A stretch of 64,000 nucleotides of DNA from Methylobacterium terrae (GTDB taxonomy: Bacteria > Pseudomonadota > Alphaproteobacteria > Rhizobiales > Beijerinckiaceae), in contig NZ_CP029553.1 in NCBI RefSeq assembly GCF_003173755.1, forward strand, positions 3,372,001-3,436,000, read 5' to 3'. Below the pieces are notes generated by a model, which saw nothing but the letters and a program-made list of their open reading frames with translations, did no database searches and was not told the DNA's origin. Position 1 is the stretch's first letter. Every line of letters begins with the position of its first letter. Shown piece after piece: positions 1 to 64,000 of the stretch. Position numbers and translations under genes: made by a program.

Positions 1-1104
1 ACGCAGACCCAGACCAGCCTTCAGGACGTGGCGAACGGTAATTACCTCGCCGGCAATCCCTACCTGGACGACATCGTGAACCGCTCGAATGCGTCGGCGG
101 CCTCACGCGTGGCGCAGCAGATGGCGGCTTCCGGCCGCTACGGCTCGGGCGCCATGGGTAACGCCGTGGCCGACGCCGTGTCGGCGAACGAGGGCAACCT
201 TCGGTATCAGGACTACAACACCCAGGCCCAGCGCCAGGCGCAGGCTGCGTCCGCGATCGACAGCGCGAACAACGCCCGCGCCGGCCTCCAACAGGGGCTC
301 ATCGGCGCCATCGGCTCCGGACAAGCTCAGAACGCCTCCTTTGCCGCTCAGGGTGCCAATCTTGGCATGGCTGGGGATGCTCAGGCTCTCTCGGCCGCGA
401 ACCAGCTTGCCAGCCAGCAGGCGCAGAACGCCTCTATCGCCTCGAACCGCGCCGCGGGCCTTGCCGGCATCGCGACGGGCGATCGCGCAGCGGCTCTGTC
501 CGGCATCTCGGCTATCCCGACCTTGCAGCAGGCGGCGCTCCAGCCCGGTCAGACGCTCGCCCAGGCCGGCGCGATCCAGGATGCCGCCCGGCAGGATCAG
601 ATCAACGCTGATCGGGAGTATTTCGACGACACGAACAACGCGCGCTGGAAGCAACTCGGGCTCTATCAGTCGGTGATCCAACCGATTGCTGGATTGGGTG
701 GGTTCGGCAGCGGAACGACCGTCTCGAAGACCGAAACCCCGCAGCCCGGAGTTTTACAGACGCTTCTTGGTGCCGGCCTCACAGGCGCGAGCATCCTCGG
801 TAGGTCGGACAGCAACTCCTTGCTGGCGAAGGGCATCCCCATGGCGATGACTGCCCTTTCGGACGAGCGCGCAAAGGAGAACGTCGAGCCTGTCGGCAAG
901 CTAAAAGATGGTCAGACCGTCTATGCCTACAACTATGCTGGTAGCCCTCAGACCTTGATTGGCCTCCTGGCGCAGGACGTGGCCGAGCACGAGCCCGATG
1001 CTGTCGTGCGGCGACCGGATGGGCTCTTGGCGGTCGATTATCACAAGGCGACGCGTCGCGCCGCGCAGGAGGAGCCGCGCCGCCGCGCGGGTGGCCGGCG
1101 ATGA
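1..1104 (+). CDS. Phage tail-fibre/structural protein with S74-type chaperone-like C-terminus (5' partial)
   Basis: The reading frame is open from base 1, so the start lies outside the window; the GTG at 28 is probably internal. Most of the protein is low-complexity Ala/Gln/Ser-rich sequence (rich in AQ and AA pairs), typical of elongated virion proteins. The last ~75 residues contain SDERAKENV, then YAYNYAG, IGLLAQDV and VDYHKA, the pattern of the intramolecular chaperone (peptidase S74/endosialidase-like) domain that trimerises and then cleaves itself from tail fibres. The stop overlaps the next start (ATGA at 1101-1104), indicating translational coupling. Structural role is inferred; the S74-like call is moderately sure. 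Confidence 0.65.
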   Translation, partial: TQTQTSLQDVANGNYLAGNPYLDDIVNRSNASAASRVAQQMAASGRYGSGAMGNAVADAVSANEGNLRYQDYNTQAQRQAQAASAIDSANNARAGLQQGLIGAIGSGQAQNASFAAQGANLGMAGDAQALSAANQLASQQAQNASIASNRAAGLAGIATGDRAAALSGISAIPTLQQAALQPGQTLAQAGAIQDAARQDQINADREYFDDTNNARWKQLGLYQSVIQPIAGLGGFGSGTTVSKTETPQPGVLQTLLGAGLTGASILGRSDSNSLLAKGIPMAMTALSDERAKENVEPVGKLKDGQTVYAYNYAGSPQTLIGLLAQDVAEHEPDAVVRRPDGLLAVDYHKATRRAAQEEPRRRAGGRR

Positions 1105-1403
1105 TCGCGCAGCCCGAGTTTGCCGTGCCGCACGGCGACGTGATCGGCCCCAATCGCGACGTGCTGGCCGCAGAGCGAGAGGCGCACCGGCTGGCCGCCA
1201 TCGATCTCCTGCGGGGCCTGCAAGCGGCCTGCGATCTGTTCGCCGCGGCCCTCCCGCCTCCGACCGCGGACCGGGGCGGGCAGTCCTTGGAGGCACAAGC
1301 GGCGATGCTGGTTGCGATGGACGATTACAACCGGGCGGATGCTGCCGTGCGAACAGTTCTGACGAGCTACGGCGCCCTCCTCGACGTGCAGGGCGTGGCC
1401 TGA
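1101..1403 (+). CDS. Small phage hypothetical protein (100 aa)
   Basis: Soluble, mostly helical, acidic-to-neutral protein of 100 residues with no recognisable domain. Its ATG overlaps the stop of the preceding tail-fibre-like gene by four bases, and it is followed after 45 bp by another virion gene on the same strand, so it belongs to the late structural operon. Function is not recognised; a small virion or assembly accessory protein is the reasonable guess from position only. Confidence 0.55.
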   Translation: MIAQPEFAVPHGDVIGPNRDVLAAEREAHRLAAIDLLRGLQAACDLFAAALPPPTADRGGQSLEAQAAMLVAMDDYNRADAAVRTVLTSYGALLDVQGVA

Positions 1404-1448
1404 TGCTTAGCCTTTGCACCATGCAACTCATTCTTGGGAGGTAACCGC

Positions 1449-3167
1449 ATGGCCTTCGGTCTTGGCGGCCTATTCGGCGTTGATGATTACGGCCGACCGA
1501 TGCTCGGACAGCAGCCCGGCGGCAACCAGATGCCGGCCCCGTCGCCCTACGCCTTTGCGGGTGGGATGCCGGGGCTCGGCGGTCAGCCGACCGGCGGCCT
1601 GCCTCCGGGCATGGGTGGCCTGCGGGCGTTCGGCGCCTTGCCGATGCCGGAGCCTGAACCCCAAGCTCCCGGGGGCTCGCCCCTGAGTTTCGGACCGGGC
1701 TCTGCCGCCGGGGGGATGCCGCTGCCGTCGCAGGCGGCTCCTAACCGCGACGCATCGGTGCCCCGCATCCGCCCCTTCGGTGCCCTCCCGGCCCGGCCCG
1801 TGGATGACGACGCTGCGCCGGAGGGCGGCATGTCGAACCCGCCGCTCCCGCCGCCGCGGCCGACAGAGTTCGGCGGCACGGGCAGTTGGGATCCGCCAGC
1901 GGAAACCACACCCCAGGCTGTGGCTGTCCAGGGTGGTGCGCTTGGCGGCGAGGGGCCGAGCATGTTTGATAGGTTCCGGTCGGGGATCAGCCCCTATTCC
2001 GATCTCCTGATGGGCGTCGGTATGGGTCTGATGACGAAGCGCGGGATCGGACCCGCCATCGCTACCGGCGTGCAGTACGCCGACCAGCTGTCGAATTCTT
2101 CCCAGGCCCGGGATCTCGCCAGCGCCAAGCAGGCAGAGTCCATGCTGAAGCTTCGGCAATCGCTGGGCAACAGTGATCAGCTTGCCCAACTGGCGATGCA
2201 GAAGAACCCCGGCATGACGCTGCCCCAGGCGCGGGCCGCCGTCGCGAACCAGTCCTACGCGAATGAACTTCTGAAGGGCTTCGTGCCTCCGACCGAGCAG
2301 TACCGCCAGGAGACGGACGACAAGGGCAACACCTGGAACGTGAACACCCGGACGGGTCAGCGCACCGTTGCGCTCCAGGCCAAAGACGGGTCCTTCACAC
2401 TTGGCCCCAATCAGGTTCGGTACGACGAGGCCGGCAACGCCGTAGCGCGCGGCAGCCCAGGCGCGCCGCAGGTCAAGACCTTCACCTTGTCGGACGGCTC
2501 GAAGGTCGACCGACAGCTGAACCCGCAGACCGGGGCGTGGGAGCCCGTAAATTACGGGGGTGCCCCGCCCGAGGCGAATGCGGCCACGAACCCCTTCGCC
2601 ACCGGGCGCTTCAACAACGATCAGGGCAAGGCGGCCGGCTTCACCGATCGCATGATGGGCTCGGAGCAGGTGCTTCGTGGTCTGGAGGACATCAACAGCG
2701 GGCTTGGCGGCGGCGCGGCGGGATCCGTCAGCCAGTTCACGCCGAATTCCTTCAAGACCTCGGATCGGCAGCGGTTCGAGCAGGCGAAGAAGGACTTCGT
2801 GAATTCGCAGCTGCGGCGTGAGTCCGGTGCGGCGATCTCTCAGAAGGAGTTCGAGAACGCCGACACTCAATACTTCCCGCAGCCCGGCGACGGTGCCGAC
2901 GTGATCGCTCAGAAACGCGTGAACCGACAGCGGGCGATCGAGGCCATGGGGCGCGAGGGCGGTCCAAGCTACGTCCCGCGCAGCGTGTTCGACCAGTCGG
3001 GGGCCATCGTGCCTTACCGTCCGGGCGGTCAGGGCGCCGCGCAGCCGGCCTCGTCACAGCAGCAGAGTGCCCCGAAGCCGTCCGCCGGGGATCGCTTTCG
3101 CCAGCTTCAGGGCTCCGGCCTCTCCCGGCAGGAAATCTACTCCCGCCTCCAGCAGGAAGGGTACTGA
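1449..3167 (+). CDS. Phage virion-associated protein, Gly/Pro-rich N-terminus (572 aa)
   Basis: The ATG at 1449 is preceded by GGGAGG at 1436-1441 with good spacing, so it is preferred over the in-frame TTG at 1434. The first ~170 residues are very rich in Gly, Pro and Met-Pro repeats. Residues ~175-260 contain a Gly-rich hydrophobic stretch (MGVGMGLMTKRGIG) and then helical, Gln-rich sequence. The C-terminus ends in short Gln/Ser-rich linkers and a helical tail (LSRQEIYSRLQQEGY). The composition resembles phage internal or ejection proteins. It lies 3 bp before the next virion gene. No enzymatic motif is seen. Confidence 0.6.
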   Translation: MAFGLGGLFGVDDYGRPMLGQQPGGNQMPAPSPYAFAGGMPGLGGQPTGGLPPGMGGLRAFGALPMPEPEPQAPGGSPLSFGPGSAAGGMPLPSQAAPNRDASVPRIRPFGALPARPVDDDAAPEGGMSNPPLPPPRPTEFGGTGSWDPPAETTPQAVAVQGGALGGEGPSMFDRFRSGISPYSDLLMGVGMGLMTKRGIGPAIATGVQYADQLSNSSQARDLASAKQAESMLKLRQSLGNSDQLAQLAMQKNPGMTLPQARAAVANQSYANELLKGFVPPTEQYRQETDDKGNTWNVNTRTGQRTVALQAKDGSFTLGPNQVRYDEAGNAVARGSPGAPQVKTFTLSDGSKVDRQLNPQTGAWEPVNYGGAPPEANAATNPFATGRFNNDQGKAAGFTDRMMGSEQVLRGLEDINSGLGGGAAGSVSQFTPNSFKTSDRQRFEQAKKDFVNSQLRRESGAAISQKEFENADTQYFPQPGDGADVIAQKRVNRQRAIEAMGREGGPSYVPRSVFDQSGAIVPYRPGGQGAAQPASSQQQSAPKPSAGDRFRQLQGSGLSRQEIYSRLQQEGY

Positions 3168-3170
3168 CGG

Positions 3171-5399
3171 ATGGCCGACGCCTTCGACCTCGCCGATTTC
3201 GAGCGCTTCAAGTCCCGCAACCTGCTCCCCCGGGCTGGGGGACGGGGTGGGCCGCCGGTCGCTGTCGGAAACCCGTTCGAGCGGCCTGCTGCCGAGTTCG
3301 ATCCCGACGACTTCGCGAAGTTCAAGGCGGAGGCCACCGCCCGGGCTGCCCCGATAGGGGGCGGCGAGGCATTCCTTCGCGGCGCAGAGCAGGGCGCCAC
3401 GTTCGGCTTTGGGGACGAGGCCCGCGGCCTCCTGGCGGCCTCGCCGATGCGCCAGCAAATCGACGCCGGCCCGGGCGACGGATCGATAGGCGACAGGCTC
3501 AGGCAGGTCGCGGCGTGGAACCTCCGCAACGGTCCTCTCGGCCTGATCGCCCAGGGCGCTGAGGGAGCCGCCCGCTATCTCCGCGCCGAGGCCGGGGCAA
3601 CCGAGGCCTACGATGCCGCCGTAGCCGCCAACCGCCAGGATCTCGTGCGAGCCCGGGAGCAGCACCCATACCTCACCGGCGGCGGCGAGGTAGCCGGCGG
3701 GGTGGCTGCGACCCTGCCCTTGATGGCGGCGGCACCGGCGGCGTTCGGTGTCGGCGGTTCGACGATCGGTCGCCAGATGGCGATGGCGGGGGGTAGTGGG
3801 GTAGCCCTGGGGGGCTTGACGGGTTTCGGCCAGGGCGAAGGGGAATCGATCGACAGGGCGGTGAATGCCGGATGGGGCGCGGCCGCTGGTGCTGTTGGCG
3901 GCGCGGCAGGTGTCCCGGCCGGCGCTGCTCTTTCCCGTGCCGTCCGCGGAGCCGCCTCACTCCTGCCCGAGCGGGTTTCTGGCCTAAGCGCCCGCACAAC
4001 GAAGGAGGCGGCCCGGGCTCTCACCGAGGCGGGGCCGGATGCAGTACAGGCCCGCCTTGCGGAGCTTGGTCCGGGCGGGATGCTCCTCGATGCGGCGCAG
4101 CCGTTCCTCGGCCGTGCTCAGGGCCTCGCCGCGAACCCTGGCGCCCCGGGCGAGAAGGTCGTCAGCACCTTGCGCGCTCGCGATGCCGGAACCGATGCGC
4201 GCCTTGCCCGCGGCCTCGAGGAGGCGGTCGGCCCTGCCCCTGTGCCGTCACAGGTCGAGGCTCAGTTCGTGGACAAGCGGGCAGCGGCGGGACCTCTGTA
4301 TGAGCGAGCCCTGACGCACGAGGGGGCGATCGACACGACCGAGGCCCTGACGGAGATCGGCCAGCGGCTCAACACCGCCGCGGGGGCCGAGCGGGCGGCG
4401 CTCCTGCGGGCTCGGGATCTCCTGACGCAGCAGACGGACCGGGGCCTCGTACCGCGCTCGGATGCCCGCTACCTCCACAACGCCAAGGGCGCGCTGGATG
4501 AGCTGATCGACTTCGGAGACCAGACCATCGGCGTGCCGCGGGGCGCCCTCAGCAAGGAAGACGGTGCGCTCGCCCGGGTACGGGGCCGCCTGAATGGCGC
4601 CCTGGAAGCCCAGGTGCCCGGATACGCCGACGCGAACCTTGCGTATCGTACCGCGGCCAGGGCGTCGGAGGCGCTGGAGAGCGGGCAGCGTGTCCTCGGC
4701 GGCGGGGACAGGGCGATCCACCCTGCCGACTTCGCGGCCGACCTTGTGGGCCGTCCGATCGAACAGCAGGCGGCCTTGCGGGCCGGTGTGAGGGCGGACC
4801 TCGACCGCACCGTGGGGAACGCCGCGAACGACCTGACGGCGCTGTCTGGCGAGTTGAAGCGGCCGGCGGACTGGAACCGCCAGAAGCTTGAGACGACGTT
4901 TGGCCGGGACGCCGTGGATGCGCTCGCGGTCACGATCGACGCCAACGCGGCGATGCGCCAGAGCTTCAACGACGTGGCTCGCGGCTCGCAGACCGCACAG
5001 CGCAGCCGCGGTGCCGACGCCATGTCGGTCCGGGACCTCATCCCGAGCGGGAAGGATGCCGGGCTGACGGCCGTGGCGGCGGCGATCGGCGGATGGCCGG
5101 CAGCAGCGGCCCCGGCGGCGCTGCGGGGCGCCCGGATCGGGCTCAACGCCGTCGGCCGCGCCTCTGACAGGGCTCGCAATGCCGAGTTCGCCGACATCTT
5201 GACCCGCCAAGGCGCGGATCGGGACGTGCTGGTGAGCCAGCTCGTCGCCCTCCTGGAGGGGCGGGCTACCCGCGGGATCGTTCCGGGCTCCTACGCCGAT
5301 GCGCTCGCACGCCAGGGCGCCGGCTCGCTCGGCCGCGAGCGCGACGTGGTAGCGCTTCCTCGCGGCGTCCTGCCCTTCGGGGCGCTGCGAGTACCGTGA
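3171..5399 (+). CDS. Large phage internal/ejection-type protein (742 aa)
   Basis: Long Ala/Gly/Arg-rich protein. Residues 1-60 carry two similar F-[DA]-x-DF-x-x-FK motifs (DLADFERFKS and DPDDFAKFKA), a short internal repeat. Residues ~190-260 form an Ala/Gly-rich, potentially membrane-active segment (GVALGGLTGFGQ and neighbours), often seen in phage DNA-ejection proteins that cross the envelope. The rest is helical, with no transglycosylase or peptidase signature that I can recognise. It starts 4 bp after the previous gene and is the last gene of the + strand structural block. Ejection function is inferred from composition and position. Confidence 0.6.
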   Translation: MADAFDLADFERFKSRNLLPRAGGRGGPPVAVGNPFERPAAEFDPDDFAKFKAEATARAAPIGGGEAFLRGAEQGATFGFGDEARGLLAASPMRQQIDAGPGDGSIGDRLRQVAAWNLRNGPLGLIAQGAEGAARYLRAEAGATEAYDAAVAANRQDLVRAREQHPYLTGGGEVAGGVAATLPLMAAAPAAFGVGGSTIGRQMAMAGGSGVALGGLTGFGQGEGESIDRAVNAGWGAAAGAVGGAAGVPAGAALSRAVRGAASLLPERVSGLSARTTKEAARALTEAGPDAVQARLAELGPGGMLLDAAQPFLGRAQGLAANPGAPGEKVVSTLRARDAGTDARLARGLEEAVGPAPVPSQVEAQFVDKRAAAGPLYERALTHEGAIDTTEALTEIGQRLNTAAGAERAALLRARDLLTQQTDRGLVPRSDARYLHNAKGALDELIDFGDQTIGVPRGALSKEDGALARVRGRLNGALEAQVPGYADANLAYRTAARASEALESGQRVLGGGDRAIHPADFAADLVGRPIEQQAALRAGVRADLDRTVGNAANDLTALSGELKRPADWNRQKLETTFGRDAVDALAVTIDANAAMRQSFNDVARGSQTAQRSRGADAMSVRDLIPSGKDAGLTAVAAAIGGWPAAAAPAALRGARIGLNAVGRASDRARNAEFADILTRQGADRDVLVSQLVALLEGRATRGIVPGSYADALARQGAGSLGRERDVVALPRGVLPFGALRVP

Positions 5400-5453
5400 G
5401 GCTCTAACTCAACGAGGTGGCGGGCCGGCCCCGTGAGGAGCCTGCCTACAACC

Positions 5454-6185
5454 TCATGCCACCTTCGAGGCCGGGTTCGAGATAAAGCTTAGGAAGGTGT
5501 CACCGAACTCCGATGTGCGTTTCTCAGTAACCCCAGTAGCGGTCATCATGGTGTTCATGCTCGCTCCATTGGTCAGACCTTCCCGTTCAAGCTCGCCCAA
5601 AACTCGTCCTAGTAAGACCGGGTTACCAGTGGTTTCCGGCAATGCCGCGTGTATGATTTGCCCGAGGGAGCCGGTCATCATGCCTTCGGCTCTTGCGGCG
5701 GCCTTCGGATTGGCTGCTGGATTAGCGAGTAGCTTCAGAACCTGAAAGTGCAACGTGGAAAATCGATCGACGTAGCCGAGGAATGTCTTCTGTAGCACTT
5801 CATCCAAGTGTATTCCAGCCGCCGCGTTGAGGACGGCATTCCGCAGGGCATCCAGCTTCTCGGCGCGGTGTGTAGTCATCGCGATCCGGCTGGCTTCGGC
5901 GACAGCACTCAAGAATTCTTCGTCGTCGGCCAAGTTCGCGGGATCGAACCCGTCGAAGCGGTCTTGCATCTCTCGCAGGCTATCACCCACAGCCGCAAAC
6001 CAAGCCTCGCGACGGCGCTCAAGCGGCTCGCCGATGAATTGGCGGACGATCTGCTGCACCCCGTAGCTTCCGCCCGGCACCACGGAGGCAGCCGCGTCGA
6101 GCGTCCCCATGGCGACGTGGTAGGCAGCCGATCTCTTGTCATCCATGGGGAAGGCTGGGATCCGCTCGGGCTTCTCGTCGCTCAT
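5454..6185 (-). CDS. Conserved prophage-cargo protein of unknown function (243 aa)
   Basis: Transcribed convergently towards the virion block, as expected for a lysogenic-conversion (moron) gene. The chosen ATG at 6185 (MSDEKPE) begins the well-behaved sequence; a second ATG lies at 6200 and neither has a strong ribosome site. The sequence has a Gly-rich segment (VPGGSYGVQQIV), followed by RRREAWFAAV, a mostly helical body with EKLDALRNAVLNAA, and HFQVLKLLANP. I recall similar alpha-helical proteins as conserved hypotheticals near phages and defence genes, but cannot assign a function. No signal peptide or transmembrane helix is evident. Confidence 0.6.
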   Translation of the reverse strand: MSDEKPERIPAFPMDDKRSAAYHVAMGTLDAAASVVPGGSYGVQQIVRQFIGEPLERRREAWFAAVGDSLREMQDRFDGFDPANLADDEEFLSAVAEASRIAMTTHRAEKLDALRNAVLNAAAGIHLDEVLQKTFLGYVDRFSTLHFQVLKLLANPAANPKAAARAEGMMTGSLGQIIHAALPETTGNPVLLGRVLGELEREGLTNGASMNTMMTATGVTEKRTSEFGDTFLSFISNPASKVA

Positions 6186-6472
6186 GGGGTCGGATCTCAT
6201 CGGGGATAGGCTTGCTGCGACCGAGAAAGTAGGTAACTCGGTCACGCCTGACAGCCGCCAGAACGAGGCACTATCAGATCTACGACCCTGACCACGGCAA
6301 AGCTTGCGACGGTGCTGCGACCCTGCCGTTCCCAAGCCTACGCCTCGGCGAAGCCTCTCTAGTGCATTGGCACCGACGAACGAAGCACCCGGTCGCTCGC
6401 TAACTGCCTGCAGCCGTGTAGGAAATTCGAGCGTGCGGTGTACCTTATGAAGGCGTCAGTGCACTAGCGCAC

Positions 6473-6509
6473 CCTTATGGGCGAGGCTCCGCGCTCCTCG
6501 CCCATAAGG
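6473..6509. terminator. 14-bp perfect inverted repeat, possible bidirectional terminator
   Basis: CCTTATGGGCGAGG at 6473-6486 is the exact reverse complement of 6496-6509, with a 9-nt loop. It sits between the converging/diverging ends of the 5454 gene and the membrane-protein gene. No T-run follows on either strand, so a Rho-independent terminator is not certain; a regulatory hairpin or extragenic palindrome is also possible. A smaller hairpin (CAGCGCC/GGCGCTG) lies at 6601-6618. Confidence 0.45.
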
Positions 6510-6638
6510 ATAAGCCTTCCGCCTGGGCGGGGGCATGCGTCACGAGCGCCCTAAGACTAAACGCGACGCCAAATTGAAACTCGTCTAGGCTCACGAGGAG
6601 CAGCGCCGCTGTGGCGCTGCGCCCTCGGGATTCAGACA

Positions 6639-7040
6639 GTGCTTCAGGCCACGGCTCTGGCGGTGATGCTCTTAAGCGTATTCTCGGCCTTGTTTGCAGT
6701 GCTATTGCTTGTGAAATACTTCGTTGTAGGTGGAGTTTTTTGGGTAGCTGGTGATCATCTTAACGATATTTTACTTGTGCTGGCTAACAATTTTGGCACA
6801 GCGGGACCGTTAATATTTGTAGTCTTGATGGCCGCATCTCTTTTCACTCTGGGCGCTTGGCTTGGTCGTCGAGAGGATCGCAAGCAGGTCGCAGAGACAG
6901 GTACCTTGGATTTGCGGCGTAACGTCAGCGGCATGTCGCGTGTGGAGTGGTGGCGATCAGCTGCGATCTTGGCGACACCGGCCGTGATCTTGGCTGTGGT
7001 CGTCGCCGTCTACCTGCTGACGAAGGCGTCCCCGACATAG
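6639..7040 (+). CDS. Small integral membrane protein (133 aa)
   Basis: Three strongly hydrophobic segments are visible at roughly residues 4-32, 43-70 and 110-127, with a charged stretch (LGRREDRKQ) and WW-containing amphipathic loop between the second and third. The GTG at 6639 is eight bases after GGGA; an ATG at 6666 is an alternative that would shorten the first helix. Base composition is slightly lower in GC than the flanks. It lies in prophage cargo between a conserved gene and the repressor. A superinfection-exclusion role would fit a small lysogeny-region membrane protein, but nothing in the sequence proves it. Confidence 0.5.
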   Translation: MLQATALAVMLLSVFSALFAVLLLVKYFVVGGVFWVAGDHLNDILLVLANNFGTAGPLIFVVLMAASLFTLGAWLGRREDRKQVAETGTLDLRRNVSGMSRVEWWRSAAILATPAVILAVVVAVYLLTKASPT

Positions 7041-7130
7041 CGAGCCCCGCCGGCCGGGTGGCCTGACGGGGCGCGAAGCCGGTAGCCTGAAGGGCGAATT
7101 TCCCCGGGGGCTAGACCATGGCTCCCCTCC

Positions 7131-7409
7131 CTAATGCTCCTCGCGCGTCCCATCCGACCGATTGCGAAACCGGATCCCGGCACCGCCGCCGTTCTCGGGG
7201 ATGAACTCTAGACCGGCCTCCTCGAACACCCTCCTAAGCAACTCAAGCGTCGATCTTTTGGCCTCGCCGTTTTCTGCCCTGTTCAGGGTGTTGCGATGAA
7301 GGCCGGTTTTCTCAGCTAATGTTGGGTTCGACCACCCAAGAGCCGCCTTGGCCATCCGGATCTGTTCAACGGTGAGAAGGGGTGGGTTTTCGGGTTGGCC
7401 CGGACTCAT
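7131..7409 (-). CDS. XRE-family helix-turn-helix repressor (92 aa)
   Basis: A compact Cro/CI-type helix-turn-helix spans residues ~12-66: VEQIRMAKAALGWSNPTLAE, then TGLHRNTLNRAENGE and a helix STLELLRRVFEEAGLEF. The final residues (GGAGIRFRN) resemble the short beta tail common in small XRE proteins. The ATG at 7409 directly abuts an inverted repeat (7410-7422), which suggests autoregulation and possibly a very short leader. It is divergent from the small gene at 7499. It is likely a prophage regulator, or the regulator of the adjacent small-gene cassette. Confidence 0.8.
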   Translation of the reverse strand: MSPGQPENPPLLTVEQIRMAKAALGWSNPTLAEKTGLHRNTLNRAENGEAKRSTLELLRRVFEEAGLEFIPENGGGAGIRFRNRSDGTREEH

Positions 7410-7475
7410 GTGCTATCAGCACCATTTTAGGGTTGACGGCACCGGCTGTTGGCACCATAAAGGTGCTCATAGCAC
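7410..7475. promoter_or_regulatory. Twin GTGCT-N3-AGCAC operators flanking a divergent promoter
   Basis: Two identical inverted repeats, GTGCT-N3-AGCAC, lie at 7410-7422 and 7463-7475. Between them is a + strand promoter candidate TTGACG (7433-7438), 17-bp spacer, CATAAA (7456-7461). On the minus strand TAAAAT (reverse complement of 7424-7429) could be the -10 of the XRE gene. The right operator covers the expected + start site and the left one the expected minus start site, a classic arrangement for an XRE repressor binding both promoters. Confidence 0.7.
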
Positions 7476-7498
7476 ATAAAGCGCCCGGGACCAAGCTG

Positions 7499-7795
7499 AT
7501 GGCCGCCACCCGACAGATCGATTGGACTGCTGCGATGCACGCCGTTGCTGCCGATCGCGCCAAACGCCCAGCGGGCCTCCTCGCCGCCCGCAGCCTGATC
7601 GCCGCCACTAGCGCCAAGCGCCGCCCCCTCGTGGTTGCTGGCGCCTACGACAGGGCCGCGATCATGTCGGCCGCCATCGCCGCCGCTCGCATCCATCAGG
7701 GCCGCACCGACTCGACCTGGGGCGAGGCCCTGTCCGTCACCCTCAAGGCCACCTGGCAGCTCGCCAAGGCCGCCCGCACCGCTAAGGCGCACTGA
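7499..7795 (+). CDS. Small Ala-rich hypothetical protein (98 aa)
   Basis: The ATG at 7499 (MAATRQIDW) is chosen because the longer in-frame extension would run backwards through the twin operators and promoter. The protein is basic, helical and Ala-rich (ALSVTLKATWQLAKAARTAKAH at the end), with no domain I recognise. It is the first gene of a + strand run of small proteins and is predicted to be controlled by the adjacent XRE repressor. Confidence 0.55.
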   Translation: MAATRQIDWTAAMHAVAADRAKRPAGLLAARSLIAATSAKRRPLVVAGAYDRAAIMSAAIAAARIHQGRTDSTWGEALSVTLKATWQLAKAARTAKAH

Positions 7796-7864
7796 TCCGC
7801 CCGGGGCGGTACCCCGGACCACGCACCAACACAACCCGACGATTTCCTGCCCGGAGCCCCGCTC

Positions 7865-8668
7865 ATGGTATCGATGACGCTCGCCCTTCTCACGGCCTTG
7901 CCTGCCCGCCGCGCCATCGGGGCCGGCGCCGCCGCCCTCCTCGCCGCGCCCGTCAAGGCGCAGGTTGCGCCTTCGACCCGCGTCCATGCGCTCGCCCTGC
8001 CGGCGCCCGTGGCCGTTGCCGACCCAATCCTATCGGCCATCCGTGCCCACCGCCGCGCCTGGGCGGCCTTCCAGGTCGCTCCCGACGAAGAGGCGTCCGA
8101 GGCCGAGGAAGCCGAGTACGAGGCCGCGCAGGCCCTCCTTGGCGTCACCTGCAGCACCCGGCCGGGCGCACACGCCCTGATCGCACACCTTCGGTGGTAC
8201 GTCGCCGAGGAGGTCGACAACCTGCTGACGGCCGGGCTCGGCGGCTGCCATCTGGGCTCGCAGCTCAAGGCCCGCCTCGCCGAACTGGTGATGTTCGTCC
8301 CCGAGGCCTCACCCCCGGCCGTGATCGCCCTCCCGGCGCCCCGAGGCCCGAGCCCGCTGCTCGCCGCGATCGAGACCTACCGCAGCGCCAACCTCGCCGT
8401 GACCCAGGCCGTCGCCGACTATGTGCGAGCCGAGCAGGACAGCGCTCCCGACGAGCCCCTGATGCTTGCCATCGCCGATCGCGCCAGCGACGAGGAGGTT
8501 GCCGCCCTTAACGCCTTGCTGGCGCTCACTCCGGCCAACGCCGAGGAGGTGCGCACGCTCGCGACCTATCTCGCGGAAGTCTCGACCGACTTCGACAAGG
8601 GCGCGTTCGGCGCATGGCTGTTCCAGCGCTTCGCCGTGATGCTCGCCAACGCCGCGGCTCAGGCTTGA
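7865..8668 (+). CDS. Conserved alphaproteobacterial hypothetical protein, duplicated-domain type (267 aa)
   Basis: GGAG lies 7 bases before the ATG. An Arg-Arg followed by an Ala/Gly stretch near the N-terminus (PARRAIGAGAAALLAAP) resembles a Tat-type signal but may be coincidental. The body has two related segments, each starting with a short DPILSAIRAHR or SPLLAAIETYR motif, about 130 residues apart, so the protein is likely an internal duplication. A frameshifted relative of the second segment lies at 57170-57480 in this window, supporting a real gene family. Function is unknown. Confidence 0.6.
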   Translation: MVSMTLALLTALPARRAIGAGAAALLAAPVKAQVAPSTRVHALALPAPVAVADPILSAIRAHRRAWAAFQVAPDEEASEAEEAEYEAAQALLGVTCSTRPGAHALIAHLRWYVAEEVDNLLTAGLGGCHLGSQLKARLAELVMFVPEASPPAVIALPAPRGPSPLLAAIETYRSANLAVTQAVADYVRAEQDSAPDEPLMLAIADRASDEEVAALNALLALTPANAEEVRTLATYLAEVSTDFDKGAFGAWLFQRFAVMLANAAAQA

Positions 8669-8679
8669 GGGCTGGACCG

Positions 8680-9027
8680 ATGGCATCCGCTCCCCGGCGC
8701 CCTGCCCCGCCCGTCGTTACTCAGTCGCCCGCGGCGCGCAGCTACTTCACTTCGCGCGGCTATCTACGCCGGGCGCCCGCTCCGCCGCCTGGCGTAGAGG
8801 GATTGGCCGAGATCGAGACTTGGGAGGCTGCTCACGCCGCCTCCGCTGTTCGGCCGGACACCCCCTATGTCCGGGCCGCTCGCTTCCTGAACGCCACCGG
8901 CGACCTGCTAGCGGTTGCTCTCGTCGTTGGTTCGATGGACCTCAGCCTCCCTCGCCTCACGCCGGCCGATGAAGATCTGAGTCGCTATCAGATCCCGAGC
9001 GCTCCGCGCATCAAGCCGCGCTGCTGA
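8680..9027 (+). CDS. Small hypothetical protein (115 aa)
   Basis: The ATG at 8680 lies 12 bp after the previous stop and is preceded by GAGGG; the longer open frame upstream overlaps the previous gene and is ignored. The protein is Pro/Ala-rich at the N-terminus (RRAPAPPPG) and then alpha/beta in appearance. No family is recognised. It is most likely co-transcribed with the 7865 gene. Confidence 0.5.
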   Translation: MASAPRRPAPPVVTQSPAARSYFTSRGYLRRAPAPPPGVEGLAEIETWEAAHAASAVRPDTPYVRAARFLNATGDLLAVALVVGSMDLSLPRLTPADEDLSRYQIPSAPRIKPRC

Positions 9028-9090
9028 TTCGCAGCACCGTCGTCAGCGTCGGACGCACCTCCCTGAACCTCACGAAGATGGAGACCACGT

Positions 9091-9753
9091 ATGCCCAATG
9101 CATCGAAGGCGCGCCCCACGGCGCCGCGGAACGGAAGGCCCCATTCTGGCAAGCAGGTCAGCCTGCACGAAAGAGCCGCAGCGCTGCGTGCGGAAGCCGA
9201 ACGCCTGCTCGCCCGGGCGAACCGCAAGGCGAAAACATCGTCTGTGGACGGTGATTCCAACTGGTTGTCGAGTCCGGTCGCCGCGAGTCACCATAATAGT
9301 CGCAAGTTTAGCGACGCGCTCGGCAGCGCATCAGCTGCCCGTCGCAAGCCACTGCGATCAGGTGACGCCATGGGCTTCCATGCAAAAATCGACACTGATT
9401 CGTCGGTCGTTGTCGGCCAAAACTTCGCCTTGTCGGCCGACAAGCCCAAACAAGCCAACAGGGCTGTGAGAGGTGCTAGGGTTGCATCTCTCAGGCTGCA
9501 GGACATGTCGATAGGCGAGCTCTCCGCGCTCCTGAGCGTTTACGAGCAGGCCGCCCGTGCCTTCACTCGGAACGTGTTTTGGCCTGAGCTGGGCCCCCAC
9601 GGTTTCTGCAGGGTCGATGACGAGGCAGAACGGTGTGCGTCCATCCAGCGGGCCATCCTCGACGAGTTCGGATCGCGGTCGTCGGCATCGGACGCTGACC
9701 AAGCCGATATCACTGATCCCGCTGAGGCCTCGAACGGGAGGCGGCATCAGTGA
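9091..9753 (+). CDS. Hypothetical protein (220 aa)
   Basis: ATGGAGACC-type purine-rich sequence precedes the ATG. The N-terminal ~50 residues are basic and helical (HERAAALRAEAERLLARANRKAK). A helical C-terminal half, with LRLQDMSIGELSALLSVYEQAARAF, precedes an acidic tail. The last four bases overlap the GTG start of the next gene (GTGA at 9750), indicating coupling. No known domain is recognised. Confidence 0.5.
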   Translation: MPNASKARPTAPRNGRPHSGKQVSLHERAAALRAEAERLLARANRKAKTSSVDGDSNWLSSPVAASHHNSRKFSDALGSASAARRKPLRSGDAMGFHAKIDTDSSVVVGQNFALSADKPKQANRAVRGARVASLRLQDMSIGELSALLSVYEQAARAFTRNVFWPELGPHGFCRVDDEAERCASIQRAILDEFGSRSSASDADQADITDPAEASNGRRHQ

Positions 9754-10031
9754 CCAACGTCATCCCATTCCCCCGTACTGCGGCCGGAATTTCGGCTACG
9801 CGCATTCCCCGCGCAGAATTCGAGCGTCTGGCCGAACTCGCCCTCGACGTGGTCGACCGCATCATCCTGCTACTCGACGAGGCCGATGGCGATGCAGAGG
9901 CCGAGGATGGGGGCGACTGCGAGCCATCCCTGGGAGCGCCGGAGGGCCATGCTTCGCAGATTATCTGGCTACGTGGCGGAGACGACGACCGCGAGCACGA
10001 CACTGCCCCCATAGCTACTTGGAGCGAGTGA
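9750..10031 (+). CDS. Small acidic hypothetical protein, MTNVIPFP type (93 aa)
   Basis: GTG start overlapping the previous stop. The N-terminal motif (V)TNVIPFPR followed by a helix FERLAELALDVVDRIILLLDEADGD is one I associate with small conserved hypotheticals of Methylobacterium-type genomes. The rest is strongly acidic and probably unstructured. It is the last gene of the + strand small-protein run before the composition drops sharply at about 10,140. Confidence 0.55.
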   Translation: MTNVIPFPRTAAGISATRIPRAEFERLAELALDVVDRIILLLDEADGDAEAEDGGDCEPSLGAPEGHASQIIWLRGGDDDREHDTAPIATWSE

Positions 10032-10682
10032 CACGGCACTCGCTCAGCTCGTCCTGCAAAGCCGCCGCCCGGGCCCCGGGCGGCGATGCTCCGACTAGCG
10101 TTATGCGCCGCTGGGTCGATGCCGGCAGCCATCAATCCTGATAGTTTATGCAATAATCGCTAGAAAATTCAGTCCTGAAAATATTTATGATCATTTATAC
10201 TGTAGGAATTTCGATATATCTACGTTGAGTTTGGATAATAATCTTACGTTTAATAATTATGATTGCTAGTAAATGTTATATTAGGGTACGATATTAATCG
10301 TATCCATGAGCGATTATTTTTCTAACTTGGCTCGCACGGCAGCCTAAAGGCCGATCCCACCGCTCTGGATCGCGCGCTCAAGTTTGTTGCCGACGCCAAG
10401 GAAGTCTCACAACCGGACATCGGCTTAAATGCTCCAGATTGCTGCCGCTCATCCTGCGAGGGGGTCCTCGAAAGACCGAAACTGCAAGTGATTTGTCACG
10501 GGCACCAGCACTGTCGCGACGCTGAGCCCTCGACACCAATCCCTAAGTGATTTCATCCTAATTGTGCGACAAAATTACCGACTTAGCTGCAATTTTTTAG
10601 GCCGCGGCAATCATACAGAGAGCTATTTTCATTATTCTAATTGAGCATTTCATGAATTAAACCGATAATATAATTAAAAAGG
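10032..10682. other. AT-rich intergenic stretch at the left edge of the low-GC cargo
   Basis: From about 10,140 the sequence becomes AT-rich (many TATT, AATAAT runs) after GC-rich DNA. No convincing gene is seen on either strand. The change marks the left edge of the low-GC insert that carries the three secreted-protein genes. Confidence 0.5.
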
Positions 10683-11681
10683 TTATCTATTTTGATTCAA
10701 ATAATCATCCCAAATGCTTTTTTCCACCTGAGGTGTGATTGTCTGTTCGATTTTTGAAGGATCAAGCTCAGATTTATTTGCCGTACCCCTTTGTATAAAC
10801 AGTGTATCGGCTGTTTTACTTATGATTAAATCCTTGTTATTTGGATCAGATGCAGCTGATTGCGCTAGAGCAGAAGCTGCGTCTTCAATAATCTTGCTTG
10901 ATAAACGCTCACTTACTCCATCTGTTACTTGTAGACCTACTCCAGATCCGCCAGCTTCCGCATCAAACATAAATAATTCAGCCGGATTGCATGTTTTCCC
11001 GTCGTTCTTTACACCGTTCTTACGCATGAGAAATCTGATATTTCCCGCCGCTTCCATAAAGCTATAGCCAGGGTGAGTCTCGCTTTTGGCGCGGGTCATT
11101 CCCACAACGTTGAACTGATATATAACCGGACCACCACTTTCTCCCGGCTCCGTGAAAGGTGGTGTCAAGACAACGGACGGGGCAAACTCGTTATCTTTTT
11201 CTCCGATATCTATGGGAACAGCCATAGCATCTTGAAGATCGTGGGGTATGCCGAACCGAAGTCCTTTAGATGCATAAACATCGGATGAAAGCACACGCAG
11301 TGCGCAAAAACGAGACGGAAGGGGCTCTTTGATTTTTAGAAGCGCTACATCATTATAACTATCAATGATTTCTGCGAGACGCAGACTGCCCGGAAGTCTT
11401 GAATTTACTGTAATGATTGGGTTCAAGCATTTATTATTTAATTTAAAGACGTGCGCCGCAGTAATTGCATAATTAGAGCTAATTAGAAATCCCGTTCCCT
11501 CAGAACGACATATATTTTCATTTTTATCGTTAAAGACAGGTAAGTTATTTGAAACTTTTACTTTCAAAACGGAGTTTCGATACGTGCTTCTAATGAGATC
11601 GTCTACATCTGACCCAAACGCGTCCGAGGCTGTGCTCAAGTACGAGAAGAAAAGTAAGCATATTATGCCACGTCGTTGCAT
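10683..11681 (-). CDS. Secreted trypsin-like serine protease (332 aa)
   Basis: The ATG at 11681 (MQRRGIICLLFF) follows a GAGG site; the ATG at 11708 would overlap the upstream gene more deeply. Residues 1-21 form a signal peptide. The chymotrypsin-fold triad is visible: His77 in ITAAHVF, Asp111 in YNDVALL, Ser182 in PGESGGPV. Residues beyond ~230 form an Ala/Asp-rich extension with no known domain. The gene starts 11 bp after the stop of the TIGR02594-like gene, so the two share a transcript. Codon use is AT-rich compared with the host. It probably acts in the periplasm or outside the cell; the substrate is unknown. Confidence 0.8.
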   Translation of the reverse strand: MQRRGIICLLFFSYLSTASDAFGSDVDDLIRSTYRNSVLKVKVSNNLPVFNDKNENICRSEGTGFLISSNYAITAAHVFKLNNKCLNPIITVNSRLPGSLRLAEIIDSYNDVALLKIKEPLPSRFCALRVLSSDVYASKGLRFGIPHDLQDAMAVPIDIGEKDNEFAPSVVLTPPFTEPGESGGPVIYQFNVVGMTRAKSETHPGYSFMEAAGNIRFLMRKNGVKNDGKTCNPAELFMFDAEAGGSGVGLQVTDGVSERLSSKIIEDAASALAQSAASDPNNKDLIISKTADTLFIQRGTANKSELDPSKIEQTITPQVEKSIWDDYLNQNR

Positions 11682-11691
11682 CTTTACAGCC

Positions 11692-12513
11692 TCATCGCAC
11701 GTTAACATATTTCATAAAGCGGCTTCCCGTTGAGGTTTTCATGTCGGCAACAGTAACAGCTCCATTGCATCCCTTCTGACTTTGATTTCCGCCCAATACA
11801 CGAACCAATCCATTCGAAGTACCAAGGACAAAAGCTACGTGGCCGGAGCCCCGACATGCAGCTGTAAGCGAATCTGTACCCGGATCTTTGAACACGGCAA
11901 TGTCACCGCGTTTCGGATACGCCACTGAGTCCCAACACCGGAACGACCCCGAGCTTGCATTGTTGGTAGTGTGATCCCTAAGAGTCTCGACTTTGAATGG
12001 TTTTCCGTTCTGTGAGAAAGCACCAGGAGAACTACCTATTTCGTCACGTGACGATGCTTTGGAACGAGCCAAACACCAGTTTACAAAAGCTGCGCACCAT
12101 GCTGTTGTGTCTCCTTCTGGGCTTGTCTGTGTCGCGGAGAAAAAGTGGAAGATGAGCGGGTTCGCACGGACTGGCCATTCGCGCGCATATGGTTGAGACT
12201 CGGCTCCGTAGGCACCAGAACCCACAGCAAGAAAATACTGTGCAATATCTATTGGTGCGACGCCAAAAGGTGAACTGACGAGGATGTCATAGGCGTGATC
12301 AATTTCGTCAGTCGACGGTGGTGCAGCCCCCACCGGACGAGTGGCAGAGTAGATTGCTGGAGGCTGATCGGCATTGCCGGCTAGATCCGACGGCAGTGGA
12401 GGTACTGCACCTATAATCTTTATATCGGTTGCATCATCATTCGCTCTAACCGACGGGATACGCCCTGCTGTGAATAAAAAAGTTGATCCTAGGATCAAAT
12501 TTCTTCGGTCCAT
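11692..12513 (-). CDS. Secreted TIGR02594/NlpC-like cysteine hydrolase (273 aa)
   Basis: GGAGG lies seven bases before the ATG. The N-terminus (MDRRNLILGSTFLFTAG, ending near VRA) looks like a signal peptide. The C-terminal half has the signature of the TIGR02594 family: Cys140 in TAWCAAFVNWCL, a KRGDIAVF strand, His225 in GHVAFVLG and the GGNQ turn at 241-244. Cys and His form the expected catalytic pair of an NlpC/P60-like peptidoglycan amidase or endopeptidase. The N-terminal ~100 residues are unassigned. The gene lies between the Cys-repeat protein and the serine protease on one strand. Confidence 0.75.
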   Translation of the reverse strand: MDRRNLILGSTFLFTAGRIPSVRANDDATDIKIIGAVPPLPSDLAGNADQPPAIYSATRPVGAAPPSTDEIDHAYDILVSSPFGVAPIDIAQYFLAVGSGAYGAESQPYAREWPVRANPLIFHFFSATQTSPEGDTTAWCAAFVNWCLARSKASSRDEIGSSPGAFSQNGKPFKVETLRDHTTNNASSGSFRCWDSVAYPKRGDIAVFKDPGTDSLTAACRGSGHVAFVLGTSNGLVRVLGGNQSQKGCNGAVTVADMKTSTGSRFMKYVNVR

Positions 12514-12573
12514 GTTCTTCCTCCCTATGATGATAACAGCACTTTTGATCAGGGAATAAATTAGATCTGCGAT

Positions 12574-13779
12574 TTAACACCAAGGAATGCATACTCTTTT
12601 GTTTCCTACCTTGCCAACGGCGATAGGTGCGGGGGACGGAACATCACGCAATACTGTATTTGGCACCGAATTTTGCCCGCCAAATACTTGCTTTGGGTTA
12701 TTAAAAATTGAGTTTTGGCCGCCAATCACTTGCCCAGAACTATTGATTGCTGAATTTGATCCACCCGCTAATGAGGCAATATTCCGCACAACGAATCCCT
12801 TGTTTCCGACAAGATCGTTTTTGTCGCCAAAACAGCCTTTATTTCCTCCAATTCCATATTCAATGCATTTAGTTAGTTCATGAGCGGTTAGTCGGGAAGC
12901 AGCGCAGCTGGCGGCAAAGTAAGGCTGATCGGCGCCCGAACTTATGCATTGCATGACAATTTGCTGTTCAGAGCTTAGGTTCAGATTGAGAAATTTATTT
13001 GCAGCACAATTCCCGAATTGTTGAAGGTCGCCTTGCGACAGCACTGCGCAATCGACGGCAGCGCGAGTTACAGGCGATGTGTCGCGACCAATAATTACAC
13101 GAATAGCGCAAGCATTGAACTCATCTCCGCGATTACCGCAATCCAAGATTTGACGTTGATCTGAATTCAGTTTTGATGCTGTTGTAACATTCGAAAAACA
13201 CTGAGCAAAGGCTTCAGCTTTACCTGAACTTAGCGATGCACAACTTATCGCCCTTATCTGATCAGCAGTAATTTGTGAGCCGATAAGTCCCCTACCTGCG
13301 CATTGTGCGAACTCACTCAAGTTCCCGCTTGTAGTCTCTACGCAAATAATTAATGCAGCGCTTGTTTTGTCTAGGACTAATGCGCCACGTGTACATGTGA
13401 GAAACTTTTCCACATCGACACGTGCAGTCTGTTCTGTCGCACTTGCGCATTGTAGAGCACCGGTTACGGAGTCTGACGAGATCGCCGCGTTCACATTTGG
13501 TATGTCATTGCCTGCACGCTCCAACGACCCTGAATTCAGCTGCGTATTCGTAGAAACGCTATTTGTTTGAGAACTATAGGGATTTTGACCTCCACCGTGA
13601 GTTGAAATCCATTGCGCGACTTCTCGACAAGGTCCTGGGCCGATAGGCCCTGCACAGATTGGCCCTTTTAGTGGATCTACCCACATTACCTGAAGTGGTT
13701 GGGCGCGCGCAAAACGGACCTGTACTTGAGCTATTGAGACAAGTACCATTATAGCTATAATCTTCCACATGGTATACAT
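12574..13779 (-). CDS. Secreted cysteine-repeat protein (401 aa)
   Basis: The first ~25 residues (MWKIIAIMVLVSIAQVQV) form a signal peptide; ATG at 13779 or 13770 are both possible. Residues ~100-330 hold about seven degenerate ~34-residue repeats, each with two Cys, of the form xxCAxxxxGxxxxFxxCAxxxL followed by a SxDQR-like turn. The series ends with LTKCIEYGIGGNKGCFG. The C-terminus has three ~14-residue GGxNSxxN repeats (GGSNSAIN, GGQNSIFN, GGQNSVPN). Such a Cys-paired repeat array suggests a disulfide-rich solenoid in the envelope. The GIGGxxGCFG ending is one I recall from uncharacterised Hyphomicrobiales proteins. First gene of a three-gene AT-rich unit. Confidence 0.65.
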   Translation of the reverse strand: MYTMWKIIAIMVLVSIAQVQVRFARAQPLQVMWVDPLKGPICAGPIGPGPCREVAQWISTHGGGQNPYSSQTNSVSTNTQLNSGSLERAGNDIPNVNAAISSDSVTGALQCASATEQTARVDVEKFLTCTRGALVLDKTSAALIICVETTSGNLSEFAQCAGRGLIGSQITADQIRAISCASLSSGKAEAFAQCFSNVTTASKLNSDQRQILDCGNRGDEFNACAIRVIIGRDTSPVTRAAVDCAVLSQGDLQQFGNCAANKFLNLNLSSEQQIVMQCISSGADQPYFAASCAASRLTAHELTKCIEYGIGGNKGCFGDKNDLVGNKGFVVRNIASLAGGSNSAINSSGQVIGGQNSIFNNPKQVFGGQNSVPNTVLRDVPSPAPIAVGKVGNKRVCIPWC

Positions 13780-14460
13780 CCACTAGTAGACTCTGTAAGA
13801 TTGAACATCTTCTAGAACTCAGATAACAGCCACGCCGTCTCCTTTTAGCTCATGAGAGGTGTGGCAAAATCGTTGACAATTCTCGCGTGAAAGTGGGCCC
13901 TGAGTCAAGAGCTCGTCTTGGGCATATAGTGCGCAGATTGATTCGAATGGTCGTAGATTGTTATAGCCAATCGCTATCTCGATTCGGCGACCGCCTGACA
14001 GAGAATAATTCTAATAATGTATCTATATTTAAGTTGTATAGACATCGATACTCAACACTACAATATATGGAAACTTGTATTTGTGTTCGAACTATACAGC
14101 GAACTCTTTTGCGCGAGATATCGAGCTCTATCATACAAGATTACTATTTCTATATTATAGGTGGATAGCAAATAAATCGGTTTTGCACCATTTTATTGAT
14201 GATGAAGCTGAATTTTAATTTAATAGAATCGACTGATCATGAAAAAAACGACAAGTAGGGTTCAAATTTATTTCATTTAGTAGCGCTTCGTCGCAACTTT
14301 ACCTGTCTGGATCGTCGGCAGTTGCCTCGCTTAGGACTTGGGAGCAGACGCTTCCAGGGCCCGAGCTGGATCGCAAGGGGCCCTTTGCACGTCCAGCCTG
14401 ATCGGGTTTGGATCCCAGGATGGGCTCCACCTCGATCGATATCTGCGCACAAGGCGTGCT
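13780..14460. other. AT-rich intergenic region between cargo and integrase
   Basis: About 680 bp without a convincing gene. An open frame of 93 codons at 13887-14168 has no protein-like features. A TTGACA is present near 13,873 on the + strand. GC content rises again after about 14,290, close to the integrase stop. Confidence 0.5.
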
Positions 14461-15744
14461 TCATCCAGCGATACCCAGCCGTACCGCATTCTCTGCCGGC
14501 AGGCTCAGATCCGGTGCGGTCCGCCTGATCGTATCGGCCACATAGGACGGCGCGAGGTGCGCATAATGCTTCTCTGCCATGCGGGTGCCTGAGTGACCCA
14601 GCGCCTCAGCCACGACGATCAGCGGGGCTCCGTTGCGGACCATCGCGCTTGCGTACGAGTGTCGCAGTTCGTGGAGCGTGATGCTCTCGAGCTTCGCGCG
14701 AGCGAGCGCCGCCTTAAAGCCCCGCTGATACGTCATGGGCCTCCAGGGCTCTCCGTTCTCTCGGATCAGCAAAGGCGCTTTCGGGACGCGGCCAATGACG
14801 AGCCTACCAAACAAGGCTGCTCCGCCCGGGGTAAGCGGGATGTGGCGTGCCCGGCCATTCTTGCTATGCTCGATGAACACGGTGCCGTTCGCCTGGTCGA
14901 AGTCGCGGACTGTCAGGCGCGCTAGCTCGCCGAACCGGGCTCCCGTCATCAGCGCAGCGGCGACGAGATCCCGGAGTGAGCCTTCGCAGGTGTTCAAAAG
15001 CCGCTGCTGCTCGGCGGCGTCTAGGAAGCGCACACGGGCCGATCCGGTATCCCGAAAAGGCGTGAGCAAACGCCAAGCCCGATCGTCGGCTACCATCTGG
15101 TGTTTATAGGCCCAGTTCAGCGCGGCTTTCAGGAGCGTCAGCGTCCGGTTCGCCGTGTCGCGACGGCGGCGAAGAGCTTCGGGGTCGGTTGTGTCGACAT
15201 CCAGGGTATTGACCTTCGTAGCCAGCCGGCCGGTACGAACCCGCTTCGGCGCGTGAACCATGGCATCGCGCCAGCGCCGCAGCTTATCGAGCGTAAGATC
15301 GCCCACCCGCAGTGCGCCGAGCTTCGGCAGGATGTGTGTACGCGCCCGGGAGTGCGCGTCGTATACGGCTTTCATCCCTTCAGCGGTTCTGGCTTCGAGG
15401 TATTGCTCCAGCGCGTCCGCCACCGTCAGAGCGGGTTCAGCCTCTGGGGCCTTGCGAAGGGACTTCACCCAAGCCCGAGCCGCCTCCTTGGCCTGCTCGT
15501 GGGTCAGGACGGACGAGCCATCGGCTTCCGCGGCATCGTCGGCCTTGCCCAAACGGATCTGCACCCGCGTTCCGTCCGGTCCGCGGCTCGCGGCGAGCCA
15601 ACTACCCCCCTGCCCTCTTGTGCCGCGGCCGCTGCGATAGCCGAGCCTGATGCCCGGCCCGATCATCTCCCAGGTGGGTGCGTCCGAGGTCGGCAGAGCT
15701 GCCCGACTGGAGCGGCTTTTGAACGGGCTGGCATGGCGAGGCAT
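14461..15744 (-). CDS. Phage-type tyrosine recombinase (integrase, 427 aa)
   Basis: The ATG at 15744 (MPRHASPFK) is the likely start. An N-terminal Arg-rich DNA-binding arm precedes a core-binding domain around residues 105-210 (TVADALEQYLEA). The catalytic domain has all expected residues: Arg270 in MTGARFGEL, His358 and Arg361 in LHELRHSY, His384 in ALGHSG and Tyr394 in EKHYAHL. The gene starts 137 bp from a tRNA-Glu 3' fragment, the normal place for an integrase beside its attachment site. It would integrate and excise the element to its left. Confidence 0.92.
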   Translation of the reverse strand: MPRHASPFKSRSSRAALPTSDAPTWEMIGPGIRLGYRSGRGTRGQGGSWLAASRGPDGTRVQIRLGKADDAAEADGSSVLTHEQAKEAARAWVKSLRKAPEAEPALTVADALEQYLEARTAEGMKAVYDAHSRARTHILPKLGALRVGDLTLDKLRRWRDAMVHAPKRVRTGRLATKVNTLDVDTTDPEALRRRRDTANRTLTLLKAALNWAYKHQMVADDRAWRLLTPFRDTGSARVRFLDAAEQQRLLNTCEGSLRDLVAAALMTGARFGELARLTVRDFDQANGTVFIEHSKNGRARHIPLTPGGAALFGRLVIGRVPKAPLLIRENGEPWRPMTYQRGFKAALARAKLESITLHELRHSYASAMVRNGAPLIVVAEALGHSGTRMAEKHYAHLAPSYVADTIRRTAPDLSLPAENAVRLGIAG

Positions 15745-15880
15745 GGCGGACTTTTCGTTGCTAAAATCGTTGCAGACTCTGCCATGAAACGAGATGGTCC
15801 GCAAACACACAGTATGATACAAACCATTGTGATCTATGGAGTATCACGCTGTGTCAGGCTATGCCATCAAGCGCCAAAAT

Positions 15881-15929
15881 TCGCCCTTTCACGGCGAAAA
15901 CACGGGTTCGAGTCCCGTAGGGCGCGCCA
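15881..15929 (+). other. 3' fragment of tRNA-Glu(UUC): attachment-site copy
   Basis: The segment folds as the 3' half of a tRNA: anticodon arm TCGCC-CTTTCAC-GGCGA with anticodon TTC (Glu), then T arm ACGGG-TTCGAGT-CCCGT, acceptor strand AGGGCGC, G and CCA. The matching 5' half (acceptor and D arm) is absent upstream. A tRNA 3' end next to an integrase gene is the standard footprint of tyrosine-recombinase integration, so this is read as attR/attL. The intact tRNA-Glu should lie at the other end of the element, outside the window. Confidence 0.8.
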
Positions 15930-16017
15930 TGCGGGCGTAAGCCGTTGATACGGCTAAAACTCTGTGACAATCAGTGCCTTGCGAGCTGCCGGTCCTACAA
16001 GCCGGTGCTACAAACCC

Positions 16018-16134
16018 ATGGCACGGGTGACCTGCCGCGTTCAGGACCGCCACGGCACCTACTACTTCCGGCGCGTCGCCCCGAAGGCGCTGCGGCCCTT
16101 CATGCCGGCCCCGTGGATGGGCAAGTCGGCTTGG
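16018..16134 (+). pseudogene. N-terminal remnant of a second phage integrase
   Basis: From ATG 16018 the translation runs MARVTCRVQDRHGTYYFRRV, then PKALRPFMPAP and GKSAWGR. This is the N-terminal signature of tRNA-directed tyrosine integrases (a GTYYFRR-x-x-P-x-x-LRP pattern before the core-binding domain). The match stops where the CRISPR array begins: the next codons are translated CRISPR repeats. It lies 89 bp past the tRNA-Glu fragment and reads away from it, as an integrase of an older island at the same site would. Confidence 0.7.
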
Positions 16135-16833
16135 GGACGATCCCCGCGTGGGCGGGGGAGCCACCGCAACGCGGATCCTCGACCGGTCCGTGATGGGTCG
16201 ATCCCCGCATGGGCGGGGGAGCCTCCAGGATCGCGAGGCGCAGCATGGCGCGCGTGGGTCGATCCCCGCGTGGGCGGGGGAGCCATGAAATGCTAACGGT
16301 CGGGCGAGTAAGGCGCGGGTCGATCCCCGCGTGGGCGGGGGAGCCCGGTCGGCGTCTCGGGTGCGGAGCACGGGGCGGGGTCGATCCCCGCGTGGGCGGG
16401 GGAGCCTTGAAAAGTCCCGGCTTCGCGCCTTTGCCGGCAGGTCGATCCCCGCGTGGGCGGGGGAGCCATACCGATATCGTCCCGCCATCCATCCGAGAAG
16501 GGTCGATCCCCGCGTGGGCGGGGGAGCCTGTTCTTATTTCTCCGAAACCATCCAGCTCTAGGGTCGATCCCCGCGTGGGCGGGGGAGCCAGCTTCAGATA
16601 GGCCCGGATCTGCGTCCGCCCGGGTCGATCCCCGCGTGGGCGGGGGAGCCCGCCCGCGATGTATGACGGCCCGGTGAGTCCGCGGTCGATCCCCGCGTGG
16701 GCGGGGGAGCCCGATGCGTAGGCTGTCCGAGACGCAGCGCGCCGGGTCGATCCCCGCGTGGGCGGGGGAGCCGAGGCGTCGGGCTGGCCCTTGCCCGCGG
16801 CCTCGGGTCGATCCCCGCGTGGGCGGGGGAGCC
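16135..16833 (-). CRISPR. Type I-E CRISPR array, 12 repeats and 11 spacers
   Basis: Twelve copies of a 28-bp repeat start every 61 bp exactly (16135, 16196, 16257, 16318, 16379, 16440, 16501, 16562, 16623, 16684, 16745, 16806). In crRNA sense (minus strand) the repeat begins GGCTCCCCCGCCCACGCGGG and ends GATCGACC, with a CCCCGC/GCGGGG hairpin. The base after each repeat is C in 9 of 11 cases, so the unit may be 29+32. The two repeats farthest from cas2 each carry one change (third + base T to A in the first; GCATGGG in the second), as expected for the old, trailer end. I found no spacer match within this window by eye. Confidence 0.97.
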
Positions 16834-16843
16834 TCTGCCACGT

Positions 16844-16871
16844 AAGTATCTGGTATTGTTCACGATGTCAA
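16844..16871 (-). promoter_or_regulatory. CRISPR leader promoter
   Basis: Only 47 bp separate the cas2 stop from the first repeat. On the minus strand this leader contains TTGACA (reverse complement of 16866-16871), a 16-bp gap, and ATACTT (16844-16849). The expected start site is a few bases before the repeat at 16833. No clear IHF site was found. Confidence 0.6.
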
Positions 16872-16880
16872 AGAACGCCG

Positions 16881-17171
16881 TCAGCGGCGGACGAGAAGTG
16901 CGCCGTCGAGGTCCGCGAGAGTTCGCGGAGGAAGACCGAGCGTGCGCAGGCCGAGGCGCCCGGGAGCGGCGTCGTCCTTCCACAGGATCACGATCGAGCC
17001 GCCCGGCATGTCGGCCCACCACTCCGACAGCACCGTCCAGACCCGCTCGCGCACGCCGCGGGAGAGCTCGGCGGCGACGAAGACGCCCGGGGCCGCCTCG
17101 GGCATCACCGAGGACAGGAAGCCGCGGAAGCGGTCGGCGACGTCCCGCGTCACCACCACGGTCATCGGCAT
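16881..17171 (-). CDS. cas2: Type I-E CRISPR-associated endonuclease Cas2e
   Basis: 96 residues, the usual Cas2e length. Begins MPMTVVVTRDVADRFRGFL, the typical first strand and helix of Cas2e, followed by PGVFVAAELSRGVRERVW and GGSIVILWKD. It bridges two Cas1 dimers in the spacer-integration complex. GAGGAC precedes the ATG. It starts 46 bp after cas1 and is the last gene of the operon, immediately before the array leader. Confidence 0.93.
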   Translation of the reverse strand: MPMTVVVTRDVADRFRGFLSSVMPEAAPGVFVAAELSRGVRERVWTVLSEWWADMPGGSIVILWKDDAAPGRLGLRTLGLPPRTLADLDGALLVRR

Positions 17172-17217
17172 GGGGCGGACGTCCTCGGGCGGGGATCGTC
17201 CGTCCCGGGCCGGCTCG

Positions 17218-18090
17218 TCATGGGGTCTCCTCCTCGAACAGGGTCTTGATGCGGTCGATCATGGCCGGAATGACGCCGTCGCGACGCAGCCGCTCGGCGA
17301 CCGTTCGGCGCGCCAGGCGCTCGATCGGGTCGGTGGGGCGCTTCTCGTGCGCCTTCGCGGCCTTGAAGGCGCAGGGAACGGTGATCGTGTCCCGGAAGAG
17401 GTCGGCGACGTCGAGCACGAAGCTCTGGCCCGAATCCTCGTGGATGAAGCCGAGCTGCGGGATGGTCGCGGTCGCCGCGACCGCGATCGCGGCGGCGCCT
17501 TCCACCGCCGAGGCGGCGTGGTTGAGCGCCTGGTTCGGGATGTCGGCGGCGTTCGGGTTCTGGCGGTCGTAGCGGCGGCCCTGCCAGCGGATGCCGTGGC
17601 GCTCCGCCGCCTGGCGGTAGATCTCCTTCACCCGCGCGCCCTCGATGCCGCGCAGCACCGCGATGTCGCGATGCGGCAGGACTTCGCCGAGGCGCAGGGC
17701 GTACATCCGGCGCGCCACCTTCATGCGGCCGCCCTTGGCGTCGGCCCAGGCCGTCGCCTGCCGGCGCGCCAGCGCGGAGGTGTCGGGCAGGAGCGGCTGG
17801 GCGGTGTAGAAGCGCACGCCGCCCTCCCCGATCGCCGCGAGGGCGGTGTTGTGGCGCGCCAGGATGCGGAGCGCATCGTGGCTCACGGTCGAGCCCGGCC
17901 CGAGCAGCACCATCGAGAGCGCCTGGTGCGGGATGCGGTAGTCCCCGGCCTCGACCGTCTCGCTGCCGGCCGCGACGAAGCGCAGGCAGCCGTCCTCGAC
18001 CGTGAGGGCACCGCGGTCGAGCCAGACGAGGCCGTGCCGGTCGGCATGCGGCTGGCGCGCGGTCTCGAGCCCGAGGCGTCCTTTCAGCAT
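17218..18090 (-). CDS. cas1: Type I-E CRISPR integrase Cas1e
   Basis: 290 residues. Metal-binding residues of Cas1 are visible: Glu150 in RGIEGARVKE, His217 in LGFIHED, and Asp227/Asp230 in FVLDVADLF. The N-terminal beta domain is followed by an all-helical catalytic domain with NQALNHAASAVEGAA. It integrates new spacers at the leader end together with Cas2. It starts 4 bp after the cas6e stop, so translation is likely coupled. Confidence 0.96.
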   Translation of the reverse strand: MLKGRLGLETARQPHADRHGLVWLDRGALTVEDGCLRFVAAGSETVEAGDYRIPHQALSMVLLGPGSTVSHDALRILARHNTALAAIGEGGVRFYTAQPLLPDTSALARRQATAWADAKGGRMKVARRMYALRLGEVLPHRDIAVLRGIEGARVKEIYRQAAERHGIRWQGRRYDRQNPNAADIPNQALNHAASAVEGAAAIAVAATATIPQLGFIHEDSGQSFVLDVADLFRDTITVPCAFKAAKAHEKRPTDPIERLARRTVAERLRRDGVIPAMIDRIKTLFEEETP

Positions 18091-18094
18091 CGTC

Positions 18095-18883
18095 CTATTC
18101 CGGCGGCCGCAGCAGCAGCATGCCGAACCCGAAGGCGCGGTGGCGGCCGATCCCGCGGGCGAGGAGCGCCGCGAAGGCCTCCGGGTCCCGGACGATCAGG
18201 ACTCCCGTCACGGTCGCGTCCGGGTGGCCGGCGGCGCCCTTCATCTTCTGGCTCGGGAGCGGGATCTGCGCGAGGTGCCGCTCCCGGCCGCGGCGCAAGG
18301 AGCGGGTGAGGCGGAAGGCGTCGAGGCTCGCCCCCTCCAGCTCCGCGCCGCCGGCCGCGAGGTGGCGCGCGAGCCAGTCGCGGTAGACCTCGCCGCGGCC
18401 GAACGGGGCCGGCTGCCCCTCGTAAGGGTCGAGGGCTGCCAGGTAGGCGTCCTTTTCGCGCGTCCGGGTCCGGTCGCCGTCGCGGTCGCGGCGGACCGTC
18501 GGGCGGATGCGGGTGCGAAAGCCCAGCCGCGTCCCGGCCGGGAACCGCTCCGGCATGGCCTTGGCCGCCAGCCCGTCGAGGCCCAGGGCCTCGGCGACCT
18601 CCGGCTCCGCGAAGGCGGCGGCGTGAGCGCGCAGGGCTGCGGCGTCCCGGGTCGTGTAGCCGAGGAGTTGCGGCGCCGGATCGGCCCCCGGCCGCTCGCG
18701 CCGGCGCGGCGGGTCGAGCAGCACGAAGGGTTTCGGGGCGTGCTCGCCGAAGGCCGCCGCCAGGATCGCGTGGAGCGCGTAGCCGAGGTCGTCCGGGCCG
18801 TGGGCGGCGACCAGCTTGCGCCGCTCGGCCCAGCGCAGGAGCGGCCCCAGGGCCGGTCGCATCTGGAGGAGGATCAGCGTCAT
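18095..18883 (-). CDS. cas6e: CRISPR pre-crRNA endoribonuclease Cas6e (CasE)
   Basis: 262 residues from ATG 18883, which overlaps the cas5 stop (ATGA at 18880-18883). Tyr35 and His38 (GYALHAIL) fit the catalytic pair of Cas6e. The C-terminal Gly-rich loop GIGRHRAFGFGMLLL is the family signature. It cuts the repeat at the 3' base of its hairpin and stays bound to the crRNA as a Cascade subunit. It would also be the enzyme that processes the crRNA-like RNA proposed at 23540-23618. Confidence 0.93.
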   Translation of the reverse strand: MTLILLQMRPALGPLLRWAERRKLVAAHGPDDLGYALHAILAAAFGEHAPKPFVLLDPPRRRERPGADPAPQLLGYTTRDAAALRAHAAAFAEPEVAEALGLDGLAAKAMPERFPAGTRLGFRTRIRPTVRRDRDGDRTRTREKDAYLAALDPYEGQPAPFGRGEVYRDWLARHLAAGGAELEGASLDAFRLTRSLRRGRERHLAQIPLPSQKMKGAAGHPDATVTGVLIVRDPEAFAALLARGIGRHRAFGFGMLLLRPPE

Positions 18884-19611
18884 GCCGCCGCCCCCGGCCG
18901 CTTCACGGCCCGCACCCGCACGAGCCGGTGGCCGCCATGCACGCCCGAGCGCCAGTTGCGCGCGTCGGTCACCGGGCGGACGTGGTCGCCGGGCGCGGCC
19001 GGCTCGGATTCGGGCAGGAGGACGCGCAGGGTCGGGTCGCTGTCCTCCGCCGGCGGCAGGAGGCTGAGCGCTGCCACGAGGTCGTCGGCTTCGACGATGC
19101 GGAGTTCGCTCTCCGGTTCGAGCAGCGGCCGGGACGGCAGGCAGGGCTTGCGGCCGAGGAAGAGCGGCCGGGCGGGGTGGAGCAGCTTCGCCACGAGGTC
19201 GCCGAGGGTCGGAGCCGCCTCGGGCTGTTCCAGCCGCAGGGCGACGGCGCAGGAGACGTCGCAATCGTAGTCGCGGCGGCGCAGGTGCGGTCCGACGTAG
19301 CTGCCCGCCCCGCCGGCCCGGCCCTCCGGCCGGCCGCGGGTCGTCCAGCCGCGGTCGTCCTTGTCGAGCTGCGCGGTCTGGAAGTCGGTGATGCGGGCAG
19401 CCGTGCGGTCGAGGCGGGCGGCGTAGACGAGGCGGTCTTGCAGGGCCTGGAGCCGGTCCGCCTCGCCGCGGCGGTAGCCGAGCGCGTTGGCGAGCAGCCC
19501 CGTCAGCAGCGAGGCGCCGGGGAAATCTACGAGCACGCCGCGGGCATCGACCACCTCGCCCCCGAAGGCGAGGAGCGGCGCTTCGAGCCGCAGGAGCAGG
19601 AAATGCGGCAT
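18880..19611 (-). CDS. cas5e: Cascade subunit Cas5e (CasD)
   Basis: 243 residues from ATG 19611, which overlaps the cas7 stop (TGATG). N-terminal MPHFLLLRLEAPLLAFGG is the Cas5 first RAMP strand, followed by GVLVDFPGASLLTGLLANAL and, in mid-protein, SYVGPHLRRRDYDCD. Cas5e caps the 5' handle of the crRNA. Operon context is complete for type I-E. Confidence 0.93.
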   Translation of the reverse strand: MPHFLLLRLEAPLLAFGGEVVDARGVLVDFPGASLLTGLLANALGYRRGEADRLQALQDRLVYAARLDRTAARITDFQTAQLDKDDRGWTTRGRPEGRAGGAGSYVGPHLRRRDYDCDVSCAVALRLEQPEAAPTLGDLVAKLLHPARPLFLGRKPCLPSRPLLEPESELRIVEADDLVAALSLLPPAEDSDPTLRVLLPESEPAAPGDHVRPVTDARNWRSGVHGGHRLVRVRAVKRPGAAA

Positions 19612-20783
19612 CACTTCCCCTTTCCTGCGCTCGCCTGCCCTGCGCGCACCTGCTCGGCGGCCCAGGCGGCGAGGCCGTCGAGGGTCATCTGCCCGCCGAA
19701 GCCGGAGGCGCCGAGGCTGAGGTCGGAGGACTCGACGACCGAGAGGTTGGCGCGCTCCTCCTCCTGTCCGTAGGCGCGGTCGAGCCGGGTGAGGCAGGCG
19801 GCCATGGCGGCCACGGCCTCGGCCGCGAGGTCGCCGTCGCGCCGCAGCGGCACCGCCTTGCGGAAGGCGCCGGCGAGCGTGCGCGGCTGGCGCGATCCGG
19901 CCTCGACCAGCATCAGGTCGGCATAGGCGTAAGGGGCAGTCGAGCCCTTCTTGGCCCCGGGCGAGACGGTGGCGATGAGGTGGACGAGGTGCTCGACGAC
20001 CTTGGCGGCGAGGTCCGGATCACCCGCGAGGTTGGAGACGAGGAGCGGCACGTCGACCACCACGTAGCCGTAATAGAGCCCCGAGGTGAGTTCGGTGTCG
20101 AAGATGCCGCCGGAGCCGACCTCGCCGGCCGCGACCCGCAGGTCGTCGACGACGGTGAAGTAGTCGCTCTCGCTCTCCTGGGCGTGGACCGTGAAGGCGT
20201 GCGCGACGTGGATCGCCGCGTCGGTGTTGGCGTCGGGGTCGGAGGTGACCATCCGGCCGAACAGGGCCGCCTCGAGCCCGGCGGCGAGGGTGCCGGCGCT
20301 CGCCAGCATCGCCGCGAGGTTGGCCTTGCCGGTGCCCTTGGCGAGCCGCGCGTCGATCTCGGCCTCGGCCGACTTGGCATCCGTCGCGGCGGCCGCCGCC
20401 TCGGCCCCGATCCGGGCCAGGTACGCGATCTCGGGCTCGCCGAGGAGCAGGGCCTGCCGGTCGGCGATCTTGGCGCTGTTCTTGCCGTAGAGGTGCTTCA
20501 CCAGGGCGGCGCCGACCGCCTCGACGATCGCCGGCGCCGCCGTGATCTTGTCCAGGACGCGACGCTCGACGATCTCGCGCGAGCGCACCCCCATCGGCGC
20601 GCCGACCTTGCTCAGCGCCCAGGCGTCCTCGGCGAGGCGCCAGTGCCGCTTCAGGCTCTGCGACGAGACCCGGGTGCGCACCGACCCGCCATAGGGCAGC
20701 CGCTTGGCGAGACCGGCATCGTCCCGGTTCAGGAGCACGGCCGGGTAGGAGGCGAGGCTGTGGATCTGCAGGAAGCGGGTCAC
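19611..20783 (-). CDS. cas7e: Cascade backbone subunit Cas7e (CasC/Cse4)
   Basis: 390 residues from GTG 20783, whose bases overlap the cse2 stop (GTGA). N-terminal VTRFLQIHSLASYPAVLLNR is diagnostic of Cas7e, followed by RTRVSSQSLKRHWR. Later segments FDTELTSGLYYGYVVVDVP and SLGASGFGG are also conserved. Six copies form the helical Cascade backbone and kink the crRNA so that every sixth base is flipped out of the target duplex. Confidence 0.95.
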   Translation of the reverse strand: MTRFLQIHSLASYPAVLLNRDDAGLAKRLPYGGSVRTRVSSQSLKRHWRLAEDAWALSKVGAPMGVRSREIVERRVLDKITAAPAIVEAVGAALVKHLYGKNSAKIADRQALLLGEPEIAYLARIGAEAAAAATDAKSAEAEIDARLAKGTGKANLAAMLASAGTLAAGLEAALFGRMVTSDPDANTDAAIHVAHAFTVHAQESESDYFTVVDDLRVAAGEVGSGGIFDTELTSGLYYGYVVVDVPLLVSNLAGDPDLAAKVVEHLVHLIATVSPGAKKGSTAPYAYADLMLVEAGSRQPRTLAGAFRKAVPLRRDGDLAAEAVAAMAACLTRLDRAYGQEEERANLSVVESSDLSLGASGFGGQMTLDGLAAWAAEQVRAGQASAGKGK

Positions 20784-21460
20784 GCGGTCTCTCCGGGGGA
20801 CGAGGATGAGGGGGCGGTCTCGGATCCGGGCCTGGCGTCGGGTTTCGGCCCGGCCTCGGCCCGGTAGTAGCCGCGGGCGATGCGGTGGCGGACCGACTGG
20901 GCCCACGGATCCTCGAGATGGCGGGCCGAGGCGACGAGGTCGGCGACGGCGAGCACCGGCAGCCGCTTGCCCGCCCCGACGAGGAGCCGGACGATGCGCG
21001 GCATCACGATCCGCAGCTCGTCGGCGGTGGCGTCGAGCAGGATCGAGAAGCGGCGCTCGCTCACCCCCGCCTCGAACAGGTCGCGGCCGAACTGCCGTTG
21101 CGCACGGCGCGACCGCTCGGCCCAGAACGCCGCCCGCGCCTCGGCGCCGTTCTCCGCCGGCTCGTCCTCGCGGCGGGGGAAGGACAGGTGGTCGGGCGCG
21201 GCGAGCGCGGCCGCGTGGATGACGAGCGCCCAGGCCGGAAAGCCGGTCTCCCCCACCTCCCGCTCCGTGGTGTGGCGGGCGAGCAGCCGGTGCAGGGTCG
21301 GCTCGGCGAGCGCCCCGTTCGGATCGAGCCGCCGCAGCTCGGCCAGTGGGCCGGTGCCGAAGCGGTCCTCGTTCGTCAGCGGGGCCGCGATCCGGGCGGC
21401 GATCTCGGCGCGGTGGCGGGGCGGCGGGTCTCCGCCGGCGGGATCAGGCTGCGTCGTCAC
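20780..21460 (-). CDS. cse2: Cascade small subunit Cse2 (CasB)
   Basis: 226 residues from GTG 21460, overlapping cse1 by 17 bp. Contains GPLAELRRLDPNG near residue 35, the usual Cse2 motif, and an Arg-rich helical body (RFSILLDATADELRIVMPRI). Two copies contact the target and non-target strands. The last ~25 residues are Pro/Ser-rich and probably disordered. Confidence 0.9.
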   Translation of the reverse strand: MTTQPDPAGGDPPPRHRAEIAARIAAPLTNEDRFGTGPLAELRRLDPNGALAEPTLHRLLARHTTEREVGETGFPAWALVIHAAALAAPDHLSFPRREDEPAENGAEARAAFWAERSRRAQRQFGRDLFEAGVSERRFSILLDATADELRIVMPRIVRLLVGAGKRLPVLAVADLVASARHLEDPWAQSVRHRIARGYYRAEAGPKPDARPGSETAPSSSSPGETA

Positions 21461-23021
21461 GCTTCGGCTCCGGGAAGAATTTCGGCAGATCGGATTTCGG
21501 GTTGCGCGTGCCGGCCCGGAACACGGCCTCGGCCCGGACCAGTGCGCGCCAGCGCCGCCCCACGGCCTTCGACAGGCCGGCATCGGCCTCGACGACGAGG
21601 GGCCAGGCGACCCCGTTCACGAGGCGCCGCACCCAGGCCGTGCGCACGGCGTCGGGATCCGCGTCCGGCTCGACCTCGGCCCACAGATCCTCGAAGAACG
21701 TGGCGTCGACCGCCCGGTCGAACCGGGCGAGGAGGTCGCGCGCGCGGGCATTCGCGCCCTTGTCCTGGTAGTCGACCTGATCGGGCCCGTTCTGGAACAG
21801 GGCGAGCAGGGCCGGCTTCAGGACGCGGTTCTGGATCTCGCCGGCGAGCGCGACCCGCTCGGTCGCGGCGCGCCCGATCGCGTCGGTGGCGCGGGTGCGC
21901 AACGCCCGGTACACGGTCCGGCTGATCGGGAGGCGCCGCTCGTGCCAGCCCTCGGTCTTGCCCTGCCCGCGGGTCAGCGCCCGGGCCAGGACGACGAGGC
22001 CTTCCTCGGCGTCGGTGGGCAGCGTCGCGGCGAGGACCGGCAGCGCGTGCCCCTCCCGCTCGAAGAGCAGCCGCACGATGCGCCGGTAGTGGAAGCCCCC
22101 GGCATCGACGGTGAGGATTCTCGGCCCGTCCTTGTCGGTCACCGTCGGCGCCCAGGGGTCGCCGGGGGCGCCGCCGGGGATCGGAACGATGCGTGCCACC
22201 TTCGAGCCTCCCGCCCGCGCGGCGATCCGGCCGCCCTCCTCCACGAGCCGGACCCGGCGGCAGATCTCGATGTGGAGCGGATCGAGCTCGGACGGCGGCA
22301 GCGCGGTCGCGCCGTCCCACGGACGCAGCCAGACGAGACCGAGCCCGCCTTCGGCCGCGTAGACCGTCGATGCCCCTTCGGTCTTCCGGAGCGCCACCAG
22401 GGCCTCGACGTCGCGCCGGACCGGCGAGACCGGACCGGTCGTCGGCACGACGCTGAAGGCCGGCCGGTTGGCGAAGCCGCCATTCATGCGGGAGATGCCG
22501 TAATTCCCCGCGCCGAGAAAACCTTCGCTGGTCTGCAGGGCGACGAGGGCGAACAGCCAGTCGTCCGGCTCCGCCGCCATCATCACCTCGCTCTTGAGGT
22601 CGTGGTTCTTGGAGGTGACCAGCATGTCGAGCGCGTCCGGGGTCGGGACGGCGTTCTTGAGGTCCTTCAGCCCGCCCGGGATCGGCGGTTGCAGCAGCGC
22701 CGGGCGGTCCGGCGGCGCGACGAGGCACCAGGGTTCGTCCCCGGGAAAATCGGCGGTCAGCCCGCGCAGCAGGTCGCGCCACGTCTCCTCGTCCTCGGGC
22801 ATCGCCTCGCGACCGGCGCGGAGCAGCGCGAGCGCGCCGAGCTGCACCAGAAAGGCGTGCCAGGCGTGGCGTTGGTGGGGACGCAGGGCCGGGAAGCTTG
22901 AGATTGCATTGCGGGCAAGAGCAGCAAAAACGCTTGGCAGCGTACTTACTGCGCGATTACCATCTAAAATTACTCGAATCGCCTTATTTAATATTAGATT
23001 TTTAATCGACATTGCGTGCAC
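21444..23021 (-). CDS. cse1: Cascade large subunit Cse1 (CasA), short-N-terminus variant
   Basis: 525 residues from GTG 23021 (ATG 23012 is an alternative). FPALRPHQRHAWHAFLVQ at residues ~43-60 is the family hallmark, then GNYGISRMNGGFANRPAFS, a PAM/target contact region. It recognises the PAM and recruits Cas3. The first ~40 codons (MSIKNLILNKAIRVILDG) are AT-rich and diverge from the usual start, which in homologues reads like NLL-x-x-PWIRVRL, while the rest is normal GC-rich host sequence. The composition break is near 22,905. Promoter at 23050-23078. Confidence 0.93.
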   Translation of the reverse strand: MHAMSIKNLILNKAIRVILDGNRAVSTLPSVFAALARNAISSFPALRPHQRHAWHAFLVQLGALALLRAGREAMPEDEETWRDLLRGLTADFPGDEPWCLVAPPDRPALLQPPIPGGLKDLKNAVPTPDALDMLVTSKNHDLKSEVMMAAEPDDWLFALVALQTSEGFLGAGNYGISRMNGGFANRPAFSVVPTTGPVSPVRRDVEALVALRKTEGASTVYAAEGGLGLVWLRPWDGATALPPSELDPLHIEICRRVRLVEEGGRIAARAGGSKVARIVPIPGGAPGDPWAPTVTDKDGPRILTVDAGGFHYRRIVRLLFEREGHALPVLAATLPTDAEEGLVVLARALTRGQGKTEGWHERRLPISRTVYRALRTRATDAIGRAATERVALAGEIQNRVLKPALLALFQNGPDQVDYQDKGANARARDLLARFDRAVDATFFEDLWAEVEPDADPDAVRTAWVRRLVNGVAWPLVVEADAGLSKAVGRRWRALVRAEAVFRAGTRNPKSDLPKFFPEPKRDDAA

Positions 23022-23049
23022 GCCACTGTATTTTGAAAGACATACTGTA

Positions 23050-23078
23050 GCTATAAACTAGTTTTGCGCCGGCTTCAA
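23050..23078 (-). promoter_or_regulatory. Promoter of the cse1-cas2 operon
   Basis: Minus strand TTGAAG (reverse complement of 23073-23078), 17-bp spacer, TATAGC (23050-23055). It predicts a 5' leader of about 22 nt to the GTG or 31 nt to the ATG of cse1. The surrounding 23,022-23,160 is AT-rich. Confidence 0.55.
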
Positions 23079-23246
23079 TCCCGCAAATGCCGAAATTTGG
23101 TTTGATTTTCCTACAAGATATGCGAAAGTAACAGGGGCACGTATCGTGTGAGCCTATTTTGTCCTAAAATTAGCCTATGGATCTAGCGGCAACTTCCGGG
23201 ACGCTATCCTCCAACGGGAGGTCGGCAGGGGTGTCAAGATTCGTAA

Positions 23247-23273
23247 CTAGCTAGCGTGATTTAGCGATAGCAG
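23247..23273 (+). promoter_or_regulatory. Predicted Cascade target site of the crRNA-like RNA
   Basis: TAGCTAGCGTGATTTAGCGA (23248-23267) and the next six bases match the pseudo-spacer at 23569-23594 in 21 of 26 positions. Mismatches fall at spacer positions 6, 14, 21, 24 and 25, so the seed (1-5, 7-8) is perfect; 6 and 24 are positions that Cascade flips out. The three bases before it are AAC (23245-23247); C is the base most often found right after the genuine repeats, so AAC is a plausible PAM. The site ends seven bases before the -35 box at 23280, and on the other strand overlaps a possible -10 (TAAATC). Confidence 0.7.
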
Positions 23274-23279
23274 TCGCGA

Positions 23280-23308
23280 TTGACAAGGAGTACCGAAAAC
23301 GCTATGGC
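23280..23308 (+). promoter_or_regulatory. Promoter next to the predicted Cascade site
   Basis: TTGACA (23280-23285, perfect -35), 17-bp spacer, TATGGC (23303-23308). A Cascade covering the 32-bp footprint from 23248 would reach the -35 box. The promoter points at the small ORF 23333-23539. The overlapping reverse strand has TTGTCA (23281-23286) and TAAATC 17 bp away, a possible weaker promoter towards cse1. Confidence 0.5.
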
Positions 23309-23332
23309 TGTCTGAGAGTAGGATGGCGCTAC

Positions 23333-23539
23333 ATGCTGAGCCCGTTTCAGAATCCATTCGCTCCAACTCGACGGGAGCGCCGCGCACTTCGACGTGGCAT
23401 CGTGGTTTCGAAACGGTTCTTTAGGCTGCATTACCGGCATCAATTTCATTGGGAACTCACAACCGCATGCCGGGTTGGACGCGGGTTGGATACGCCGCGG
23501 CCAGAGCGCTGGCATTACAAAGTATTCGTTGATACATAA
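23333..23539 (+). CDS. Candidate toxin-like small basic protein (68 aa), creT position
   Basis: A 68-codon ORF, ATG 23333 to TAA 23537-23539, with AGGATGG six bases upstream. Thirteen Arg and several His make it strongly basic (TRRERRALRRG; RFFRLHYRHQFHW). No known family is recognised. Its place is what makes it notable: it starts ~18 nt after the predicted start site of the promoter at 23280 and its stop is one base before the degenerate repeat at 23540. A 33-codon ORF (23323-23424) overlaps in another frame, and a toxic RNA instead of a protein is equally possible, as CreT toxins are often RNAs. Confidence 0.35.
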   Translation: MLSPFQNPFAPTRRERRALRRGIVVSKRFFRLHYRHQFHWELTTACRVGRGLDTPRPERWHYKVFVDT

Positions 23540-23618
23540 TATTCCTCCGCCTCGTCGGAGATGGCCCCTAGCTCGCGTGATGTAGCGAGAGTTGGGCTCC
23601 CCCGCCCACGCGGGGATC
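23540..23618 (+). ncRNA. Minimal CRISPR / crRNA-like RNA (CreA/CreR-like): degenerate repeat, 26-nt pseudo-spacer, repeat
   Basis: On the strand opposite to cas3 and the main array. The intact repeat copy at 23595-23618 equals the first 24 bases of the array repeat. Twenty-seven bases upstream, 23540-23567 aligns without gaps to the same repeat (18 of 26 at positions 4-29). It keeps a stem CTCCG/CGGAG (23545-23549 and 23556-23560) where C7-G20 became T-A, a compensatory pair. The 8-nt handle ATGGCCCC resembles the normal ATCGACCC. The spacer between starts TAGCTCGCGTGATGTAGCGA (23569-23588) and resembles 23248-23273. The second repeat diverges only after the Cas6e cut site, where it runs into the cas3 stop codon. 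A CATAAT lies at 23535-23540 as a possible -10. Confidence 0.75.
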
Positions 23619-26259
23619 AGGCGTTCCGTCTCAGCCCGAACCGGTCATACGTGAACACGCTCGGGCCGAGGCGGAACGTGAAGCCATCGCCATCACCTAG
23701 AGTTTCCACAAGATCTGGTTGAGCGTCAACCGAGATGTTCGCGGCCACGTGGTGCGGCAGCTTCAGCGAGGGCACCGGCCGGCCGAACGGGCCGGTCGGG
23801 AGCGGCTGTCCCTCCACGTCGAACGCGACGTGCCGGTCGGCGCCGCCGATCCGCGTCGCGATGATCTCGTCCGGCTCGATCCGGAACGCGGTGAACGGCC
23901 GGTCGAAGCGCAGCAGCGCGCCCTGCGCCGCGTTGAGGTCGGCGAAGTACCGGCCGGTGCGCCGGTCGAAATGCGGCCGCCAGGCCGGGTCGGCGGCGGT
24001 CAGCTCCGCTTCGATCGCCGCCAGGGCGTCGGGGTGGGTCGCGGCCTCGACGAGGCGCCGGTTCATCGCGGGAATCGTCCAGACCGGCTCGGCCTCGACG
24101 AGGCGCCGGGTGAGTTCGAGGATGCGCAGGTCCTCGTAGACGCCGCCGGTCTCGCCGGAGCCGAGGCCGTAGGCGCGCAGATCCGCCCGGAACAGCTCGC
24201 GGCCCTCGGGGACGAGCACCACTGCGCGCGGCGCGGCGTAGCCCGCCGGGCGGGGCCGGCCGGCGTGGCGATGGAGGCGGCCGATCCGCTGCAGCAGCAC
24301 GTCGACCGGGCAGAGGTCGGTGAGGAGGAGGTCGGCATCGAGGTCGAGGGACTGTTCCAGGGTCTGCGTGCCGACCACGATGCGGCCGCCCGCCTCGCGC
24401 TCGCGCCCGATCGCGGCCTCGACGGCGGCGTCGAGGAGGCGCCGGTCGGGCTCGGCGAAGCGGGAATGGTGCAGCGTCGCGATCCCCCGCCCGTCCGCGT
24501 GGGGCACCCGGAAGAGCGTCGCGCCATCCGCCCGCGTCGCCAGGGCCTCCAGGGCTTCCTGTGTGCGCAAGGCCTGGCCGACGGTGTTGCGGACGATCAG
24601 GACCTTGGCGCCGGCGCGGGCCGCGGCGAGGCTCGAGGCCGCGACGGCGTCGGGATCGGCGAGGATCGGGCGGGCCTCCAGCCGGACGGCCTTGCCCTCC
24701 CCGGCCGCGCCGAGGGGCTGGCGGCGCTCGACACCGTCCTCGCACCAGCTCAAGGCCGGGTAATCCACCGCATCGGCCGCCGCCCGGTCCGGAACCGTCG
24801 CGGCGCCGAGCAGGCGGGCGCGCGCACCCGCGCCGAGCGTCGCCGACAGGAGCAGCGCGTGCCCGCCCGCCCCGACATGGAAGCGCAGCAGGTTCGCGAG
24901 CAGGCGCTCCATGTAGGCGTCTGAGGCGTGGACCTCGTCGATCACCAGGAGCTTGCCGAGGAGCGAGACGGCGCGCAGGTGCGCGTGCTTCACCCGCACC
25001 GCGCCGAGCAGGGCCTGGTCGATGGTGCCGACGGCGATGGGCGCCGCGAGGTAGCGCTTGGGATGCTCGGCGGCCCAGCGGGCGGCGCGGTCGCCGTCGT
25101 CGTTCCACTGGACGTCGAAATCGGGCAGGCGCGCGCCCTCCGCCTCGTCGACGCGCATCTGCCCCGGGACGGCGAGCACCACCGCCGGCCGCCAGTCCGG
25201 CGGGAAGACGTTGTCCCGGAAGCGCTTGACCCGCTCGAAGATCTGCGTGGCCGCGACGCGGGTCGGCAGCGCGAAGTACAGGCCGTCGACGGCGCCGGCG
25301 CGAAAGAGCTCGATGAAGCGCCACAGGGCGGCCTCGGTCTTGCCGGAGCCGGTCTCGGCCTCCAGCACCAGCAGCTGTGCCGGATGGCGCGCCGCCTCGG
25401 CCTGGATCGGCCGCGCCGCGAAGGGCGGCCGGCCGGCCTGCGCGAAGGCGTGCGGGAAGCCCGCCCCGACCCGGCGCGCCGCCTCCCGCGCGGGCTGCGC
25501 GTCGAGGCCCGTCGCGGTCAGGACGTCGGCCGCGCGCTCCCGCGCGAAGGCCATCCTGTCGGCGTGTCGTCCCTCGTCGAAGGGGAAGAAGCCGGGGCCC
25601 GGGTTCGAGCCTAGCCAGTCGGCCAGCATCAGGAGCCCCGCGAAGGCGTGCGCGACGGCGGGCTGGTCGGGCAGCGGGCTCCCGTCGGCGAGCGCGTCCC
25701 CGAACCAGGCGTCGAGGGCCGCCCGCATCGGTCCGAGCCGGGCCACCGGATCGCCGGGCCCGCCGCGCCACTGCGCCGAGGCATCCCTGACATCGGCCTG
25801 GGAGCCCTCGTGCCCGAGCGCCCAGGGCCGCCCGTGATGGGCGAACACCGCGTGGAACAGGTCCGGCTCGTCCTCGGGAAGCCACGCCGCGACCCGGTCG
25901 AGCCCGAGCCGTTCGGACAGCCGGTCGCACACCGCGTCCGCGCCGCGACGAGGGGAGAACACCCAGGCGAGCTCGTCGATGTGGCCGACGCGCGGCGCGT
26001 TCGCGTCCGACCGCGCCTGGAAGCCGCGATTGGCCTTGCCCACGTCGTGCAGGAAGGCGAGCGCCGAGAGCTTGGCCGAGATCGAGGATGCGGCCGCCGC
26101 GTCGGTCCGGCCGAACCGCCGCAGGCGCTCCCCGATCGTCGGCAGGTCGAGCAGGGCCGCCAGGACGGCGCCGACATCGGCGGAATGTCCGACCAGGGAA
26201 TGCCACCGGCCCGCGGCATCGCGCTTCGCCCAGAGATCGTCCTGTGAAAAGGCTGTCAC
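23617..26259 (-). CDS. cas3: CRISPR-associated helicase/nuclease Cas3 (HD + DExH)
   Basis: 880 residues from GTG 26259. N-terminal HD nuclease: His20/His25 (WHSLVGHSADV) and His71-Asp72 (AFLHDVGKAN). Superfamily 2 helicase: Walker A EAETGSGKTEA near residue 303, LVIDEVHASDAYM (DEVH) near 440, LLSATLG, and QRIGRLHRHAG (motif VI) near 665. It is recruited by Cascade to unwind and degrade targets. The stop codon (23617-23619) lies inside the minimal-CRISPR repeat of the opposite strand, so the two transcripts converge. cas3 has its own AT-rich promoter region upstream. Confidence 0.97.
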   Translation of the reverse strand: MTAFSQDDLWAKRDAAGRWHSLVGHSADVGAVLAALLDLPTIGERLRRFGRTDAAAASSISAKLSALAFLHDVGKANRGFQARSDANAPRVGHIDELAWVFSPRRGADAVCDRLSERLGLDRVAAWLPEDEPDLFHAVFAHHGRPWALGHEGSQADVRDASAQWRGGPGDPVARLGPMRAALDAWFGDALADGSPLPDQPAVAHAFAGLLMLADWLGSNPGPGFFPFDEGRHADRMAFARERAADVLTATGLDAQPAREAARRVGAGFPHAFAQAGRPPFAARPIQAEAARHPAQLLVLEAETGSGKTEAALWRFIELFRAGAVDGLYFALPTRVAATQIFERVKRFRDNVFPPDWRPAVVLAVPGQMRVDEAEGARLPDFDVQWNDDGDRAARWAAEHPKRYLAAPIAVGTIDQALLGAVRVKHAHLRAVSLLGKLLVIDEVHASDAYMERLLANLLRFHVGAGGHALLLSATLGAGARARLLGAATVPDRAAADAVDYPALSWCEDGVERRQPLGAAGEGKAVRLEARPILADPDAVAASSLAAARAGAKVLIVRNTVGQALRTQEALEALATRADGATLFRVPHADGRGIATLHHSRFAEPDRRLLDAAVEAAIGREREAGGRIVVGTQTLEQSLDLDADLLLTDLCPVDVLLQRIGRLHRHAGRPRPAGYAAPRAVVLVPEGRELFRADLRAYGLGSGETGGVYEDLRILELTRRLVEAEPVWTIPAMNRRLVEAATHPDALAAIEAELTAADPAWRPHFDRRTGRYFADLNAAQGALLRFDRPFTAFRIEPDEIIATRIGGADRHVAFDVEGQPLPTGPFGRPVPSLKLPHHVAANISVDAQPDLVETLGDGDGFTFRLGPSVFTYDRFGLRRNA

Positions 26260-26339
26260 GATCGGCCCCGATGCCCATGTCGTCCGCCTACACTATGATA
26301 TGGCACGATGAAAAGTGGAGAGGAAAATTTATACTGATG

Positions 26340-26368
26340 TAATTATTGTAATTATGGCGCTACGACAA
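26340..26368 (-). promoter_or_regulatory. cas3 promoter candidate in AT-rich leader
   Basis: Minus strand TTGTCG (reverse complement of 26363-26368), 17-bp spacer, TAATTA (26340-26345), about 80 bp before the GTG. The 26,300-26,460 stretch is strikingly AT-rich in GC-rich surroundings, the kind of DNA bound by H-NS-like silencers such as MvaT/Ros-type proteins, but this is inference. Confidence 0.45.
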
Positions 26369-26859
26369 AAATATTACTTGCTTTTTTTACATTAAGTCAT
26401 ATACAAGATATATCTTGACGTTAATCTGGCGTATATTCTAGTAAATATCCGTGCAATTGACGCCGTGGATCGAACATCGACGCTCCCGAGAAGATGTGGC
26501 TCCGTGACGGTGGCGCGTCCTGCGCCGCTCCTTGCGGGCGCAATGGGGTGCGGCGCGCGAGGTTCTCTCGGGCTGGGGCAGCGCCGGCACCTGACCGACT
26601 CCCCCATTCTCGCTCGGACTCTACCGATCGTGCAGCTCGTCCTTCGAGCGGATCGGCGACGGTTCCCACGCCACGAGGGACCGGACCGGGACACGCCGCC
26701 GCGGTGGGAGTTCGCCGACGGGCGCCGAGCCCGGTCTTCCGGATCGTCCCTGGATTCCAAGCCGCGGAGGGTGTCCGGGATCGTGCCGTCGGGGGACTTC
26801 GTCGCGCCCCGGGCGCCGCGGCTTTCCGCGTGATCGCCGCGCCGCCGCGGATCGCCGTT
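26369..26859. other. Intergenic region at the right edge of the CRISPR-Cas locus
   Basis: Contains a 14-bp perfect palindrome CAAGATATATCTTG (26404-26417) followed by a + strand TTGACG. The AT-rich part ends near 26,460; the remainder to pyruvate kinase is GC-rich with only shadow frames. No copy of the tRNA-Glu 3' end was seen here, so no right attachment site for a CRISPR-bearing island is evident. Confidence 0.5.
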
Positions 26860-28272
26860 TCAGATCTGCAGCAGGCGGATGTTGTTGGTGTTTCCGGTGG
26901 TGTGGAAGGGAATGCCCGCGGCGATCACGATGTGGTCGTTGGACCTGGCGAAACCCTCGGCTCGCGCGTGATGCGCGGCCTTGGCGACCATCTCCTCGTA
27001 GGAGTTCACGTCCTCCGTCTGCACGCTGTGGGCGCCCCACAGCAGGCACAGCCGCCGCGCCGTCGCCAGGTTCGGCGTCAGCGCCAGGGTCGGCGGCTCG
27101 GGCCGCTTGCGCGCCACCCGGGCCGCGGTCGTCCCGCTCGCCGTGTAGGTCACGATCGCCTTGGCGTGGAGCGCCTCGGCGAGGGTCGCGGTCGCGCTCG
27201 CCACCGCGTGGGGCGGGGTCTCCTCCTCGCCGGGATCCGAGGCCGCCACGATCGAGTGGTAGAGCTTGTGCCCCTCCACCGAGCGGATGATCCGGTCCAT
27301 CATCGCCACCGCCTCGACCGGATACTTCCCGGTCGCCGATTCGGCCGAGAGCATCACCGCGTCGGCGCCGTCGTAGATCGCGGTCGCGACGTCGGAGGCC
27401 TCCGCCCGGGTCGGGGCCGGTGCGCCGACCATCGAGTCGAGCATCTGCGTCGCCACGATCACCGGCTTCACCGCCAGCCGGCAGGCGCGGATCAGCTCCT
27501 TCTGGCGGCCCGGCACGTCCTCGTGCGGGATCTCGACGCCGAGGTCGCCGCGGGCGACCATCACGGCGTCCGACAGACGGATGATGTCCTCGATCCGCTC
27601 CAGCGCCTGCGGCTTCTCGATCTTCGCGAGCAGCCCGGCGCGGTCGCCGATCAGGGCGCGGGCCTCGACCATGTCGGACGGCTTCTGCACGAAGGAGAGC
27701 GCGACCCAGTCGACGCCGAGCTCGAGGCCGAAGGCGAGGTCGGCGCGGTCCTTGCGCGTCAGCGGCGACAGGTCGAGCAGGGTGCCGGGCAGGTTGACGC
27801 CCTTGCGGTCGGTGAGGGCGCCGCCGGTCACCACCTCGGCGGTGAGGGAGGCGGCGTCGAGCCCGGTGACGCGCACCCGCACCCGGCCGTCGTCGATCAG
27901 CAGGTCCTGCCCCGGCACGATGGCCGAGAAGATCTCCGGGTGGTGCAGCGGGATGGCTCGGGCGTCGCCCTCCCCGCCCTCCAGGACGAAGCGCACGCTC
28001 TCGCCGGCCTCGAGGTCGAGGCGGCCGTCCTTGACGGTGCCGATGCGGATCTTCGGGCCCTGCAGGTCCTGCAGGATGCCGATCGGGCGGCCGACCTCCG
28101 CCTCGAGCGCCCGGATTGCGGCGTGGACCCGGGCGTGGTCGTCGTGCGTGCCGTGGCTGAAATTGAGGCGGAAGGTGTCGACCCCGGCGAGGAACAGGGC
28201 CCGCAGGCGGTCGGGGGCCGAGCTCGCGGGACCCACGGTGGCGACGATCTTGGCGTGGCGGTGACGGCGCAT
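26860..28272 (-). CDS. ttuE: Pyruvate kinase (TtuE-like)
   Basis: 470 residues, full family length. KIVATVGPAS at the N-terminus, FRLNFSHGTHDDH, LQDLQGPKIR, MVARGDLGVEIP (active-site region) and ATQMLDSM are canonical pyruvate kinase motifs; MLSAESATGKYP follows. It converts phosphoenolpyruvate to pyruvate with ATP formation. It is the last gene of the tartrate operon and matches the known ttuB-C-D-E order, so it probably serves glycerate made from tartrate rather than being the only housekeeping enzyme. Confidence 0.93.
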   Translation of the reverse strand: MRRHRHAKIVATVGPASSAPDRLRALFLAGVDTFRLNFSHGTHDDHARVHAAIRALEAEVGRPIGILQDLQGPKIRIGTVKDGRLDLEAGESVRFVLEGGEGDARAIPLHHPEIFSAIVPGQDLLIDDGRVRVRVTGLDAASLTAEVVTGGALTDRKGVNLPGTLLDLSPLTRKDRADLAFGLELGVDWVALSFVQKPSDMVEARALIGDRAGLLAKIEKPQALERIEDIIRLSDAVMVARGDLGVEIPHEDVPGRQKELIRACRLAVKPVIVATQMLDSMVGAPAPTRAEASDVATAIYDGADAVMLSAESATGKYPVEAVAMMDRIIRSVEGHKLYHSIVAASDPGEEETPPHAVASATATLAEALHAKAIVTYTASGTTAARVARKRPEPPTLALTPNLATARRLCLLWGAHSVQTEDVNSYEEMVAKAAHHARAEGFARSNDHIVIAAGIPFHTTGNTNNIRLLQI

Positions 28273-28338
28273 GGCGCGATCCGGCCGCGGGAGAACGGCC
28301 GCCTCTGGTTCGGGGGCAGATTCTGGTTCGGGGGCAGA

Positions 28339-29598
28339 TCAGGCGATCAGGATCGCCCGGAAGTCGTTGACGTTGGTGAGCGTCGGCCCGGTGACGACGC
28401 CGTCGCCCAGGGCCTCGAAGAAGCCGTGGCCGTCGTTTCGGTCGAGGCTCGCCGCGAGCGACAGGCCGAGCGCTGTGGCGCGCGCGCCGGTGTCGGGGCC
28501 GAGCACGGCGCCCGCGATCTCCTCCAGGCCGTCGACGCCGTCGGTGTCCCCGGCGATGGCGTGGATGCCGGGATGCCCGTCGAGCGCGGCCCCGAGCGCC
28601 AGCAGGAACTCGACGTTGCGCCCGCCGCGGCCGGGCCCGCGCACCGTCACGGTGGTCTCCCCGCCCGAGAGCAGGATGCAGGGCTTCGGGACCGGCAGGC
28701 CGTGGGCGGCGACGCTCCGGGCGATCCCGGCCATGACCTTGCCGACCTCGCGCGCCTCGCCCTCGATCGCGTCGCCGAGGATGAGAGGGGTGATGCCCTC
28801 CCGCCGGGCGAGGTCGGCGGCGGCCTCGAGCGCCATCAGCGGGGTCGCGACCATCCGCAGGTCGGGCAGCCCGAGAAGCGGATCGCCCGGCTTGATCGAT
28901 TCCCCCCGACCGCTCGCGAGGTGGCGGCGGACTGCCTCCGGGACCTCGATCCGGTAGCGATCCAGGATCGCCAGCGCGTCGGCGCAGGTGGTCGGGTCCG
29001 CGACGGTCGGGCCGGAGGCGATGTCGAGGGGATCGTCGCCGGGCGTGTCGGAGATCAGCAGCGTCACCAGCCGGGCCGGGTGGCAGGCGGCGGCGAGCCG
29101 CCCGCCCTTGATGGCCGAGAGGTGGCGGCGCACGCAGTTCATCTCGCCGATCGCGGCGCCGGATGTCAGCAGGGCGCGGTTGACCGCCTGCTTGTCGGAG
29201 AGCGTCAGCCCCGGCGCCGGCAGCGACAGCAGGGCCGAGCCGCCGCCGGAGATCAGGCAGAGGACGAGGTCGTCGGGGGTGAGCCCGGCGACCGCCGCGA
29301 GGATGGCCTTCGAGGCGGCTTCGCCGGCGGCATCCGGCACCGGGTGCGACGCCTCGACCACCGCGATCCGGGTGGTCGGTGCGCCATGGCCGTAGCGGGT
29401 GACCACGAGCCCGGAGATCTCGCCCGGCCACGCCGCCTCGACGGCGCGGGCCATGGAGGCTGCCGCCTTGCCCGCCCCGACGACGATCGTGCGGCCGCGG
29501 GGCGGCTCCGGCAGGTGCCGGGCGAGGCTGATGGCGGGATCGGCCGCCGCCACGGCGGCCGCGAACAGCCGCCGCAGGAGATCTCCGGGCTCGGTCAC
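28339..29598 (-). CDS. ttuD: Glycerate 2-kinase / hydroxypyruvate reductase family (TtuD, MOFRL)
   Basis: GTG 29598 is chosen because AGGGGGA lies just upstream; GTG 29622 would overlap ttuC. Motifs of the GckA/TtuD family are present: VVGAGKAAASMARAVE, SGGGSALLSLPAPGLTL, LISDTPGDDP and the C-terminal MOFRL part with LSGGETTVTVRG, GRGGRNVEFLLALG and AGDTDGVDG. The family has been labelled hydroxypyruvate reductase but characterised members phosphorylate glycerate at O2. 2-Phosphoglycerate then feeds enolase and the adjacent pyruvate kinase. Confidence 0.9.
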   Translation of the reverse strand: MTEPGDLLRRLFAAAVAAADPAISLARHLPEPPRGRTIVVGAGKAAASMARAVEAAWPGEISGLVVTRYGHGAPTTRIAVVEASHPVPDAAGEAASKAILAAVAGLTPDDLVLCLISGGGSALLSLPAPGLTLSDKQAVNRALLTSGAAIGEMNCVRRHLSAIKGGRLAAACHPARLVTLLISDTPGDDPLDIASGPTVADPTTCADALAILDRYRIEVPEAVRRHLASGRGESIKPGDPLLGLPDLRMVATPLMALEAAADLARREGITPLILGDAIEGEAREVGKVMAGIARSVAAHGLPVPKPCILLSGGETTVTVRGPGRGGRNVEFLLALGAALDGHPGIHAIAGDTDGVDGLEEIAGAVLGPDTGARATALGLSLAASLDRNDGHGFFEALGDGVVTGPTLTNVNDFRAILIA

Positions 29599-29608
29599 GG
29601 CGTCCCCC

Positions 29609-30688
29609 TTACTCGTTGTCACCCTGGATCGCCGCGATCACCGCGTCGGTGACCTGGCGGGTCGTCGCCTTGCCGCCGAGGTCGGGGGTGTGCAGGCTCG
29701 GATCGGCGGTCACCCGCTCCACCGCCCGCATCAGCCGGTCGGCCGCCGGCTTCTCGCCGAGGTGCTCGAGCATCTGGCAGGCGGTCCAGAACGTCGCGAC
29801 CGGGTTGGCGATGCCCTTGCCGGTGATGTCGAAGGCCGAGCCGTGGATCGGCTCGAACATCGACGGGAACTTGCGCTCCGGGTTGATGTTCGCGGTCGGC
29901 GCGATGCCGAGCGAGCCGGCGAGCGCCGCAGCCAAGTCCGACAGGATGTCGGCGTGCAGGTTCGTCGCCACGATGGTGTCGAGGGTCTCGGGCTTGATCA
30001 CCATGCGCATCGTCATGGCGTCGACCAGCATCTTGTCCCACGTCACGTCCGGGAATTCCTGGGCGACCTCGGCGGCGATCTCGTCCCACATCACCATCGC
30101 GTGGCGCTGGGCGTTCGACTTCGTCACCACGGTCAGGAGCTTGCGCGGGCGGCTCTGCGCCAGCTTGAAGGCGTAGCGGATGATGCGGGAGACGCCGGTG
30201 CGCGTCATCATCGAGACGTCGGTGGCGACCTCCTCCGGGTGGCCCTGGTGGACGCGCCCGCCCACGCCCGCATACTCGCCCTCCGAGTTCTCGCGCACGA
30301 TCACCCAGTCGAGCTCGGGGCCGGAGACGTGGCGCAGCGGGCTGGTGATGCCGGGCAGGATCCGGGTCGGGCGGACGTTGGCGTACTGGTCGAAGGGCTG
30401 GCAGATCGCGAGCCGCAGGCCCCACAGGGTGATGTGGTCGGGCACGTCCGGCGCGCCGACGGCGCCGAAGTAGATCGCGTCGTGGTTGCGGATCTGCTCG
30501 CGGCCGTCCGCCGGCATCATCACGCCGTGGGTCTTGTAGTAGTCCGAGCCCCAGTCGAAGTGGTCGAACTGGAACCGGAACGTGCCGGTCTTCTCGGCGA
30601 GCGCGTTCAGCACCTCGATGCCGGCGGCGATGACCTCGATGCCGATGCCGTCGGCCGGGATCGCGGCGATTCTGTAGGTCTTGGTCAT
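29609..30688 (-). CDS. ttuC: Tartrate dehydrogenase/decarboxylase (TtuC)
   Basis: 359 residues of the isopropylmalate/isocitrate dehydrogenase superfamily. IPADGIGIEVIAAGIEVL near the start, ENSEGEYAGVGGR, TKSNAQRHAMVMWDE (catalytic Lys), VDAMTMRMV (Asp metal ligand) and EPIHGSAFDITGKGIANP are the typical tartrate dehydrogenase sequence. It oxidises tartrate (to oxaloglycolate or by decarboxylation to D-glycerate) using NAD+ and a divalent metal. It sits between the transporter and the glycerate kinase. Confidence 0.93.
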   Translation of the reverse strand: MTKTYRIAAIPADGIGIEVIAAGIEVLNALAEKTGTFRFQFDHFDWGSDYYKTHGVMMPADGREQIRNHDAIYFGAVGAPDVPDHITLWGLRLAICQPFDQYANVRPTRILPGITSPLRHVSGPELDWVIVRENSEGEYAGVGGRVHQGHPEEVATDVSMMTRTGVSRIIRYAFKLAQSRPRKLLTVVTKSNAQRHAMVMWDEIAAEVAQEFPDVTWDKMLVDAMTMRMVIKPETLDTIVATNLHADILSDLAAALAGSLGIAPTANINPERKFPSMFEPIHGSAFDITGKGIANPVATFWTACQMLEHLGEKPAADRLMRAVERVTADPSLHTPDLGGKATTRQVTDAVIAAIQGDNE

Positions 30689-30733
30689 GACGGGTCTTCC
30701 TGTGTGGGATGAGGGGGGAAGGGACAGAGGGGA

Positions 30734-32032
30734 TCAGTGCGCGACGGCGTCGGCCGTCCCGCCGCGCCGCCCGGCGCGGGCGACGATCAGGGTCACGACC
30801 GCCGAGAGGACGAGCAAGCCCGCGACGAAGATCAACCCGCCGGTGAAGCTGCCGGTCCGGTCCTTGATCCAGCCGATCGCCCAGGGACCGACGAAGCCGC
30901 CGAGGTTGCCGATCGAGTTGATCGTCGCGATGCCGACCGCCGCGGCCGGGCCGGACAGGAACATCGTCGGCATCGCCCAGAGCGGGGGCTTGGCCGCGCT
31001 GATGCCGATATTGACGAGGCTGAGCGCGGCGATCACCGCCACGGCCGAGGCCGCGCCGCCGGCGAGCAGCAGGCCGAGCGACGCGACGAGGCAGGCGATC
31101 ACGACGTGCCAGGTGCGCTCGCCGGTCCTGTCCGAGTGCCGCGCCCACAGGATCATCGCGACGATCGCCAGGGTCGGCGGCACGCCGTTGAGGAAGCCGA
31201 CCGCCATCGTGGAGAGGCCGAAGCTCTTGATGATCTGGGGCGCCCAGATGCCGAGCGTGTAGAGGCCGGCCGAGGTGCCGAAGTAGATCAGGGCCAGCGC
31301 CAGGACGCGGATGTCGGCGAGACCCGCCATGACGCTGTGCTTGGCGGCCGTCTGCTTGGCCGACCGCTCCGCGTTCATCTCCGTCACGAGCCAGGCGCGC
31401 TGTTCGTCCGAGAGCCACTTCGCCTTCTCGGGCCGGTCGGTCATGTAGAACAGCACCACGATTCCGAGCACGACGGCCGGCGCCGCCTCGACGAGGAACA
31501 TCCACTGCCAGCCGTGCAGGCCCAGGACGCCGTCCATCCCGAGCAGCGCGCTCGAGATCGGCGAGCCGAGCACCACCGAGATCGGGGCCGCCGCCATGAA
31601 CAGCGAGACGACGCCGGCGCGGTAGCGGGCTGGGAACCAGTAGCTCAGGTAGAGGATGATGCCCGGAAAGAAGCCGGCCTCCGCCGCGCCGAGCAGGAAG
31701 CGCAGGGCGTAGAAGCTGTACTCGCCCTTCACGAAGGCGAATGCGCCCGAGATCAGACCCCAGGTGATCATCACCCGGGCGATCCACAGCCGGGCGCCGA
31801 CCTTGTCGAGGATGATGTTCGAGGGCACCTCGAACAGGAAGTAGCCGAAGAAGAACACGCCGGCGCCGAAGCCGAAGACGGCCGACGAGAAGCCGAGGTC
31901 CTTGTTCATCGTCAGCGCGGCGAAGCCGATATTCACGCGGTCGATGAAGGCGATGAAGTAGAGCAGGCAGATGAAGGGGACCAGGCGCCACGCGACGCGG
32001 CGCATGGTGGCCTGCTCAAGCGAGCGGTCCAT
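30734..32032 (-). CDS. ttuB: MFS tartrate/dicarboxylate-sugar-acid transporter (TtuB)
   Basis: The ATG at 32032 (MDRSLEQATMRRV) has a perfect GGAGGAAACG upstream; the longer GTG frame is ignored. About 12 hydrophobic helices and the anion:cation symporter signature (CLLYFIAFIDRVNIGFAAL, then DLGFSSAVFGFGAGVFFFGY) place it in the ACS family of the major facilitator superfamily. The operon context (ttuC, D, E downstream) points to tartrate uptake. Divergent to a GntR regulator with shared operator-like repeats. Confidence 0.92.
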   Translation of the reverse strand: MDRSLEQATMRRVAWRLVPFICLLYFIAFIDRVNIGFAALTMNKDLGFSSAVFGFGAGVFFFGYFLFEVPSNIILDKVGARLWIARVMITWGLISGAFAFVKGEYSFYALRFLLGAAEAGFFPGIILYLSYWFPARYRAGVVSLFMAAAPISVVLGSPISSALLGMDGVLGLHGWQWMFLVEAAPAVVLGIVVLFYMTDRPEKAKWLSDEQRAWLVTEMNAERSAKQTAAKHSVMAGLADIRVLALALIYFGTSAGLYTLGIWAPQIIKSFGLSTMAVGFLNGVPPTLAIVAMILWARHSDRTGERTWHVVIACLVASLGLLLAGGAASAVAVIAALSLVNIGISAAKPPLWAMPTMFLSGPAAAVGIATINSIGNLGGFVGPWAIGWIKDRTGSFTGGLIFVAGLLVLSAVVTLIVARAGRRGGTADAVAH

Positions 32033-32081
32033 CGTTTCCTCCTGTGGGATCGCCTGCACCGCGTGTCAGCTTTCGTGCCAA

Positions 32082-32157
32082 CTTCCATGCAAGCTCGCAT
32101 GGCGTATGCCATCGCACTCGAAGCGCGTCAAGCGTTCCGTTGCAACTTGCATGGAAG
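32082..32157. promoter_or_regulatory. Operator-like repeats between ttuB and the GntR gene
   Basis: CTTCCATGCAAG (32082-32093) and its exact reverse complement CTTGCATGGAAG (32146-32157) flank a 14-bp palindrome ATGGCGTATGCCAT (32099-32112). They lie in the divergent promoter region, 50-125 bp before ttuB and 40-115 bp before the regulator. This fits a FadR-subfamily GntR dimer binding several sites. The binding itself is inferred. Confidence 0.6.
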
Positions 32158-32196
32158 ATGCTAAGCCAAGCGGGCGGGGCAGGATCGGGCGGAGCG

Positions 32197-32901
32197 ATGG
32201 CGCGGGCGAGAACGGCACGGACTGACGACGGCGAGAGGCGCCCCTCGCTCGTCGACGACGCCTACGCGGCGATGAAGCTGGCGATCCGGAACTCGGACTT
32301 CGCGCCCGGGTACCAGGCCTCCGAGCAGGAGATCGCGCTGCGGCTCGGCATGAGCCGCACGCCCGTGCACGAGGCGGCGATCCGGCTGCAGGAGGACGGG
32401 CTGGTGCGGGTGCTGCCGCGGCGCGGCATCCTGATCTGCGCCATCGCGCCCGAGGACATGCGCGAGATCTACGACGTGATCATCGCGCTCGAGGGACAGG
32501 CGGCGGAGCTGGTCGCCGGGCTGGCGGAGCCCGAGCGGCTCGGCGCCGCCGGCGCGCTCGCGGCGCACACGGACGCGATGGCCGCGGCGCAGACCGGCGG
32601 GGACCTCCCGGCCTGGGGCGCCGCGGACGAGGGCTTCCACCGCACGCTCGTCGAGCGGGCCGGCAACGGGCGCCTGATCCGGATCATGCAGACGATCAAC
32701 GACCAGTCGCACCGCGCCAGGATGCTGACGCTGAGACTGCGCCGGGAGCTCGACGCCTCGGTGGCCGAGCATCGCCGCATCGTCGACGCGATCCGCGAGG
32801 CGGACGCGCCCGCCGCGCACCGGCACGCCCGCGAGCACCGCATCCGTGCGCGCGACAACCTGCTTCCGCTGCTCGAAACCTTCGGCCTGCGGCACCTGTA
32901 G
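32197..32901 (+). CDS. GntR-family (FadR/FCD) regulator of the tartrate operon
   Basis: 234 residues from ATG 32197 with GGAGCG upstream. N-terminal winged helix: DDAYAAMKLAIRNSDFAPG, SEQEIALRLGMSRTPVHEA, RLQEDGLVRVLPRRGI. C-terminal all-helical FCD ligand-binding domain with DEGFHRTLVERAGNGRL and an AEHRRIVDAI motif carrying metal-binding His. Divergent from ttuB, so it very likely controls the operon, in contrast to the LysR-type TtuA described in Agrobacterium vitis. Confidence 0.85.
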   Translation: MARARTARTDDGERRPSLVDDAYAAMKLAIRNSDFAPGYQASEQEIALRLGMSRTPVHEAAIRLQEDGLVRVLPRRGILICAIAPEDMREIYDVIIALEGQAAELVAGLAEPERLGAAGALAAHTDAMAAAQTGGDLPAWGAADEGFHRTLVERAGNGRLIRIMQTINDQSHRARMLTLRLRRELDASVAEHRRIVDAIREADAPAAHRHAREHRIRARDNLLPLLETFGLRHL

Positions 32902-32970
32902 GCTGGGGATCCCGAACCGTCGCAGCCCGACGGCGCGCCGGTCCGGAGCCGATCCGGGGCGCCGCGTCGC

Positions 32971-34281
32971 TCAGCGGCGCGCGCGCAGCATGGCGATGCG
33001 GTCCTGCAGGCGGTAGCCCTGGATGATCGTCGGCATGAACCACGGATCGCCGCGATAGAGCGGGATGCCGGCCGGCGGCCGGAAGTCGAAGGCGCTCTCG
33101 GCGCGCGCAGGCTGCCCCAGCAGCCGGTAGGCCGCCCGCATGCCGACCCACGGCGCCCAGACCGTGCCCGAGCCGCAGAAGCCGGAGGCGTAGAGGATCC
33201 CCTCCTTCTCGAAGATGCGGGGGAGCATGTCGCGGTTCATCGCGACGTTGCCGAACCAGGTGTGGGAGAGGCGGACGGTCTCGAGTTCCGGGAAGATCTC
33301 GGTCAGGCCGGCCCGCATGAGGAGGGACGGGCCGATCGGGTTGCCCTTGTTCCCGCTCTCGCGCCCGCCGAGCAGGATGCGGCGGCCGTCCGGGGTCGGG
33401 CGGTAGTAGTAGCCGAGCTGGCGTCCCTCGCTGATCATCATCCGCCTCGGCATCAGCCGCGCCATCACGGCGGGCGCCAGCTCCTCGGTCACGATGATGC
33501 GGCTGCGCACCGGCACCAGGCGGCGCTGCAGGAAGGGCGCGGCGCCGTCGGTGTAGCCGTTGGTGCAGACGAGGACCTGGCGCGCCCGGACCGTCCCGGC
33601 CGCGGTCGCGACGCGGAACCCCTCCCCGTCGCGGGCGATGCCCGTCACCGGCGTGCCGGAATGGACCGCGAGGCCGGAGGCGAGCGCGATCCGCAGCAAC
33701 TCGCGATGGAACTTCGCCGGGTGCAGGCCGCCGATATCCATCCGGACGGTACCGCCGCGGTAGAAGTCGGTCCCGATGACGGTCTTCTGCTCGGCGAACG
33801 GCACCGCGTAGGTTTCGACGCCGACAGACTTGCGCAACGCCTCGGCGCTCCGGGCCATCGCGTCGTATTGCCGGTAGCCGATCGCGCCCTTGAACAGGCC
33901 GGTCGGCTGGAAGTCGCAGTCGAGCCCCTCCTCCGCGACGAACCGGGCGAGGAACTTGCGGGCGGCGTGCGCCTCGGCCTCGACCGCGATCGCCCGCGCC
34001 TCGCCGAAGCGCCTGGCCATCGTGGCGTAGTCCAGGCGGATGTTGCCGCTCGTGATGCCGCCGTTGCGCGTCGAGGCGCCCTCGCCCGGGTTCATGGCGT
34101 CGAAGGCCGCGACCGAGCGTCCCTCCCGCGCCAGGACCAGGCCGGCCGACAGGCCGGCGAAGCCCGCTCCCACGATGGCGACGTCGACGCTCCGGGGCGG
34201 CGTCCGGGCCGGGATCGGCCGGACGGGGGCGTCGTCCCACCAGTACGGCGTGGTCGTCGCGGCGATCGTCGGGTCGGTCAT
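32971..34281 (-). CDS. FAD-dependent DAO-family oxidoreductase (436 aa)
   Basis: Start at ATG 34281 (MTDPTIAAT). Rossmann FAD motif VDVAIVGAGFAGLSAGLVLA near residues 33-52, then GEGASTRNGGITSGNI, typical of the PuuB/OrdL-like DAO family of amine or amino-acid oxidases. The C-terminal GFCGSGTVWAPWVG closes the FAD site. It is the last gene of the ABC-transporter operon, so the imported compound is probably an N-substituted amino acid or amine that this enzyme oxidises. The exact substrate cannot be read. Confidence 0.85.
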   Translation of the reverse strand: MTDPTIAATTTPYWWDDAPVRPIPARTPPRSVDVAIVGAGFAGLSAGLVLAREGRSVAAFDAMNPGEGASTRNGGITSGNIRLDYATMARRFGEARAIAVEAEAHAARKFLARFVAEEGLDCDFQPTGLFKGAIGYRQYDAMARSAEALRKSVGVETYAVPFAEQKTVIGTDFYRGGTVRMDIGGLHPAKFHRELLRIALASGLAVHSGTPVTGIARDGEGFRVATAAGTVRARQVLVCTNGYTDGAAPFLQRRLVPVRSRIIVTEELAPAVMARLMPRRMMISEGRQLGYYYRPTPDGRRILLGGRESGNKGNPIGPSLLMRAGLTEIFPELETVRLSHTWFGNVAMNRDMLPRIFEKEGILYASGFCGSGTVWAPWVGMRAAYRLLGQPARAESAFDFRPPAGIPLYRGDPWFMPTIIQGYRLQDRIAMLRARR

Positions 34282-34359
34282 GGCATCGAACTCTCTACGG
34301 GATCGGCGCATGCGGCACGCCGCGGGGCCGGCCGCCGGACCGGTCCGGCGGCGGAACGC

Positions 34360-35238
34360 TCATCGGAGGTCGCCGCGCACGTCGAGGGCGTCGCGCAGGC
34401 CGTCGCCGATGAAGTTGAAGCTCGTCACCGCGAGGGTGATGGCGGCGCCCGGGATGATCGCGAGCCAGGGCGCGCTCGCGAGGTATTGCTGGGCGCCGTT
34501 GAGCATGTTGCCCCAGCTCGGCAGCGGCGGCTGGATGCCGTAGCCGAGGAAGCTGATATAGGCCTCGAGCAGGATGGCGCGCGCGACCGTCAGGCTGGCG
34601 GCGACGATGATCGGGCCCATCGCGTTCGGCAGGATCTCGCGGAACATGATGTGCGCGCTCCCCAGGCCCAGCATCCGGCTGGCATGGACGAATTCGCGCT
34701 CCTTGAGCGAGCGGACCTCGGCCTCGACGATGCGGGCCACCTCCATCCACTTGGTGAGGGCGATGATGACGACGATCATCCCCGGGGTGGGCTTGAGCAG
34801 GGCGGCGAGCGCCAGCACCAGGAAGATCGACGGGAAGGCCAGGAAGCCGTCGACGGTCCGCATCAGCACCGCGCCGACGAGGCCGCCGCGATAGCCCGCG
34901 ACGACGCCGACGAGCGTCCCGGCGACCGTCGAGAGCAGCATGGCGAGCACGCCGACCATCAGCGAGATCCGCCCCGCCATCAGCAGGCGGGCGGCCACGT
35001 CGCGCCCGAGCGGGTCGGTGCCGAGGATGTGGGAGCCGGTCAGCGGCGGGGCGAAGCGCGCCCGCAGGTCGATCTGGAGCGAATCGTAGGGAAGCAGGTA
35101 TGGGCCGAGGAGGCAGGCCAGCGCCAGCAGCGTGATCATGATCGCCCCGACGAGGGCGAGGCGATGGCTGATGAAGCGGCGCGCGGCGCGGCCCTGCCAC
35201 CAGCGGGTCGAGGCGATCGGCGCAGCGAGGGCGGTCAT
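34360..35238 (-). CDS. Oligopeptide-type ABC transporter permease, DppC family
   Basis: 292 residues. An N-terminal helix, then the OppC-type extracytoplasmic motif HILGTDPLGRDVAARLLMAG, and a C-terminal EAA loop (EAYISFLGYGIQPPLPSWG). About six transmembrane helices. Pairs with the upstream DppB-type permease, 33 bp away. Part of the operon ATPase, binding protein, permease, permease, oxidase. Confidence 0.9.
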   Translation of the reverse strand: MTALAAPIASTRWWQGRAARRFISHRLALVGAIMITLLALACLLGPYLLPYDSLQIDLRARFAPPLTGSHILGTDPLGRDVAARLLMAGRISLMVGVLAMLLSTVAGTLVGVVAGYRGGLVGAVLMRTVDGFLAFPSIFLVLALAALLKPTPGMIVVIIALTKWMEVARIVEAEVRSLKEREFVHASRMLGLGSAHIMFREILPNAMGPIIVAASLTVARAILLEAYISFLGYGIQPPLPSWGNMLNGAQQYLASAPWLAIIPGAAITLAVTSFNFIGDGLRDALDVRGDLR

Positions 35239-35271
35239 GCCGGGAGGTCCTGTCGTTGTGGGCAGGGCCGC

Positions 35272-36222
35272 TCAGGCCAGCCGGATCCGCGGATCGACGA
35301 TGGCGACGACCATGTCGGCGATGAGGTTGCCCAGGATGACGACGATCGCCGAGAACATCAGGATCCCCATCACCACCGGATAGTCGCTGTAGCCGAGGCT
35401 GTCGTAGAACAGGCGCCCCATGCCCGGCCAGGTGAACACCGTCTCGGTGACGAGCGCGCCGGTGAGGATGCTGGGCAGCTGCACGCCGGCCAGCGTGATC
35501 ATCGGCAGGAGCGCGTTGCCGACGACGTGCTTCATCAGGATCCGGCGCTCGGCCACGCCCTTGGCGCGGGCGGTCTTGACGAAATCCTGGTTGATCACGC
35601 CGAGCATCGCCGTGCGCATGTAGCGGCTCCAGACCGCGATGTGGACGAGCGACAGGACGAGGCTCGGCAGGATCAGGTGGTGCAGGTAGTCGAGCACCGA
35701 GGCATCGCCGATCGTGTACATGTTGCCGGCCGGCAGCCAGCCGAGCTTGAGCGAGAAGACGTAGATGCCGACGAGCCCGAACCAGAAGGTCGGGATCGAC
35801 AGGGCGACCATCGCGCCGATCGTCGCCGCGTAGTCGAAGGCCGAGTAGCGGTGCGTGGCGCTGCGGATGCCGATCCAGGTCCCGGCCGCGATCGCGATCA
35901 CGGTCGAGCTGCCCATCAGCAGCAGGGTCGCGACGAGGTGCCGGGCGATGACCGTCAGCACCGGGGTGCCGTCGCGCAGGGACACGCCCCAGTCGCCGTG
36001 CAGCAGCCTCCAGGCCCAGTCGAGATAGCGCAGCCAGAGCGGCTGATTGAGCCCCATCTGCTCCTTCAGGCGCTCGATGTCGGCCGCGGTCAGTCCGGGA
36101 TCGAGCCCGAACTGCGACAGCGGCCCGCCCGGGATCAGCCCGAGGATGACGTAGCCGATGACCGAGACGATCACGAGCAGGACGGCGCTCTGGACCAGGC
36201 GGCCGAGCAGGAACCTGTGCAC
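35272..36222 (-). CDS. Oligopeptide-type ABC transporter permease, DppB family
   Basis: 316 residues from GTG 36222 with AGGGAG seven bases upstream; a much longer open frame upstream overlaps the binding-protein gene and is a shadow. N-terminal FLLGRLVQSAVLLVIVSVIG helix, LIPGGPLSQFG, LNQPLWLRYLDW, the EAA loop and a C-terminal LGNLIADMVVAIVDPRIRL ending are diagnostic of DppB/OppB. Confidence 0.92.
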   Translation of the reverse strand: MHRFLLGRLVQSAVLLVIVSVIGYVILGLIPGGPLSQFGLDPGLTAADIERLKEQMGLNQPLWLRYLDWAWRLLHGDWGVSLRDGTPVLTVIARHLVATLLLMGSSTVIAIAAGTWIGIRSATHRYSAFDYAATIGAMVALSIPTFWFGLVGIYVFSLKLGWLPAGNMYTIGDASVLDYLHHLILPSLVLSLVHIAVWSRYMRTAMLGVINQDFVKTARAKGVAERRILMKHVVGNALLPMITLAGVQLPSILTGALVTETVFTWPGMGRLFYDSLGYSDYPVVMGILMFSAIVVILGNLIADMVVAIVDPRIRLA

Positions 36223-36299
36223 GATGGACTCCCTGTACGTCGTCTGAGGACCGCCCGCGGGCGACCGCCGGAAGGCGACCGCCCGGGACCGGTCGCGCG

Positions 36300-38000
36300 T
36301 CAGCCCGCCCGCGACCAGCCGGCGGCGTTCCAGGACTCGGTGCGGGTGTTGGAGTTGGGAACGAAGCCCTGGACGGACTTCTTGTGTCCGAGCACCGCCG
36401 TGACCTGGTAGAGCGGCATGAAGGGCAGGTCGTGGCGCACCAGCTCCTGCACGCGGGTGTAGATCTTGCGCCGCTCCTCCGGATCGAACGTCGCGGTGCC
36501 CTTGTCGAGCAGGGCGTCGACCTCGGGGTTGGAATACTGCGTGGTGTTCGAGCCGCGGCCGCCCTTGGCGCCGATCGCGCGCGAGTGGAAGCGGTTCGTC
36601 ACGTCCGGATCCGACGCGACCATGAACACGACGCCGGAGATCACCGTGTCGAACTGGGATTTCGCCCAGACGTCGCCCCAGAGCACGGCGGCGGGCAGGT
36701 TCGCGATGTTCATCTCGACGCCGATATCGGCCCAGCTCTGCTTGAGGAACTGCTGCACCTGCTCGCGCAGGTGGTCGCCCGAGGTGGTCGTGTTGTTGAA
36801 CGACAGGCGCACCCCGTCCTTGGCGCGGATCCCGTCCCGGCCGGGCTTCCAGCCCGCCTCGTCGAGGAGCCGCCGCGCCGCCTTGACGTCGAAGGTCTGC
36901 ACCGGGAGCTTGTCGTTGAAGTAGAACGACGAGCGCGGCATGTAGCTCTCGGTCGCCGAGGGGACGCCGTAATACAGGGCGTCGATGATCGCCGCCCGGT
37001 CGATGGCGGCGTACAGGGCCTGGCGCACCGCCAGATCCTTGAATTGCGGCTTCTCCAGGTTGAAGTGGATGCCCTCGATGGTCTGCCGCGGCACCAGCGT
37101 CACCACCTTGTTCGGCAGCGTCTTGGCTTCCTTGTAGTTGTCGGGCGTGATGTAGACCTGGCCGGTCAGGTCGATGTCGCCGCTCTTGAACTGTGTGTAG
37201 AAGACCGTGAGATCCGGAATGTACTTGAAGACCAGGGTCTCGATGTAGGGCCCCTCGCCGTGGTAGTCGCGGTTGGCGACGAGCTCGAGGTTGTCGCCGG
37301 CGGTGCGCTTGCCCCACTTGAAGGCGCCGGTGCCGACCGGCGCCTTGTTGAAGTCGGCGGTGTTCGGATCGGCGGCGGTCTCCAGCACGTGCTTGGGGAC
37401 GATGAAGGTCTCGGTCAGGAACGACAGGTAGGGCGCGAAGGGCTTCTCCATCCGCCAGGCGATCTCCGTCGGCGAGACCACCGTGATGTCGCGCAGGAGC
37501 GAGTGGCCGGCGGTGCGCCAGGCGCGGAAGTTCGGCTTGGTGATGAGCTCGAGGGTGTACTTCACGTCCTCGGCGGTAAAGGGCTTGCCGTCGTGCCAGC
37601 GCACGCCGTCGCGCAGGCGCACGCGCCAGTTCAGGCCGTCCTGCGAGATGCCGCCGTTCTTCTGGGTCGGCACCGCGGCCGCGAGGTTCGGCGTGATGAC
37701 GCCGTCGGGCCCGATGCGGAACAGCGCGTCGAACAGCGAGAAATGCACGCCGTCATCGACCTCGATCTTCAGCATCAAGGGGTTGAGGACGGTCGGCTCC
37801 TGGGTGATGCCGACGACGACGCGGCCGGCCGGCGCCTTCTTCGCGGCCTCCCTGGCCGCCGCCGTGGCGGCCGCGCCCTGCGCCAAGGCCGGCTTGCCGA
37901 GGAGGTGGGGCAGGCCGAGGCCGGCGATCCCGCCGGCGATGCCGAGGCGCAGGGCGGCGCGGCGCGAGAGGAGGTGCGTCGTGTCGTCGTGATCGGTCAT
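36300..38000 (-). CDS. Periplasmic oligopeptide-type binding protein (SBP_bac_5), Tat-exported
   Basis: 566 residues from ATG 38000 with GGAG upstream. The N-terminus has twin arginines followed by a hydrophobic stretch (SRRAALRLGIAGGIAGLGLP) ending at ALAQG, a Tat signal. The SBP family 5 motifs are present: VRLRDGVRWHDGKPFTAEDV, FNKAPVGTGAFKW, DLAVRQALYAAIDR. It delivers the substrate to the two permeases encoded downstream. Confidence 0.92.
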   Translation of the reverse strand: MTDHDDTTHLLSRRAALRLGIAGGIAGLGLPHLLGKPALAQGAAATAAAREAAKKAPAGRVVVGITQEPTVLNPLMLKIEVDDGVHFSLFDALFRIGPDGVITPNLAAAVPTQKNGGISQDGLNWRVRLRDGVRWHDGKPFTAEDVKYTLELITKPNFRAWRTAGHSLLRDITVVSPTEIAWRMEKPFAPYLSFLTETFIVPKHVLETAADPNTADFNKAPVGTGAFKWGKRTAGDNLELVANRDYHGEGPYIETLVFKYIPDLTVFYTQFKSGDIDLTGQVYITPDNYKEAKTLPNKVVTLVPRQTIEGIHFNLEKPQFKDLAVRQALYAAIDRAAIIDALYYGVPSATESYMPRSSFYFNDKLPVQTFDVKAARRLLDEAGWKPGRDGIRAKDGVRLSFNNTTTSGDHLREQVQQFLKQSWADIGVEMNIANLPAAVLWGDVWAKSQFDTVISGVVFMVASDPDVTNRFHSRAIGAKGGRGSNTTQYSNPEVDALLDKGTATFDPEERRKIYTRVQELVRHDLPFMPLYQVTAVLGHKKSVQGFVPNSNTRTESWNAAGWSRAG

Positions 38001-38099
38001 GGCCGTGCTCCGTGAAGGGGTGGCGCCGAATGGTCTCGGCACGGGGGCGGCGGGGTCGCGTCCGGCGAGGCCGCCGGGATGGTCCGTTCGCCGGGTCGG

Positions 38100-39773
38100 C
38101 TACCCGCCGGGAATCGCCGCGACGAGTTCGCGCGTGTAGGCCGATCGCGGGTTGAGGAAGATCTGCGACGGCGGTCCGAGCTCGACGACCCGCCCCTTCT
38201 GCATCACGGCGATCTCGTCGCAGATCTGGCTCGCGACGCGAAGGTCGTGGGTGATGAAGATCATCGCGACCCCGGTCTCGCGCTGGATCCGGTCGAGCAG
38301 CGCCAGGATCTGGGCCTGGATCGACACGTCGAGGGCCGAGACCGCCTCGTCGGCGACGAGCACCTTCGGCTTGAACATCAGGGCGCGGGCGATGCCGATG
38401 CGCTGGCGCTGGCCGCCGGAGAACTCGTGGGGGTAGCGGTCGAAGGCGCCGGCATCGAGCCCGACATGGCTCAGGAGCGCGCGGGCCTCCTCGGCCGCCG
38501 TCGCGGCCGGCATCCCGTGGGCGACCGGGCCGACGGTCAGGCTGGTGCCGATGGTCGTGCGCGGGTTGAGGGAGGCGAAGGGGTCCTGGAAGATCATCTG
38601 GATCTTCGGCCGCAACGGGCGGAACTCCGCCTCCGACATCCGGGCGACGTCGCGGCCCTCGAACAGGATCCGTCCGCCGTCGCTCTCGAGGAGCCGGGTC
38701 AGCAGGCGTCCGAGGGACGACTTGCCCGAGCCGCTCTCGCCGACGATGCCGAGGGTGCGCCCGGGCTTCAGGCTGAACGAGACGCCGTCGACCGCGCGCA
38801 CGGAGTTCTGCTTGCCGGTCAGGAGTTTACCGAACAGCGACTTGCCAAGCAGCGACTTGCCGAACAGCGACTTGCCGCCGCCATAGGTCTTCACCAGGCC
38901 CTCGCAGACGAGGACCGGCTCGGTGTCGGCGACCGCGAGCGGCACCCGGTCGGTGCCGGTCAGGTGCGGCACCGCCGCGATCAGCCGGCGGGTATAGGGG
39001 TGCCGGGGCGACTTCAGGACCTGCTCGGCGGTGCCCTGCTCGACGATGTAGCCCTTCTCCATCACCACGACGGTGTCGGCGATCTCGGCCACCACGCCGA
39101 AATCGTGGGTGACGAAGACGATGCTCATTCCCTTGCGCCGCTGGATGTCGCGGATCAGCGTCAGGATCTGCGCCTGCGTCGTCACGTCGAGGGCGGTGGT
39201 CGGCTCGTCGGCGAGGAGCACCGTCGGCTCGAGCGCCAGCGCCATCGCGATCATCACCCGTTGCCGCTGCCCGCCCGAGAGCTGGAAAGGGTAGCGGTGA
39301 ATCATCCGGGTCGGGTCCGGCAGCCCGACCTCCGCCAGGAGCTCGAGGGAGCGGCCGCGCCGGGTCGCGCGGGTGCCGACGCCGTGCGCCGCCATCACCT
39401 CGTCGATCTGCGCGCCGACGGTCATCAGCGGGTTGAGCGCCGAGAGCGGGTCCTGGAAGATCATCGACACCGCCCGGCCGCGCAAGGCCCGCAGGGCGTC
39501 GGGCGCCATGCCGACGATCTCGGCCTCGCCGAGACGGATCTCGCCCGAGAGGACGGAGATCGCCTTCGGCAGGAGCCCCATGATGGCGTTCGCCGTGACG
39601 GACTTGCCCGATCCCGACTCGCCGATGATGCAGAGGATCTTGCCCCGCACCAGGTCGAAGGAGATGCCCGTGACCGCGTGGGCGCGCTCCATGCCCGCCG
39701 GCAGGCCGATCTCGAGGCCCCGGACGGAGAGCGCCGTCTGCCTGCCGGTGTCGGTGTGGGGGCTGTCTGACAT
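38100..39773 (-). CDS. Fused dipeptide-type ABC ATPase (DppD-DppF), two nucleotide-binding domains
   Basis: 557 residues from ATG 39773 (MSDSPHTD). Two complete ABC domains: Walker A IGESGSGKSVTA and VGESGSGKSSLG, signatures LSGGQRQRV and FSGGQRQRIG, and Walker B VLLADEPTTALDV and VLVADEAVSALDV. The linker carries a tandem five-residue repeat built on GKSLF (GKSLFGKSLLGKSLFGKLL) encoded by 15-bp repeats at 38811-38880. It drives the operon's transporter; such two-domain fusions are common in Hyphomicrobiales. Confidence 0.93.
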   Translation of the reverse strand: MSDSPHTDTGRQTALSVRGLEIGLPAGMERAHAVTGISFDLVRGKILCIIGESGSGKSVTANAIMGLLPKAISVLSGEIRLGEAEIVGMAPDALRALRGRAVSMIFQDPLSALNPLMTVGAQIDEVMAAHGVGTRATRRGRSLELLAEVGLPDPTRMIHRYPFQLSGGQRQRVMIAMALALEPTVLLADEPTTALDVTTQAQILTLIRDIQRRKGMSIVFVTHDFGVVAEIADTVVVMEKGYIVEQGTAEQVLKSPRHPYTRRLIAAVPHLTGTDRVPLAVADTEPVLVCEGLVKTYGGGKSLFGKSLLGKSLFGKLLTGKQNSVRAVDGVSFSLKPGRTLGIVGESGSGKSSLGRLLTRLLESDGGRILFEGRDVARMSEAEFRPLRPKIQMIFQDPFASLNPRTTIGTSLTVGPVAHGMPAATAAEEARALLSHVGLDAGAFDRYPHEFSGGQRQRIGIARALMFKPKVLVADEAVSALDVSIQAQILALLDRIQRETGVAMIFITHDLRVASQICDEIAVMQKGRVVELGPPSQIFLNPRSAYTRELVAAIPGG

Positions 39774-40386
39774 GGGCGTCTTTCGCGGTGCGGTCACATG
39801 ATGTCGTGGGCGGCGGGATGTCGTCTCACGGTTGCCGAAAGTCGTCCTCGATGCCACCGGCGCACTCCGCGCATGCGCGGACCGTCGTTACGATCCGCGC
39901 CCGATCGCGTCGGTGCCGATACAATCCATCGTCAAAGGTAGAATTTGAAGATCGAGGCTGCCACGAGAGAGCCATACATCCCATGGATGCCGCATTAAAT
40001 ATCCGAAAAAACGAGCATCTATGTTGTTTTGTTAAGTGAGGTGTAGTTTCGAGACCCGGGGCCCATCAAGGCAAAATTTTGTGCATCGCTTGGGGCACTT
40101 GCCCGATTTTTGTCGTACACGCGCCCAGGACGCAGGACGACGCGTGCCCTGTCGCATTCACGGTTTCCGCCCCTGCGCGAGTTGGTTTTTCCGGTTTCTA
40201 GGATATTGCGCGAGCGCGGTCGTGAGAATCTGCCGTTCCGGGCGGACGGGACGGCACGATCTTGCAAAGACGGCCCCGGACGAAGCCGAATCGCCTCGCC
40301 GGCGGACTGTGCCTGAGGAAGGGAGCGCGGTTCCGTGCGCCTCCCGGCCCGCGCCACGTCCGGGCCTCGAAGCCCGGACACTCGCC
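39774..40386. other. Intergenic region upstream of the ABC operon
   Basis: About 610 bp separating two minus-strand operons; no convincing gene. It includes an AT-rich centre (39,930-40,100) and a short CGCGCATGCGCG-like palindrome near 39,870, and should contain the ABC-operon promoter, though no strong -35/-10 pair stands out. Confidence 0.4.
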
Positions 40387-41061
40387 TCACGCGGCGGCCC
40401 GGTCGATCGCCCGGAGCTGCAGGTCGAGGGCTGGGCCCGCGGCGGGAAACCGGCCGTCGAGCGCCGAGGTCCCGATCGTGAAGGCGGCGGCGCCGGCCCG
40501 CCGGATCGCCCGCACCTGCTCCGGACTGTCGACCGAACCCGCCACGACGACCGGCTTCGCCACGGCCCCGCAGACCGCGGCGATGAGCGCGGGCCCGTCC
40601 AGCGACGAGCGGTAGGCGAGCAGGTCGAGACCCGCGACGCCCTCCCGCGCGGCGAGCGCGACGGCGCTCGCGACGATCTCGGCTTGCGTTCCCTCGAGAC
40701 GGCTCGGATGACCGGCGACGCGCCCCGGGAACGGATAGTAGCGCAGGCCCGACCCCGCGATCAGCGGCAGCACGTCGTCGGCATGCGTGCCGCCGAGCAG
40801 GTAGTCGACGCCGAGCGCGACCGCCGCCTTCACCGACCGGACCTCGCTGTCCCGGTCGAGGGAGACGACCTCCAGGTAGGTCGTCGCGCCGCCGCGCCGG
40901 ATCGCCGCCACGAGGTCGTCCAGGGCCTCGAAGGGCAGGCCGACATCCTTGAAGCCGATATTGCGGATCCCCGCGGCGAGCGCCGTCCCGACATGCACGG
41001 CGGCATCCGCCACCGTGCGGTCGTTCCGGGTGAGCATGAAGATGAAATCGAACGAGGTCAT
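40387..41061 (-). CDS. HisA/HisF-like TIM-barrel protein of unknown function, PdxA partner
   Basis: 224 residues from ATG 41061. Alternating strands and helices of a beta/alpha barrel: FDFIFMLTRNDRT, RNIGFKDVGLP, TTYLEVVSLD, VDYLLGGTHADDV, RYYPFPGRVAGHPSRLEGT, GLDLLAYRS, KPVVVAGSVDSPEQVRAI, AFTIGTSALDG. The last two resemble phosphate-binding ends of HisA/HisF-type barrels. I know this family as a companion of PdxA-like enzymes in sugar-acid clusters; the reaction is not known to me. It lies 71 bp downstream of pdxA. Confidence 0.65.
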   Translation of the reverse strand: MTSFDFIFMLTRNDRTVADAAVHVGTALAAGIRNIGFKDVGLPFEALDDLVAAIRRGGATTYLEVVSLDRDSEVRSVKAAVALGVDYLLGGTHADDVLPLIAGSGLRYYPFPGRVAGHPSRLEGTQAEIVASAVALAAREGVAGLDLLAYRSSLDGPALIAAVCGAVAKPVVVAGSVDSPEQVRAIRRAGAAAFTIGTSALDGRFPAAGPALDLQLRAIDRAAA

Positions 41062-41132
41062 GAGGTGAGGCTCCCCGCTGGAGCATGTCCCGGCGGCACG
41101 GACGATGGCCGGCCGGCGAGGCAGCGGCCCGA

Positions 41133-42161
41133 TCAAAGGTGAAGGGCGGCGTCCGCCGGTCGCGGCGCGGCGGCGTGGCGGGCGATCAGCCGTTCGGCGT
41201 AATCGAACGCCGTCCCGAGGCTGGACGGATCGGCGAGACCCCGGCCGGCGATGTCGAACGCCGTGCCGTGATCCGGGCTGGTGCGCACGAAGGGAAGCCC
41301 GAGCGTCACGTTCACCCCCTTCTCCAGGCCCATGTACTTCACCGGGATCAGGCCCTGGTCGTGATACTGCGCGACCACGACGTCGAACCGTCCCTGGCGC
41401 GCCTGCATGAACACGGTGTCGCCCGGCCAGGGCCCGGAGGCGTCGATCCCCTCGGCCCGCGCCGCCTCGACCGCCGGGCCGATGATCCGGATCTCCTCGT
41501 CGCCGAACAGGCCGCCCTCGCCGGCATGGGGGTTGAGCCCCGCCACCGCGACGCGCGGCGCGTCGATGCCGAGGGAGCGCCCGGCCTCGTGGGCGAGGCG
41601 GATCGCCGCCATCTGCGCCGCGAAGTCGCCCCGCCGGATCGCCTCCGACAGCGCGCAGTGGATCGTCACCAGGACCGTGCGGATCTCGTCGTTCGCCAGC
41701 ATCATGGCGACGCGGGCGCCCCCGGAATGCTCGGCCAGGATCTCGGTGTGACCGGGATAGGCGAGGCCGGCGGCCGAGAGGGCCTCCTTGTGGATCGGCG
41801 CCGTGACGATGCCCGCGACCCGGCCGCTCCGCGCCAGCCCGATCGCCCTGAGGATCGCCGCGTAGGCCGCCCGCCCGCTCTGCGCGCAGACCCGGCCGAC
41901 CGGCGGCAGGGTCTCGAGGTCGGAGCTCGCCAGGACGTCGAGGAGGCCGGGCTCGTGGCGGGCCTCGGCGACGTCGTCGATCCGGCGCACGCCTCCCGCG
42001 GCGCCGAGGCGGTGGAGCGCATCCGCCATCACCAGAGGATCGCCGACGGCGATCCAGCGCCGCGCCTCGGGGTGCCGCAGGAACAGGCGGGCGACGATCT
42101 CAGGGCCGATCCCGGACGGATCCCCCATGGTCACCGCTAGGGGCGGTCGGGATGCGGGCAT
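41133..42161 (-). CDS. pdxA: PdxA-family 4-phosphoerythronate/4-hydroxythreonine-type dehydrogenase
   Basis: 342 residues from ATG 42161, with AAAGGACC upstream. VTMGDPSGIGPEI at the start, TAPIHKEAL, YPGHTEILAEH, GLNPHAGEGG and QYHDQGLIPVK are the PdxA motifs, with the His ligands of the zinc site. Canonical PdxA acts in vitamin B6 synthesis, but here the partner TIM-barrel gene and divergent LysR suggest the catabolic PdxA2 subgroup (threonate/erythronate-type acid catabolism). That functional choice is inference. Confidence 0.85.
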   Translation of the reverse strand: MPASRPPLAVTMGDPSGIGPEIVARLFLRHPEARRWIAVGDPLVMADALHRLGAAGGVRRIDDVAEARHEPGLLDVLASSDLETLPPVGRVCAQSGRAAYAAILRAIGLARSGRVAGIVTAPIHKEALSAAGLAYPGHTEILAEHSGGARVAMMLANDEIRTVLVTIHCALSEAIRRGDFAAQMAAIRLAHEAGRSLGIDAPRVAVAGLNPHAGEGGLFGDEEIRIIGPAVEAARAEGIDASGPWPGDTVFMQARQGRFDVVVAQYHDQGLIPVKYMGLEKGVNVTLGLPFVRTSPDHGTAFDIAGRGLADPSSLGTAFDYAERLIARHAAAPRPADAALHL

Positions 42162-42343
42162 GGTGGTCCTTTCGCCTCGGGGCCGATCGAGAGGGCGCCG
42201 CACCACGCGGAGCGGGATACCGGTGCGCCGAACCCGCCCCGCCGGCGATCGCGCCGATGGCGAGGGGTGGCGCCGACCATAGCGGTTCCGGCGCGCTGGA
42301 CGAGCGAAATGGCCTGACGTATTCCGGTGACGAGAGATCACCG

Positions 42344-43213
42344 ATGAAGCGTTCGGACCTGCCCTCGCTCGACGACCTGCGGGCCTTCGAGACCGTGGCG
42401 CGCCTCGGCTCCATGAGGGCTGCGGCGGGGGAGCTGTCGCTGACCCACGGCGCCGTCAGCCGCCGGGTCGCGAAGCTCGCCGTCGATCTCGGCCTCCGGC
42501 TGTTCGAGCCCGCCGGCCGGGGCCTGCGGCTGACGCGGGACGGCGCCGTCCTGTCGGAGGCGGCCAAGAAGGCGCTCGCGCTGATCGCGGATACCCTGTC
42601 GGCGATCCGCGCCGCCGCAGGGTCCGGCCCGATCGTCCTGTCCTGCGAGCGCTCGCTCGCCATGCGGTGGCTGATCCCGCGCCTCTCGGCCTTCCAGGAC
42701 CGGCATCCGGAGATCGAGATCCACCTGTCCACGGGGGGCGGGAGCCTGGACTTCACCCGCGAGCGCGTGACGCTCGCGATCCGGCGGCTCGACTTCGCGC
42801 TCGACCCCGCCTGGACCGTGCGGGAGCTGATGGCGGAGCGGGTCGGCCCGGTCATGGTGCCGGGCCTGCGGGAGCGCTTCGCGCGCGGGGACTACGTGGC
42901 GCTCGGATCGCGCACCCGCCCGAACGCCTGGACCGCCTGGCACGGCGCGCATCCGCACGTCCCGCGGCCCCGGAGCCTGCGGCTCCTCGACCACCATTTC
43001 CTGATGACCGAGGCCGCCCTCGGAGGCCTCGGCGTCGCGCTCGCCCCCGAGGTGATCGCGAGCCACGACGTGGCGCTCGGCCGGCTCGTGGCCCCTTGCG
43101 GGTTCACGCCGGACGGAACCAGCTACGGGCTGATCCATCCGGGCGCGTTCGCGCCGGGCGGACCGGCCGCCACGCTCTGCGACTGGCTGCGGACCGAGGC
43201 CGTCGCGGAGTGA
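42344..43213 (+). CDS. LysR-type transcriptional regulator (GcvA-like)
   Basis: 289 residues from ATG 42344. N-terminal LysR helix-turn-helix: LPSLDDLRAFETVARLGSM, then LTHGAVSRRVAKLAVDLG and LFEPAGRGLRLTRDG. C-terminal LysR substrate domain with an effector pocket typical of GcvA-like members. Divergent from pdxA across 182 bp, the classic LysR arrangement, so it probably controls pdxA and the TIM-barrel gene. Confidence 0.85.
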   Translation: MKRSDLPSLDDLRAFETVARLGSMRAAAGELSLTHGAVSRRVAKLAVDLGLRLFEPAGRGLRLTRDGAVLSEAAKKALALIADTLSAIRAAAGSGPIVLSCERSLAMRWLIPRLSAFQDRHPEIEIHLSTGGGSLDFTRERVTLAIRRLDFALDPAWTVRELMAERVGPVMVPGLRERFARGDYVALGSRTRPNAWTAWHGAHPHVPRPRSLRLLDHHFLMTEAALGGLGVALAPEVIASHDVALGRLVAPCGFTPDGTSYGLIHPGAFAPGGPAATLCDWLRTEAVAE

Positions 43214-43236
43214 TCCGCGCCCGGCTACGGCCGGCC

Positions 43237-44607
43237 TCAGGCGCGGTCGGCGGCCTCCTGGCCCTCCGCGGCGCTCTCCCGCACGACGGTCTCCCGCACG
43301 ACGTGGGCGAGGATCTCCGACAGCCGGTCCGCCGCCTCGCGGCGGCCGATGCGCCGGAACGCGGCGATGAGCAGGGCCGTGTCCTCGCGCAGCATCCGGG
43401 TCGGCAGGTGGCTCGCCAGGGAGGGCGCGACGGTGGTGGCGAGGCGCGCGATGCCGCGCTGCTGGGGCTCGGCCAGGGCCGGCAGGCTGGAGGCCAGGGC
43501 GCGCAGGATCAGCGCCAGGCTCTGGTGCTGGCGCGATTCCGCCGCCGCCACGATCAGGCTCTCGATCGCGTCGAGGACCTGGTCCGGCAGCCGGTCGCGA
43601 TAGGCGATCCGGGCGGCGGCGGCGCGGGGGACCGGCGCGGCCCATTCGTGCAGCAGGCGCTGGAGCGCGTGCACGGCGATCGCGCCGACCGCCGGATCCG
43701 AGCGGGCGGTCGAGATCGCCGTCCAGCCGATCGTGCCGATGTGGCCGAGGCTGAAGGCCGGGTCGTGCGCGACGTCGCGCTGCTCCTCGATCGCGAGGGC
43801 GTCGCGGACCGCCTCGACCAGGGCGGGACCGGCGCCGCCGCCGCTCAGCACCGCCACCGTGCCCCCGGGCGGCACGAAACCGCCGACCGGTACCGGGAGG
43901 GCGAGGTGCATCCGGGGGGCGGACGACAGCGCGCGGGTGAGCGCGTCGACGTCGATCCGCGTCAGGTAGCCGCCCGCTGCCGCGACGACCGCGACCCCGT
44001 CGGGCGGCGTGCCGGCGGGCTCGGCGCTCGCGGCGAGGAGGGGGAGCTGGCGCGCCCGCGCCGCGAGGGCCGCCGCGCGGATCGTCGCGATGGCGGTGGC
44101 GGGGCGGGTCTGGTCGATGGTGGTGTAGATCAGCACCACGAGGGCGACGAGGGAGACCGCGCCGAGCAGCGTCGAGCTCATCACGCCGAGCACCGGCGCG
44201 GTGGTGTGGGTGGTCTGGACCAGGGTGACGAGGACGAACAGCGACACGCCGACGAAGAAGCCGAACCAGGCGCTGTTCGCGCGGCGGCGCAGGTAGTGGT
44301 CGACGATCTGCGAGTTGAGCGTGGCGGCGCCCTGCTGCACCGCGAGCAGCAGGATCGAGAAGGTGATCGAGGTCACGCTGATCAGGCTGCCGGCGATGGT
44401 CGACAGCATGCTGATCGCCGACTGGGTGTCGCCGACATACTGGCTGAGGAAGAGCCGCACCGGGCCCCACGCGGTCCTCGGCCCGGCGTCGTTGTCGAGG
44501 CGGTCGATCACCCCGGCCAGCACCACGAAGCCGAGCACGATCAGCACGGGGAGGCCGAGGAACTCCGAGAACGAGCGGCGCAGGCCGGCGATCAGGCATA
44601 AGGTCAT
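43237..44607 (-). CDS. DUF2254 family membrane protein
   Basis: 456 residues from ATG 44607. Four N-terminal hydrophobic segments (LGLPVLIVLGFVVLAGVID; SVTSITFSILLLAVQQGA; FFVGVSLFVLVTLVQ; LLGAVSLVALVVLIYTTID) followed by a soluble helical domain with DPAFSLGHIGTIGWTAISTA. SVTSITFSILLLAVQQ followed by LNSQIVDHYLRRR is the DUF2254 hallmark. Function unknown. It is a single gene with no obvious operon. Confidence 0.8.
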   Translation of the reverse strand: MTLCLIAGLRRSFSEFLGLPVLIVLGFVVLAGVIDRLDNDAGPRTAWGPVRLFLSQYVGDTQSAISMLSTIAGSLISVTSITFSILLLAVQQGAATLNSQIVDHYLRRRANSAWFGFFVGVSLFVLVTLVQTTHTTAPVLGVMSSTLLGAVSLVALVVLIYTTIDQTRPATAIATIRAAALAARARQLPLLAASAEPAGTPPDGVAVVAAAGGYLTRIDVDALTRALSSAPRMHLALPVPVGGFVPPGGTVAVLSGGGAGPALVEAVRDALAIEEQRDVAHDPAFSLGHIGTIGWTAISTARSDPAVGAIAVHALQRLLHEWAAPVPRAAAARIAYRDRLPDQVLDAIESLIVAAAESRQHQSLALILRALASSLPALAEPQQRGIARLATTVAPSLASHLPTRMLREDTALLIAAFRRIGRREAADRLSEILAHVVRETVVRESAAEGQEAADRA

Positions 44608-44750
44608 GCGGACGCCCGCCCGCGCGTGCCTCGGTTCACCGCTCGCTGCCCCCGATTCGCCTCGTCCGGGGGCAATCTGGGGCATTCCCCAGCGGCATCA
44701 ATGCGGGATGGCAGCCGGTGGGTTCCGTCCCGCGTCGTCCCACCCGCCTC

Positions 44751-44795
44751 CTCATCCTGAGGTGCTGCCGTGTGCAGCAGCACCTCGGGACGAGG
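44751..44795. repeat. Extragenic palindromic repeat (hairpin)
   Basis: CTCATCCTGAGGTGCTGC (44751-44768) pairs, with few mismatches, with the segment GCAGCAGCACCTCGGGACGAG at 44774-44794, written here only by its ends GCAGC and ACGAG. This kind of CTCATCCTGAGG palindrome is a widespread intergenic repeat of Hyphomicrobiales. It lies between DUF2254 and GST, possibly acting as a terminator. Confidence 0.6.
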
Positions 44796-44819
44796 TCGCG
44801 TGATGGCGCGGGCGGCCGG

Positions 44820-45482
44820 CTACCCGCCCAGCGGCGACGGCACCGGCGACACGCCCTGCGCCTCGGCCGCTTTCCGCTCGGCGGCGAGCGCCCGGGCGTA
44901 GGACGGCTCTTCCTTCAGGCCGGCCCAGTAGGCCCTGGCGAAGTCCGGCAACTGCTCGCCGAGGCCGGCGAACTCGGCCAGCATCAGGGCGTAGCCGACG
45001 CTGATGTCGGCGGCGGTGAAGCGCCCCGCGCAGACGAAGCGGCGCCCGCCCAAGGTCTCGCCGAAGCCCTTCAGCCGCGACAGGAACCATCGCGAATAGT
45101 CCGCGACGAGGCCGGGCTGGCGCCGCTCCGGCGGCTCGAACCGGCCGTAGCGCAGCACCAGCGTCTGCGGGAAGGTCAGGGTCGCCTCGCCGAAATGCAG
45201 CGCGTTGAGGTAGCGGCCGTAATCCGGCTCGTCGGGCCGCAGGCCCAGGGTGCCGGCGCCGTGGCGCGCCGCCAGGTACTCGCAGATCGCCGCCGATTCG
45301 GTCATCCGCGTCCCGCCGTCCTCGAGGAGCGGGATCGTCCCGAGGGGGTTGAGGGCGAAATACGCCTTGGCGTGGACCCGCGGCGGGAAGGGCAGCATCG
45401 CGAGCTCGTAGGGCAGCTCGAGGGCCTCCAGCGCCCAGAGCGGCCGGAACGAACGCGCGCCGACGCAGTGATGGAGCTTCAT
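44820..45482 (-). CDS. Glutathione S-transferase family protein
   Basis: 220 residues from ATG 45482, overlapping the stop of the upstream binding-protein gene (ATGA). N-terminal thioredoxin-like domain (MKLHHCVGARSFRPLWALEA; NPLGTIPLLEDGG with the cis-Pro; MTESAAICEYLAARH) and a helical C-terminal domain with RFTAADISVGYAL. A Ser/Cys near residue 6-10 is the expected glutathione-binding region. Co-transcribed with the branched-chain-type binding protein, an unusual pairing. Confidence 0.88.
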   Translation of the reverse strand: MKLHHCVGARSFRPLWALEALELPYELAMLPFPPRVHAKAYFALNPLGTIPLLEDGGTRMTESAAICEYLAARHGAGTLGLRPDEPDYGRYLNALHFGEATLTFPQTLVLRYGRFEPPERRQPGLVADYSRWFLSRLKGFGETLGGRRFVCAGRFTAADISVGYALMLAEFAGLGEQLPDFARAYWAGLKEEPSYARALAAERKAAEAQGVSPVPSPLGG

Positions 45483-46705
45483 GGCGTCACCAGCGGGCAG
45501 TTGCCGGCCTTCAGCGGCCGGAAGGCCTGGTCGGCCGGGATGGTCGAGACCAGGCGGTAATAGTCCCACGGGCCCTTCGACTCGGACGGCTTCTTGACCT
45601 CGAACAGGTACATCGGGTGGGTCACCCGCCCGTCGGCCCGCACCTCGGAGCGGCCGAAGAGCGGGTCCTCCGCGGGGGCCCGCCGCATCTCGGCGGTGAC
45701 CTTGGACGGGTCCTTGCTGCCGGTGGCCTTCACGGCCTTCAGGTAGTGCATCATGCCCGAATAGACGCCGGCCTGGACCATCGTCGGCATCCGGCCCTTG
45801 TGGCGCTCGGCGAAGCGGCGCGACCAGGCGCGGGTGCCGTCGTTGAGATCCCAGTAGAACGCCTCCGTCAGCACCAGGCCCTGCGCCACCTTGAGGCCGA
45901 GCGAATGCACGTCGCTTAGGAAGACCAGGAGGCCGGCCAGGCGCTGCCCGCCTTCCGCCACGCCGAACTCGGCGCCCTGCTTGATGGTGTTGATGGTGTC
46001 GCTGCCGGCATTGGCGAGCCCGATCACCTTGGCCTTCGACCCTTGCGCCTGGATCAGGAACGACGAGAAGTCGTTCGCCGCGACCGGGTGGCGGACCGAG
46101 CCCAGCACCTTGCCGCCGTTGCGCTCGACCACCTCCGACACGTCGCGCTCCAGCGCCTTGCCGAAGGCGTAGTCGGCGGTGATGAAGAACCAGGTATCGC
46201 CGCCCGAGCGCACCATCGCCCCGCCGGTGCCGTTGGCGAGCGCCCAGGTGTCGTAGGTCCAGTGGATGGTGTTGGGCGAGCAGAGCGCCCCGGTGATCTC
46301 CGAAGCGCCGGCGCCCGAATTGATCATCAGCCGGTTCTTCTCGCGCACGATCTGGTGCACGGCGAGCGCCACCGAGGAGAACGGCACGTCGAGCACGACG
46401 TCGACGTCGTCGCGGTCGATCCACTGCCGCACGATGCCGGCACCGACATCCGGCTTGTTCTGGTGGTCGGCCGACAGGACCCGGATGTCGAAATCCGGGT
46501 TCTGCGCCTTGAAGTCGGCCGCGGCCATCTCGGCCGCCACCACCGAGCCCTCGCCGGCGAGGTCGGAATAGGGCCCGGCGCGGTCGTTCAGCACCCCGAG
46601 GGTGACGCGGGTGGGGCCGGCGGCGTGGGCCTGGGCCAGGGTGAGGAGGGATGCGGCGGCGAGCGCCAGGAGGCGGAGCGGTCGGCGGAGTGGGCGTGTC
46701 GGCAT
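45479..46705 (-). CDS. LivK-type periplasmic binding protein (branched-chain/aromatic acid ABC family)
   Basis: 408 residues, GGGAGGACACC before the ATG. Residues 1-28 form a Sec signal peptide (LLALAAASLLTLAQAHA). Peripla_BP_6 features: VTLGVLNDRAGPYSDLAGEG, LMINSGAGASEITGALCSP, WFFITADYAFGKALERDV. This subtype is common next to acyl-CoA synthetases and aromatic-acid degradation genes. No permease or ATPase genes are adjacent, so it must work with a transporter encoded elsewhere. Confidence 0.9.
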   Translation of the reverse strand: MPTRPLRRPLRLLALAAASLLTLAQAHAAGPTRVTLGVLNDRAGPYSDLAGEGSVVAAEMAAADFKAQNPDFDIRVLSADHQNKPDVGAGIVRQWIDRDDVDVVLDVPFSSVALAVHQIVREKNRLMINSGAGASEITGALCSPNTIHWTYDTWALANGTGGAMVRSGGDTWFFITADYAFGKALERDVSEVVERNGGKVLGSVRHPVAANDFSSFLIQAQGSKAKVIGLANAGSDTINTIKQGAEFGVAEGGQRLAGLLVFLSDVHSLGLKVAQGLVLTEAFYWDLNDGTRAWSRRFAERHKGRMPTMVQAGVYSGMMHYLKAVKATGSKDPSKVTAEMRRAPAEDPLFGRSEVRADGRVTHPMYLFEVKKPSESKGPWDYYRLVSTIPADQAFRPLKAGNCPLVTP

Positions 46706-46791
46706 GGTGTCCTCCCGGTATGTGGCGGCATCCGGTCGCTGGTTGCCGGATGCTCCGTTCGGTCTCGTCGTCGTTCCGGGTCCGCGCAGCG

Positions 46792-46877
46792 GAACCCGGG
46801 ATCCATGAACGCTGACGAACCAGGAGGAGGCGGAACGCTCTCCGTCCCGCTCGTCGGCGGTTGTGGATCCCGGGTTC
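46792..46877. repeat. 14-bp inverted repeat (REP-like element)
   Basis: GAACCCGGGATCCA (46792-46805) and TGGATCCCGGGTTC (46864-46877) are exact reverse complements 58 bp apart. The left arm is also preceded by a CCGGG..CCGC/GCGG..CCCGG hairpin (46776-46798). Intergenic, between the binding protein and the acyl-CoA synthetase. Looks like a chromosomal repetitive palindrome. Confidence 0.6.
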
Positions 46878-46955
46878 TCGCCTTTCAGGCTAGCCCCGGG
46901 ATGACGAAGGGCGGTCGAGGCGGGGCGATCATTCGATCTGCGGTCGAGACGGTCA

Positions 46956-48569
46956 TCACGCCCCTCCCCGCTCCCTGAGCGCCCGCCGGATGATCTTGCC
47001 CGTCGCGGTCATCGGCAGCGCGTCGACGAAGGCGACGTGGCGCGGATATTCGTGGGCGGCGAGCCGGGTGCGCACGAAGTCCTGGATCTCCCGCGCCAGC
47101 TCGGGCGTGCCCTCGACGCCTCCTTTCAGCACGATGAACGCCTTCACCGCCTCCGTCCGGACCGGGTCGGGTACGCCGACGACGCCGCACATCCCGACCG
47201 CCGGGTGGCGCAGCAGGCAATCCTCGATCTCGCCGGGGCCGATGCGGTAGCCCGCCGAGGTGATGACGTCGTCGTCGCGGCCGACGAACCACAGGAAGCC
47301 GTCCGGGTCGCGCCGGCCGAGGTCGCCGGTGATCAGCCAGTCGCCGATGAACTTCCTCGCCGTCGCCTCGGGGTTCCGCCAGTAGCCGAGGAACATCACC
47401 GGGTCGGGCCGGCGCACGGCGATGTGGCCGGTGGTGCCGTCCGGGACTTCCTGACCCTCGTGGTCCACGATGCGGACGTCGTGGCCCGGCACCGGCTTGC
47501 CCATGGCGCCGGGTCGGGCCGGGAACAGGTCGGCGCAGGAGGAGACGACGAGGTTGCACTCGGTCTGGCCGTAGAACTCGTTGACCGGCACGCCGAGCAC
47601 CGCCTCGCCCCAGGCCAGCATCTCCGCCCCCAGGCTCTCGCCGCCGCTGCCGACCGAGCGGAGGGCGAGGCCCAGATAGGGCGTCGCCCGCGTCTGGCGC
47701 ATCAGCTTCATGGCGGTGGGCGGCAGGAAGACGTTGCGCACCCCCTGCTCGGCCATCAGCCGGAACGCCGCCTCCGGGTCGAACTTTTTCGCGCGATGCG
47801 AGACGACGGGCACGCCGTGATGCAGGGCCGGCAGCAGCACGTCGAGGAGCCCGCCGATCCAGGCCCAGTCCGCAGGGGTCCAGAACCGGTCGCCGGCCTG
47901 CGGCAGGAAGCGCTGGGGCATCTCGACCCCCGGCAGGTGGCCGAGCAGCACCCGGTGGGCGTGGAGCGCCCCCTTCGGGTCGCCGGTGGTGCCCGACGTG
48001 TAGATGATGACCGCCGGGTCGTCGGCGGCGGTATCGACCGGCGTGAAGGCGTCGGAGGCTTGGCTGCAGAGAGCGTGGAAATCCTCGGCGCCCTCCCCCG
48101 CGCCGTCGATGCAGTAGACCCGCTCCAGCTCCGGCAGGGCGTCGCGGAGCCCGGCGAGGAGCGCAGCGCCGGCCCGGTCTGTCACCACCGCCTTCGCGCC
48201 GCTGTTGCCGAGGCGGTAGGCCAGCGCGTCGGGCCCGAACAGCACGAAGAGCGGGATGGTGATGAGCCCGGCCCGGAAGCCGGTGATGTGGGCGACCGCC
48301 GTCTCGGGCGCCTGCGGCAGCAGCACGCCGATCCGGTCGCCGCGCGCGAATCCGTGCGCCGCGAGCACGTTGGCGAAGCGGTTCGTGAGCCGGCGCAGGT
48401 CGTCGAAGCCGTAACGCCGCACGGCGCCGTCGGGGTCGAGATGGATCAGCGCGAGCGGATTGCCCGGGGCGTGCCGGTCGCAGACGTCGGTGCCGATGTT
48501 GTAGCGGGCCGGGATGCGCCAGCGGAAATTCTCGAGCAGATCGGCGTAGGTGTCCGCGCGCTGCAACAT
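46956..48569 (-). CDS. AMP-forming acyl-CoA synthetase (medium-chain/benzoate-type)
   Basis: 537 residues. ANL-superfamily motifs: P-loop IIYTSGTTGDPKGALHAHR, GSGGESLG, EFYGQTECN, WLITGDLGRRDPDGFLWFVG, DDVITSAGYRIGPGEIE and the C-terminal catalytic Lys in PMTATGKIIRRALR. It activates a carboxylic acid to its CoA thioester. Chain length cannot be read reliably; the sequence resembles the AcsM/medium-chain group. A TetR-like operator lies 50 bp upstream. A binding protein for small acids is encoded downstream. Confidence 0.9.
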   Translation of the reverse strand: MLQRADTYADLLENFRWRIPARYNIGTDVCDRHAPGNPLALIHLDPDGAVRRYGFDDLRRLTNRFANVLAAHGFARGDRIGVLLPQAPETAVAHITGFRAGLITIPLFVLFGPDALAYRLGNSGAKAVVTDRAGAALLAGLRDALPELERVYCIDGAGEGAEDFHALCSQASDAFTPVDTAADDPAVIIYTSGTTGDPKGALHAHRVLLGHLPGVEMPQRFLPQAGDRFWTPADWAWIGGLLDVLLPALHHGVPVVSHRAKKFDPEAAFRLMAEQGVRNVFLPPTAMKLMRQTRATPYLGLALRSVGSGGESLGAEMLAWGEAVLGVPVNEFYGQTECNLVVSSCADLFPARPGAMGKPVPGHDVRIVDHEGQEVPDGTTGHIAVRRPDPVMFLGYWRNPEATARKFIGDWLITGDLGRRDPDGFLWFVGRDDDVITSAGYRIGPGEIEDCLLRHPAVGMCGVVGVPDPVRTEAVKAFIVLKGGVEGTPELAREIQDFVRTRLAAHEYPRHVAFVDALPMTATGKIIRRALRERGGA

Positions 48570-48619
48570 CGGCGTTGTCCACCCGTGGTTCTTGACGCGG
48601 ACCGTTCGGCGGTCCTTCG

Positions 48620-48638
48620 ATTGAAACGATCGTTCATT
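48620..48638. promoter_or_regulatory. TetR-type operator upstream of the acyl-CoA synthetase
   Basis: ATTGAAACGATCGTTCATT, an almost perfect 19-bp palindrome centred on AACGATCGTT, 51 bp before the ATG at 48569. This is the shape of sites bound by TetR/FadR-type fatty-acid-responsive repressors (acyl-CoA as inducer). No TetR gene is seen next to it. Confidence 0.5.
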
Positions 48639-49088
48639 CGTTTTTGGGTGTCAACACGGGTGCCGTGCCGGCAATGCGATGGGGAGGCTCGGCATTCGAG
48701 CGTCGTGGCGGACGCGCGGCCACGCCGGCCGATGTCATCCGACCCACGACCTCGTCTCGCGGTGTGGGCGATCGAAGATCGCGCGCGAAGCCAGCGCGGT
48801 CGGCCCGCCGAGCCCTCGACCGTCGCCGGGGACGGCATCGGTACCGCCAGCTGCCATAGGCACTTGCAGGCCCGTGAGCGACATCGATGCACATGGTCCC
48901 GGTGGTGTGAGGCGTACCCTCGTGCCTTGGCATCGACCCGTCGATGCCAAGGCGTCCGGCGCACCAGCGCCGACGCCCGTTCGGGCTCAGCCAGCGCCTT
49001 CGCCCGGACCATCGACCATCGTCGGTTCGCCCCGCTTCGCCGCCGTCGAGGGCCGGCATGTCGGCGATGCCTGTCGAGAGAGTGCCTC
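48639..49088. repeat. Intergenic region with a near-perfect 30-bp palindrome
   Basis: No convincing gene. GCCTTGGCATCGAC (48924-48937) and its exact reverse complement GTCGATGCCAAGGC (48940-48953) are separated by two bases. The rest is GC-rich with only shadow frames. The palindrome could be an extragenic repeat, a protein-binding site or a cruciform. Confidence 0.5.
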
Positions 49089-51749
<2,661 letters not shown>

Positions 51750-52223
51750 GGAATTTCCGCTGGGGTACGACGAGGCCGGGCCACGGACATGCATCGGCGC
51801 TGGATCGGACGCCTCTTCGTCAACGCGATGTCGGTGCGTCATGCTAACTGGGGCGCGGGTTCATGCCCCTCAAGATGGCTCGGACGCGAATCCGCCCCAA
51901 CGGATGCCCGGACCATCAGCAGCGACGCTCACGTCGCGGACTTCCATGCCGCGGGATTTCGGCGGGCGGCCGAAGACGCGGCCCGGCATCGTCTCCTCGC
52001 GAGAGCCTGATCGACTGGTCCGGCCGAATTGATGCGAAATCCTGTACTTGAGCCGATCGATTGCTTCGCGACGCGGATTTCGGCTTCGCTCAGGCGTGTG
52101 GAGCCGTCGGCTCCACCGCGCGGGCTCGTGATCCCGTTTCCGGCGGGTCCGTCCGACGGCGCGGCGATATCAACAGGCTCTCGCGGAACTCGGCAAAGTC
52201 CCTCGCCGGCGCCTCGTGCCCCC
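51750..52223. other. Intergenic region between two histidine kinase genes
   Basis: About 470 bp, no convincing gene. Upstream of the MHYT kinase, so its promoter should be here; no strong consensus was found. Confidence 0.4.
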
Positions 52224-54677
52224 TCACCTGCGCTTCTGCCGGTTCAGGACGGCGCGCAATGCCCGCGCGACCTGTTCGGCCGAGTAGGGCTTGCGCACCA
52301 GGTCGAAACCGTGCGCGTCGTCCCGGGCGAGCACGTCGCTGTAGCCGGTCGTCAGGATCACCGGCAGGGTCGGGTGCTGCGACCGCAGCCGGCGGGCGAG
52401 TTCCACGCCGCCCATCCCGGGCATCACCACGTCCGAGAAGACCGCATCGAAGCGGAACGGCATCCGCTCCATCTCGACGAGGGCGGCCTCGGCATTGTGC
52501 GCCCACACGGTCGAGTGGCCGAGATCCTCCAGGAGCTGCGTGCAGAAGCGGCCGACCTCGAGGTTGTCCTCCACGACCAGGACGCAGAGCGGCCATCCAC
52601 CCCGATCCTCCTCGATGTCGGCGTCCCGGGTGTCCTCGGCACGACGGGGTGGGTCGACATGGGGCAGGTACAGCGTGAAGGTCGTGCCCCGGCCCACCTC
52701 GCTCGCCACGTCGACATCGCCGCCGGATTGCTTGGCGAAGCCGATGACCTGGCTCAAGCCCAACCCCGTTCCCTTGCCGACCTCCTTGGTGGTGAAGAAG
52801 GGCTCGAAGATCCGCGTCAGCAACTCGGGCGGGATGCCCGCCCCCTCGTCGACGATCGAGACGGCCACGAAGGCGCCGCCCGCCCCGGCATGCCCGCGGA
52901 TCGAGGGCAGCGCCTCCCGGCGGAACAGCCGGAGCGAGAGCGTGCCCTCGCCGTCCATGGCGTCGCGAGCGTTCACCGCCAGGTTGACCAGGGCGGTCTC
53001 GAACTGGCTCGGATCGACCCGCACGTGGCAGGGATCGTCCGGGACCTCGGTCACGATCCGGATGCGTGCGCCCGTCACTGCGTTCAGCATCTGGGCGATG
53101 CCGCCGATGCGCGCGCCGGCGTCGAACACCTCAGGCTGCAGGGGCTGGCGCCGGGCGAAGGCGAGAAGCTGGCTCGTCAGCTTGGCGGCGCGGTCGACCG
53201 TGTCCGCCACGGCTTCCAGGTAGCGGGTGCGGCGCTCCTCGGGCAGGTTCGGCCGGCGCAGGAACTCCACCGACGAGCGGATGATGGTGAGCAGGTTGTT
53301 GAAGTCGTGCGCGACGCCGCCGGTCAGCTGTCCGACCGCCTCCATCTTCTGGGCGTGGCGCAGGGCCTCCTCGGCGCGGGCGAGCCGCTCCTGGTTGCGC
53401 AGCCTCTCGGTGACGTCCCGAGCGTACTGGAAGGCGCCGACCCGTCGTCCGGTCGCGTCCTTGAGCGGGGTGAACCGCAGCTCGTAGAGCGTCCGCCGCC
53501 GGCCGGGGTCGCCGAACTCCTCCACCAGCGTGAACTCCTCGCCGGAGAGGGCGCGGGACCAGGCCGCCCGCACGGCGGCGAGATGCTCGGGGTGGCCCTC
53601 CAGCACGTCGAGAAGGGTGTCGCCGACCCGCGGCCGGACGCCGTAGATGGCGGCGAACTCGTCGGCGTAGGCCCGGTTCACGGCGAGGAACCGGTAGTCG
53701 CGGTCGAGCGCGGCGACGAGGGCGTCGGTCGTCTCGAACACGTCGGCCCAGAGCTTGCGCTGAGCCAGAGCCGCCTCGGCGCGACGCTCCAGCGTCTCGT
53801 TCATCTCGCGCAGCGCGTCCTCGGCGAGCTTGCGATCGTGGATGTCCTCCACGACCCCGTACCACTGCACGATCTCGCCGCTCCCGTTGCGCCGGGGCCG
53901 GGCCCGGGCCCGCATCCAGCGATACTCAGCCGTGCGCGCGAGGCGGATGCGGTAGTCGACGTCCACCGGCTCGCCCGTGGACAGGGACGCCGCGAAGGCG
54001 GTCATCGTCGCCGCCAGGTCGTCCGGGTGCAGGGCCTTGGCCCAGCCGGCGCCGTCCGGCTCGCCGGCGGCCTGTCCCGTGAGTTCCAGCCACCGATTCG
54101 AGTAGGACGTGACGTTCCCGTCCGGGTCGCAGGTCCAGGGTACCTGCGGGTTGAGTTCGACCGTGTGCCGGAAGTGGTCCTCGCTCTCGCGCAAGGCGGC
54201 TTCGCCGAGCACCCGGTCGGTCGTCTCGCTGGTGACGCAGAACAGGCCGTTGATCCGGCCGTCATCATCCAGCACGGGCGAGTAGGTGAAGGACCACCAG
54301 CCCCGCTCGGGCACCCCCTCGCGCGAGAGGTCGAGCATGACGTCGGTGAGCGTCCGGCTCTCGCCGGCCAGGGTTGCCTCCACGAGCGGACCGATCTCGC
54401 CCCAGATGCTCCCCCAGACCTCGCGGAAGGGACTCCCCAGAGCCGTATCCAGGCGGTAGCCGAGCATCGGCCTGTAGGCGTCGTTGTAGAAGCAGCGCAG
54501 GTCGGGCCCCCAGGCGAGAAACATCGCCGTCGGGCAGGCGAGCATCAGCGAGAGCGCGTTGCGCAGGGCCGGCGGCCAGGCCTCCGGCGGCCCGAGCGGC
54601 GTCGCCGACCAGTCGCGGGCGCGGATCTCCGCACCGGTCAATCCCCCGGCGGGGAGGAAGGGAAACGCGTCAGCCAC
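52224..54677 (-). CDS. PAS-rich hybrid histidine kinase (soluble)
   Basis: 817 residues, no transmembrane helix. Three PAS/PAC units: GPDLRCFYNDAYRPMLG (~55-155), DGNVTSYSNRWLELTGQ (~170-285) and DRDYRFLAVNRAYADEF (~320-430). HisKA-type dimer helix with phospho-His in GGVAHDFNNLLTII (~455), an HWE-like/HisKA_2-type environment, HATPase (EPFFTTKEVGKGTGLGLSQV) and a C-terminal receiver (FSDVVMPGMGGVEL, Asp ~746). It probably senses an internal redox or light signal through PAS cofactors; not proven. Confidence 0.92.
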   Translation of the reverse strand: MADAFPFLPAGGLTGAEIRARDWSATPLGPPEAWPPALRNALSLMLACPTAMFLAWGPDLRCFYNDAYRPMLGYRLDTALGSPFREVWGSIWGEIGPLVEATLAGESRTLTDVMLDLSREGVPERGWWSFTYSPVLDDDGRINGLFCVTSETTDRVLGEAALRESEDHFRHTVELNPQVPWTCDPDGNVTSYSNRWLELTGQAAGEPDGAGWAKALHPDDLAATMTAFAASLSTGEPVDVDYRIRLARTAEYRWMRARARPRRNGSGEIVQWYGVVEDIHDRKLAEDALREMNETLERRAEAALAQRKLWADVFETTDALVAALDRDYRFLAVNRAYADEFAAIYGVRPRVGDTLLDVLEGHPEHLAAVRAAWSRALSGEEFTLVEEFGDPGRRRTLYELRFTPLKDATGRRVGAFQYARDVTERLRNQERLARAEEALRHAQKMEAVGQLTGGVAHDFNNLLTIIRSSVEFLRRPNLPEERRTRYLEAVADTVDRAAKLTSQLLAFARRQPLQPEVFDAGARIGGIAQMLNAVTGARIRIVTEVPDDPCHVRVDPSQFETALVNLAVNARDAMDGEGTLSLRLFRREALPSIRGHAGAGGAFVAVSIVDEGAGIPPELLTRIFEPFFTTKEVGKGTGLGLSQVIGFAKQSGGDVDVASEVGRGTTFTLYLPHVDPPRRAEDTRDADIEEDRGGWPLCVLVVEDNLEVGRFCTQLLEDLGHSTVWAHNAEAALVEMERMPFRFDAVFSDVVMPGMGGVELARRLRSQHPTLPVILTTGYSDVLARDDAHGFDLVRKPYSAEQVARALRAVLNRQKRR

Positions 54678-55184
54678 GCGAGGGGAAGCCTGCGCATCCG
54701 GAGCCGCCGGCCATCACGGGCGCGCGGGTGCCCTCGCCACCCGCGCCGACGGTCTGGAACAAGCGTGGACGGAGCCATGCGGGCATGATGGACGCATCAC
54801 CTCTTTCGTGGACGCGCGATCGCACGTCCCACAATACCGTCGGGCACACCGAACCGTAACGAGATTCACCGGCTGGCGGTTGCCCCGCGTGAGGCGATGG
54901 GATCCAGGACGGCGCGAGGGTCGCGGGCGCGGCGGGGCCGGACGCGGCGCGAGCGGGCACCGGGATCGGCCTCGTTCCGGCCAAGGGACCCCGCATCGGG
55001 CGGAACCGCATCCGTGTCCCGCGCCGACCTCCGCCACGGACCGCGCCCGCGACCTGGGCTGGTCGGAGGCGGTAGATGCCGGGCCGCCCGGTCGACGTCT
55101 TCCCCACGCCCGGGGAACGTCGCACCGCCACGATCGCGCTGGGCGACCGGCTGGGCGACGTCACCTGCCGGACAGAATCGGACC

Positions 55185-55545
55185 GATCGCCGCCGGGGGC
55201 GTCGCGAGCCTGGCCGGGGTTCAGGCGTTCCGCGACTGCGGCTCGCTCGTCGACGACCTCGAGGCCGGCGGGCCCGTGCTCGTCGCCGATGCCAGGGACG
55301 ATCCCCGCACGGCCGCCAGCGGCGCGGCCTTCGCGCTCGGCAGTCGTTCCAGGGCCAACCTCCCCATGACGGAGAGACGTGACGGCGGCCTGCCCGATCA
55401 AGCAGGCTCCGATACACGAAACACGAGCGATCTCCCGCCTGTGACCTCCGATCACATCCGGGCGCCGTCCGAGCGTGCCGCCGGATCGAGGATCTGGGAA
55501 CGCGATTTGGAGTTGAGCAAGGAGCGGCGACGCTCGGACGCTGCA
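55185..55545 (+). pseudogene. GAF-domain (sensor kinase) remnant in the 54,678-55,558 gap
   Basis: One frame reads GVASLAGVQAFRDCGSLVDD, then LEAGGPVLVADARDDPRTAA and a degraded FALGSRSRANLP. This is the pattern of GAF domains in bacterial kinases (SLAG-x-x-x-x-x-DFG, then VADxRxDPRTA). No start, no kinase and no good end follow, and the upstream 500 bp has no clear gene. Likely the decayed remains of a GAF-containing histidine kinase beside the two intact ones. Confidence 0.5.
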
Positions 55546-55558
55546 CGGGAGGCCGACC

Positions 55559-56110
55559 TTGTCTCAGACTGCCCCGTCGTTGAGTCGATTGCCGACCTTC
55601 GGCGAAGACGGAGCCATCCACGTCGTTGTCGAGACGCCGAAAGGGAGCTCGAACAAGTACGCATTCTCGGACGCGTTCGGCGCATTCCTGCTCAAGACGG
55701 TCCTCCCGGAGGGCATGAGCTTTCCCTACGACTTCGGCATGATCCCTTCGACGAAGGGCGCCGACGGCGACCCGCTCGATGTCCTGCTGCTGCTCGACGC
55801 CCCCGCCTTCCCGGGCTGCGTGATGGAGGCACGCTTGGTCGGCGTGATCGAGGCGGAGCAGCGGGAGGGAGAGGGAACTTGGGAGCGCAACGACCGGCTG
55901 ATCGGTGTGGCCGTCAACGCCCGGACACATGCGCATATCGAGACTCTGTCCGACCTGCGCCCAGGCATGCTCGACGAGGTCGAGGCGTTCTTCGGCCATT
56001 ACAACCGGCTCGCCGGCAAGGACTTCAAGGTGCTCCGGCGTGGCGGCGCTGAAGCTGCGCTCGCCATCGCCCGGCAGGGTGCGGACGCGTTGGCGCAGGC
56101 GGAAGATTGA
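55559..56110 (+). CDS. Inorganic pyrophosphatase (family I)
   Basis: 183 residues from TTG 55559, six bases after GGGAGG. Active-site motifs: NKYAFSDAF, FPYDFGMIPST, ADGDPLDVLLL (metal-binding Asp cluster) and HYNRLAGKDFKV (Lys/Tyr near the C-terminus). It hydrolyses pyrophosphate in the cytoplasm. It is a divergent member, since canonical PPA starts with a longer N-terminal region. Single gene; neighbours do not form an operon with it. Confidence 0.85.
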   Translation: MSQTAPSLSRLPTFGEDGAIHVVVETPKGSSNKYAFSDAFGAFLLKTVLPEGMSFPYDFGMIPSTKGADGDPLDVLLLLDAPAFPGCVMEARLVGVIEAEQREGEGTWERNDRLIGVAVNARTHAHIETLSDLRPGMLDEVEAFFGHYNRLAGKDFKVLRRGGAEAALAIARQGADALAQAED

Positions 56111-56525
56111 TCCTCGTGCATCGGCCGGACGCTCCATGCCGCGATCGGCCGTCGCGGGAGCCTTGTCCACGGAGCGTCACGTTCGCTGCAGCGAGACCAG
56201 TTCGGGTTCGGAAATCCCTGATGTCCAGGGCCGATGCGATGAAATGGCGTGGCAGCCGAGAGGACGCAGCCTGTCCGCTTGTTTCGTCAGAACGGACCTT
56301 TCGACGGACACGAACGAAAGCGAGCATTTCCGGCGGCCCCGCAGCCGGCCGGCCCTCGATGGTGGGATTGTCGAGGCCGCAATCCGCGGGGATGCAGGGA
56401 CGCCGGCGGGAGGACGCGCGTCCGGCGTCACCTCGATACCGCAACGGGGCCCAGGGTCGCAGGGCAAGGCGCCCTCGGAGACCCCATATTCGGACGTCGC
56501 ACGAAACGACTGACGAGGAGCTGCG
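56111..56525. other. Intergenic region before msrA
   Basis: About 415 bp, GC-rich, only shadow frames. Ends with the AGGAG ribosome site of msrA. Confidence 0.4.
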
Positions 56526-57044
56526 ATGAGAACCGAGAGAGCAGTGCTGGCGGGCGGGTGCTTCTGGGGCATGCAGGACCTGATCCGGCGCCAGGAGGGC
56601 GTGGTGTCGACCCGCGTCGGCTACACCGGCGGCGACGTGCCGAACGCGACCTACCGCAACCATGGCACCCATGCCGAGGCCATCGAGATCGTGTACGACC
56701 CGGCGCGCACGAGCTTCCGGCGCATGCTGGAGTTCTTCTTCCAGATCCACGACCCGACGACGCCGAACCGGCAGGGCAACGACAGGGGCCTGAGCTACCG
56801 CTCCGCCATCTTCTACGCCGACGACGACCAGCGCTGCGTGGCGGAGGAGACCATCGCCGACGTCGAGGCCTCCGGCCTCTGGCCCGGCAAGGTCGTGACC
56901 GAGGTTGCGCCGGCCGGGCCGTTCTGGGAGGCCGAGCCGGAGCACCAGGATTACCTGCAGCGCATCCCCAACGGATATACCTGCCACTTCATCAGGCCGA
57001 ACTGGGTGTTGCCGTCGCGCTCCCACGCGACGCAGGACGCGTGA
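56526..57044 (+). CDS. msrA: Peptide methionine-(S)-S-oxide reductase MsrA
   Basis: 172 residues, AGGAG upstream. The catalytic GCFWGMQD (active Cys12), [20 protein letters not shown], and [19 protein letters not shown] are diagnostic. Repairs oxidised methionine with thioredoxin. Length is typical. Confidence 0.95.
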
Positions 57045-57169
57045 GCCTGCCCGGCCTGGGACCCCGGATCGCTTCGGCGTCTCAGGCCCCCGTGGTCGTG
57101 ACGGAGAGCCACCGTCGGCCCGCAGGAATTCGCCGTGACGAGGCTGGCATGCTCGGAGCAGGTGGGAAG

Positions 57170-57480
57170 TCGCGGCGGCGGCGACCCCCTCGGCCTTGCT
57201 GCGGCGCTTGGCGAGGTCGGCCGACACCTCGGCAAAGGAGGCCGTGAGGGTGCGCGCCTCCTCGATATCGATCGGCGCGAGGGCCGCCAGCGCGTTGAGC
57301 GCGGCTGCCCCGACCTCGCGGGCGCGATCCGGCCACGGCGAGGGGCCGAGCCTCGTCCGGGGCGCCGCCGGCCTCCGCCTCGACATCGTCGCGCGTGGCC
57401 TGCGCCACGGCGAGGGCGGCGCTCCGGTGTTCCTCGCTTGCGGCCGGCAGCGGGCTCGCGCCCTTCGGCGCCAGCAGGCG
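57170..57480 (-). pseudogene. Frameshifted relative of the 7865 conserved hypothetical
   Basis: Two minus-strand frames joined near 57,320 read ASPLPAASEEHRSAALAVAQ, then APDEARPLAVAGSR, and (other frame) VGAAALNALAALAPIDIEEA followed by RTLTASFAEVSADLAKRR. The intact gene at 7865-8668 has SPLLAAIETYRSANLAVTQ, APDEPLMLAIADRA and VAALNALLALTPANAEEV followed by RTLATYLAEVSTDFDKG. The order and spacing agree, so this is a broken copy. It lies between msrA and the siderophore ATPase. Confidence 0.65.
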
Positions 57481-57506
57481 GATACCATACCGGAGTTCCG
57501 CGACGA

Positions 57507-58307
57507 TCACCGATAGAAGAAAGCGGTCCGGTAGCCCTTGATCAGCACGACCTCGACGTCGATCCCGTAGACCTCGCGCAGGATCTCGGAGGTCACGATC
57601 CGGTCGGGGGGCCCGATCGCCACGACCTTGCCGTCGCGCATCGCCACGATCTGGTCCGAGTAGCAGGACGCGAAGTTGATGTCGTGGAGCACGGCCACCA
57701 CCGTGCGGCCCCTCTCGTCGACGGCACGGCGCAGGAGGCCCATCATGGCGGCGGCGTGGCGCATGTCGAGGTTGTTCAGCGGCTCGTCGAGCAGGATGCA
57801 GTCGGTGTCCTGGGCGAGCACCATGGCGATGCAGGCGCGCTGGCGCTGCCCGCCGGAGACCTCGTCGAGGAAGCGGTCGGCGAGCGGCTCGAGGTCGAGG
57901 AACGCGAGGGCATCCGCGACGTGGGCGCGGTCGGCGGCGGTGAGCCGGCCCCCCGAATGCGGGTAGCGCCCGAAGGCGACGAGGTCGCGGATCGTCACGC
58001 GGGCCGTGACGCCGTGCTCCTGGCGCAGGATGCCGAGGCGGCGGGCGAGCACGTCGCCCGGCGTCGCGGCCACGTCGAGGCCGGCGACGACGGCCCGGCC
58101 CGCGCTCATCGGCAGGAGCCGGCTGACCATCGACAGGAAGGTCGACTTGCCGGCGCCGTTCGCCCCGATCACCGAGACGAAGGCGCGCTCCGGCAGGCTC
58201 AAGGAGACGCCGTCCACCACCACGGTGTCGCCGTAGCGGCGCGTGAGGTCCTGCACCTCGATCATCGGGCGGGCCTCCGGGTGGGTCTCGGGGCGGGTCT
58301 CGGGCAT
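57507..58307 (-). CDS. Siderophore ABC transporter ATPase
   Basis: 266 residues from ATG 58307 (overlapping the permease stop, ATGA); ATG 58265 is an alternative. Walker A IGANGAGKSTFLSMVSRLL, signature EVSGGQRQRACIAM, Walker B CILLDEPLNNLDM, H-loop AVLHDINFASCYSDQ. It energises the FecCD-type permeases encoded upstream. Resembles the FatE/CeuD/VctC group for catecholate siderophores such as petrobactin or enterobactin fragments. Confidence 0.92.
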   Translation of the reverse strand: MPETRPETHPEARPMIEVQDLTRRYGDTVVVDGVSLSLPERAFVSVIGANGAGKSTFLSMVSRLLPMSAGRAVVAGLDVAATPGDVLARRLGILRQEHGVTARVTIRDLVAFGRYPHSGGRLTAADRAHVADALAFLDLEPLADRFLDEVSGGQRQRACIAMVLAQDTDCILLDEPLNNLDMRHAAAMMGLLRRAVDERGRTVVAVLHDINFASCYSDQIVAMRDGKVVAIGPPDRIVTSEILREVYGIDVEVVLIKGYRTAFFYR

Positions 58308-59272
58308 CAGCGGGCGCGTTTCGCGAGGAGGACCAGGAGGGTGAGGCCGCCGAGGAACTCGATGACGATCGACAGGGCGGCGTTGAGGGCGAAGACCCGC
58401 TCCAGCACGAACTGGCCGCCGACCAGCGCGATCGCGGCGATCAGGGCGGCCGCCGGCAGCACGTAGGCGTGGCGGTAGGTCGGCATCACCCGGTAGGCGA
58501 GGTTGGCCACGAGCAGGCCGAGGAAGGTCACCGGCCCGACGAGCGCCGTCGAAACCGAGACGAGCACCGAGACGAGGACCAGCACGAGGGCGAGCGTGCG
58601 GCGGTGATCGACCCCGAGGGCGACAGCGCCGTCCCGGCCGAGGAGGAGGACGTCGAGCCGGCCGAGGAGCCGCAGGACCCCGAATCCGGCGGCGAGCACC
58701 CCGAGGGCGGCGAGCGCCAGGAGGTCGGGACGGACGGTGTTGAAATTGGCGAAGAAGCCGGTCTGCAGCACGACGAACTGGGTCGGGTCGATCATCCGTT
58801 GCAGGAACTGCGACAGGCTGCGGAACAGGACCCCGCACACGACGCCGACGAGCAGCAGGAGGTGCAGGCTGCGCCCGGCGCGGTCGAGGAGCCCGCGATA
58901 GAGGAGGAGCGCGAACAGCACCATCGCGCCGGTCTCGGCGAGGAAGCGCAGCCGCGGGTCGCCGAGGGTTCCGGTCCCGGCGCAGAAGACGATCGCGGTC
59001 TGGATCAGGCGGAAGAGCTCGTCGAAGCCCATGATCGCCGGGGTGAGGATCCGGTTGTCCGACGCCGTCTGGAACAGCACCGTCGCGGTCGCGACGGCGC
59101 AGCCGATGAGGAGCATCGAGGCGACCTTGGTGCCGCGGAACGGCAGCACGAAGCCCCAGCGGCCGTCGGCGCCGACCGTCATGTAGGCGACCACGACGAG
59201 GGAAGCGGCGAGCGAGAGGAGAACCAGCACCAGGCCGGGGCCGGGCCGGACCCGGGCGAGCGCCTCACGCAT
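58307..59272 (-). CDS. Siderophore ABC permease, FecCD family (second)
   Basis: 321 residues. Multiple hydrophobic helices, with the RGTKVASMLLIGCAVATATVL motif and FLGLLVANLAYRVMPTYRH of FecCD permeases (CeuC/FatC-like). Start overlaps the upstream permease by 8 bp. Forms the membrane pore with its partner. Confidence 0.9.
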   Translation of the reverse strand: MREALARVRPGPGLVLVLLSLAASLVVVAYMTVGADGRWGFVLPFRGTKVASMLLIGCAVATATVLFQTASDNRILTPAIMGFDELFRLIQTAIVFCAGTGTLGDPRLRFLAETGAMVLFALLLYRGLLDRAGRSLHLLLLVGVVCGVLFRSLSQFLQRMIDPTQFVVLQTGFFANFNTVRPDLLALAALGVLAAGFGVLRLLGRLDVLLLGRDGAVALGVDHRRTLALVLVLVSVLVSVSTALVGPVTFLGLLVANLAYRVMPTYRHAYVLPAAALIAAIALVGGQFVLERVFALNAALSIVIEFLGGLTLLVLLAKRAR

Positions 59273-60230
59273 GCCGGTCGGTCCGGCGCAGCAGGAGGAC
59301 GAGGAACAGGCCGCTGCCGACCACCCCCATCGTGGTGCCGACCGGGATCTCGTAGGGGTAGCGGACGAGGCGCCCGAGCACGTCGCAGAGCAGCAGCAGG
59401 CCCGCGCCCGCCGCCGCCACCAGGGGCAGGGAGCGGCGCAGGTTGTCGCCGGCCACGAGGGCGACGAGGTTCGGCACCACGAGCCCGAGGAACGGGATCG
59501 TGCCGACCGTCGCGATCGTCACGGCGGTGATCGTCGCGACGATCGCGACCGCCCCGGCGACGACGCGGCGGTAATCGAGCCCGAGATTGACCGAGGCGTC
59601 GCGGCCGAGGCCCGCGATGGTGATGCGGTCGGCCATCCCGTAGGCGAGGACGGTCAGGGCGGCGGAGAGCCAGAGCAGCTCGTAGCGCCCGCTCAGCACG
59701 GTCGAGAAGTCGCCGGACCGCCAGATGGCGAGGAACTGCAGCATGTCGGTGCGGGTGGCGACGAAGGTCGAGGCCGCCTCGACGACGCCGCCCAGCATGA
59801 TCCCGACGAGGGGCACCGTCAGCCGGGCGCGCAGGGGCATCGCGCGCAGGACCCGCAGGAACAGGGCGGTGCCGGCGAGCGCTGCCGCGGTCGCCGCCAG
59901 CATCTTCACGGCGACTGGGGCCCCCGGCGCGAGGAGCGTGACGAGCAGCATGCCGAACGTCGCCGATTCCGCCGTGCCGGCGGTCGAGGGCTCGGCGAAG
60001 CGGTTCTGCGCGACGAGCTGCATGATGACCCCGGCGACCGCCATGCCGGCGCCGGCGAGCACCAGGGCGAGGGTGCGCGGGATCCGGCTTCCGGCGAGGA
60101 TGCCGGCGCCGGTGAGGTCGGCGACGCCGACGGCGAGGCTCGCCGCGGCAAGCAGCGCGAGGGAAAGAACGGCGAGGACGAGGCCGGCCCGGCGGCCGGG
60201 CCCGCCGCCCCGGGTGAGGGATCCGGCCAT
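59265..60230 (-). CDS. Siderophore ABC permease, FecCD family (first)
   Basis: 321 residues. GSRIPRTLALVLAGAGMAVA is the FecCD start, then QLVAQNRFAEPSTAGTAESA and FLGLVVPNLVALVAG. It is the CeuB/FatD-like partner. It starts 3 bp after the binding-protein stop. Confidence 0.92.
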   Translation of the reverse strand: MAGSLTRGGGPGRRAGLVLAVLSLALLAAASLAVGVADLTGAGILAGSRIPRTLALVLAGAGMAVAGVIMQLVAQNRFAEPSTAGTAESATFGMLLVTLLAPGAPVAVKMLAATAAALAGTALFLRVLRAMPLRARLTVPLVGIMLGGVVEAASTFVATRTDMLQFLAIWRSGDFSTVLSGRYELLWLSAALTVLAYGMADRITIAGLGRDASVNLGLDYRRVVAGAVAIVATITAVTIATVGTIPFLGLVVPNLVALVAGDNLRRSLPLVAAAGAGLLLLCDVLGRLVRYPYEIPVGTTMGVVGSGLFLVLLLRRTDRHA

Positions 60231-60232
60231 CG

Positions 60233-61207
60233 TCAGCGGGCGCGATCGAGGGCGGCGGCGATCTCGTCGATCGTGGTCTGGAGCGCCCGCAAGCCCCCGC
60301 TCGCCAGGTACCAGCTCGCCGGATCGACGGTGACGACCTGCCCCTTGCGCCAGGCCGCCGTCTGCCGCACGAGCGCGTTGTCGAGGAGCTGGCGCGCCGG
60401 CCGGCCCTGGACGCCGATCGCCGCGTCCCGGTCGAGCACGAAGAGCCAGTCGGGGTCGGTCCTGGCGACGAACTCGAACGAGACCGGCTGGCCGTGGATG
60501 CCGGCATCGAGGCCGGGCGCCGCCGGCCGGAAGCCGAAGGCGCCGTGGAGAAGGCCGAAGCGGGAGCCGCGGCCGAAGGCGCTCATGCGGCCGCCCGTCG
60601 TCAGGAGGAACAGGGCCGTGCCCGCCTGCCCGGCCCTGGCGTGCAGGGCCGCGATGCCGGCCTCGATCCGGGCGATCCGGTCCTCGGCCTGCGCCTCCTT
60701 GCCGAAGATGCGCGCGAGCGTGCGGATGTTGCGCAGGTCGCTGCCCAGCATGTCGGCGGGGTCGCTCGAGAGGTCGATGGTCGGCGCCATCCGGGCGAGC
60801 GCGTCGTAGCGGGGCCCCGAGCGGCCGCCGACGACGACGAGGTCGGGCCCGAGGGCGTTCACCGCCTCGTAGTCGGGCTCCCACAGCGTGCCCATCCGGG
60901 GATAGCGCGACGCGTCGTTGTACCGGGCGAGGGCGGGCGGCTTCGGCCCGCCGGCCACGCCGGCGACCGGTACGCCGAGCGCGTCGAGGGTGTCGAGCGC
61001 GGCGAGATCGAACACGACGACGGTCTTCGGAACGCCCGGGAGGATCGTCTGCCCCCTGGCGTGCCGCACCGCGATCTCCGCCGCCGCGGGCCCGGCCGCG
61101 AGCGCGATGGCGAGAGCGACCAAGGGCGCAACCAAGAGCGCCGCGATGCCGCGCCGTCCCGCACGAAGGCTCCGGACCGAACCCCGTGACCGCATCAGAG
61201 ACCGCAT
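60233..61207 (-). CDS. Periplasmic siderophore-binding protein (FatB/CeuE-like)
   Basis: 324 residues from ATG 61207 (ATG 61195 is close). Signal peptide through ALAIALAAGPAAAE. Siderophore-binding family features: TILPGVPKTVVVFDLAALDTL, DLVVVGGRSG, and a C-terminal helix. Members of this subgroup (CeuE, FatB, VctP) bind ferric catecholates. First gene after DUF2218 in the uptake operon. Confidence 0.9.
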   Translation of the reverse strand: MRSLMRSRGSVRSLRAGRRGIAALLVAPLVALAIALAAGPAAAEIAVRHARGQTILPGVPKTVVVFDLAALDTLDALGVPVAGVAGGPKPPALARYNDASRYPRMGTLWEPDYEAVNALGPDLVVVGGRSGPRYDALARMAPTIDLSSDPADMLGSDLRNIRTLARIFGKEAQAEDRIARIEAGIAALHARAGQAGTALFLLTTGGRMSAFGRGSRFGLLHGAFGFRPAAPGLDAGIHGQPVSFEFVARTDPDWLFVLDRDAAIGVQGRPARQLLDNALVRQTAAWRKGQVVTVDPASWYLASGGLRALQTTIDEIAAALDRAR

Positions 61208-61254
61208 CAGATCGTCCTTTCCCGAAGAGGCCCGGCCGGCATCCGTCCGGCGCC

Positions 61255-61533
61255 TCACGTCCACTCGAAGCGGAGCGTCTCGCGGAACGCGAAGCGCTCG
61301 ACGTGGCGGACGACGACGGCGCGGAAGTCGGGCAGCTTGCCGGCCTCGTCGACGGCGAGGTCGATCGTCAGGGCCTCGGGACCGGCGGCGAGCCGCGCCT
61401 CCCCGAGGGGCAGCGCGATCCGCCCGGCGGTCGGGTCGAACTCGGTCTCGAACTTGTGCGACCAGTGCTTGCAGAGCTGCTGCAGGTAGCGGCTCGCATG
61501 GGCCGTGGCGACGACGGCGCGGGACTGGATCAC
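61255..61533 (-). CDS. DUF2218 family protein (92 aa)
   Basis: Starts at GTG 61533, ten bases after GAGGAGG. SRYLQQLCKHWSHKFE and LDLAVDEAGKLPDFRAVV-type segments (shown in part) are characteristic of DUF2218, a small family that accompanies siderophore uptake genes. His residues near the N-terminus may bind metal. Function unknown, iron-linked by context. Lies between receptor and binding protein. Confidence 0.8.
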   Translation of the reverse strand: MIQSRAVVATAHASRYLQQLCKHWSHKFETEFDPTAGRIALPLGEARLAAGPEALTIDLAVDEAGKLPDFRAVVVRHVERFAFRETLRFEWT

Positions 61534-61583
61534 GACGGGCTTCCTCCTCGGCGGTGCAGGGATTTCGCGCAGGCGGCGGACAA

Positions 61584-64000
61584 TCAGAAATCCACCGTGG
61601 CCGAGACGATGACCGTGCGGGGCGCCCCCACCGCGAGGAAGCCGCGGGCGGCCGAGGCCCAGTAGGCGTTGTCGAAGACGTTCTCGACGATGGCCCGAAC
61701 CGTCACCGGCTTCCCCGACGCGCCCGCGAAGGTGTAGCGCAGGCCGGCATCGAAGCGCGTCCAGTCCGGCACGCGCTGCGTATTGGCCTGATCGTAGTAC
61801 TGGCTGCTGGTGTAGATGGCGCGGCCGGTGAGCGTCAGGCCGGGGGCGAGCCACGGCGGCAGGTCGACCTCGCCGTAGAGGTTGAACGCCACGTCCGGGA
61901 CGCCCGGGGCGACGTTGCCGTCGAACCGGCGCCCGACCGTATCGACGAGGCGCCCGTCGAGGAAGGTGACCCCGCCGATGAGCCGCACGCCCGGGAGCGG
62001 CTCGCCGAAGGCCGAGAGTTCGAGGCCGCGGTTGCGCTGGAGGCCGCTCACCGAGAACCGGTTCGTGCCGGGATCCGTGAAGGCGTTCGGCTGCGCGATC
62101 TCGAACAGCGAGGCGGTGAGCGCGAGCGTGCCGAGATCGTATTTGACGCCGATCTCCTGCTGCCGGCTGACGACGGGCGGGAACACCTCGTTGGCGTTGA
62201 TCGCCGTGACCGGGGGCGCGGGCCCGGGCTCGAGCGCCTCGATGTAGTTGCCGTAGAACGACAGCGCGTCGGTCGGGCGGAACACCGCCGCGATGGCGGG
62301 GCTGAACCGCCCGCTCCGGTAGTTCGAGGCCAGGGCGCCGAGCGTCGGCCCGGGGCGGGTGTTGTAGCTCTGCTGGTCGATCTCCTGGAACCGCCCGCCC
62401 AGGGTCAGAAGGAAGCGGTCCTCGCCCAGCGACAGGGTGTCGGCGATGCCGACGCTGCGGGCGCTCAGCTCCGTGAACAGCGGCCGGTCGTTGGAGCGCG
62501 GCAGGAAGAGGGTGTTCACCGAGCCGCGGGCGAGGTGGACCGGATCGTAGATGTTGGTCTGGAACACCGGCAGGGTCGGCGCGAGGAAGCCGCCGCGATG
62601 GTTGCGGTTGTTCGCCTCGACCGCCGAGACGGTGAGGAAGTGGCCGAGCATGCCGGTCTGGAACTTCGTGCGCAGCCCGACCTCGCCGGTGAGCCCCGTG
62701 ATCTCCTGGGGCTGGATGGCCAGCGTGTTGGTCGCCTGCCCGGTCACGCTGGTGACCCGGTAGGACGAGGTGAGGAAATCCTCGTTGTAGCGGCTGACGC
62801 CGCCGGCCGCGTAGACCGTGGTGTCGGGCAAAACGTCGTACTCGACCCGGCCCGCCGCCATGTTGTAGCGGCTGTCGATGTATTCGAGCGAACTGGCCGT
62901 GTTGAGGCGGGGGTTCGGCGCCCGCGGGATCGGGATGCCCGGGGCGACCGCGTTGAACAGCGAGGTCGGCGCCGTGATGTTCTGGGTGTTGTGGACGAGG
63001 TCGAGCGAGGCGCGCAGGCGCTCGCCGCGATAATCGAGGCCGAGCGTCGCGACGCCGACCTCGATGGCGTTCTTGTCGAGCGGGGTGTTGCCGGCGCGGT
63101 AGGAGAGGTTGGTGCGCACCCCCCACTCCCCCGACGGGCCGAAGCGGCGGCCGAGATCGGCGTGGGTCCAGACCTGCGAATCGCTGAGGTAGGTGGTGGT
63201 GAGCCGCGTCAGCGGCGCGTCGTAGGCGCGCTTCGGGATCAGGTTGATCGTGCCGCCGACCCGGCCGGTGCCGCCGTTGAGGAGCGCGGAGGGACCCTTC
63301 AGGATCTCGACCCGCTCGGTGCCCTCGGTGAACACGCGCCGCGGATTGGCGATGTAGAACAGCCCGTCGAAGCCGACGTCGAGGTTCACGACCGTGAAGC
63401 CGCGGATGAAGAACGAGTCGCGCTCGCTGAACGGCGGCGCGTCGTTGCGCACCGACGAGTCGTTCAGCACGACGTCGGCGAGCGAGCGGGCCTGCTGGTC
63501 CTGGATCAGCTTCTCGGTGTAGCCGGTCACGTTGAACGGCGTCGTCAGCACCGAGCGGTTGCCGAGGAGGCCGACGCGGGTTCCCGTCGCGACCTGGCCG
63601 CCCGCGTAGGGCACGGGGGGCTGCCCCACCGTGCCGGTCGGCGGCGGCAGGCCCGCGGCCTTGGGCCCGGCACCGGCACCGGGGCGCTCGCCCCCGCCCG
63701 CGACGACGATCTCCTCGAGAGCCACCGCCTCGCGGGCGCCGCCGAGCTGGGCGTAGCGCGGGTTGACCAGGGTGACGGTGGTGGGGCTCACGTTGCGGTA
63801 GGTCAGGCCGGTGCCCTCGAGGATCCGGCCGAGGGCCTCGAGCGGCCGGAACGCGCCTTCCACGCCCGGCGTCGTCAGTGCGCTCGTCATGTCGGTGGCG
63901 TAGACGAGCTTCACCTTGGCCTGCTCGGTGAAGGTGACCAGCGCCGGCTCGAGCAGCCCGGTCGGGATCGACAGGGAGACCGTGTCCCCGGCCGGGGCGG
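61584..64000 (-). CDS. FecA-type TonB-dependent siderophore receptor with STN domain (3' part, truncated by window edge)
   Basis: The frame stays open to base 64000, so the N-terminus is outside. The visible part starts with the STN domain (SLSIPTGLLEPALVTF, KLVYATDM, GLTYRNVSPTTVTLVN), then the plug (EKLIQDQQARSLADVVLNDS; RGFTVVNLDVGFDG; VEILKGPSALLNGGTGRVGG) and a beta-barrel ending in IVSATVDF. STN domains signal through FecR/FecI anti-sigma pairs, so such genes may lie just outside. It transports a ferric siderophore with TonB-ExbBD. Confidence 0.93.
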   Translation of the reverse strand, partial: APAGDTVSLSIPTGLLEPALVTFTEQAKVKLVYATDMTSALTTPGVEGAFRPLEALGRILEGTGLTYRNVSPTTVTLVNPRYAQLGGAREAVALEEIVVAGGGERPGAGAGPKAAGLPPPTGTVGQPPVPYAGGQVATGTRVGLLGNRSVLTTPFNVTGYTEKLIQDQQARSLADVVLNDSSVRNDAPPFSERDSFFIRGFTVVNLDVGFDGLFYIANPRRVFTEGTERVEILKGPSALLNGGTGRVGGTINLIPKRAYDAPLTRLTTTYLSDSQVWTHADLGRRFGPSGEWGVRTNLSYRAGNTPLDKNAIEVGVATLGLDYRGERLRASLDLVHNTQNITAPTSLFNAVAPGIPIPRAPNPRLNTASSLEYIDSRYNMAAGRVEYDVLPDTTVYAAGGVSRYNEDFLTSSYRVTSVTGQATNTLAIQPQEITGLTGEVGLRTKFQTGMLGHFLTVSAVEANNRNHRGGFLAPTLPVFQTNIYDPVHLARGSVNTLFLPRSNDRPLFTELSARSVGIADTLSLGEDRFLLTLGGRFQEIDQQSYNTRPGPTLGALASNYRSGRFSPAIAAVFRPTDALSFYGNYIEALEPGPAPPVTAINANEVFPPVVSRQQEIGVKYDLGTLALTASLFEIAQPNAFTDPGTNRFSVSGLQRNRGLELSAFGEPLPGVRLIGGVTFLDGRLVDTVGRRFDGNVAPGVPDVAFNLYGEVDLPPWLAPGLTLTGRAIYTSSQYYDQANTQRVPDWTRFDAGLRYTFAGASGKPVTVRAIVENVFDNAYWASAARGFLAVGAPRTVIVSATVDF

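Follow-up and report, generated by a model that had tools for sequence, protein, structure and literature searches.

In the type I-F CreTA module of Acinetobacter, as described in PMC10097628, a two-repeat creA with a short, 20-nt guide occupies the intergenic site between cas3 and cas8 (csy1), the guide matches in part a PAM-flanked site at the creT promoter, and a small ORF with a Shine-Dalgarno sequence lies downstream of the target; the PAM is CC, creA is divergent from the 33-bp mini-ORF, the toxin is an RNA and the pairing is described as having no canonical seed. In the haloarchaeal type I-B CreTA modules, as presented in PMC8501985 and PMC9458426, the seed comprises positions 1-5 and 7-11 with position 6 free (a rule proved by mutation for haloarchaeal CreA; PMC8501985), psiR1 is the more diverged psiR, the PAM is TTC, and the toxin is an RNA whose mini-ORF sequesters tRNA. 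According to the same two sources, creT and creA share one promoter in H. hubeiense. In CrePA, the repressed partner is a protein, CreP, which is said typically to carry a KilA-N domain and to act on FtsZ (PMC12737573), while CreR is a regulatory RNA from a mini-CRISPR that targets a cas promoter by partial match and is reported from types I-B, I-E and V-A (PMC13131331, PMC12737573). A 2025 review asks whether CreTA- and CrePA-like modules occur with other CRISPR types and with other cellular targets (PMC12737573).

We analyzed a stretch of 64,000 nucleotides from the genome of Methylobacterium terrae (hereafter the window), in which the 595-bp gap between cas3 and cse1 of a type I-E locus contains a mini-CRISPR on the strand opposite to the cas genes. 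On balance, we favor the interpretation that positions 23245-23618 represent a type I-E module similar to CreTA or CrePA, in which a crRNA-like RNA would guide Cascade to repress a small, likely toxic protein ("LSPF"). The locus shares with the Acinetobacter module (PMC10097628) the intergenic site, the two-repeat unit with a short guide, the partial match to a PAM-flanked promoter site and the Shine-Dalgarno small ORF downstream of the target, whereas it differs in being of type I-E and in having an AAC flank, a canonical seed and a co-oriented, conserved 68-codon ORF. With the haloarchaeal modules, it shares the seed pattern and the more diverged first repeat, and the arrangement in H. hubeiense resembles that of the window module; the archaeal setting, the TTC PAM and the RNA toxin set those modules apart (PMC8501985, PMC9458426). 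As in CrePA, the repressed partner would be a protein, but Pfam found no KilA-N domain in LSPF (PMC12737573). CreR likewise involves a mini-CRISPR RNA with a partial promoter match, but the predicted promoter at the window target faces the small ORF, away from cse1. The parallel with CreA and CreR drawn in the initial annotation is supported. As CreR-type guides are already described from type I-E (PMC13131331), there is no novelty in the type I-E setting by itself. For type I-E, the window module may provide an answer to the question raised in the review. In a literature search, no title or abstract on a type I-E CreTA or on an LSPF protein was among the matches listed; the primary CreR and CrePA papers could list the locus.

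The mini-CRISPR and its setting in the type I-E locus

The recognized parts of the locus (cas3, cse1, cse2, cas7, cas5e, cas6e, cas1e, cas2e and the array) and of the module are listed in Table 1. While cse1/casA was without a Pfam match at E 0.001, it was identified by its TIGR profile. As the profile match of cas6e sits in residues 232-387, the ORF as listed is over-long. By cse1 identity, the nearest named relatives are M. terricola (83%; L027, the same locus as L023) and M. platani (78%; L031).

Table 1. Features of the module and of the type I-E locus, in window coordinates
Feature	Position	Strand	Remarks
PAM-like 5'-AAC flank of target	23245..23247	+	AAC in M. terricola too
Predicted Cascade target (protospacer)	23248..23273	+	21/26 identical to guide spacer
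Promoter-like sequence (predicted)	23280..23308	+	TTGACA-N17-TATGGC; starts 6 nt past target
Shine-Dalgarno-like AGGA	23320..23323	+	9 nt before ATG; same distance in M. terricola
68-codon ORF (LSPF, small basic protein)	23333..23539	+	codons 23333-23536, stop 23537-23539
Degenerate repeat 1 (psiR1)	23540..23568	+	5-bp stem; 18/26 vs last 26 array-repeat positions
Predicted 5' handle	23561-23568	+	ATGGCCCC; end of repeat 1
26-nt guide spacer	23569..23594	+	between repeats 1 and 2
Repeat 2 (psiR2)	23595..23618	+	identical to first 24 nt of array repeat
Predicted 3' hairpin of repeat 2	23595-23615	+	
Candidate own promoter of cse1 (predicted)	23050..23078	-	TTGAAG-N17-TATAGC; 170 bp from target
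cas3 (HD + helicase)	23617..26259	-	stop codon overlapped by repeat 2
cse1/casA	21444..23021	-	TIGR02547
cse2 region	20780..21583	-	TIGR02548
cas7/cse4	19611..20906	-	TIGR01869
cas5e	18880..19614	-	TIGR01868
cas6e region	18095..19264	-	TIGR01907, 40.2 bits, under cut-off 45.2
cas1e	17218..18090	-	TIGR03638
cas2e	16881..17171	-	TIGR01873
Type I-E CRISPR array	16134..16833	-	repeat GGCTCCCCCGCCCACGCGGGGATCGACCC, 32-nt spacers

The initial annotation had described two repeat copies on the + strand, opposite to all cas genes and the array, one of them exact over 24 bases and the other degenerate, with a spacer of 26 nt instead of 32 nt. Each of these points was borne out. Repeat 2 is the sole exact + strand copy in the window, all 11 further exact copies being on the - strand (16139-16833), and repeat 1, besides matching at 18/26 positions, has its 5-bp stem (CTCCG/CGGAG) in register. 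Over the two strands of the window, 127,948 positions were scanned; array matches aside, six of them reach at least 18/26, and the stem is in register in two of these, i.e., in the two mini-CRISPR repeats alone. Spacers in the three arrays of the genome measure 32 nt (26 of 27) or 33 nt (one of 27). Predicted folding yields a hairpin for each repeat and, for the RNA by itself, additional pairing that involves part of the spacer and handle. At the sequence level, a creA-like unit with two repeat-like copies within the cas locus and with stems and handle kept, as in CreTA and CrePA, is present. An ordinary minimal CRISPR array, with a full-length foreign spacer and identical repeats, does not agree with the 26-nt spacer, the self-target and the degenerate repeat 1.

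The further claim that repeat 2 is exact up to the Cas6e cut site and diverges after it held in part; the divergence is present, but the identity extends 3 nt beyond the expected cut (23615/23616). The cas3 stop codon (complement of 23617-23619) lies at the place of this divergence, which cas3 coding therefore also enforces. The end of repeat 2 overlaps this stop codon (23615-23619), so that changes at the guide end and at the cas3 end are linked.

Away from the cas locus, two more arrays were observed whose I-E repeat is almost identical to that of the window array (L092 and L093, at approx. 3.236 Mb and 3.649 Mb of the genome). The last repeat base over the three arrays (n = 27) is C in 21, T in 4 and G in 2 cases and varies as if acquired from the PAM, which may provide weaker support for AAC as the PAM. 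A blastn search with the window array, aimed at a PAM from array spacers, gave no phage match. The 67 records from a plasmid blastn search with this array were taken as repeats of other arrays, and viral-contig scans with single-spacer pieces gave 12, 0 and 0 records, of which the 12 span just 21-25 of 32 nt and were attributed to chance.

Predicted target, promoter-like sequence and small ORF

The guide and its predicted target agree at all ten seed positions (1-5 and 7-11), with mismatches at positions 6, 14, 21, 24 and 25; the second-best place for the spacer in the 64 kb reaches 17/26, as compared to 21/26 for the target. The AAN-plus-seed pattern of the guide occurs once in the 6.16-Mb genome, i.e., at this target, and the M. 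terricola guide has its own target at the homologous place (21/26, seed 10/10, AAC). At the position of the promoter-like sequence, M. terricola has TTGACC-N17-TATCGC; a stricter generic promoter scan did not list TTGACA-N17-TATGGC. The window target is additionally overlapped by TTGTCA-N17-TAAATC on the - strand, of which no counterpart was found in M. terricola. The candidate promoter of cse1 in M. terricola is TTGACA-N16-TATAAA, and over the window and M. terricola its distance to the target is 170-185 bp. While the choice between CreA and CreR and the identity of the target had been left open at first, the target is now seen to lie beside a likely promoter that belongs to a small + strand ORF rather than to cse1. 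The guide thus matches a PAM-flanked site at the predicted promoter of a neighboring non-cas gene, as in CreTA and CrePA. A target at the promoter of the locus's own cas operon, as in CreR, was tested by sequence and not found in the window, and the module is therefore not classed as CreR; nor is it classed as a KilA-N CrePA.

The target, the promoter-like sequence, the 68-codon ORF and the two-repeat mini-CRISPR follow one another in a compact unit that is conserved in M. terricola, and in other lineages this layout recurs with guides of different sequence. Identity to M. terricola is 25/29 for the PAM and target, 23/24 for the stem and handle of repeat 1, 24/26 for the spacer, 22/24 for repeat 2 and 152/207 for the ORF (66/78 in the first 26 codons, 35/66 in the middle and 51/63 in the last part), as compared to just 104/222 (47%) for the flank on the cse1 side. 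These figures agree with the initial proposal of selection for a functional crRNA, as opposed to decay or a deletion scar; free drift of the degenerate repeat and spacer was looked for in relatives and not seen.

The ORF, whose stop is directly followed by the first base of repeat 1 (23540), has 68 codons in M. terricola as well, with 63% identity. Differences between the two species at codon positions 1, 2 and 3 number 10, 9 and 28 among aligned codons; the two gap-free ORF ends taken separately give 4/3/10 and 1/3/7. This third-position excess indicates a coding signature. In a search of 110 genomes of the genus, a convincing match to the ORF was found in two, i.e., the window genome and M. 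terricola, with a second copy in none; the next best match (E 0.005) has an internal stop. The protein has a pI of 11.7 (8.9-11.8 over six members), and its structure model (pLDDT 60.8) shows one low-confidence helix. Pfam and PADLOC searches with five LSPF members gave no match beyond Peptidase_C1 at chance level (E 0.061), and NCBIfam gave none for the window member. A homology search with a single LSPF sequence was empty, a database search with the LSPF alignment returned one relative, the L045 protein itself, and a plasmid tblastn search gave two weak matches (E 2 and 6). Judging from the module architecture, LSPF is probably a toxin. Opposite the small gene, the - strand has an ORF of 84 codons (23261-23515) that is without a Pfam match and probably mirrors the coding frame.

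Guides and targets among type I-E loci

The sequences up to 1.5 kb upstream of cse1 were compared among 60 type I-E loci (43 plus 17 more, fragments included). The set of 25 guides comprised 20 from the first scan, one from the second (L069) and four first set by eye (L020, L021, L048 and L055); the ends of the L048 guide were set after its target was seen, and a later scan also found it. Duplicates or fragments (L022, L027, L031, L034, L038, L053, L058, L072-L074, L084, L088 and L089) and real arrays (the L029 matches and the L039 matches beyond -1200) were left out, and the "minis" of L086 and L091 were dropped as spurious.

An AAN-flanked site with at least 9/10 seed identity in the 1.5 kb before the guide's own cse1 was found for 22 of the 25 guides (10/10 for 16), in a test slightly biased for the four guides whose ends were set by eye, as compared to 6 of 576 pairings of guides with other loci and 5 of 1000 shuffled guides (10/10 in none of either). 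Counting close relatives once leaves 19 groups, of which 17 reach 9/10. The covariation named as a check in the initial annotation is hence seen, as guides change sequence together with their targets. The guides under 9/10 are those of L025 (no AAN site with at least 7/10 within 1.5 kb), L037 (7/10 in register) and L069 (8/10). A good match of the L037 guide needs one base skipped near position 6; the guide reaches 9/10 in one register, with flank CAA, and 7/10 in the other, with AAC. In a shuffle test without PAM over 900 bp, P was at most 0.017 for 18 of 20 guides, and 0.58 and 0.71 for L024 and L025; L024 showed a 10/10 seed site once 1.5 kb was searched. Guides were present in two Woeseiaceae loci from the named genomes (L039 and L040), and none was accepted among 14 loci of a phylum-wide sample.

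Sixteen guide-target pairs (one per close group, without L021, L037 and L069) agree at position 6 in one case and at positions 1-5 and 7-11 in 14 to 16 cases; because the pairs were chosen by seed score, only position 6 and positions 12 and beyond are free readings. This pattern corresponds to the CreA geometry and seed rule (PMC8501985).

The motif M/V-L-S-P-F...R..RR marks relatives of LSPF in three further lineages (L028, L032, which is Alpha proteobacterium Q-1, and L045), where they are located between target and guide, as is a more divergent protein, likely an LSPF relative, in L048; distant members have little in common beyond the first 17 residues. The unit is oriented towards cse1 in these four loci and away from it in the window and M. 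terricola, and, as guide and small gene remain together in either orientation, the small gene was taken as the controlled partner. In the same four loci, the second hairpin of the guide ends 15-32 bp before the cse1 start, so that one guide would probably control both the small gene and cse1/Cascade.

Guide spacers measure 20 nt in L020, L028, L032, L055 and L056, 26 nt in the window and M. terricola, and approx. 32 nt (30-34, with ends uncertain by 1-2 nt) in the others. The short guides thus fall on 6-nt steps below 32, 6 nt being the Cas7 unit of type I-E Cascade. Shortened guides are described to repress without cleaving in type I-B (PMC10989794, PMC10551041), and a 20-nt guide is also described for the I-F CreA of Acinetobacter (PMC10097628). 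As for shortened Cascades repressing genes, a 2023 paper states that there is no evidence for the E. coli system (PMC10551041); the natural 20- and 26-nt guides would test such repression by shortened type I-E Cascades.

Proposed mechanism and alternative explanations

Under the interpretation that we favor, the mini-CRISPR would be transcribed and cut by Cas6e to an RNA of approx. 55 nt (8-nt handle, 26-nt spacer and 21-nt hairpin), which would load into the Cascade of this locus; the spacer being 6 nt short, this Cascade would probably contain one Cas7 fewer. We infer this loading, as the initial annotation did, with backing from the seed and position-6 pattern. Cascade at the target would block RNA polymerase at the -35 element, 6 nt beyond the target, and self-cleavage is proposed to be avoided because the PAM-distal pairing is partial. 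With less certainty, LSPF would be toxic, and loss of Cascade or its inhibition by an anti-CRISPR would release it. More broadly, and as a tentative suggestion that we hold somewhat short of even confidence, alphaproteobacterial type I-E systems may be self-addicted via a new LSPF toxin family held by Cascade, with guides in 6-nt steps (20, 26 and approx. 32) corresponding to fewer Cas7 and with guides that face cse1 autoregulating and guarding Cascade. The locus offers an exact, testable guide-target-gene triple, in a genus of which named strains are in culture, and LSPF represents a small-protein family without a match in the family libraries searched.

That the RNA instead guides Cascade to repress the cas genes, the small ORF being incidental or a leader gene, appears unlikely. 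Such regulation is described for type I-E (PMC13131331), and in the Methylobacterium loci L010 and L011 (approx. -90 upstream of cse1) just 0 and 1 nt separate the end of the target from a -35-like hexamer in front of cse1; the -10 is weak and the promoter scan did not list this promoter, and these two guides look CreR-like. In L028, L032, L045 and L048, moreover, the hairpin lies so near cse1 that the promoter of the unit would drive cse1 too. In the window and M. terricola, however, the target adjoins a promoter-like sequence facing away from cse1, which has another candidate promoter at some distance, the guide has no other AAN seed match in the genome, and the ORF is under coding constraint. 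A role of LSPF as a Cas accessory protein or regulator (e.g., an activator or an anti-Cas brake), with its level sensed by Cascade via the guide, seems to us rather doubtful, although in all six loci where LSPF was seen it lies within a cas locus (in a sample made up almost wholly of cas loci), no second copy was found in the 110 genomes, and the protein is small and basic; against such a role, it matches no known family, and nothing independent points in either direction.

Even less probable is that the transcript or the first mini-ORF codons are the toxic agent and the 68-aa protein is irrelevant. The CreT toxins described are small RNAs (PMC8501985, PMC10097628), and the Acinetobacter I-F module with its 20-nt guide occupies the homologous place between cas3 and csy1 (PMC10097628), but the third-position excess, the 68 codons in both species and the motif kept at the protein level across lineages argue against an RNA toxin. 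We regard a functionless relic, i.e., a minimal array or a duplicated array end, as very improbable; while repeat 2 is nearly intact, as would suit such a relic, the self-target has a PAM and a full seed, the module is conserved next to a drifting flank, and other lineages have the same geometry with different sequences.

Besides the LSPF modules, the gap in L020, L021, L050 and L069 contains a small ORF whose frame continues across both repeats and the spacer and ends in a similar P..RG(K/E) tail, so that the guide RNA and the protein C-terminus would share DNA; these four loci may represent a second class of module. In L016, L017 and L026, a 57-aa DUF1508 protein (PF07411, E 5e-8 for the L017 protein, the sole one scanned) lies between the guide and a target near the cas3 end with an AAC flank and a 10/10 seed.
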